This document shows positions 1 to 32,654 of a stretch of 32,654 bases of DNA, piece after piece. Within the stretch, counting starts at the first letter, position 1, and each line of letters opens with the position of its first letter. This DNA comes from Megasphaera paucivorans (GTDB lineage Bacteria > Bacillota > Negativicutes > Veillonellales > Megasphaeraceae): NCBI RefSeq assembly GCF_900103535.1, contig NZ_FNHQ01000030.1, forward strand, positions 1 through 32,654. The letters are read 5' to 3'. The notes beneath the pieces were generated by a model that was not told the DNA's origin, did not search any database, and saw nothing but the letters and a program-made list of their open reading frames with translations. The position numbers and the translations under genes were made by a program.

Positions 1-157
1 CGCTGAAAGCATCTAAGCGTGAAACCAGCCTAAAGATGAGGTTTCTCATTACGTAAGTAAGTAAGGTCCCACAGAGACGATGTGGTTGATAGGCCGGGAG
101 TGGAAGTACAGTGATGTATGGAGCGGACCGGTACTAATAGACCGAGGACTTGACTTA
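1..157 (+). rRNA. 23S ribosomal RNA, 3' end (partial)
   Basis: The first ~157 bases match the conserved 3' terminus of bacterial 23S rRNA, including the stretch before GTACTAATAG and the closing CCGAGGACTTGAC. The gene enters from the left edge, so only domain VI remains. The exact 3' end is estimated. A 5S gene follows after about 80 bases, as in a standard 16S-23S-5S operon. Confidence 0.95.
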
Positions 158-236
158 AGCAAGTATGCAAGACTATGTATGGCCTTTGATTCGTAGATAC
201 TTTTCTTTGTGGTTGTCAGGGTATGACCCTGAATAA

Positions 237-353
237 TTCAGTAGCGATAGCTGCGGGGATCCACCTGTTCCCATGCCGAACACAGCAGTTAAGCCCGCAA
301 ACGCCGAAAGTACTTGGGTGGAAGCGCCCTGGGAGGATAGGAAGCCGCTGATT
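237..353 (+). rRNA. 5S ribosomal RNA
   Basis: Typical 5S core: CCACCTGTTCCCATGCCGAAC, then CAGCAGTTAAGC and a closing GGGAGGATAGG. The ends are set by helix I, where TCAGTAGC near 238 pairs with GCCGCTGA near 351 with one mismatch. Length is about 117 nt, as expected. It lies downstream of 23S in the same operon. Confidence 0.95.
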
Positions 354-364
354 ATAGAGTGAAT

Positions 365-398
365 CAGACTTAAATGTCGGAGTCGACGTTTAAGTCTG
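365..398 (+). other. 15-bp hairpin between 5S and tRNA-Trp
   Basis: The arms 365-379 and 384-398 form a 15-bp stem (one G-U pair) with a 4-nt GAGT loop. No T-run follows, so it is not a clear intrinsic terminator. Its place between 5S and tRNA-Trp fits an RNA-processing hairpin or partial attenuator in the stable-RNA transcript. A similar hairpin without T-run lies between tRNA-Glu and tRNA-Val (9190-9219). Confidence 0.6.
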
Positions 399-428
399 GA
401 TACACTTATACTGATTTATTCGGTATAT

Positions 429-504
429 AGGGGTATAGCTCAATTGGTAGAGTAGCGGTCTCCAAAACCGTTGGTTGAGGGTTCGACTCCTTCTGCCCCT
501 GCCA
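429..504 (+). tRNA. tRNA-Trp (CCA)
   Basis: 76-nt cloverleaf. The acceptor strands AGGGGTA and TGCCCCT pair, the D-arm holds AGCTCAATTGGTAGAGT, and the anticodon loop CTCCAAA gives CCA (Trp). The T-arm holds GGTTCGACTCC. The terminal GCCA is encoded, with CCA at 502-504. Confidence 0.95.
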
Positions 505-511
505 TTTTTAT

Positions 512-588
512 GACTCGGTAGCTCAGCTGGATAGAGTGACTGACTACGAATCAGTAGGTCTAGGGTTCGAATCCCTACCGGGTCACCA
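512..588 (+). tRNA. tRNA-Arg (ACG)
   Basis: 77-nt cloverleaf. Acceptor GACTCGG pairs with CCGGGTC, the anticodon stem ACTGA/TCAGT closes loop CTACGAA, and the anticodon is ACG (Arg, read as ICG after deamination). CCA is encoded. It lies 7 nt after tRNA-Trp, so the two are presumably co-transcribed with the rRNA operon. Confidence 0.95.
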
Positions 589-602
589 ACAAATTTTGTT
601 CG

Positions 603-643
603 AACTCCCAATCCTAGCATTTTGTTTAGGATTGGGAGTTTTT
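603..643 (+). terminator. Intrinsic terminator of the rRNA/tRNA operon
   Basis: The arms 603-616 (AACTCCCAATCCTA) and 627-640 are perfect inverse complements around a 10-nt loop, and the T-run follows from 639. It ends the rRNA-5S-tRNA transcription unit. Confidence 0.9.
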
Positions 644-700
644 CGTTAATACTATTCTTGTTAAAATATAATGTTTAAAGAAACATGATTTTTTTGAAAG

Positions 701-732
701 CACTCACCATGTAGATATAGTGAGTGTTTTTT
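701..732 (+). terminator. Second terminator-like hairpin, then AT-rich gap before thiL
   Basis: The arms CACTCAC (701-707) and GTGAGTG (720-726) are followed by six T. This is a likely back-up terminator 60 bases after the first. The rest of 589-963 is AT-rich and holds no gene. It must contain the thiL promoter, but I cannot assign -35/-10 boxes there with confidence. Confidence 0.7.
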
Positions 733-963
733 ATATTACCGGTCTGCTTTGCAGCATATATTGAAATATTTTGGATTTATCTATTTTTTCGTATAGTTAA
801 AATATGAGTTGCCGAGTATAAGACTGATGCAGTATTTATATGGTTAGGATAGCAATAAATGAGCTATAATGAATGTTAGTTGTATTTTTCTTTTATTTCG
901 ACTATTATATATATTATATGTGATTAATGTAGGTGGATATAAAGAGTAAGGAGTATTCAATTC

Positions 964-1947
964 ATGAAAATTTCTGAGTTAGGTGAATTTGGTTTTATTG
1001 ATGCAATTAAAGAGGGAACACTGTTTAATCCTGAATCTGTTGTTATCGGTATTGGTGATGATGGCGCGGTTTATAAGACGACTGTGGGAATGGAACAAAT
1101 AGCGGTCATTGATACGATGGTAGAAAATAGCCATTTTATTATTCAACGAACGGGAGATTGGTATGATGTAGGAATTAAAGCGGTTGTTTCTAATTTAAGC
1201 GACATTGCAGCGATGGGTGGTATTCCTACTCATATTGTGCTTTCAACAGCAATTGCCGGGAATATGGAAGTGGATGACCTGATATCTTTGTACAAGGGAA
1301 TTAAGGATATTTGTCGTAAATATAGTGTGAATATTATTGGCGGTGACACTGTAATGTCTAAAGAGGGATTAGTTATTACAGTAGCTGCTTTTGGTGAAAT
1401 TGAGGCAGGCAGAGCGATTCCCCGAGGTGGGGCAAGGATAGGTGATATCGTAGCGGTTTCTCATACTTTAGGAGACTCAGCGGGTGGATTAGATGTCTTG
1501 CTTGCAGGGGAAAAAGGGTATGAAAAACTCAAAAAAGCTCATCGTTTTCCAGAGCCGCAGATAGAATTAGGAAGATTACTGGTAGAACATAATTGTCATA
1601 GCTTAAACGATATAAGCGACGGCTTAGCCAGTGAAATAAATGAAATTGCTTCAGCCAGCAAGGTGGAAATCGTGTTGGATCGCGAGGCAATTCCTATCAG
1701 TGATGAATTGAAGATATGGTCGGAAAAGACGGCGCAGGATATTTGGAAATTTGTTCTAAACGGCGGAGAAGACTATGAATTGGTATTTACTATGAGTCCC
1801 GAAGACTTCGCAGTACTTCAAAAAACATACATTCATGTAACTGCTATTGGCAGTGTTCGTCAAGGGCCTGTGGGAGTAAAAATTTCTCATAAGGGAATAG
1901 AAAATAAATTACTGCCTTTGGGATTTCATCATTTTAGCGAGGAATAA
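964..1947 (+). CDS. thiL: Thiamine-monophosphate kinase ThiL
   Basis: ATP-dependent phosphorylation of thiamine monophosphate to thiamine diphosphate, the last step of cofactor synthesis (cytoplasm). 327 aa, the normal family length. The PurM-like signatures are visible: GDDGA at residues 31-35, SNLSDIAAMGG at 77-87, GGD at 126-128, a NDISDGLASE segment near 217 and NGGEDYELVF near 268, in the order known for ThiL. The ATG has an AGTAAGGAG ribosome site about 10 nt upstream. tsaE follows after 4 nt, so thiL probably heads the operon that runs through the t6A genes. This thiL-tsaE-tsaB-rimI-tsaD order is common in Firmicutes. No defects seen. Confidence 0.96.
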   Translation: MKISELGEFGFIDAIKEGTLFNPESVVIGIGDDGAVYKTTVGMEQIAVIDTMVENSHFIIQRTGDWYDVGIKAVVSNLSDIAAMGGIPTHIVLSTAIAGNMEVDDLISLYKGIKDICRKYSVNIIGGDTVMSKEGLVITVAAFGEIEAGRAIPRGGARIGDIVAVSHTLGDSAGGLDVLLAGEKGYEKLKKAHRFPEPQIELGRLLVEHNCHSLNDISDGLASEINEIASASKVEIVLDREAIPISDELKIWSEKTAQDIWKFVLNGGEDYELVFTMSPEDFAVLQKTYIHVTAIGSVRQGPVGVKISHKGIENKLLPLGFHHFSEE

Positions 1948-1951
1948 AATA

Positions 1952-2422
1952 ATGGAGATAGATGTATATACACATTCGGAAAAGAATACCATACAATTAG
2001 GAACTATTCTTGGAGCTATTCTGAAATCAGGGGATGTCTTAGCTTTGCAAGGTGACTTGGGCGCTGGCAAAACTCATTTTGTTCAAGGAATTGCAAAAGG
2101 AATGGGAATTACGGATATAGTTGTGAGTCCGACTTTTACGATATTTAATTATTATGAAAATGAACTGCCATTGCAGCATTTTGATTTTTATCGATTGGAA
2201 GAAGACTATGAGTTAGACGATCTAGGTTTCGACGATTATATATCAAATGGAGTGACTGTCATTGAATGGTCTGAAAAATTTCCGGATCGCTTACCCGTTG
2301 ATGCTGCAACCATTAGTATAGAAAAAAAAGGTCCAACAGATCGCTTATTTCATTTTATATTTTCAAGTGAACGTTGGATACAAGTTGAAAAAGAGGTACA
2401 GAATTATGTTGCTAGCCATTGA
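1952..2422 (+). CDS. tsaE: tRNA t6A37 synthesis ATPase TsaE
   Basis: P-loop ATPase that drives the TsaB-TsaD-TsaE complex, which places the threonylcarbamoyl group on A37 of ANN-decoding tRNAs. 156 aa, typical length. Walker A GDLGAGKT lies at residues 34-41, the switch-like SPTF at 59-62, HFDFYR at 76-81 and IEWSEK at 104-109, all diagnostic of the YjeE/TsaE family. It begins 4 nt after thiL and its last 17 nt overlap the start of tsaB, which indicates translational coupling. Confidence 0.96.
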   Translation: MEIDVYTHSEKNTIQLGTILGAILKSGDVLALQGDLGAGKTHFVQGIAKGMGITDIVVSPTFTIFNYYENELPLQHFDFYRLEEDYELDDLGFDDYISNGVTVIEWSEKFPDRLPVDAATISIEKKGPTDRLFHFIFSSERWIQVEKEVQNYVASH

Positions 2423-3116
2423 AACATCTAGTTTAGTATCTAGCGTTGCTCTTTTGCATAATGACACATTGCGTGCCGAACTTACAATACAGGCAAAATT
2501 GACCCATTCTGAGCAGCTTATGCCGCATATTGCTGATATGCTGGATAAGGCCTCTGTGCCGAAAAATACAATTGACAGTATTGCGGTTGCTATCGGCCCT
2601 GGCTCTTTTACGGGACTGCGGATTGGACTGGCCACAGCTAAGGGATTGGCGTATGCTTGGAACATTCCTATTGTGGGTGTTTCTACGCCGGAAAGTTTAG
2701 CATGGAATAGTATAGGCTGCGCGGATTTAATTTGTCCGTTAATTGATGCGCAAAAGGGAAATGTTTATTTTTCCTTATATGAATGGCAGGGAACGCAGCT
2801 TATAGAACGCCTTCCTATTGGCATAAAAAACGTAGAGGATGTTCTTATTATGCTTGAAAAATATGACCGGCCTGTCTCATTTTGTGGGGATGGAGCATTG
2901 TTGGCAAGGCGTGCTATAGAACAAAGAAATTGTCTTTTTCGTATGGCACCGCCAACCATGGTTATCCCCCGCGCGGGCAGTGTGGCACTGGCAGGTGCTT
3001 TGCGACTTGCCGAAGGCAGTGCAGATGATTGCATGAGCTTGACGCCTTCGTATAAAAGGCGGAGTGAAGCCGAAGTACTTTGGGAAAAACGGCATGGCGG
3101 TCAATCATGTCTATGA
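2406..3116 (+). CDS. tsaB: tRNA t6A37 synthesis dimerisation protein TsaB
   Basis: Inactive ASKHA-fold paralogue of TsaD that scaffolds the t6A complex. I start it at ATG 2406, giving 236 aa beginning MLLAIETSS, the conserved first strand, with AGAGGT upstream. An in-frame start at 2367 would add 13 residues not expected in the family. GPGSFTGLRIG is present near residue 70, the usual TsaB glycine-rich signature. It overlaps tsaE by 17 nt and rimI by about 10 nt. The carboxy end is of normal length. Confidence 0.94.
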   Translation: MLLAIETSSLVSSVALLHNDTLRAELTIQAKLTHSEQLMPHIADMLDKASVPKNTIDSIAVAIGPGSFTGLRIGLATAKGLAYAWNIPIVGVSTPESLAWNSIGCADLICPLIDAQKGNVYFSLYEWQGTQLIERLPIGIKNVEDVLIMLEKYDRPVSFCGDGALLARRAIEQRNCLFRMAPPTMVIPRAGSVALAGALRLAEGSADDCMSLTPSYKRRSEAEVLWEKRHGGQSCL

Positions 3117-3577
3117 AGATGCGTGAAGCACAGCGGAAGGATTGTGAAGGGATATGTCTAGTTGAACAGGAATCATTTTCTCAGCCTTGGACTAAAGATG
3201 CTGTTATTAACGAACTTATGAATAAAGATCTTACCCTGTATTATGTATTAGAAGATGAACAAGGCGTTATATGGGGCTATGCCGGATTATGGCATGTACT
3301 TGATGAAGGACAGATTACCAACATCGCGCTGCGAAAAGCTTGCCGCGGCCGCGGATATGGAGAATTACTATTGCGGTTATTGATGGAAACTGCATGGGAA
3401 CGCGGCTGTTCAGTGATATTTCTTGAAGTACGTTTTTCTAATTTACCGGCACTTCGTCTATATCGGAAATTGGGATATACGGTTGTAAGTGTTCGTAGGC
3501 AATATTACACACAGCCGATGGAGGACGCTTATGTTATGAGTTGTGAGCGAAAAAAATATCGCTGGGCCGATAGATAG
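3107..3577 (+). CDS. rimI: Ribosomal-protein-S18-alanine N-acetyltransferase RimI
   Basis: GNAT-fold acetyltransferase, about 156 aa. The family acetylates the N-terminal alanine of ribosomal protein S18. Visible: an ESFSQPW segment near the N-terminus typical of RimI, the acetyl-CoA motif RGRGYGELLL, and EVRFSNLPALRLYRKLGY near the C-terminus. Three nearby ATGs compete. 3107 has a GGCGG ribosome site at good spacing, while 3113 makes an ATGA overlap with the tsaB stop. A TTG at 3080 is less likely. Its place between tsaB and tsaD is the common arrangement. Confidence 0.9.
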   Translation: MSMKMREAQRKDCEGICLVEQESFSQPWTKDAVINELMNKDLTLYYVLEDEQGVIWGYAGLWHVLDEGQITNIALRKACRGRGYGELLLRLLMETAWERGCSVIFLEVRFSNLPALRLYRKLGYTVVSVRRQYYTQPMEDAYVMSCERKKYRWADR

Positions 3578-3601
3578 GTCTGGAGAAAGAAGTTATGATA
3601 T

Positions 3602-4618
3602 ATGTATACATTAGCGTTAGAAACCAGCTGTGATGAAACATCAGCAGCAGTCATATTAGATGGACGTAACATTTTGTCCAATGTCATTTCAACGCAGGTT
3701 CCTATTCATCGCAAATTTGGTGGTGTTGTCCCGGAAATAGCATCCAGACAGCACATAGAATACGTTATGCCAATCATTGATGAAGCGCTGAGTCAAGCAG
3801 CGATTACACTACAAGAAGTGGATCATATCGGTGTAACCTATGGCCCAGGACTTGTGGGAGCACTACTTGTTGGAGTGGCTGCGGCAAAAGCAATCAGTTT
3901 TGCCTTAGATAAACCTCTTATAGGCGTAAACCATATGGAAGGGCATATTTTTGCTAATTTTCTAAGTCATCCTGATTTAGAGCCGCCATTTTTATCTTTA
4001 GTTGTATCGGGAGGACACACACAGCTTGTATGTATTGAAGGATACAATTCTTTTAAACTTTTGGGACAAACTCGGGATGATGCCGCGGGAGAAGCTTTTG
4101 ACAAAATTGCCAGAGTTATGGGATATCCGTATCCGGGAGGGCCACAGATTGATAAACTGGCTAAAGAAGGAAATTCGAATGCTATTATATTTCCTAAAGC
4201 GCTCCATGAAAGAAATAATTTCGAATTTAGTTTCAGTGGCCTGAAATCGGCAGTTCTTAATTATCTTCATACACAAGAACAACGTGGTTTGGGGTATGTT
4301 GCAAGTGATGTGGCAGCAAGTTTTCAAAAGACGGTGGTGGATACATTGGTTGAGAAAACGATCAATGCTGCCGCCTATTGCGGAATGAAAAAGATAGCAG
4401 TTGCGGGCGGTGTAGCAGCTAACAGCGGTTTGGCGGAAGCTATGGAAACAGCCTGCCGTGCCCATGGATATACATTATATCGTCCGGAACCGGTTCTTTG
4501 TACCGATAATGGTGCCATGATCGGCTGTCGGGCATACTATATGGCCATGGAAGGCCGGTTTGCCGATTTAACACTCAATGCCAATCCCGCGTTGGCAATA
4601 ACATCTTCACAGAGGTGA
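3602..4618 (+). CDS. tsaD: tRNA N6-threonylcarbamoyladenosine transferase TsaD
   Basis: Catalytic subunit of the t6A complex. It transfers threonylcarbamoyl from the TsaC product to A37. 338 aa, standard length. Starts with the conserved LALETSCDET, has GGVVPEIASRQH near 40-51, the metal-binding H111 and H115 in NHMEGH, GGHTQL in the middle, and FSFSGLKSAV followed by VAGGVAANSGL near the C-terminus. The ribosome site is GGAG at 3582. The stop TGA overlaps a possible GTG start of the sensor kinase (GTGA at 4615), so the next gene is tightly linked. Confidence 0.97.
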   Translation: MYTLALETSCDETSAAVILDGRNILSNVISTQVPIHRKFGGVVPEIASRQHIEYVMPIIDEALSQAAITLQEVDHIGVTYGPGLVGALLVGVAAAKAISFALDKPLIGVNHMEGHIFANFLSHPDLEPPFLSLVVSGGHTQLVCIEGYNSFKLLGQTRDDAAGEAFDKIARVMGYPYPGGPQIDKLAKEGNSNAIIFPKALHERNNFEFSFSGLKSAVLNYLHTQEQRGLGYVASDVAASFQKTVVDTLVEKTINAAAYCGMKKIAVAGGVAANSGLAEAMETACRAHGYTLYRPEPVLCTDNGAMIGCRAYYMAMEGRFADLTLNANPALAITSSQR

Positions 4619-4623
4619 TAAAA

Positions 4624-6051
4624 ATGGCATTCATGAATGATATATGCCGGGAAAAAAGCATACTATCTGATGTACAGATTCGTATATTAAATAATAGTGT
4701 AGATTTACTGCAGTTTGCCAGTGATTTATCACAGCGTGAAATTAATGTTTTTGTATTAGGTAAGCAAAAGGACACACTCGTTCTTGCAGCACAGCGCACT
4801 CCCTTATTTCTGCGATTAAGTGAAACTGTGGCAGAAGCAGCATCTGGTGAAAGCATTACGGCTTATGATGAACCTTTGGCCTTGCGGGTCTTTCATACGG
4901 GAACGCCTTTAAAGGGTGCCAAAGAACGAGAATTCGGCAAAATGGAGCCCATGATGGCGTATCCTTTTGTTGATAATGCCGGAGATACGATCGCTGTCAT
5001 TACCTTTGTTGGGAAAGTCGAAAATAATCGCAATATACTTACTGATACAGCGTTTCAAGCATTACAAGTGCCTATTATAGATGAATCACGCAAGCTATAT
5101 CAGACCTTATCCGTGCAAGATGGCATTATCCTTATCAGTGGGGAGGGAAAAGTTGTATATGCGGATGAAATGGCTGAAAGCATTATGCATCTTCGCGGTC
5201 GGGACATACGACTGGCAGGTGAAAATATTTATAACAGCCGTGTAAATTTATCCGGAGCGAAAAAAGCGTTAGCAACGCATGAAGGGTTTGTCGAGGATAT
5301 ACGTCATGGGAAGATTATTTTTACACAAAGAGTAATCCCGCTCCTCAGCGGAGGAAAAGTATCCCGGATTATTATTGTTATTACGGAACGGACAGAAATT
5401 CACCGCAAGGAAGAAGAATTGATGGTTAAGACATCGGTTATTAAGGAAATTCATCACCGTGTCAAGAATAATCTTCAAACGATAGCCAGTCTTTTGCGTA
5501 TGCAGATGCGCCGGGTAGAGAGTCAGGAAGCCAAAGATGTATTACAGGAAAGCTTGCATCGTATTTTGAGCATTTCTCTGGTGCATGAAATATTATCGCA
5601 TCATGATGAAGAAAATATTGATATTTCAGATGTAGCACAAAAATTGTTGACCTTGCTTTTACATAGCATGGTAAGCCGCGAAAATCGTATTGAGGCTAAA
5701 TTTGAAGGACAGAAACTAATTTTGCCTTCAGAGGCAGCGACTTCATTAGCATTAGTGATTAATGAGTTAATTACTAATGCTATCGAACATGGATTTGAGG
5801 GAATTCATGAAGGAACGATAAGCGTAACCATTCATAATGAAGGAACATGGGGAATGATGGTAATAGCTGATAATGGAAGAGGTATGGATATAGAGGCGGT
5901 CCGAAATTATAAAGGACGTAAGCACTTGGGTTTACAGATTGTATCTACACTGGTAGAAAAGGATCTGCAGGGAACGTTGAAATTTTCTTTAGCAGAACCA
6001 CAAGGAACGAAAGCCATTATTCGATTTCCGTTGCATACGAAGGGGGAATAA
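4624..6051 (+). CDS. Sensor histidine kinase, HisKA_2 type (PdtaS/EutW-like)
   Basis: Partner kinase of the ANTAR response regulator that follows. About 475 aa with no evident membrane segment, so a soluble sensor. Order seen: an N-terminal GAF-like region resembling the PdtaS/EutW input domain (about 1-150), a PAS-like segment (about 160-255), and the HisKA_2 phosphoacceptor motif EIHHRVKNNLQ with the histidines near residue 277. The HATPase domain follows, with NELITNAIEHGF, DNGRGMD and GLQIV. I start at ATG 4624 because AGAGGTGA is ideally spaced before it. GTG 4615 is an alternative. The signal sensed is unknown. EutW senses ethanolamine and PdtaS nitric oxide/copper, but neither can be transferred to this protein. 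Confidence 0.9.
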   Translation: MAFMNDICREKSILSDVQIRILNNSVDLLQFASDLSQREINVFVLGKQKDTLVLAAQRTPLFLRLSETVAEAASGESITAYDEPLALRVFHTGTPLKGAKEREFGKMEPMMAYPFVDNAGDTIAVITFVGKVENNRNILTDTAFQALQVPIIDESRKLYQTLSVQDGIILISGEGKVVYADEMAESIMHLRGRDIRLAGENIYNSRVNLSGAKKALATHEGFVEDIRHGKIIFTQRVIPLLSGGKVSRIIIVITERTEIHRKEEELMVKTSVIKEIHHRVKNNLQTIASLLRMQMRRVESQEAKDVLQESLHRILSISLVHEILSHHDEENIDISDVAQKLLTLLLHSMVSRENRIEAKFEGQKLILPSEAATSLALVINELITNAIEHGFEGIHEGTISVTIHNEGTWGMMVIADNGRGMDIEAVRNYKGRKHLGLQIVSTLVEKDLQGTLKFSLAEPQGTKAIIRFPLHTKGE

Positions 6052-6057
6052 TACATT

Positions 6058-6648
6058 ATGGGATATAGAGTAGTAATTGGTGATGATGAATCTATTATTC
6101 GCATGGATTTGAGAGAACTGCTGGAGGAAGCGGGACATACTGTTGTAGGGGAAGCAGTAGATGGTGTGGAAGCATTGGAAATGGCCCGCAGCGAAAAACC
6201 GGATATTGTTTTGCTGGATATTAAAATGCCGCGGTTAGATGGGATACATGCTGCTAAAATGATCGTTCATGATAATATTGCGCCAGTACTTCTTCTTACA
6301 GCATACAGCCAGCAGGATATTGTAGATAAAGCAAAGGTATCAGGTGTATTAGGCTACATTGTAAAGCCTATCAGCCAAGTAAATCTATTCCCTGCAATGG
6401 AAATTGCTATTTCACAGTTCCAGCGGCAAAGAGAAATTGCCAGCCAACTGGAAGAAATGAATGAAACGTTAGAAACACGGAAAGCCGTAGATAAGGCAAA
6501 AGGATATTTAATGGAAATATATAAAATTTCTGAACGTGAAGCATATCGACGGCTGCAGCAGTATAGCATGAAAAACAGAAAATCACTGAGAGCAGTGGCT
6601 GATGCTGTTGTTAATAGTGCACAGCGTCGGCAGCAAAATAATAAATAA
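6058..6648 (+). CDS. Response regulator, REC-ANTAR antiterminator (PdtaR/EutV-like)
   Basis: 196 aa. Receiver domain (1-120) with acidic pocket DDE at 9-11, phosphoacceptor D54 in VLLDIKMPR, T81 and K103 (IVKPIS). A coiled linker leads to an ANTAR RNA-binding domain (about 135-190: KAKGYLME, SEREAYRRLQQYSM, LRAVADAVV). Proteins of this class bind paired RNA hairpins with ANNGNN hexaloops and prevent termination. It begins 6 nt after the kinase, so the two form one two-component system. I found no convincing ANTAR target hairpin pair in this window, so its regulon is likely elsewhere. Confidence 0.93.
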   Translation: MGYRVVIGDDESIIRMDLRELLEEAGHTVVGEAVDGVEALEMARSEKPDIVLLDIKMPRLDGIHAAKMIVHDNIAPVLLLTAYSQQDIVDKAKVSGVLGYIVKPISQVNLFPAMEIAISQFQRQREIASQLEEMNETLETRKAVDKAKGYLMEIYKISEREAYRRLQQYSMKNRKSLRAVADAVVNSAQRRQQNNK

Positions 6649-6662
6649 TAGGAAATATAAAA

Positions 6663-6698
6663 AAGAATGGGAAAAGACTTGATTTTTTTCCCATTCTT
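6663..6698 (+). terminator. Intrinsic terminator after the ANTAR regulator
   Basis: The arms AAGAATGGGAAAA (6663-6675) and TTTTCCCATTCTT (6686-6698) are exact inverse complements. The T-rich part lies in the loop and 3' arm. The proposed groES -35 box (TTGATT, 6679-6684) lies in the loop. Confidence 0.75.
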
Positions 6699-6744
6699 AT
6701 GTAATATATAAGAGTAGTTAGCACTCGACAGTAATGAGTGCTAA
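6679..6744 (+). promoter_or_regulatory. groESL promoter with CIRCE operator (HrcA site)
   Basis: Candidate -35 TTGATT at 6679-6684, 17-nt spacer, -10 TAATAT at 6702-6707. A perfect CIRCE element follows: TTAGCACTC (6718-6726), 9-nt spacer, GAGTGCTAA (6736-6744). It lies at or just after the predicted start point. CIRCE is the HrcA binding site, so groESL should be repressed by HrcA and released on heat shock. The CIRCE match is exact; the promoter boxes are a good but unproven assignment. Confidence 0.93.
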
Positions 6745-6785
6745 CAAAAAGGTGAAAAATTTATATTTTTCGAGGAGGAGTTAAA

Positions 6786-7067
6786 ATGATTAAACCGTTA
6801 GGAGACCGTGTAGTAATTCGTGTGTTAGAAAAGGAAGAAAAGACTGCCAGCGGTATTTTCTTACCAGATACAGCAAAAGAAAAACCGTCCCAAGGTGAAG
6901 TTATTGCCGTTGGTTCAGGTAAATTGCAGGACGATGGCACTCGCGTTGCGATGGAAGTCAGTGTGGGTGACAAGATTATTTTCTCCAAATATGCCGGTAC
7001 AGAAGTCAAGGTAGAAGGCAATGAATATTTGATTGTCAGCGAACGAGACATTTTGGCTATTATGTAA
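6786..7067 (+). CDS. groES: Co-chaperonin GroES
   Basis: 93-aa lid of the GroEL folding chamber (cytoplasm). Begins [13 protein letters not shown], contains the mobile-loop region [19 protein letters not shown] and ends with the usual [13 protein letters not shown]. The GAGGAGG ribosome site lies 8 nt before the ATG. groEL follows after 38 nt with its own ribosome site. Under CIRCE/HrcA control. Confidence 0.98.
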
Positions 7068-7072
7068 TATAA

Positions 7073-8746
<1,674 letters not shown>

Positions 8747-8799
8747 ATCATCCTGCTTGTAAATTCTCCGTGTAATCTACAAACTCCTATTCACTATAA

Positions 8800-8835
8800 A
8801 AGGACGTACAGCGTTGCTGTGCGTCCTATTTTTAT
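8800..8835 (+). terminator. groESL terminator
   Basis: The hairpin AGGACG-ACAGC with GCTGT-GCGTCCT (8801-8827) is followed by a TATTTTTA tail. The rest of 8747-9034 holds no gene apart from the tRNA promoter described next. Confidence 0.85.
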
Positions 8836-8970
8836 ATTTTTAAATAGCGGTAAAATTGAGAAAAGTGTTTTTTAGATACGATGTCCTATACCTGATGGCA
8901 TGAATTTACATCACGAAAATGAATAAAACACGATGACTTAAAAGTTTTGATAATAATTAGAGAAAAACAC

Positions 8971-8999
8971 TTGTCAAATGTCGTAATTAATAGTATAAT
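8971..8999 (+). promoter_or_regulatory. Promoter of the Asn-Glu-Val tRNA operon
   Basis: TTGTCA at 8971-8976, a 17-nt spacer and TATAAT at 8994-8999 give a near-consensus vegetative promoter. The predicted start is about 28 nt before tRNA-Asn. Confidence 0.85.
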
Positions 9000-9034
9000 A
9001 CTTATTGTTCGATACAGACAGACGAACACCATAT

Positions 9035-9110
9035 TCCTCGATAGCTCAGTTGGTAGAGCAATCGGCTGTTAACCGATTTGTCGTAGGTTCGAGTCCTACT
9101 CGGGGAGCCA
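9035..9110 (+). tRNA. tRNA-Asn (GTT)
   Basis: 76-nt cloverleaf. Acceptor TCCTCGA pairs with TCGGGGA, the anticodon loop CTGTTAA gives GTT, and GCCA is encoded at the 3' end. Confidence 0.95.
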
Positions 9111-9111
9111 T

Positions 9112-9186
9112 GGCCCCTTGGTCAAGTGGTTAAGACACCGCCCTTTCACGGCGTGAACGTGGGTTCAAATCCCGCAGGGGTCACCA
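9112..9186 (+). tRNA. tRNA-Glu (TTC)
   Basis: 75-nt cloverleaf. Acceptor GGCCCCT pairs with AGGGGTC, the anticodon loop CTTTCAC gives TTC, and CCA is encoded. It starts 1 nt after tRNA-Asn. Confidence 0.95.
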
Positions 9187-9189
9187 CAA

Positions 9190-9219
9190 TGAAATCTCAG
9201 TCTTTGGACTGAGATTTCA
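9190..9219 (+). other. Perfect 13-bp hairpin between tRNA-Glu and tRNA-Val
   Basis: TGAAATCTCAGTC (9190-9202), loop TTTG, then the exact inverse complement (9207-9219). Only a short AATAT follows, so it is not a clear terminator. It may guide processing or reduce read-through into tRNA-Val. Confidence 0.6.
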
Positions 9220-9225
9220 ATATAT

Positions 9226-9301
9226 GGGCGATTAGCTCAGCTGGGAGAGCGCCTGCCTTACAAGCAGGATGTCAGCGGTTCAAGCCCGTTATCGCCCACC
9301 A
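9226..9301 (+). tRNA. tRNA-Val (TAC)
   Basis: 76-nt cloverleaf. GGGCGAT pairs with ATCGCCC, the anticodon loop CTTACAA gives TAC, and ACCA is encoded at the 3' end. Confidence 0.95.
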
Positions 9302-9303
9302 AG

Positions 9304-9339
9304 AATAAGATCCGTGCAAATGGGTCTTATTTTTTTTTT
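9304..9339 (+). terminator. Terminator of the tRNA operon, then AT-rich gap
   Basis: The arms AATAAGATCC and GGGTCTTATT (9304-9313 and 9322-9331, one G-T pair) are followed by a run of T to 9339. From there to 9594 the sequence is very AT-rich and I see no gene in it. Confidence 0.9.
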
Positions 9340-9594
9340 GATACTTCTATAGAATATAATTGAATTGAGGCAGATATACTGTATTTTAGTGGAATTGTTC
9401 AATAAAAATAAAAAATTATATTGTATAAAATAAGACAAATGTTTATTTAGAATGGACAAAAAGAGAAAATACAGATGAATATTTTGATGTAATGTCACTA
9501 AAAAATAAAAAATATGACAAGAAATAGCTTAAAATACACGTAAAATGACAACTATAAGTAAAAATTAGAAATAGATTAGAGGAAAATAAATCTC

Positions 9595-9624
9595 TTGACA
9601 GTATACATTCAAAAAGAGTATGAT
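9595..9624 (+). promoter_or_regulatory. Promoter of ilvA, with hairpin leader
   Basis: A perfect -35 TTGACA (9595-9600), 18-nt spacer and TATGAT -10 (9619-9624). Just after the predicted start, GGTAATAA (9639-9646) and TTATTACC (9663-9670) form an 8-bp inverted repeat, a possible leader hairpin or operator. Confidence 0.75.
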
Positions 9625-9706
9625 AGGTATGTAGACAGGTAATAAATTATATGAAAGATAAATTATTACCGAATAGCGTTACTATTTGAAGGGAGACGAA
9701 TGAAGG

Positions 9707-10930
9707 ATGAGCAGTAAGCCGGAAGTAACTTTAAAAATGGTACAGGAAGCACAAGGTCGCTTGAAAGGGGTAGCACAGAAAACGGGGTTATCTTTTACAA
9801 ATTCTGTCAGCGACGTAGCTGATTGCAAAGTATGGTTAAAATTGGAAAATTTGCAGCGTACAGGGTCTTTCAAGTTAAGAGGTGCATATAATAAAGTAGC
9901 ATCACTGACGCAAGAAGAACGCGATAAGGGTGTCATTGCAGCTTCGGCAGGAAATCATGCACAGGGGGTAGCATTGGCTGCCAGCGTGTATGGCTGTCAG
10001 TCGACGATTTGCATGCCAAAACATGCTCCCCTGTCTAAAATAGCTGCGACACGCAGCTATGGGGCAAATGTAGTTCTTTTTGGAGACTTTTTTGATGAAG
10101 CGGCTGCCAAGGCAAATGAACTAGCTGAAAAAAACGGATATACTTTTGTACACCCATTTAATGATCCCCTTGTTATTGCCGGTCAAGGTACCATTGCTTT
10201 GGAAATTATAGATCAGCTTCCCGATGTGGATGCTATTGTGGTTCCTATCGGCGGCGGCGGATTGATTGCCGGTATTGCTGCGGCAGCAAAAAGTGTTAAT
10301 CCTAAAATTAAAATCATTGGTGTTCAGACAGAAAATATGCCGTCTATGCAGACCTCTATCAATCAAGGGAAAATTCTGACAGTGGAAGGCAAAGCAAGTT
10401 TGGCAGACGGTATTACCGTTAAGACTCCTGGGGATTTAACTTTTGAATTAGTAAAAAAATATGTTGATGATATCGTGACGGTTGATGAAACAGAAATTGC
10501 CGAAGCTATTCTTTGGCTTATTGAACGGGTAAAAACTGTTGCAGAAGGCGCTGGTGCCGTTCCGGTAGCAGCTCTTATGAATGGTAAAATTACAGGATTG
10601 CGTAACAAAAAAGTTGCAGCTATGGTCAGCGGCGGCAATATTGATGTGAATCAAATGACGCGTATTATTAACGGCGGTTTGTTGAAATCCTGGCGTAAAG
10701 CTTATTTCAACACCGTAATTCCTGATCGTCCGGGAGAACTTGTACGGCTCTTATCTATTGTCAGCGAATCGGGAGCAAATATTTTATCAGTTACGCATGA
10801 ACGCAGTCAGCATGGTATCGAAATTGGATATACGGCCGTTTCTCTTGAACTGGAAACGATAAATGAAAAACATGTGGAACGATTAATGAAGCAGTTGAAG
10901 GACAAACAATATCAGGTTTCCATTAAGTAA
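9707..10930 (+). CDS. ilvA: Threonine ammonia-lyase, short form with one ACT domain
   Basis: PLP enzyme converting threonine to 2-oxobutanoate and ammonia, and usually also serine to pyruvate. 407 aa. The PLP lysine is K56 in TGSFKLRGAYNK, the phosphate-binding loop is IGGGGLIAGIA near 180, and a C-terminal ACT-type domain (about 325-405, PDRPGELVRLLSIV) suggests allosteric control. ATG 9707 is the first start after an in-frame stop at 9701. The GGGAG site is 11 nt away, while a 5-codon frame (9700-9717) sits closer to it. The next gene is an amino-acid permease 34 nt downstream, and the module includes RidA, which removes the enamine intermediates this enzyme makes. A catabolic role (tdcB-like) is therefore at least as likely as isoleucine synthesis. 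Confidence 0.93.
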   Translation: MSSKPEVTLKMVQEAQGRLKGVAQKTGLSFTNSVSDVADCKVWLKLENLQRTGSFKLRGAYNKVASLTQEERDKGVIAASAGNHAQGVALAASVYGCQSTICMPKHAPLSKIAATRSYGANVVLFGDFFDEAAAKANELAEKNGYTFVHPFNDPLVIAGQGTIALEIIDQLPDVDAIVVPIGGGGLIAGIAAAAKSVNPKIKIIGVQTENMPSMQTSINQGKILTVEGKASLADGITVKTPGDLTFELVKKYVDDIVTVDETEIAEAILWLIERVKTVAEGAGAVPVAALMNGKITGLRNKKVAAMVSGGNIDVNQMTRIINGGLLKSWRKAYFNTVIPDRPGELVRLLSIVSESGANILSVTHERSQHGIEIGYTAVSLELETINEKHVERLMKQLKDKQYQVSIK

Positions 10931-10964
10931 GTAGTATATAAAAATTTTATTAGGAGGAAATGTG

Positions 10965-12377
10965 ATGGAAAAACAAGGAATGGAGCGTGGCTTAAAGCCT
11001 CGCCACGTAGAGATGATTGCGCTGGGGGGAACAATCGGGGTAGGGTTGTTTATGGGATCAGCCAGCACGATCCAGATGGCGGGGCCATCCGTACTTATTT
11101 GTTATGCTATTGCAGGGTTAGTAATGTTTTTTATTATGCGTATTATGGGGGAAATGTTGTATCTTGAACCGGTGACTGGTTCGTTTGCGACTTATGGACA
11201 TAAATATATTTGTCCGTTTGCAGGTTATATGACTGCATGGTGCTACTGGTTCTTGTGGGTGGCAGTAGGCTTGTCAGAAGTTACGGCGGTAGGGATATAT
11301 GTTCATTATTGGTTTCCCTTGGTGCCGCAATGGATATCGGCTTTTGGCGGTATGCTTATTGTTGCGATTGCGAATATGGCGGCTGTTAAGTACTACGGTG
11401 AATTTGAATTCTGGTTTGCTATTATAAAAGTTACGACCATCGTAGTAATGCTTGTTGTCGGAGCCATGGTTATTCTGTTTGGTTTTGGCAATGGCGGTGT
11501 TCCCATTGGATTCTCAAACCTTTGGTCGCATGGAGGTTTCTTCCCTAATGGATTAGGTGGCATGTTAGCTGCCATGTGTGTAGTTGCTGCAGCTTTCCAA
11601 GGTGTCGAATTAGTGGGTATAACAGCCGGTGAAGCACAGAATCCAAAAGAAACACTGCGCAAGGCTACAAAAAATATTGTATGGCGTATTTTGATATTCT
11701 ATATTGGGGCGATATTTATCGTTGTTACATTATACCCTTGGGATCAGTTGGGAATGCTGGGGAGTCCTTTTGTAACGACCTTTGCTAAAGTCGGCATTAC
11801 TTCAGCAGCTGGTATCATTAATTTTGTTGTTCTTACAGCAGCACTATCTGGCTGCAACAGCGGTATATATAGTTCTGGCCGTATGCTGTATACATTAGCT
11901 CAAAATGGACAGGCACCGAAAATTTTCGGAAAATTATCAGAAAATGGTGTTCCGCGCAATGGTGTCATGGTTACTATTTCCTGTCTTATTTTTGGGGTTC
12001 TCTTGAACTTCTTGATTCCGGATTCAAAACTGTTTTTGTATATTTACAGTGCCAGTGTATTTCCGGGAATGGTGGCTTGGTTTGTACTTGCATATGCTCA
12101 GAAAAATTTTAGAAAACACTGGGGAGAAGAAGTCATGGCAGCACATCCCTTTAAATCTCCGCTATATCCATATGCTAATTATTTCTGTATAGCATTTTTG
12201 GCTCTGGTAACGGTGGGTATGTGGTTTAATCCAGATACTCGCATGTCGCTTATTGTCGGATGGATTTTTATGGCGATACTTACGGTAGGATATTTTGCGG
12301 CAGGTCTTCATAAGAAGAAATATGCCGATCAAACTTCCGATGTTTCTTCGGAAATGCCGGAAGGCGAAGGACATTAA
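10965..12377 (+). CDS. Amino acid permease, APC family (CycA-like)
   Basis: 470-aa inner-membrane amino-acid/proton symporter with about 12 hydrophobic segments. It begins with the APC signature [16 protein letters not shown]. The middle ([33 protein letters not shown]) resembles the D-serine/alanine/glycine transporter CycA from memory, so small neutral amino acids are the best guess for substrate. AGGAGG at 10952-10957 is spaced for ATG 10965; a GTG one codon earlier is possible. It sits 34 nt after the threonine ammonia-lyase gene and ends at a strong terminator, so the two form an operon that imports and deaminates serine/threonine-like substrates. The exact substrate is not shown by the sequence. 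Confidence 0.88.
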
Positions 12378-12392
12378 TTAAATAAAATGAAT

Positions 12393-12440
12393 AAAAGGCA
12401 GTCTGGCCTGTCAGCTCCGGGATACAGACTGCTTTTTATT
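12393..12440 (+). terminator. Terminator after the permease
   Basis: AAAAGGCAGTCTG (12393-12405) pairs with CAGACTGCTTTTT (12425-12437), followed by TATTTAATTTT. It separates the ilvA-permease operon from the regulator gene. Confidence 0.88.
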
Positions 12441-12485
12441 TAATTTTGAATACTATATTGGTTTTACTGAAATCAATGACGGATA

Positions 12486-12514
12486 TTGACGTATTTTGAA
12501 AAATACAGTAAAAT
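12486..12514 (+). promoter_or_regulatory. Promoter of the YheO-type regulator with palindrome in its spacer
   Basis: TTGACG (12486-12491), 17-nt spacer and TAAAAT (12509-12514). The spacer holds a perfect inverted repeat, GTATTTT-GA-AAAATAC (12491-12506), placed where a bound protein would block RNA polymerase. This would suit autorepression by the downstream regulator. Confidence 0.6.
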
Positions 12515-12603
12515 AAATAATCATATAAATTATTTTATAAGAGATAAAATTTTATATATTAATATAATTATTCGCATTGGATTGCATTTTGGGGGAGAAT
12601 TAC

Positions 12604-13275
12604 TTGGAAAAAAATAAGAAAGAAAAAATAGGGAAAAATATATTGCAGTATTATGTACCCATGGTCCGATATATTGCGGATATTATTGGACCCCATTGTG
12701 AAGTTGTATTACATGATGTCCAGACACCAGGTACTTCTATCATTGCGATACGCAATGGTTATGTAAGCGGACGGACTATTGGCGGCCCGCTTACTAATTT
12801 AGGGTTGAAACTTATTGAATCTTCCCCAAGCTTTCAAGAAGAATCTTTAGTTAATTATGCTAGTAAAACCAGTGAGGGAGAAAATCTTGTCTCGTCAACT
12901 TATTTTATTCGTGACGATGCGGGAAAACTCGTGGGGATGTTATGTGTTAATATATTGAAATCCGGAGTAGCGGCTTCCTTGCCGCAAATAAATAATGTTG
13001 ATATCAATCGTCAGGAAACACTTAATAGTGGAGTACATGATGTTAATGAATGGTTGCGTCCTTCTTCTGATCAAGTGGTAAGTCAAGCAGTGCAAGACTT
13101 GGTAGAGGAGCGGGAAGCAACGGTAGACCGCCTGACTTTTCAGGAGAAAAAAGAAATTATTTATCTCCTGAAAAAGAATGGTATATTTAAAATTAAAGGT
13201 GCCGTTAATCAAGTCAGCGAATTGCTTAATGTTGCTGGAAGTACTATCTATCGCTATTTATCGCAAACTAAATAG
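12604..13275 (+). CDS. YheO/DauR-type transcriptional regulator (PAS-like plus HTH)
   Basis: About 223 aa. The N-terminal two thirds match the YheO-type PAS-like domain (YVPMVRYIADIIGPHCEVVLHDV, then FIRDDAGKLVGMLCVNI). The C-terminal part is a helix-turn-helix (LTFQEKKEIIYLLKKNGIFKIKGAVNQVSELLNVAGSTIYRYL). Homologues include DauR, which controls D-arginine catabolism, and other amino-acid responsive regulators. I use TTG 12604, 7 nt after GGGGGAG; TTG 12577 upstream lacks a good site. The gene lies between an amino-acid permease and ridA and probably controls this deamination module. Ligand unknown. Confidence 0.88.
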   Translation: MEKNKKEKIGKNILQYYVPMVRYIADIIGPHCEVVLHDVQTPGTSIIAIRNGYVSGRTIGGPLTNLGLKLIESSPSFQEESLVNYASKTSEGENLVSSTYFIRDDAGKLVGMLCVNILKSGVAASLPQINNVDINRQETLNSGVHDVNEWLRPSSDQVVSQAVQDLVEEREATVDRLTFQEKKEIIYLLKKNGIFKIKGAVNQVSELLNVAGSTIYRYLSQTK

Positions 13276-13304
13276 AATAAATTATTTTAAGGAGATGTTG
13301 TATT

Positions 13305-13691
13305 ATGTCAGTTAAAGTTATTAGTACCGAAAAAGCTCCAGGTGCCGTTGGCCCTTATTCTCAAGCTATCAAAGCCGGTGATTTTCTTTTTGCATCCGGA
13401 CAGATTCCTTTGAATCCGGAAAATGGTAAAATTGTAGGCGGTGGTGTTGCTGAACAGACAGAACAGTCTTTGAAAAATGTGGGAGCTATTTTGGCAGCTG
13501 AAGGCTTAACCTATGATGATGTTGTGAAGACGACCGTTTATATTACCAACATGAATTTCTTTGGTACTGTCAATGCTGTGTATGGAAAATATTTCCAGAA
13601 GACACTGCCGGCACGTTCTTGCGTAGAAATTTCCAAGCTTCCTAAAGATGCATTGGTTGAAGTAGAAGTTATTGCATATTGCGGTAAATAA
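13305..13691 (+). CDS. ridA: RidA family 2-iminobutanoate/2-iminopropanoate deaminase
   Basis: 128-aa trimeric enzyme that hydrolyses the reactive enamine/imine released by PLP dehydratases, protecting other PLP enzymes. The catalytic arginine is R104 in LPARSCVEIS. The GPYSQAI motif (16-22) and the FASGQIPLNPE segment are intact, as is the closing VEVEVIAYCGK. AAGGAGATG precedes the ATG, and the gene is 29 nt after the regulator, so they may share a transcript. Its place beside a threonine ammonia-lyase matches the known biochemistry (compare TdcF next to TdcB). Confidence 0.95.
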   Translation: MSVKVISTEKAPGAVGPYSQAIKAGDFLFASGQIPLNPENGKIVGGGVAEQTEQSLKNVGAILAAEGLTYDDVVKTTVYITNMNFFGTVNAVYGKYFQKTLPARSCVEISKLPKDALVEVEVIAYCGK

Positions 13692-13751
13692 AAAAGTAAT
13701 ACATTCTGTTTTTTTGTATACTGCTTGCGAATTTCGTATAAATGCAAATAA

Positions 13752-13801
13752 AAAATCACTGCTAGGTGTTGCAGATGCAACTCTTAGCAGTGATTTTTTT
13801 T
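13752..13801 (+). terminator. ridA terminator, long hairpin containing the asr operator
   Basis: AAAATCACTGCTA (13752-13764) pairs with TAGCAGTGATTTT (13785-13797) and continues into the inner palindrome TGTTGCA-GA-TGCAAC, giving a nearly continuous stem of about 20 bp, then a T-run to 13801. The A-run before the stem would allow function in both directions. The inner palindrome is the proposed regulator site for asrA. Confidence 0.88.
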
Positions 13802-13809
13802 GCTATCAT
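13767..13809 (+). promoter_or_regulatory. Proposed asrABC promoter with Crp/Fnr-type operator
   Basis: The palindrome TGTTGCA-GA-TGCAACT (13767-13782) is followed after 18 nt by TGCTATCAT (13801-13809), an extended -10. The palindrome centre (13774.5) is 32 bp from the -10 centre, which puts it near -41.5, the class II activator position. No -35 consensus is present. The same layout occurs upstream of the siroheme operon at 24959-25001. Predicted start is near 13816, with a 56-nt leader. The assignment is inferred from sequence. Confidence 0.72.
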
Positions 13810-13871
13810 AGTGACAGAATCACGTATGTGTTTATATGTTATATTTTTCACTTGAGAAAAGAGGAAGAAAA

Positions 13872-14894
13872 ATGGGCTATCAATTACGCACAGAATCATT
13901 GCGCAAGGTTTTTGATGCATGGAGTAAAGAGTATGATATCTATGCTCCGAAGATATTTGAAGGTACGGGACGTTTTTCTGAAACCGATGTAATCCGTTAT
14001 GGGATAGTTTCATCTCCAGAAGAAATTGTATGGGATCAACGTTCGGAATATTCTTTTAAAGAAATAGTAGTACCCATTTGTCAGACCTTGTTTTATTTTA
14101 CGGAGACACAAATCAAAGAAGCAGATTTTCCACAAAAAAAGGCCATTATTTTTTTGCGCAGCTGTGATTTACATGCGGTGAAACGCTTGGATTATATGTT
14201 TCGCGATAACGGACCGGCAGATTATTATTATGAAAAACTTCGTGAAAATGTAAAGTTTGTACTTATCGGTTGTGAGAAAAGCTTTGATGATTGCTTTTGT
14301 GTTTCCATGGGAACGAATAAAAGCAATGTATATGATGCGGCGGTGAATGTCAAGAATGAAACGTATTTCTTTGACTGTAAGGAGAAGTATTTGCAGGAAG
14401 CGTTACAGAAATTTGCGGTCAGTGAGATTCCCGTTGCCGTAGAGTATGTAACAAGAAATAAGGTGACAGTACATATTCCGGAAGAACTTGATTCAGGAGC
14501 GGCGGCAAGCACGATATGGGATGAATATGATAAACGTTGTATTACATGCGGACGGTGCACGATCGTTTGTCCTACTTGCACTTGTTGGTCAATGCAGGAT
14601 TTGTTTTATTCAGAAAATGGGAAAGCCGGAGAACGTCGGCGTGTCCAAGCGTCTTGTATGATTGATGGATATACAGAGGTAGCGGGCGGCGGATGTTTTC
14701 GTCAAAAAAGCGGACAACGCATGCGTTTTAAAGTACTTCATAAAGTTCTTGATTTCAAGAAACGCGCAGGGTTTCAAATGTGTGTCGGCTGTGGACGCTG
14801 TGATGCTATATGCCCGGAATACATTTCATTTTCTCATTGTGTAAATAAACTGGGTGATGCTATGCGGGAGGTAAAAGAAAATGGCAAAAAATGA
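13872..14894 (+). CDS. asrA: Anaerobic sulfite reductase subunit A (AsrA)
   Basis: 340-aa iron-sulfur electron-transfer subunit of the NADH-dependent siroheme sulfite reductase (sulfite to sulfide). The C-terminal third has two ferredoxin-type cysteine clusters, CITCGRCTIVCPTC and CVGCGRCDAICPEY, as known for AsrA. The large N-terminal part is the family-specific domain. I start at ATG 13872, which follows AGAGGAAG; a TTG-type start 12 codons upstream would run into the promoter leader. It overlaps asrB by 14 nt. First gene of asrABC-FNT, behind the proposed Crp/Fnr-regulated promoter. Confidence 0.94.
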   Translation: MGYQLRTESLRKVFDAWSKEYDIYAPKIFEGTGRFSETDVIRYGIVSSPEEIVWDQRSEYSFKEIVVPICQTLFYFTETQIKEADFPQKKAIIFLRSCDLHAVKRLDYMFRDNGPADYYYEKLRENVKFVLIGCEKSFDDCFCVSMGTNKSNVYDAAVNVKNETYFFDCKEKYLQEALQKFAVSEIPVAVEYVTRNKVTVHIPEELDSGAAASTIWDEYDKRCITCGRCTIVCPTCTCWSMQDLFYSENGKAGERRRVQASCMIDGYTEVAGGGCFRQKSGQRMRFKVLHKVLDFKKRAGFQMCVGCGRCDAICPEYISFSHCVNKLGDAMREVKENGKK

Positions 14895-15690
14895 ATATTT
14901 ACCGTTTCGTTCTACTATATTGAAAGTTATACGACATTCCGAAAAAGAATATACATTTCGCATGGCGTATGATAAAGCAAATGAATTTCCTGTGAAACCG
15001 GGACAATTTTTTGAAATTTCTATTCCGAAATATGGAGAAGCACCTATTTCAGTTAGTGGGATCACCCATCATTCTTTGGATTTTACAATTCGTCGTGTCG
15101 GGTCCCTTACAGATGAAATTTTTGAAAACTATGAAGGTGGGTCCTTTTTTATGCGGGGACCATACGGGAATGGTTTTGATGTAACTATGTTTAAAGATAA
15201 AGACATTGTTTTGGTAGCGGGTGGCTCAGGACTCTCTCCGGTGCATGGTGTTATTGATTATTTTGCCGATCATATGGAAGAATGCCGGAGTCTGACTGTT
15301 ATTGCAGGATTCAAATCTATCGAAGATATACTGTTTCGTGCCGATATTGTCCGGTGGAAGGAAGATGGAATCTGTATTATTGATACAGTGGATGCAGCTC
15401 CGGAAGGATATACGGGACGTACGGGGATGGTTACTAAGTATATATCAGCATTACAGTTTAAAAATATGGCGCATGTGATAGCCGTTGTTGTAGGTCCGCC
15501 GCCTATGATTAAATGGTCTATCAAAGGGTTGAAGGATATTGGTGTGGATGAAGAGGATATCTGGTTATCTGAATCACGGAAAATGTGCTGTGGTCTTGGA
15601 AAATGCGGTCATTGCCGTATTGGTGATATATATGTTTGCCAGGACGGTCCCGTTTTTAAATATACTAAATTGCGTACATTGATCGATTAA
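14881..15690 (+). CDS. asrB: Anaerobic sulfite reductase subunit B (AsrB)
   Basis: 269-aa flavin and NAD(H)-binding subunit, related to the dihydroorotate dehydrogenase electron-transfer subunit. Seen: RGPYGNGF in the flavin-binding domain, GGSGLSPVHG for the nucleotide-binding domain, and a C-terminal 2Fe-2S site C237-X4-C242-X2-C245-X7-C253. It passes electrons from NADH to AsrA and then AsrC. The start ATG lies within the last codons of asrA, so translation is coupled. Confidence 0.95.
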   Translation: MAKNEYLPFRSTILKVIRHSEKEYTFRMAYDKANEFPVKPGQFFEISIPKYGEAPISVSGITHHSLDFTIRRVGSLTDEIFENYEGGSFFMRGPYGNGFDVTMFKDKDIVLVAGGSGLSPVHGVIDYFADHMEECRSLTVIAGFKSIEDILFRADIVRWKEDGICIIDTVDAAPEGYTGRTGMVTKYISALQFKNMAHVIAVVVGPPPMIKWSIKGLKDIGVDEEDIWLSESRKMCCGLGKCGHCRIGDIYVCQDGPVFKYTKLRTLID

Positions 15691-15705
15691 TAGGAGGTAT
15701 ATGAC

Positions 15706-16680
15706 ATGGATATGAATTGTGGCAATTTGAAAAAAAATGCCTTTCGTGTGACAAAACAGCGTGGAATTACCGCCTCCCGCGTACGTATTCCGGGAGGACA
15801 TATGAATGCTGCCATTTTAGGACAAATCCAGCATATTGCAGAAACCTATGGCAGTGGAGAGGTGCATGTGACGTTGCGGCAAGGTTTTGAAATCCTGGGG
15901 ATTCCTTTTGAAAAGATCAAGGAAGTTAATAAGGCCCTGCAGCCGATCATTGAAGAGCTGCATATCAATCAAGGAATTGCCGATACTGGATATAGTTCTT
16001 CCGGGACTCGCAATGTTATGGCTTGTATCGGCAATCGGGTATGTCCCTTTGCCAATTATGATACGACGGCATTGGCACAGCGTATTGAAAAAGCGATTTT
16101 TCCAAATGACTTGCATTTTAAAATAGCACTCACGGGATGTCCGAATGATTGCGGTAAAGTTCGTATGCATGATTTTGGGATTATTGGCATGACGGAACCG
16201 CAATTTGATCCGAATCGCTGCATCAGCTGCGGAGCCTGTGTAAAGAAATGTGAGCAGTTATCCGTCAAAGCGCTGCGGATGGAAAAATTCAGGCCGATTC
16301 GCAATACAGATCGCTGCATTGGCTGTGGAGTCTGTGTTCATGCTTGCCCTAATCGCGCATGGACGCGCAGTAAAATAAGGTATTTCCGGTTAACACTGTT
16401 AGGTCGTTCTGGGAAAAAGAATCCACGGATGGGAATCGATTTTATTAAATGGGTAGATGCGGATAGTATAGTCAAAATCATTACTAATACCTATGCCTAT
16501 GCAGCGCAGTATATTGACCCGCAGGCACCGGGTGGTAAAGAACATATTGGGTATATTGTAGATCGTACAGGTACAGCCGAATTTCTTAAATGGGCAATGA
16601 AAGATGTACATCTGCCGGATAAGGCCGAAGTGTATTCACCATTATATTGGAACGGCATTCGATATAGTGGTTTAAAATAA
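15706..16680 (+). CDS. asrC: Anaerobic sulfite reductase subunit C (AsrC), siroheme catalytic subunit
   Basis: 324 aa. Carries the siroheme/4Fe-4S signature of sulfite and nitrite reductases, C107-X5-C113 and C145-X3-C149, and two further 4Fe-4S ferredoxin clusters (C172/C175/C178/C182 and C204/C207/C210/C214). It reduces sulfite to sulfide at the siroheme. AGGAGG lies ahead of the ATG, 15 nt after asrB. The gene depends on siroheme, whose synthesis operon lies on the opposite strand from 18283 to 24919. Confidence 0.96.
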   Translation: MDMNCGNLKKNAFRVTKQRGITASRVRIPGGHMNAAILGQIQHIAETYGSGEVHVTLRQGFEILGIPFEKIKEVNKALQPIIEELHINQGIADTGYSSSGTRNVMACIGNRVCPFANYDTTALAQRIEKAIFPNDLHFKIALTGCPNDCGKVRMHDFGIIGMTEPQFDPNRCISCGACVKKCEQLSVKALRMEKFRPIRNTDRCIGCGVCVHACPNRAWTRSKIRYFRLTLLGRSGKKNPRMGIDFIKWVDADSIVKIITNTYAYAAQYIDPQAPGGKEHIGYIVDRTGTAEFLKWAMKDVHLPDKAEVYSPLYWNGIRYSGLK

Positions 16681-16693
16681 GGAGGATATACCT

Positions 16694-17464
16694 ATGTTTT
16701 CAGATGAATATAATGCTTCTGCTATAGCAGCAAAGGCAAAAATTACTATGTTGGAAAATAATCCGGCAGGCTATTTTGCAGCGTCTGTTTTAGCAGGTGC
16801 CTATATCGGTTTTGGTATTTTGCTTATCTTTACGATTGGCAGTATGCTGGGCAATCAGCCGTATACCAAAATTATCATGGGAGCCTCCTTTGGCATTGCC
16901 TTGAGTTTGGTCGTTATTGCCGGAGCGGAATTGTTTACAGGAAATAATTTTATTATGGCCAGCGGTGTTGTAAAGAAAACCATTCGTGTTATGGATGTGA
17001 TCAAGCTTTGGTGTATCTGCTATGCAGGAAACTGGGTCGGTGCGGTGCTCTTGTCCTTGGCTTTTTATGGAGCACAAGGGCCTTCCGGCAGTACAGGACA
17101 ATATATAGCTGCCAGTGCAGCTGCAAAAATGGGGTTATCGCCGCTAGTCCTATTTCTTAGAGGCGTACTATGTAATATACTTGTGTGTCTTGCTGCATGG
17201 TGCGGCTTCCGGTGCAAGTCAGACAGTGGAAAATTAATTATGATCTTTTGGTGTTTATTTGCATTCATAACTTGTGGATTTGAACATAGCATAGCCAATA
17301 TGACATTACTCACCGTTTCTTTATTAGCGCCTTTTAATGCGGCAGTAAGTGTATGGGGATACATATACAATCTAACTTTTGTGACATTGGGAAATATTGT
17401 CGGTGCTGTTATTTTTCTGGCGGTACCTTATGGAATGATGACAAGAGAAACAAAAATAAAGTAA
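16694..17464 (+). CDS. FNT-family channel, probable hydrosulfide channel
   Basis: 256-aa formate/nitrite transporter family membrane protein with about six hydrophobic helices and the family's conserved ELFTGNNF and NWVGA segments. The FNT family contains formate, nitrite and hydrosulfide channels. A hydrosulfide channel was described from the asr operon of Clostridium difficile. The position directly after asrC (13-nt gap, own GGAGG) supports a channel for HS- made by AsrABC. Nitrite or formate transport cannot be excluded by sequence alone. Confidence 0.88.
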   Translation: MFSDEYNASAIAAKAKITMLENNPAGYFAASVLAGAYIGFGILLIFTIGSMLGNQPYTKIIMGASFGIALSLVVIAGAELFTGNNFIMASGVVKKTIRVMDVIKLWCICYAGNWVGAVLLSLAFYGAQGPSGSTGQYIAASAAAKMGLSPLVLFLRGVLCNILVCLAAWCGFRCKSDSGKLIMIFWCLFAFITCGFEHSIANMTLLTVSLLAPFNAAVSVWGYIYNLTFVTLGNIVGAVIFLAVPYGMMTRETKIK

Positions 17465-17536
17465 AGAGAAAGAATATTGGCAGTATAGAGAAAAGTCCAT
17501 GACTGACGCAAGGAAAATAAAGTAATAGTACTATAA

Positions 17537-17612
17537 TTACGTTGCTGTAATATAAAAAAAATCTGGGTGTTTATAATAAGCACCCAGATTTTTTTACGTT
17601 ACAGCAACGTAA
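17537..17612. terminator. Nested inverted repeat, bidirectional terminator between asr and hem operons
   Basis: The inner hairpin (arms 17555-17569 and 17581-17595, containing ATCTGGGTG/CACCCAGAT) has T-runs in both directions, suited to two convergent operons. An outer pair of perfect 14-bp arms, TTACGTTGCTGTAA (17537-17550) and TTACAGCAACGTAA (17599-17612), encloses it. The right outer arm is also the last four codons, with stop, of the Crp/Fnr-type gene. Confidence 0.85.
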
Positions 17613-18270
17613 AGGTATTATGGTCAAAATCAATAAGTCCATCCTTTTTCATACGTGCTAGTTCACGAGCCAGTGCAGTCCGGTTGGCACAAACATAATC
17701 GGCAAGTTCTGTACGATTTAAGGAAAGAGAAAAATTGGAATTTTTTGAACGCTGTGACTGAAAAGAAAGGAAGGTGAGAATTTTTTTGCGCAGCGTTTTT
17801 TTTGAGGTGACTTGTAGTTTTTTCATGAGTTGAGCATTTTTGTCGGCCAGCATAGTTACCATATTCTCAATGAGCTGCTGATGAAAAGGACAAGCTTGAC
17901 TGCAAGAATGAAGAACCTTATGAAACGGGAGAATCATAGCTTTTGTGTTTTCGGCGGCCATAAAGGAAACACAGGAAGTCAAGTCAGTGCCGCAGGCAAA
18001 GGTTTCACCAAAAAGTTCACCTTTTCTGATGACGGCGAGGATTGATGTATCATTCCAAGTATCCTCATGGATCATGTGAATCGTACCGCTTAGGACGATA
18101 CCTACATAGTTAATTTCTTCTTGGGATAAAGCTATAAAATCGTTTCGTTTATATAGTTTTGTCCTGCCGCCTAAGCATTGCAGCATAGGTGCCAGTTCTC
18201 CCATTTTTATACCAGAAAAAAGAGATAAATCAGAATATTTTTCAGAACCATCATTACAAGGAGCCATCAT
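17599..18270 (-). CDS. Crp/Fnr-family transcriptional regulator
   Basis: About 223 aa. N-terminal cyclic-nucleotide-binding-like beta roll (about 20-130, with YVGIVLSGTIHMIHE and IRKGELFGE), long dimer helix, and C-terminal winged helix (SLNRTELADYVCANRTALARELARMKKDGLI). Several cysteines, including HSCSQACPF (C-X3-C) and one in the HTH, could hold an Fe-S or other redox sensor. The Fnr N-terminal four-cysteine motif is absent. Two ATGs (18270, 18267) share the ribosome site ATGAGGTG; GTG 18276 is less likely. It starts 12 nt after hemL, so it belongs to the siroheme operon, and it converges on asr. I infer that it binds the shared palindromes upstream of asrA and sirC and activates both operons. 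The inducing signal is unknown. Confidence 0.9.
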   Translation of the reverse strand: MMAPCNDGSEKYSDLSLFSGIKMGELAPMLQCLGGRTKLYKRNDFIALSQEEINYVGIVLSGTIHMIHEDTWNDTSILAVIRKGELFGETFACGTDLTSCVSFMAAENTKAMILPFHKVLHSCSQACPFHQQLIENMVTMLADKNAQLMKKLQVTSKKTLRKKILTFLSFQSQRSKNSNFSLSLNRTELADYVCANRTALARELARMKKDGLIDFDHNTFTLL

Positions 18271-18282
18271 ATACACCTCATT

Positions 18283-19578
18283 TCATTGAGCCGCTTTTTG
18301 GAAGGCTGTTCGAGACGCCTCAATCGTAGTATGAATATCAATATCTGTATGGGTACCCGATACAAAACACGTTTCAAATTGGGAAGGAGGTAAATAAATA
18401 CCTTGTGCAAGCATAGCTAAAAAATATTTGCAGAACATCGTTTGATCGGCAGCCGCTGCTCCTTCATAGTCAATCACGGCATTTTTGCTGAAAAATATAC
18501 TGAACATAGTACCTGCTTGATGAGCACATAGAGATATCCCGGCAGCGGCTGCTGCTGTTTTCAAGCCATCGACGAGCAAGGTGGTCAATGCTGTTGTTTT
18601 AGGAATGTAGCAAGGATCCTCCGTAATAATTTTCAGTGTTTCCAATCCAGCCGTCATAGCCAGCGGATTTCCGCTTAACGTACCGGCTTGATAGACGGGG
18701 CCTTCAGGAGATACACAATGCATAATATCGGCTCGTCCGCCATATGCAGCAACGGGAAGGCCGCCGCCGATAATTTTGCCGAGGCAGGTCATATCGGGTA
18801 AAATATGATACATGTCTTGGGCTCCTCGTAAATTGCAGCGAAAACCACACATGACTTCATCAAAAATAAGAACCGTGCCATATGTTTTCGTTACCTCACG
18901 CAAGGTTTGAAGAAATCCTTCCTGCGGGAGAATAAGACCCATATTTCCGGCAATCGGTTCGACAATAACGGCGGCAACAGAATTTCCCAGCGTACGCATT
19001 GTTTTTTGAAACGTGGGGATGTCATTGTAGGGAAGGGCAATGGTATCAGCCGCTGTCCCCGGTGTGATGCCGGGACTGTCGGGACAGCCGAAAGTAGCCA
19101 GTCCCGATCCGGCTTTTACCAGAAGACTGTCACCATGTCCGTGATAACAGCCGATAAATTTAATGATTTTATTGCGGCCGGTGAAGCCGCGGGCAACGCG
19201 GAGAGCACTCATGGTAGCTTCCGTACCGGAATTGACCATGCGGATTTTTTCTATAGAAGGGTATAAATATCGTACCATTTCTGCTAGATCGGATTCAATG
19301 GTTGTGGGAGCACCATAACTAGTTCCCCGTTCAACGGCATCGTGCAGTGCTTTTACTACACGCGGATGAGCATGGCCGGCAATCATAGGTCCCCAGGAAC
19401 CGACGTAATCAATATAGGCGTTGCCGTCAATATCATATATGTGACTTCCTTTGGCATATGCAATAAAAGGTGGTGTGCAATGTACACGGGCATACGAACG
19501 AACAGGACTGTTAACGCCGCCCGGCATCAGTGTTTTTGCTTTATTAAAAGCAGTCGTTGATTTTTCTAAATGCAACAT
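18283..19578 (-). CDS. hemL: Glutamate-1-semialdehyde 2,1-aminomutase HemL
   Basis: PLP/PMP enzyme making 5-aminolevulinate from glutamate-1-semialdehyde, the second step of the C5 pathway. 431 aa, normal length. Visible: NSGTEATMSALRVAR (117-131), FIGCYHGHGD (141-150), DEVMCGFR (240-247) and the PLP lysine K268 in LGKIIGGGLP. GGAGCGAG precedes the ATG. It follows hemB by 21 nt on the same strand and precedes the Crp/Fnr-type gene by 12 nt. Confidence 0.97.
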   Translation of the reverse strand: MLHLEKSTTAFNKAKTLMPGGVNSPVRSYARVHCTPPFIAYAKGSHIYDIDGNAYIDYVGSWGPMIAGHAHPRVVKALHDAVERGTSYGAPTTIESDLAEMVRYLYPSIEKIRMVNSGTEATMSALRVARGFTGRNKIIKFIGCYHGHGDSLLVKAGSGLATFGCPDSPGITPGTAADTIALPYNDIPTFQKTMRTLGNSVAAVIVEPIAGNMGLILPQEGFLQTLREVTKTYGTVLIFDEVMCGFRCNLRGAQDMYHILPDMTCLGKIIGGGLPVAAYGGRADIMHCVSPEGPVYQAGTLSGNPLAMTAGLETLKIITEDPCYIPKTTALTTLLVDGLKTAAAAAGISLCAHQAGTMFSIFFSKNAVIDYEGAAAADQTMFCKYFLAMLAQGIYLPPSQFETCFVSGTHTDIDIHTTIEASRTAFQKAAQ

Positions 19579-19599
19579 GGGATACTCGCTCCTTTTTTG

Positions 19600-20574
19600 T
19601 TATTTCTGCAGCCATCGGGCAGCATCTATAGCGTGATATGTAATGATAATGTCGGCACCGGCTCGTTTCATGGAAGTCAAACTCTCCAATACGATCTGCC
19701 TTTCGTCAATCCAGCCATTTAGTGCAGCGGCTTTGACCATAGCATATTCCCCGCTGACATTATATACGGCGATAGGCCGATCAATGCGGTCTCGGGCCTG
19801 GCGAACAATATCCAAGTAGGTCATGGCAGGTTTGATCATAATAATATCAGCGCCTTCCTCCATATCAAGATCAATTTCCTTCATGGCTTCTCGTGAATTA
19901 GCCGGGTCCATTTGGTATTGCCGGCGATCACCGAATTGAGGGGCAGAATCAGCTGCATCGCGGAAAGGTCCATAATAAGCTGAAGCATATTTTACAGCGT
20001 AGGACATAATGGAGATATTTTGAAATCCATTGCGGTCCAAGGCACTGCGTATAGCTGCAATACGGCCATCCATCATATCGGAGGGAGCAATGATATCCGC
20101 ACCGCTTTTTGCTTGACTGATAGCAATTTTGGAGAGAAGTTCAATAGTAGCGTCATTATCTACGTAATGATTGCAGAGTTTGCCGCAATGTCCATGTGAG
20201 GTATATTGACAGAGGCAGACGTCACCGACAATAATAAGATTGGGTACGTTTTTTTTCACAGCCATCATGGCTTGCTGTACCGGACTTGTCATATCCCAGG
20301 CACTGGATCCGACATCATCTTTATAGGTGGGTAATCCGAAAATTTCTACAGCAGGTATTCCCAAATCATAAATTTCCCGGGCCAGTTTGACTGCTTGGTC
20401 AACAGATAGATGATAGCAGCCGGGCATGCTGGGGATTTCTTCTTTTATACAATTGCCGGAAACGACAAAAATAGGATAAATAAGGTCATGGACCGTCAAT
20501 GTGTTTTCACAGACCATATTGCGGATAGGGGCAGATAGGCGTAGACGACGAGGACGTAATGTATTAAACTTCAT
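19600..20574 (-). CDS. hemB: Porphobilinogen synthase HemB
   Basis: Condenses two 5-aminolevulinates to porphobilinogen. 324 aa. It is the zinc-dependent type: C120, C122 and C130 in DVCLCQYTSHGHCG. The two substrate lysines are K195 (VKYASAYYGPF) and K248 (IKPAMTYLD). Its first 11 nt overlap the end of the cobA-hemD fusion gene, so translation is coupled. Confidence 0.97.
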   Translation of the reverse strand: MKFNTLRPRRLRLSAPIRNMVCENTLTVHDLIYPIFVVSGNCIKEEIPSMPGCYHLSVDQAVKLAREIYDLGIPAVEIFGLPTYKDDVGSSAWDMTSPVQQAMMAVKKNVPNLIIVGDVCLCQYTSHGHCGKLCNHYVDNDATIELLSKIAISQAKSGADIIAPSDMMDGRIAAIRSALDRNGFQNISIMSYAVKYASAYYGPFRDAADSAPQFGDRRQYQMDPANSREAMKEIDLDMEEGADIIMIKPAMTYLDIVRQARDRIDRPIAVYNVSGEYAMVKAAALNGWIDERQIVLESLTSMKRAGADIIITYHAIDAARWLQK

Positions 20575-22090
20575 GTGTAACCCACTTCCATTCTTTGATT
20601 TTTTTTGCGAGTCCGTCCATCGTATATGTATCTGCTGTAATAATCGGAGCTAGACCGTATGCCCTGCAGGTGGAGGCTGTGATAGGACCGATGCAGGCCA
20701 GTGTTATATCAGAAAGAAGACTTTTTTGTTCACCGAGCAGCAATATCAGGTTTTCAACCGTAGAAGAGCTTGTAAAAGTAATCATAGTGACTGTTTTTGA
20801 TTGTAAAAGGGCAATAAGTTTGCTTTTGTTTTCTACGGCAGCTGTTGTGCGATAAGCTTCAGCAACGTCAACGACAGCAGCTATTTTCGAAAGCTGTTCC
20901 GGCAAATAAGGACGAGCATCCCGGGCTCTGGGAATCAGTATGCGGCAGTCTTTTTTTATGTGTGGTCTCATGACCTCCACCAGTTCCTCGGCACAATAAC
21001 GGCCAGGTATAATATCCGCAGTAATACCATATTGGGATAAGGCTGTTTTTGTAGCAGCCCCGATAACGGCAAATTTAGCATGTCCTAAAGCACGGCTGTC
21101 CCGGTGCTGTTTTTTTAGCTGGGTAAAAAAGGCATGAACCCCGTTGATACTGGTGAAAACGATCCAATCATAACTGTCAATATGACAGATAGCCGTTTGC
21201 AAAGAGGCATACGCATCTGCCGGCTCCATAATTTGGATCGTCGGAAGTTCAATACAGCGGGCTCCTTGATCTTCTAACAAGTCTGTTAAATCCGAAGCGG
21301 GAACAGAAGTACGCGTAATGAGAATTGTTTCACCAAAAAGCGGTTTATTTTCAAACCAGGAAATTTGTTTGTTGAAATTGACGACAGAACCGACAAGAAA
21401 GATTGCCGGTGGTTTTAAATCATAGCGTTTAGCAGTGCAGGACGCATTTTCCAATGTTGTAATAAGTGTTTTCTGTTCTGCCTTTGTGCCCCAGCGAATC
21501 AGTGCGGCGGGGGTTTCGGGTGCTCTTCCGTTGGCAATAAGTTTTTCTGTAATGTAAGATAAATTTTTTACACCCATTAGAAATATAAGCGTATCCACAG
21601 CGGTCGATAACTTTTCCCAGCGAATAGATGACGTCGTTTTGTCAGGCGATTCATGTCCGGTAACGACAGCAAAGGATGAGGCCGTACCACGTTCTGTTAC
21701 AGGAATACCTGCATAAGCCGGCACCGCAATGGCAGAAGTAATGCCGGGGACTATTTCAAACAGAATATGTGCGGCAGAAAGAGAGTGTGCTTCTTCTCCA
21801 CCCCGGCCAAAAACAAAAGGATCACCGCCTTTTAGACGGACGACAGTTTTATTTTCTTTGGCTTTGCGGATGAGAAGTGAATTTATTTCTTCTTGCGTTA
21901 GTGTATGTTGTTGTGCTTTTTTTCCTGCGTATATGAATTCAGCTTCAGCCGGAGCAAATTTCAAGAGGCGGGAATCTGCCAAATGATCATAAATAACAAC
22001 TTCGGCGCGAGATAATACTTCTTTGCCGCGCAGGGTAAGCAGTTTATAGTTACCGGGACCTGCTCCGACGAGATATACAATACCTGCCAT
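20564..22090 (-). CDS. Fused uroporphyrinogen-III C-methyltransferase / uroporphyrinogen-III synthase
   Basis: 508 aa, two enzymes in one chain. Residues about 1-245 are the SAM-dependent methyltransferase CobA/SUMT (VYLVGAGPGN at the start, KGGDPFVFGRGGEE near 85, GIPVTERGTASSF), which makes precorrin-2. Residues about 255-508 are the HemD domain (ILITRTSVPASDLTDLL, DWIVFTSINGVHAFF, TFTSSSTVENLI), which makes uroporphyrinogen III. ATG 22090 follows GGAGGAAT; a start 11 codons upstream lacks such a site. The fusion channels the pathway towards siroheme/cobamide rather than protoheme. It lies 4 nt after hemC. Confidence 0.95.
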   Translation of the reverse strand: MAGIVYLVGAGPGNYKLLTLRGKEVLSRAEVVIYDHLADSRLLKFAPAEAEFIYAGKKAQQHTLTQEEINSLLIRKAKENKTVVRLKGGDPFVFGRGGEEAHSLSAAHILFEIVPGITSAIAVPAYAGIPVTERGTASSFAVVTGHESPDKTTSSIRWEKLSTAVDTLIFLMGVKNLSYITEKLIANGRAPETPAALIRWGTKAEQKTLITTLENASCTAKRYDLKPPAIFLVGSVVNFNKQISWFENKPLFGETILITRTSVPASDLTDLLEDQGARCIELPTIQIMEPADAYASLQTAICHIDSYDWIVFTSINGVHAFFTQLKKQHRDSRALGHAKFAVIGAATKTALSQYGITADIIPGRYCAEELVEVMRPHIKKDCRILIPRARDARPYLPEQLSKIAAVVDVAEAYRTTAAVENKSKLIALLQSKTVTMITFTSSSTVENLILLLGEQKSLLSDITLACIGPITASTCRAYGLAPIITADTYTMDGLAKKIKEWKWVTHEV

Positions 22091-22094
22091 GAGA

Positions 22095-23033
22095 CTATTC
22101 CTCCTTATTTTCTGTAAGTACATGCAATTGCTGCAGTATGCTTTTTCCGCCTTCTGCCAGCAATTTTTCTGCTAAAAAGTGGCCTAAAGCGACAGCTTCT
22201 TGCTGAGGAGCCGTTTCACTGCAGCGATATGCGATTTTTCCATCGGGGGAAGCAATAACGGCTTTCAACGTTATCACGGCGTCGTTTATACAACCGTATA
22301 CACCGACAGGAATCTGGCAATTTCCTCCTATATGAGAAAGAAACGCACGTTCTGCTGTTACAGCCGCAACCGTAGGTGCATCATTTAAGGCGGCAATCAA
22401 GGAAAGAACAGCCGTATCTCCGGCTCTCGTTTCAATTGCCAGTGCGCCTTGTCCGACGGCGGGCAGGCATAAGCTCATAGGAAGTTTCTGCGTGATGCGG
22501 GTTTCTTTTCCCAATCGCTGTAAACCGGAAATAGCTAAGACGATAGCGTCATAATTTCCTTCATCAAGTTTATGCAGCCGTGTATCTACGTTGCCGCGCA
22601 AGCTGCATATAGTTAAATCGGGACGATAATGCAGCAACTGTGCAGTACGACGCAGACTGGACGTACCGATGCGAGCTCCGGCTGGAAGTTTATCCAAGGT
22701 GCCGTACCGAGGGGATATCAAAGCATCTCCCGGTTCGGCGCGTTTCATAACAGCACCGAGGACGAGTCCCGGCGGCAATATAGCCGGAACATCCTTTAGG
22801 CTGTGTACGGCAAGGTCTATGCGGCCGGATAGTATTTCGGCTTCCAGTTCTTCTGTAAATAAGCCTTTGCCGCCGATTTTAGTCAGTGGTACATCCAGAA
22901 TTTTATCTCCTTTAGTAAGGATAGGTTTTATTTGTGTAGATATATGAGGAAATTTTTTTTTCAAGGCATGTGCGGCAAAGGCTGTCTGCCATTGGGCAAG
23001 TTTACTGTTCCTCGTTCCGATAATCAAGTTCAT
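22095..23033 (-). CDS. hemC: Hydroxymethylbilane synthase HemC
   Basis: Polymerises four porphobilinogens to hydroxymethylbilane. 312 aa. Cofactor-binding C239 lies in HIGGNCQIPVG. IGTRNSKLA opens the chain, and FTEELEAEIL, DLAVHSLKDVP and RIGTSSLRR are all intact. The first 32 nt overlap the end of hemA. Confidence 0.97.
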   Translation of the reverse strand: MNLIIGTRNSKLAQWQTAFAAHALKKKFPHISTQIKPILTKGDKILDVPLTKIGGKGLFTEELEAEILSGRIDLAVHSLKDVPAILPPGLVLGAVMKRAEPGDALISPRYGTLDKLPAGARIGTSSLRRTAQLLHYRPDLTICSLRGNVDTRLHKLDEGNYDAIVLAISGLQRLGKETRITQKLPMSLCLPAVGQGALAIETRAGDTAVLSLIAALNDAPTVAAVTAERAFLSHIGGNCQIPVGVYGCINDAVITLKAVIASPDGKIAYRCSETAPQQEAVALGHFLAEKLLAEGGKSILQQLHVLTENKEE

Positions 23034-24312
23034 GGAAGCTATTCTCCTTTGCTATATCAAGCTTAAATAAATCAGCCATAGCTCCGGTTATGTGTTTTTC
23101 TTCCGGGGTTTCGGCGGCTTGTGCGGCACAAATCATAGGATCACGCAGCAGCTTGCGTACGATCATGCGGGACATATGATCCAATATGCGGTATTGGTGT
23201 TCCTCTAATTCAGGAAGTTTTGTAATACTGCGCTTTAATTCATGACGTCGGATTCGATCTGCTTTTTCGGCCAGCCGTACCATAACCGGACGAACCGAAA
23301 GATACCGGAACCGTTCTAATAAAGAATCCGCATCCTCACGGACAATAAGAGCAGCAGCAGCAGCTTCTTGGCGGCGCAGTTTTTCATTGTTTTGTACAGC
23401 GGACTCCAGCATATCTATATTATACAGTGTTACGTTCTGCATGGAGCCTACTTTGGGATCTACATCCCGCGGGACGGCAATATCAATAAAAACGAGTGGC
23501 CGGCCATTGCGGATAGTAAGAAATTGATGGACTCGCTGCGGATATATGACATAATGGGGAGCCCCTGTAGAAGTAATGACAATATCAATCTTGTCGGCGA
23601 CAGATTCCACATTTCGAAAGTGTACGGCTATACCTTCAATCTTGTCGGCCAGCTTGCGTGCCCGGTCCATATGACGATTGACAACGTAAATTTGATTAAC
23701 TTTTTTGCCGCGGAAATTGCGCGCTGTTAATTCGGCCATTTGGCCGGCACCATATAGTAAAATGTTTTTATGTTCCACGCTGCCAAAGACTTGTTCAGCT
23801 AATTGTACGGCAGCGTAGCTGACAGAGACAGCATTATAAGCAATATGTGTATCTGTACGTACGCGTTTTCCTGTGGCAATAGCTTGATGAAAAAGTACAT
23901 TTAAAATGGCACCGGTGGCATCACATGTATGGGCAAGTGTGTATGCTTGTTTTACCTGGCTGAGAATCTGACCTTCGCCAAGTACCAATGAATCCAGACT
24001 GGAAGCTACTCGGAGAAGATGAAAAATACAATCGCTGCCGGTATAATAATAAAAATAGTTTAGATTGTATTCTTTTGTATGAGTCAGATGGGAAAAAAAT
24101 TCGTGCAGTACTTGATTGTTTTTCTTTTCATCATTTACAACGGCATATATTTCAGAGCGATTACAGGTAGATAATACAACAACTTCATCGATACCACTGT
24201 AATCATCAAGCTGCAGGAGTTGATTGGAAATATCTTGAGGGGATACGGTAAAACGCTCTCTGATTTCAACAGGTGCGGTTTTATGATTGAGACCTAAAAC
24301 TACTAATTGCAT
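23002..24312 (-). CDS. hemA: Glutamyl-tRNA reductase HemA
   Basis: NADPH-dependent reduction of glutamyl-tRNA(Glu) to glutamate-1-semialdehyde, the committed step. 436 aa from ATG 24312. Nucleophile C50 in LSTCNRSEIY, GEGQILSQVKQAY near 110-125, and a Rossmann LYGAGQMAE near 183. I reject a start 9 codons upstream because the family begins at MxLVVLGLNHKTAPVEIRE and GGAGGAAC lies before ATG 24312. It overlaps sirC by 32 nt. Confidence 0.96.
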   Translation of the reverse strand: MQLVVLGLNHKTAPVEIRERFTVSPQDISNQLLQLDDYSGIDEVVVLSTCNRSEIYAVVNDEKKNNQVLHEFFSHLTHTKEYNLNYFYYYTGSDCIFHLLRVASSLDSLVLGEGQILSQVKQAYTLAHTCDATGAILNVLFHQAIATGKRVRTDTHIAYNAVSVSYAAVQLAEQVFGSVEHKNILLYGAGQMAELTARNFRGKKVNQIYVVNRHMDRARKLADKIEGIAVHFRNVESVADKIDIVITSTGAPHYVIYPQRVHQFLTIRNGRPLVFIDIAVPRDVDPKVGSMQNVTLYNIDMLESAVQNNEKLRRQEAAAAALIVREDADSLLERFRYLSVRPVMVRLAEKADRIRRHELKRSITKLPELEEHQYRILDHMSRMIVRKLLRDPMICAAQAAETPEEKHITGAMADLFKLDIAKENSFHELDYRNEEQ

Positions 24313-24919
24313 GACGTATTTGTTCCTCCGCTTCTTCAATTTTTTCTTGACGCACTAGTTCCATGACCTCATCCGTCAGTGCATGCTGCCAAAAGTTCTG
24401 GCGGTCTCGGCTGGAGAGGAAGGTTTGCTGTACTTCTTTTCTAAGAAGAGACAAACGAGTTAGCCAATGTCCATATACAGGCCCGTATTCCTTGGTCAGA
24501 GCGATACGCAGCCAGCGGGCTAACGCGGGAGAAGCGCCGTTAGTAGAAATGGTAATGGTTAATTCTCCCTGTCTGACAACGGCAGGAAGAGTAAACGTGC
24601 AGAGAGCAGGGGTGTCGCAGACATTGACGAGTATATGCTGACGCTGTGCTTCTTCAGCAGCAAGCTGGTTAGCAGTCATATCGTCGGTTGCACAAATTAG
24701 CAGTGTAAATCCCTTTTCATCGCCGATTTCATATTTTTTCCTGCGCCAGTGAAGAGCACCTTCTGTAATCAGTTGTTCTATATCCTTTGTCACGTCCGGA
24801 GCAATGATCGTTACATCAGCAGATGCTGCAAGAAGTGACTGAATCTTCTGCAGGGCGATACTGCCGCCGCCAAGGACAGCACAAGGCACATTATCCAATC
24901 GCATATTGATAGGATACAT
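24281..24919 (-). CDS. Precorrin-2 dehydrogenase (SirC/Met8 type)
   Basis: 212 aa. Oxidises precorrin-2 to sirohydrochlorin with NAD+. In Met8/CysG homologues the same fold also inserts iron. The NAD-binding loop reads VLGGGSIALQKI near residue 15. The central VNVCDTPALCTFTLPAVVRQGELTI region and STNGASPALARWLR follow, as in CysG-B/SirC. It is the first gene of sirC-hemA-hemC-cobA/hemD-hemB-hemL-crp, preceded by AAGAGGTGAT. No hemE/hemN/hemH-like gene is nearby, so the operon points to siroheme (and cobamide) rather than protoheme. Confidence 0.93.
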   Translation of the reverse strand: MYPINMRLDNVPCAVLGGGSIALQKIQSLLAASADVTIIAPDVTKDIEQLITEGALHWRRKKYEIGDEKGFTLLICATDDMTANQLAAEEAQRQHILVNVCDTPALCTFTLPAVVRQGELTITISTNGASPALARWLRIALTKEYGPVYGHWLTRLSLLRKEVQQTFLSSRDRQNFWQHALTDEVMELVRQEKIEEAEEQIRHAISSFRSQS

Positions 24920-24958
24920 AAAATCACCTCTTTAATATATATATGTCTACTATTATAT

Positions 24959-25001
24959 ATTGTAACAGAGGCAAATGCACCTATATGTTGCAAGTGCAAC
25001 A
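24959..25001 (-). promoter_or_regulatory. Proposed siroheme-operon promoter with Crp/Fnr-type operator
   Basis: The perfect 16-bp inverted repeat TGTTGCA-N2-TGCAACA spans 24986-25001. On the minus strand, 18 nt further on, TGTTACAAT (24967-24959) is an extended -10. The centre-to-centre distance is 32 bp, identical to the asr promoter. Predicted start is near 24952 and sirC begins at 24919. A second possible -10 (TATAAT, 24957-24952) would place the site at -48.5, a less standard position. Confidence 0.72.
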
Positions 25002-25250
25002 CTTTTTTAGTGAAAAAATTTAGGAAAATACTATAGTATACCGTAATACGATTGAAAAAAATGATAGGAAACATTCATGCCTGTATCATCCTACTTATGG
25101 ACTTTAATTAAATTATTTTATAAATGGCTATTATTTGTTAATATAAATAAAAAATGTGGAAGGATTTACTTTATATAATATAGAATTAAACAAGAGCATA
25201 CTGTATTTTAAAGATTTTGTTTTAAAAACAGACATAAGCAGCAAGTAAGT
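25002..25250. other. AT-rich intergenic region between the divergent sirC and amidase genes
   Basis: No coding sequence seen. It holds a perfect 12-bp palindrome ATACTATAGTAT at 25028-25039 and TATAAT-like boxes near 25175 that may serve the amidase gene. I cannot assign a promoter with confidence. Confidence 0.5.
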
Positions 25251-25270
25251 AGGAGGTGTTTTGTATGTAA
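25251..25270 (+). promoter_or_regulatory. Strong ribosome site followed by an ATG-TAA start-stop
   Basis: AGGAGGTG at 25251-25258 is followed at 6 nt by ATG (25265-25267) and immediately by TAA (25268-25270). It lies 58 nt ahead of the amidase start, which has its own AAGGGGG site. A ribosome initiating here would terminate after one codon. Confidence 0.55.
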
Positions 25271-25327
25271 GTTTGCTGATCATACATAGAGATCATCAAC
25301 CAATTTATCGTTTAAGGGGGTATCATT

Positions 25328-26440
25328 ATGCGTTATGTATCAAAAAAGAAATTGTCAGTTTTTTGTCTGATTGCAATGTGCGCCGGTGTTTTTTCATTTG
25401 GCAGTATGGAAAGTACACAAGCCTGCAGCAGAATTTTATCTGCCGATAATGGGGAGGCTGTATTGGTAGGGCGTAATATGGACTGGCCGGAAAAAACGGA
25501 TGTTGCGTTTTGGTTTCTGCCGAGAGGAATTAAAAATATAGGGTTGAATGGAGAAAATTCCTTAGACTGGCAATCTAAATATAGTTCTTTGATTATTGCT
25601 TCGTCTGTACAGGGACAATCTTTTGCCTCTGATGGAATCAATGAAAAAGGATTGGAAGCTAATTTGCTGTGGCTCGACGAAAGCAATTACGGCAAACGAG
25701 ATGAAACAAAACCAGGATTATCTGTTTCGAAATGGGCGCAGTATATTTTAGATAATTGTGCTACAGTGGAAGAAGCGGTAAATTTAACTAAGTCAAATCA
25801 ATATACGATTGTGGATCTAAATGTTCCTATGTATATTCCAACAGTGGGTACTACTATGGCTCGAGCATCGCTGCATTTGGCATTAGCTGATAAAACGGGA
25901 GATTCGGCAATTATTGAATATATAGATGGAAAAGCCGTGATTTATCATGACCGGAATTATAAAATCATGACCAATTCCCCAACCTTTGATAAGCAGCAAG
26001 AAAATTTACGGCAATATAAAGGGTTTGGCGGTACAAAGGAATTACCGGGCAATTCTACCCCGGGCGACCGTTTTGTCCGGGCTTCCTTTTATTTGAAAAA
26101 TTTACCGCAGCCGAGCAATTTGCGGGAAGCTTTGGCGCACATGTTTAGTGTGACGCGGAATGCCGCGCAGCCGTATATCAAGACATTGGATCCTAAACAT
26201 CCGTATACGGCCGCCACGATATGGAGTACCGTAGGGGATTTGACCAACGGATATTATTATTTTGAGTCGACAACGAGTCCCTTTCTGGTATGGGCTGATT
26301 TTTCTTCCTTTGACAGTAATACAGGAGCTCCGGCTATGAAACTTTCGTTAAGCGGAGACACAGATTATAACGGCAACGTGTCTAATTTATTTCAGAAAGC
26401 AGATCCGAATGAATTGAAAGTACCGGAGTTCCATCATTGA
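25328..26440 (+). CDS. Secreted choloylglycine hydrolase / penicillin V acylase family amidase
   Basis: 370-aa Ntn-type hydrolase of linear amide C-N bonds. An N-terminal signal peptide (KKK then a hydrophobic stretch to about residue 25) ends at TQA, just before C33 in ACSRIL. Cleavage there would expose the catalytic N-terminal cysteine. Further family features: GRNMDW near 50-55 and TNSPTFDKQ in the middle. The substrate could be bile-salt conjugates, penicillin V, or N-acyl homoserine lactone/amino acids; sequence alone does not decide. Export is the unusual point, since many bile salt hydrolases lack signal peptides. Start ATG 25328 follows AAGGGGG. Transcribed alone and closed by a terminator. 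Confidence 0.88.
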   Translation: MRYVSKKKLSVFCLIAMCAGVFSFGSMESTQACSRILSADNGEAVLVGRNMDWPEKTDVAFWFLPRGIKNIGLNGENSLDWQSKYSSLIIASSVQGQSFASDGINEKGLEANLLWLDESNYGKRDETKPGLSVSKWAQYILDNCATVEEAVNLTKSNQYTIVDLNVPMYIPTVGTTMARASLHLALADKTGDSAIIEYIDGKAVIYHDRNYKIMTNSPTFDKQQENLRQYKGFGGTKELPGNSTPGDRFVRASFYLKNLPQPSNLREALAHMFSVTRNAAQPYIKTLDPKHPYTAATIWSTVGDLTNGYYYFESTTSPFLVWADFSSFDSNTGAPAMKLSLSGDTDYNGNVSNLFQKADPNELKVPEFHH

Positions 26441-26474
26441 CGATACATTGAAATCATAATGAGAACAATGCAAA

Positions 26475-26516
26475 AAAGTCACGCTAGAAGTTTGTTTCTG
26501 GCGTGATTTTTTTTTT
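26475..26516 (+). terminator. Terminator of the amidase gene
   Basis: TCACGCTAGAA (26479-26489) pairs with TTCTGGCGTGA (26496-26506), followed by ten T. Confidence 0.9.
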
Positions 26517-26578
26517 GCAGTAAGCATGCCGATGTATTAATTTACAGAAATGCAATGTTGCAGGTCGTAAACTGGTAA

Positions 26579-27337
26579 TTAATATCCATAAAGCGATAGC
26601 GTAATAGATTCGGGATAGGTATCAAAATACAAATACTCTCCCTGCCCGATACCATAGGCGCCGGAGGAAGTATAGCTTCCGATGGGGACAGAGGGCATGC
26701 GTGTCAAACCATAGGTGTCATGATAATCGGCAAGGCTGTTTGCACAAGTGTAACCTGTACTGTCGAAGTGGGAGGGACCTTGTTTATACAGTGTAATATT
26801 GACAGCAATCGCATTATCGTCGAAGTCGATGCTGACACCCCTATGTTGATACATATAGCGGCTGCGATCGGATACAGCAAGTAAATAAGGAGAAATTTGC
26901 GTGGGTTTGCCGTATAGCTTGCATACTTCAGATGGTGTCATTCCTAAATGGAGACCGGCTACAGATTCCACATAGCGGGCATGTGGTGTTTTTCGCAGGG
27001 GAAGGGTCTTGTTGAGTACGATATACGTGTGATATCCTTGACCAAATGCATAGATATAAATATCTCGATTTCCTGCAGCTTCTGTAATCCGTATCGTACC
27101 ACTCTCCGGATATCCTCCGGCAAAGTCAAAGGCCGCTGTGACAGGGCAGCCGTTAATGGAATCGTTTTCTACAGTCATTGCTAAATTACCGGCATAGTCG
27201 TACCAATCCCCATCTATACGTTCTAAGAATGTATGAATCGATTGCTGCGGCATGGAATGGTGGTATGCAAAAGAAAGGGAAAGAGATGGCAGAAAAAATA
27301 TCAAACAAAAAGTAATGATGGATATGATTCGCTTCAT
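26579..27337 (-). CDS. Secreted hypothetical protein with GMTxxEV repeat-like motif
   Basis: 252 aa with a clear signal peptide (MKRIISIITF followed by a hydrophobic run, cut near SFAYHH). No lipobox cysteine. The middle has LHLGMTPSEVCKLYGKPTQ, a pattern (GMT-x2-EV-x4-G-x-P) shared with SmpA/BamE-like and other envelope proteins. The rest is rich in Tyr, Gly and Ser and probably folds as beta strands. GAGGAGGAT precedes the ATG. It lies 39 nt downstream of the nitroreductase gene on the same strand. Function unknown; envelope localisation is inferred. Confidence 0.75.
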   Translation of the reverse strand: MKRIISIITFCLIFFLPSLSLSFAYHHSMPQQSIHTFLERIDGDWYDYAGNLAMTVENDSINGCPVTAAFDFAGGYPESGTIRITEAAGNRDIYIYAFGQGYHTYIVLNKTLPLRKTPHARYVESVAGLHLGMTPSEVCKLYGKPTQISPYLLAVSDRSRYMYQHRGVSIDFDDNAIAVNITLYKQGPSHFDSTGYTCANSLADYHDTYGLTRMPSVPIGSYTSSGAYGIGQGEYLYFDTYPESITLSLYGY

Positions 27338-27376
27338 CGGGTATCCTCCTCTGCAATACGGTATAAAATAGGAAAA

Positions 27377-27916
27377 TTAATTCCAAGTTTCGTATTTGAT
27401 TATTTCATCCAAGGATTTTCGCGGTCTGGGTGAGGGTGTTTCATTTCCATATCCCAGCGTTACGATTCCGCAAACATATATATCATTGGGGATGCCTAAT
27501 ATGGGGCGCACATCCTTTTGTTCGAACCAACCGGTCCAACATGCCGCGAGACCTTGATTTTCAGCTTCGAGGAGTATGTGTTCTATGGCAATGGAGGTAT
27601 CTCGAATACATTGTTTCAATTCCACTTCAGGACTGGTTTCGTCTATATAGAGAGGGCGGCTATCAGAAATACGGCACCTAATATCCGCAGTACATACAAT
27701 ATAAACGGGAGCTTCCAACATCCATTTTTGATTATGATCAACTTGTGCCAGTTTTTTCTTTGTTTCTTCTGATTCTACAATGATAAAACGCCAAGGCTGG
27801 GTGTTGCTTCCGGAGGGCGCTAACCGAGCGCTTTCCAGAATTTTTATGATTTTTTCTTTTTCTACGATCCGGTTCTGATATTTCCGTATACTTCTCCTAT
27901 TTTCTATTTGTTTCAC
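27377..27916 (-). CDS. Nitroreductase family protein
   Basis: About 179-aa FMN-dependent NAD(P)H oxidoreductase. Typical opening QIENRRSIRKYQNR, the LESARLAPSGSNTQPWRFIIV FMN-binding segment, the mid helix HILLEAENQGLAACWTGWF, and a closing TLGYGNETPSPRPRKSLDEII. I choose GTG 27916 because AAAGGGG lies 9 nt before it. The alternative TTG 27925 directly abuts that site. Probable flavin reductase or nitroaromatic reductase of unknown substrate. It likely forms an operon with the secreted protein that follows. Confidence 0.9.
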   Translation of the reverse strand: MKQIENRRSIRKYQNRIVEKEKIIKILESARLAPSGSNTQPWRFIIVESEETKKKLAQVDHNQKWMLEAPVYIVCTADIRCRISDSRPLYIDETSPEVELKQCIRDTSIAIEHILLEAENQGLAACWTGWFEQKDVRPILGIPNDIYVCGIVTLGYGNETPSPRPRKSLDEIIKYETWN

Positions 27917-28174
27917 GATAATCAACCCCTTTCACTTTTTATTATACTGTAGGTGTCAATTGCGTCAGCAAAAAATCCGGTGAGCAGGATACACGCAGTT
28001 TCTGCTCCTGAAATAGGTACAAAAAAAATATGAAATAGAAATAGGCATATAGGATATAGACCGACCGGTATGATATACTGGAGACAAGGAATGACTGCAT
28101 GATATCCTGATAGGGCGTGTGATGATCATGTCGGTATATCTATAATTACAGGAAAAGATCGGAGAGGATGCATA

Positions 28175-28999
28175 ATGGACAAGCGGGAGTTTGAATCAGA
28201 TATGACTCGGTTTATTCTGGAGGATAAACGAAATATAGTGGAGAACGTCCGGATTTTTGAAGCCCCTTTATTTACGTATGGAAGTCCGGTGGATTCAATG
28301 TATCAAGACTTGAAAGATAAGAAGGAAGCAAATTTACCGGATCTGATACTGCCGAAAGAATGGCTGTCGTCTGCAAAAACGTGTATAGCTGGATTTCTTC
28401 CTTTTACAGAACAGGTGCGTTTTGCCAACAGGGGCGGAGACTGGGCGGCACAAGAGTGGTTGTATGCACGTATTGAAGGGCAGGCATTCATAAATGAACT
28501 GCTGCAGCGGGGCACAGCCTATTTAAAAGGAAAAAACTGTGATACGGTCGTGCCCTCTTTAAGTGAAAACTTTCATTCTATTGAGAACATGGGAAGTAAT
28601 GATTGGTTTACCGACGGGGAAAGCTATACGTCGACTTGGTCAGAGCGGCATAATGCGTATATTTGCGGCTTAGGAACGTTTGGTTTATCCAAAGGCCTTA
28701 TTACAAAAAAAGGAATTGCCGGACGCTATTTTTCCTGGATTACGGAAGCAGATTTTGAAAAGAATCATAGGACGTACAGCCGCATATATGAGTATTGTAC
28801 ACAGTGCGGAGCATGTATTCACAGATGTCCTGTCGAGGCTATCAATGAAAAAACCGGGAAAAATCATGATATATGCGCCGTTTTTTTGAATAATACGAGA
28901 AAACGGTTTTCACCCCGATATGGGTGTGGAAAATGTCAATGCGGGGTTCCTTGTGAACATCAGATACCGGATAAAAATAAGAAAGCCGCAGAGGCATAA
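28175..28999 (+). CDS. Double 4Fe-4S cluster protein, QueG-like
   Basis: 274 aa. The C-terminal region carries two ferredoxin-type clusters, CTQCGACIHRCPVEAI and a later CGKCQCGVPC that shares a cysteine from the upstream CAVF segment. This is the layout seen in epoxyqueuosine reductase (QueG) and its paralogues. The N-terminal part has no feature that I recognise as the QueG cobalamin site, and the protein is shorter than QueG, so I call it a QueG-like oxidoreductase rather than QueG. GGAGAGGAT precedes the ATG. Single gene. Two clusters suggest an electron-transfer role. Confidence 0.8.
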   Translation: MDKREFESDMTRFILEDKRNIVENVRIFEAPLFTYGSPVDSMYQDLKDKKEANLPDLILPKEWLSSAKTCIAGFLPFTEQVRFANRGGDWAAQEWLYARIEGQAFINELLQRGTAYLKGKNCDTVVPSLSENFHSIENMGSNDWFTDGESYTSTWSERHNAYICGLGTFGLSKGLITKKGIAGRYFSWITEADFEKNHRTYSRIYEYCTQCGACIHRCPVEAINEKTGKNHDICAVFLNNTRKRFSPRYGCGKCQCGVPCEHQIPDKNKKAAEA

Positions 29000-29058
29000 C
29001 TGATTAGCATATAAAATAGGGATAGCCCGATAGGTTGACAGAAAAGAGGTGCGAAAAA

Positions 29059-29502
29059 ATGAACGATTTTTTGAGTGAATTTAAACGATTTATTATGCGG
29101 GGCAATGTGCTTGATATGGCTATCGGCGTTGTCGTAGAAGCGGCATTTAGTAAAATTGTGAGTTCTCTTGTGACATACATTATTATGCCGCCCTTGGGCG
29201 TACTGCTTGGAGGTATTGATTTTTCTAATTTTTTTATTCTATTGAGCACAACAAAACGCGCAGAGACATTGGCGGAAGCCTAAGCGCAAGGGATTCCGGT
29301 CGTTGCCTACGGCGCGTTTATCAATACGGTCATTGAGTTTTTGATTATAGCTCTTGCGATTTTTGTCGTGATTCGACAAATCAATACATTCTTTCCCCAA
29401 TACAAGGAAATCCCGGCTGTGCGACACTGTCCTTATTGCCGGGAATCAATTGCCGAAGAAGCGACTCGGTGTCCTTACTGTACCTCTGTAATATCGGACT
29501 GA
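29059..29502 (+). pseudogene. mscL: mscL, large-conductance mechanosensitive channel, with in-frame stop
   Basis: Codons 1-74 encode the MscL N-terminal half ([30 protein letters not shown] and the first membrane helix). Codon 75 is TAA (29281-29283). The same frame then continues without further stops as [28 protein letters not shown], the second helix, and ends with a zinc-ribbon-like tail HCPYC and RCPYC. AGAGGTG gives a good start at 29059. Family members read AxAxG at this point, so a lysine-type codon AAA/AAG to TAA change is likely. The channel is either inactive or the stop is suppressed. Only one lesion is seen, so the break is recent or is a sequence error. Confidence 0.85.
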
Positions 29503-29511
29503 TCGAAAATA

Positions 29512-29550
29512 ATCCCTATATATCGCTGCAACGCAGCAGTATATAGGGAT
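29512..29550 (-). terminator. Terminator-like hairpin between mscL and the minus-strand secreted protein
   Basis: ATCCCTATATA (29512-29522) pairs with TATATAGGGAT (29540-29550), with an inner GCTGC-AAC-GCAGC stem. On the minus strand it is followed by ATTATTTTC, so it most likely ends the minus-strand gene that stops at 29563. Confidence 0.6.
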
Positions 29551-29562
29551 GGAAAAGATAAT

Positions 29563-30276
29563 TTATTTTGCAGCTGATACGGTCACATTTTGTCCTTGAG
29601 GCAAAACGACGTTCATCGCTTCATTTAAATTCTCTGGAGTAGCTGATAAATCGGTATCTTTTTGAACCGTAACCTTAAATACTTGTCCTTGGTTATAATA
29701 AATGTTTTCGCCGCGCATGAATAATCCTCCAACGAGACTTACTACAGCGGCGACTGCAACTGCGCCGTTATCATCACGGCCATACCCTTTTACATATCCG
29801 TTTAAAGGAATATGGACTCCGTTACGAGTCTGTATGCTGGGAATATTGATTTCTAAATTTCCGCCGCGGCCAAATATTCCGTTGCCGCTGGCTTTGATAA
29901 TTACACCTTCACAGTTCGATCCTTTTGGAAGAATGACCACATTGTTAATACGTAAATCTTCGGTGGTTTTTAATTTAAGGGGATCTCCTGTTTTATTTTT
30001 TTTTGAATTTATAGAATCCATTAATTCTAATGTGATTTGTGTATCTTTAGGAACATATACGTTTCCTTTTTTTACACCTTCGGTTTTATGGTCGAACTCT
30101 TTCAGGATAGCCTGTATGCGATCTTTTGTGGAAGGTTCCGCTTGAGACTGTTCTACAGGCAGGGGAGAAGCTAAAATTGGTTTGTGCAATACCATGTCAT
30201 TTGCATTTGCACCATAAGGAATAGTAAAGATGGTACACATAAATAAAACAGATACAAGTTGCTTGCAATTCATCAT
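29563..30276 (-). CDS. Secreted hypothetical protein
   Basis: 237 aa with an N-terminal signal peptide (MNCKQLVSVLFM then hydrophobic residues, probable cleavage near GANA). After a Pro/Glu-rich linker, a domain reads YVPKDTQITLELMDSINSKK, then TGDPLKLKTTEDLRINNVVILPKGS and KVTVQKDTDL. This suggests a beta-rich periplasmic domain like those in secretion/conjugation accessory proteins, but I cannot name a family. A short glycine/alanine-rich VAVAAVVSLVGGLF segment could insert in a membrane. AGGAGGTAAC precedes two tandem ATGs. Single gene. Confidence 0.75.
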   Translation of the reverse strand: MMNCKQLVSVLFMCTIFTIPYGANANDMVLHKPILASPLPVEQSQAEPSTKDRIQAILKEFDHKTEGVKKGNVYVPKDTQITLELMDSINSKKNKTGDPLKLKTTEDLRINNVVILPKGSNCEGVIIKASGNGIFGRGGNLEINIPSIQTRNGVHIPLNGYVKGYGRDDNGAVAVAAVVSLVGGLFMRGENIYYNQGQVFKVTVQKDTDLSATPENLNEAMNVVLPQGQNVTVSAAK

Positions 30277-30462
30277 AAGTTACCTCCTGAAAATAGTTAC
30301 ATACTTCATGTGAAACTGGGGGCTGTATTTCTTTTTTAATTATTTTTTTTATATTTATTTTATATAATATCATATATAAAATTTTTAGTATATAATAAAT
30401 AGTACAAAATTATTACGATGGTGTTTTTTGTGAAGTAAGGAAAATAGAGATGTTTTTAAACA

Positions 30463-30522
30463 TGCAATACACACAAAACCAACCGGCGGGTATTCCCGTC
30501 GGTTGGTTTTGTATGTATTGCA
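30463..30522 (-). terminator. Long hairpin terminator after the YibE/F gene
   Basis: A stem of about 28 bp (TGCAATAC at 30463 to its partner at 30522, core CCAACCGGCGGG/CCCGTCGGTTGG) closes on a 4-nt loop. Reading the minus strand, GGTTGGTTTTG follows the core, which fits termination of the gene at 30532. The rest of 30277-30531 holds no gene. Confidence 0.8.
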
Positions 30523-30531
30523 ATATAGTTG

Positions 30532-31725
30532 TCAGTTTATTTTTTCTGGCACTCGGTTTGTTTTAGGGCGGTGTACCGTAAGAAAAAATGACGTAATAGC
30601 GGCAGTAATAGGTATAGTAAAGATTAAACCGATACTTCCGGTCAAAGCACGTACTATTTCCGTTACGATCATACCCAGATTCAGCATGGGAATCAAATCC
30701 ATATTTTGTTGTACTGCAAATAGTAAAATCAAAGGCAGAAAGCTTCCTAAATAAGCCAGAATCAAGGTATTTGTCATGGTACCCATAATATCTTTTCCGA
30801 TGTTTAATCCCGAAGAAAATAGATTCCATCTGGATATAGCAGGATTAGAAAGCTGGATTTCCTGCAGGGAGGATGAAATAGAAATAGCAACATCCATGAC
30901 AGCTCCCAATGCACCTAATATAATGCTGGCAAATACGATGTCTTGAAAATTTAACGAATGCAGGTATTGTGCCCGTAACATGATAGCTTCTTCCGTATCC
31001 AATCCAGTTAGATGCATCCAGAAGATAGAAGCAGAAGCAAGAAGGCTTGCCATAGCAACACCGCCTACGGTTCCTAATATGGCACCCCAGGTCTTGGCTT
31101 TCCAACCGCTGACCGTAATTTGAGTAACGACGGTAATCAGTGCACTGATTGCAAAAGTGAGATAGGGAATCGGCCATTGTCCTCTTAAAATTTCCGGAAT
31201 CATTATTTTCAGAATGACTGCGATGGCAAAACAAACGACAAATAGAGATTTAATACCGACTTTGCGACCTATGACCAGCAGTGTTAATACAAAAATACCC
31301 AGCAAGATATATACGTAAGGAAGCCGTTGATAATCGGCAACATCATAACGGATTTTTCCTGCATTATCTGTTTTAGCAACAATTACCCGGTCGCCGGGAA
31401 GCAAGGTCATATTAACCACTTCATTCATGTTTATCTTTTTGTGTAAACTAGTAATAGTGGATCCTTTATTGGGACCAGAGGTGAGTTTTAATGTTACTAA
31501 TTGAGCATCATTTGATTCTTTTTCAAATAAAGAAGGGGAATGAGGTGGTTTTTGGATTTTTTCCACTGTTGCATAAAAATATTGCGGCCGTACGTAAGCA
31601 GGTACTGTCTGGGCAGTAGAAGATACGGCAGGTGGATTGGCGGCAAAAGCTATATTTCCCATACACATACCGAACAATAGAAAAAGTAAGAATATATTTT
31701 TATATAGCAGTGATTTTAATTTCAT
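30532..31725 (-). CDS. YibE/F family membrane protein
   Basis: 397 aa. Signal-peptide-like start (residues 1-29, ending AFA), an extracytoplasmic domain to about residue 135, then seven to eight hydrophobic segments (LPYVYILLGIFVLTLLVI, SLFVVCFAIAVILKIM, through to ITAAITSFFLTV). Segments such as LLPGDRVIV, FASIILGALGAVMDVAISI and IGKDIMGTMTNTLILAYLG are characteristic of the YibE/F family. Its function is unknown; a transport or sensing role is only inferred. GGAGGGATC precedes the ATG. Two copies of a 10-bp palindrome lie 24-51 bp upstream of the start. Confidence 0.88.
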   Translation of the reverse strand: MKLKSLLYKNIFLLFLLFGMCMGNIAFAANPPAVSSTAQTVPAYVRPQYFYATVEKIQKPPHSPSLFEKESNDAQLVTLKLTSGPNKGSTITSLHKKINMNEVVNMTLLPGDRVIVAKTDNAGKIRYDVADYQRLPYVYILLGIFVLTLLVIGRKVGIKSLFVVCFAIAVILKIMIPEILRGQWPIPYLTFAISALITVVTQITVSGWKAKTWGAILGTVGGVAMASLLASASIFWMHLTGLDTEEAIMLRAQYLHSLNFQDIVFASIILGALGAVMDVAISISSSLQEIQLSNPAISRWNLFSSGLNIGKDIMGTMTNTLILAYLGSFLPLILLFAVQQNMDLIPMLNLGMIVTEIVRALTGSIGLIFTIPITAAITSFFLTVHRPKTNRVPEKIN

Positions 31726-31749
31726 AGCAGATCCCTCCGTTTATATATT

Positions 31750-31776
31750 ATTTGCAAATGCGAATTATTTGCAAAT
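31750..31776 (-). promoter_or_regulatory. Tandem ATTTGCAAAT palindromes upstream of the YibE/F gene
   Basis: Two identical perfect 10-bp palindromes, 31750-31759 and 31767-31776, with centres 17 bp apart and the CGAATT-containing spacer between them. They lie just upstream of the ribosome site of the minus-strand gene and are a candidate double operator. The bound factor is unknown. Confidence 0.6.
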
Positions 31777-32303
31777 GTTTATGAATGAAATGATATCATA
31801 GATATATTGATCTTACAAATAAAAATATTGTAAAGAATAAGAGATAAAAACAATATAAATAATCTTCTGCTATATAGAACTGGTTAAGAAATAAAAAATG
31901 TAAAGTAATTTTAAGAAGAGAAAATACATCAAGGGTTGCAGCAATACCCGGTATATAATTTGCATAACTGCGGGAAGGCAGAAACGTAATAAAAAAGACA
32001 AGGTATGATGGGGAGTCATGCCTTGCCTTCTTTTACAGGTTTTCAAAAAGTCGAAATTTTTTATATTAGGAGGTACATGTTTGCTGAAACATGGAAAACC
32101 TGTTTATTATATTATAAATATAATTACAAAAAATACAAATGTTTTTAATTAAAATATAAAATTATTATAATAATAAAAAATGCATTCAGATAAATTCTTT
32201 AAATATATAAGAACGGTTTTGGCGATTTAAAATTATTTCACCAAACTTTCCGGTGAGATTTCGACGGAAAGTTACAAAAAAAGGCACGTATAAGGTAGAG
32301 CAT
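31777..32303. other. AT-rich gap before the insertion sequence
   Basis: No confident gene. It holds a possible small transcript with a TATAAT box (31954-31959) and a terminator hairpin (31995-32034), and a strong ribosome site AGGAGGT (32068-32074). The latter is followed by only a 23-codon frame from TTG 32081 or ATG 32077. A hairpin with arms AACTTTCCG (32244-32252) and CGGAAAGTT (32265-32273) lies close to the IS end. The region may contain a decayed gene or a small RNA. Confidence 0.5.
31995..32034 (+). terminator. Terminator-like hairpin in the gap
   Basis: CAAGGTATGA (31999-32008) pairs with TCATGCCTTG (32016-32025, one G-T pair), extended by AAG/CTT outside, then TTCTTTT. No gene ends here, so it may belong to a small RNA or to a lost gene. 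Confidence 0.7.
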
Positions 32304-32307
32304 GTAC

Positions 32308-32358
32308 TGACCCCCATAAGTTAGACCTAGAAATCTAGCTTATGGGGGTCAGCTTTTT
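32308..32358 (+). promoter_or_regulatory. Hairpin terminator/ribosome-site lock in the IS left end
   Basis: TGACCCCCATAAG (32308-32320) is the exact inverse complement of 32339-32351, and five further positions pair with one wobble. CTTTTT follows and the ATG is at 32359. Transcripts entering from outside would terminate or have the GGGGGT ribosome-binding part of the stem masked, limiting transposase made from neighbouring promoters. Confidence 0.7.
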
Positions 32359-32654
32359 ATGGCAAAATATAGTTATGAATTTAAGATGAAAGTTGTTAAC
32401 GAGTATTTGCAAGGGAAGTTAGGGTATAGGCTATTATCAAAGAAGTATCATATTCCTAGCGACAACGTTCTCAAAGAATGGGTTGCCGTGTATCGTGAGA
32501 ACGGTTCACAAGCTCTTCAACGGTCACGCCAGAAGAAAACATACTCTTTTCAATTTAAGCAATATGCGGTAGAGTTATATCTAAGTACAGAGTCATCTTA
32601 CAACGAGTTAGCTCTTTCGCTAGGTATACATACACCAAGTATTCTAACCTCTTG
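32359..32654 (+). CDS. IS3-family transposase OrfA (partial, runs off the end)
   Basis: 98 codons visible, open to the window edge. MAKYSYEFKMKVVNEYL and a second segment SFQFKQYAVELYL are the two helix-turn-helix repeats typical of IS150-group OrfA, which binds the IS ends. OrfB, with the DDE catalytic domain, would follow by frameshift outside the window. The ATG lies immediately after the terminator-like hairpin. The length so far is consistent with an intact gene. Confidence 0.88.
   Translation, partial: MAKYSYEFKMKVVNEYLQGKLGYRLLSKKYHIPSDNVLKEWVAVYRENGSQALQRSRQKKTYSFQFKQYAVELYLSTESSYNELALSLGIHTPSILTS

Follow-up and report, generated by a model that had tools for sequence, protein, structure and literature searches.

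Organization of the ridA-asr Region

The window analyzed here is a 32,654-nucleotide stretch of DNA from Megasphaera paucivorans. On the plus strand, ridA of the Rid family (13305–13691; TIGR00004 and PF01042) is followed by asrA for subunit A of anaerobic sulfite reductase (13872–14894; TIGR02910, 492 bits with a cut-off of 323), asrB (14881–15690; TIGR02911 over the cut-off), and asrC for sulfite reductase subunit C (15706–16680; TIGR02912 over the cut-off). A transporter of the formate/nitrite family (16694–17464, plus strand; PF01226) lies downstream in the asr operon. The hem/siroheme operon occupies 18283–24919 on the minus strand and continues into crp, in the order sirC-hemA-hemC-cobA/hemD-hemB-hemL-crp. 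This last gene (17599–18276, minus strand) encodes a Crp/Fnr-family regulator in which a cNMP-binding-type domain and a Crp HTH were identified by matches over the cut-off to PF00027 and PF13545. The transporter and crp genes are convergent and are separated by a terminator at 17537–17612, the outer arms of which (TTACGTTGCTGTAA and TTACAGCAACGTAA) include the crp stop codon.

The ridA gene is followed by a terminator-like hairpin at 13750–13801 (plus strand), which was scored as a terminator embedding an operator. Residues 13750–13773 are paired with 13776–13799 to give a palindrome of approximately 50 bases of DNA, in which 13767/13782 is a T-T mismatch and 13765/13784 is a G-T wobble. The start of the hairpin, previously placed at 13752, is corrected here to 13750. 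A run of eight T residues is found at 13794–13801. RNA folding of positions 13740–13810 provided a free energy of −34.4 kcal/mol and a z-score of −9.35, and none of 200 shuffled sequences folded as well. A p value of 0.0005 was obtained for the outer stem when the flanks were shuffled and the operator was held fixed. With its stable stem and directly adjoining T-run, the segment 13750–13801 is a strong predicted intrinsic (Rho-independent) terminator hairpin. No terminator was detected by an automated terminator scan, probably since limited stems and loops are counted by that program, and folding was used in its place for the hairpin calls.

Predicted Operator and Promoter of the asr Operon

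The apex of the hairpin is the palindrome GTTGCAGATGCAAC at 13768–13781, a predicted class II Crp/Fnr-type operator of asr that lies wholly within 13750–13799. The original prediction had placed the asr operator in the inner part of the ridA terminator stem and the T-run between the operator and the −10 element, and both placements agree with the positions determined here. The −10 element, TATCAT, is at 13804–13809 (plus strand), 22 bp past the end of the operator. The center of the operator is at −41.5 relative to a probable start site near 13816. The distance from the operator end to the −10 element is 22 bp in all 14 promoters listed (eight asr, two hem, three flavodoxin, and one flavodiiron). 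A palindrome near −41.5 with a conserved spacing to the −10 element is thus found at asr, and the constant 22-bp spacing is the signature expected of a class II Crp/Fnr activator site.

The exact sequence GTTGCA-NN-TGCAAC occurs twice in the 2.9-Mb genome, for which 0.17 occurrences are expected. The first copy is the asr operator. The second, at 24987–25000, precedes the hem/siroheme operon on the minus strand and is centered at −41.5 as judged from the −10 element TACAAT (24959–24964, minus strand), which is 22 bp from the operator and is the same in the relative G016. The hem copy is not part of a terminator hairpin for the hem direction. The operator and spacing common to asr and hem suggest that siroheme supply and sulfite reductase are controlled together. 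Three further matches to the shorter pattern GTTGC-N4-GCAAC in this genome (C59, C45, and C31; 2.8 expected) were taken as chance occurrences. Match C59 lies inside a frame that resembles pyruvate:ferredoxin oxidoreductase by eye, and matches C45 and C31 overlap long open reading frames.

Separation of the Two Proposed Roles within the Megasphaeraceae

The asrA gene is present in 8 of the 17 Megasphaeraceae genomes. In all eight, the GTTGC-N4-GCAAC core is kept before asrA with the 22-bp spacing to the −10 element. The outer stem of the hairpin is shared by the M. paucivorans genome and G016, is quite different in G004, and is different again in G002 and G006, where the whole terminator consists of the operator plus an A/T extension. 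In G007, G010, and G011 the operator is present and the outer stem is absent; in G010 and G011 a separate predicted terminator is located farther upstream of the asr operator. Since the outer stems are unrelated or absent while the core is kept, the operator is conserved independently of the terminator, and the terminator appears to have been rebuilt around it. It also follows from G007, G010, and G011 that the fused terminator is not needed for asr control.

The comparison proposed with the original prediction, namely whether the inner palindrome is kept while the outer stem drifts, therefore gave a positive outcome, and the family data support the assignment of one hairpin as both predicted ridA terminator and putative asr operator. 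A relative in which the loop differs completely while asr control is retained was not found among these genomes: the 4-base loop varies, and the 10 core bases are constant. The suggestion that the T-T mismatch reflects selection on the palindrome was not borne out, the mismatched position being outside the conserved 10-base core and different among relatives.

These data bear directly on whether the hairpin is just a terminator that resembles an operator by virtue of being palindromic. Palindromic patterns are enriched in terminators, and at two sites in relatives (L063:3050 and L065:2011) GTTGC-N4-GCAAC occurs in terminator-like hairpins with no evident promoter. The occurrence of the core at the same −10 spacing in the three hairpin-less relatives already contradicts such a reading. 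The core is also found without hairpins at hem, flavodoxin, and flavodiiron promoters, and it occurs at hcp promoters as well. A role as terminator alone is thus extremely unlikely. The element is very probably a fused terminator-operator, in which the palindrome would be bound by an activator as DNA and the same palindrome would end the ridA transcript as RNA.

Perfect copies of GTTGCAAATGCAAC (gene strand) are found 22 bp before a −10 element at L058:2002, L062:1194, L068:2044, and L067:1950. Each of these sites, from other members of the Megasphaeraceae, precedes a flavodoxin or flavodiiron-type gene.

The original prediction also held that a bound regulator could hinder read-through from ridA, or that transcription from ridA could displace the activator. 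By the geometry of the site, a polymerase arriving from ridA must cross the bound operator, and the fusion recurs in other genomes. Both observations would be compatible with a bound regulator that blocks the polymerase and so sharpens termination of ridA, or with displacement of the activator by upstream transcription, but relatives that keep the operator dispense with the fusion. Such physical coupling is doubtful and is presented here as speculation.

Recurrence of the Fusion outside the Family

Fused asr promoters are also found in Blautia caecimuris and related Lachnospiraceae, in Eubacterium barkeri, and in E. aggregans. In Blautia a Crp/Fnr gene is immediately followed by the GTTGC core with its enclosing outer stem of 19 bp, and the U-run is broken. 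In Sporomusa-type genomes (GTDB family f29 and its neighbors, the genus name being inferred), as well as in G391 and G375, the fusion at asr is built on a different operator, CGTGA-N6-TCACG or TGTGA-N6-TCACA. A weaker fusion is found at L112, and the long stem at L087 has hardly any U-run. The outer stems outside the family exceed those of flank shuffles (p from 0.0005 to 0.034) except for E. aggregans, whose stem contains a bulge that is missed by the ungapped score and is revealed by folding. Many other genomes have an equally spaced operator that is unfused, and several of them carry a separate terminator upstream. Several bacterial groups thus show the fusion with sequences that are unrelated, and, as judged from these genomes, it is a genetic economy that has arisen more than once. 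L091 and L093 have hairpins of the GGTGA...TCACC type in which no convincing operator was seen; these were regarded as plain terminators and left out.

In the Sporomusa-type genomes the Crp/Fnr gene ends with ...FKLP* or similar, and its TGA stop codon falls within the operator before asr, so that about 25 bases serve as stop codon, predicted terminator, and operator together. In G391 the regulator gene ends with ...YFKSCD*, and the TAA is inside the operator. Loci at which the Crp/Fnr stop codon is placed within the asr palindrome in this way include L076–L084 and L128. A functional switch can be envisaged, in which the Crp/Fnr dimer alters termination of the upstream transcript (its own mRNA in Blautia and the Sporomusa-type genomes) or binds the hairpin as RNA, and one palindrome would couple regulator synthesis, read-through, and asr activation. 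This scheme is improbable. In E. barkeri a truncated Crp/Fnr remnant (the HTH part) is found between clpB and asr (L109, about 5600–5880); in E. aggregans this remnant is lost, and the hairpin directly follows clpB.

Compensatory changes are observed in the outer stems. Among seven distinct Sporomusa-type sequences the GTGA/TCAC pairs of the operator are invariant, and the outer pair 9/34 appears as G-C, A-U, C-G, or G-U. The two Eubacterium species differ in an outer pair, which changes from C-G to T-A. The Sporomusa-type covariation is above that of slid versions and moderately above that of shuffles, 25 of 500 of which reach the score, with one pair changed on both sides. This covariation is modest and is regarded as supporting rather than decisive; it was not used alone.

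The element could also be an operator alone, with a long stem that is incidental or that serves the DNA structure as a cruciform, through A-tract bending, or with the A-tract as an UP element. The RNA polymerase alpha subunit can contact upstream DNA in class II CRP promoters, and the A-tract at about −66 to −61 is within its possible reach. The long stem of L087, with almost no U-run, would also fit. Against this, most of the fused stems are followed by T-runs, those checked lie after co-directional genes, and at several unfused promoters the predicted terminator is a separate element. The operator-only reading is quite unlikely. Thirty hcp loci were compared in the order to which E. barkeri belongs. 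About half have a palindrome of the GTTGC, GTAAC, or a similar type at class II spacing, and none of these palindromes is followed by a terminator T-run, although the orientation of the upstream gene was uncontrolled in this set. Such operators are thus not terminators by default.

Candidate Regulator and Proposed Mechanism

The Crp/Fnr gene at 17599–18276 adjoins asr. One of the two exact operator copies stands before asr and the other before hem; hcp itself was not located in this genome. A homologue with at least 55% identity to the encoded protein is found in exactly the eight family genomes that have asrA, and both are absent from the other nine. In those nine genomes a paralogue with about 31–38% identity is the sole relative of this protein. 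The 17599–18276 protein is the probable regulator of asr and hem.

The 10 aligned asr-type Crp/Fnr regulators share four conserved Cys residues (MLxC, FxC, HxCxxxC) that are mostly missing in the paralogue; these residues suggest a candidate metal or Fe-S sensor. The recognition helix reads R-T-A-L/V-A-R in Megasphaeraceae and R-S-A-L-T-R in Blautia, both of which have GTTGC operators. It reads R-E-T-V-S-R or R-E-T-T-S-R in the Sporomusa-type genomes and G391, which have GTGA operators. These pairings of helix and operator fit the residue 180/181 rule (PMC1274295).

The paralogue adjoins a ferredoxin-like gene, looks HcpR-like, and might itself bind the asr operator in place of the protein from the hem operon. 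In Acidaminococcus the asr site is present, and an HcpR-like protein is the one such regulator found. GTTGC operators also precede hcp in other Clostridia, including the order of E. barkeri, so that either protein could be the one that binds. Nevertheless, every one of the 17 family genomes encodes the HcpR-like paralogue, whereas the distribution of the hem/asr-linked protein matches that of asr (in 8 of 8 genomes with the operon and 0 of 9 lacking it), and a related Crp/Fnr gene is located directly before asrA in Blautia. Binding by the paralogue is considered rather unlikely.

For the fused terminator-operator, the following mechanism is proposed from sequence comparison. A dimeric Crp/Fnr-family activator, most likely the 17599–18276 product, would bind GTTGC-N4-GCAAC as DNA at −41.5 and activate asrABC in the class II manner. 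This protein is probably the activator of the hem/siroheme operon as well, since AsrC should need siroheme. As RNA, the palindrome would cap a longer stem, and the ridA transcript would end at the U-run behind that stem; this terminator would shield asr from unregulated read-through. The outer arms and T-run may have been added within the spacer between the operator and the −10 element. Such fusions probably arise repeatedly, since the operator palindrome is already a hairpin core to which just outer arms and a T-run have to be added.

Comparison with Known Systems

The asr promoter resembles the class II promoters of CRP and FNR in having a palindrome at −41.5, a good −10 element, and no clear −35 element. 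It differs in that the site is inside the predicted intrinsic terminator of the preceding gene. In Neisseria and Haemophilus, DNA-uptake-sequence terminators are known in which an inverted-repeat DNA motif doubles as a terminator stem. The uptake sequence is read by the uptake machinery and not, as proposed for the asr element, by the transcription activator of the next operon.

The HcpR and HcpR2 regulons are controlled by Crp/Fnr regulators of anaerobes with 5-N4-5 operators, that of HcpR2 being GTAAC-N4-GTTAC (PMC1274295). GTTGC-N4-GCAAC was found at hcp promoters in this analysis, but the targets here are asr and hem, the candidate regulator has four conserved Cys residues, and the hcp promoters are unfused. 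At the HcpR-SnoA-hcp locus of Bacteroides thetaiotaomicron, the 3′ hairpin of an RNA falls on an HcpR recognition site (preprint, PMC13370916). That RNA is antisense to the hcp promoter and a ternary complex is proposed, whereas the asr hairpin would end a co-directional mRNA. The DNA role proposed for the asr element is covered by the known class II Crp/Fnr promoters and HcpR regulons, and the fusion with a terminator would be the new part. A literature search, for which subscription journals were mostly outside the scope, provided no published case in which a Crp/Fnr operator and the terminator of the gene before it are fused.

These results indicate that an activator site and a terminator, usually annotated separately, can be one sequence, and that this arrangement arises repeatedly. 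Terminator predictors will hide such operators, and motif finders may mask such terminators. Since closely related genomes offer both fused and unfused forms at one and the same gene, it can be tested directly whether termination and activation are coupled.

Gene Content around asr in Other Megasphaera

A sulfate-assimilation-like gene set is located directly upstream of asr in other Megasphaera (L056, 4196–13676; L063, 3483–13071). It includes a PALP enzyme, an ABC transporter, a PAPS-reductase-domain protein, and an EF-Tu-type GTPase. Downstream of its asr operon, G007 has another asrC-like fragment, which is partial, and one more transporter gene (L055:8819–10745).
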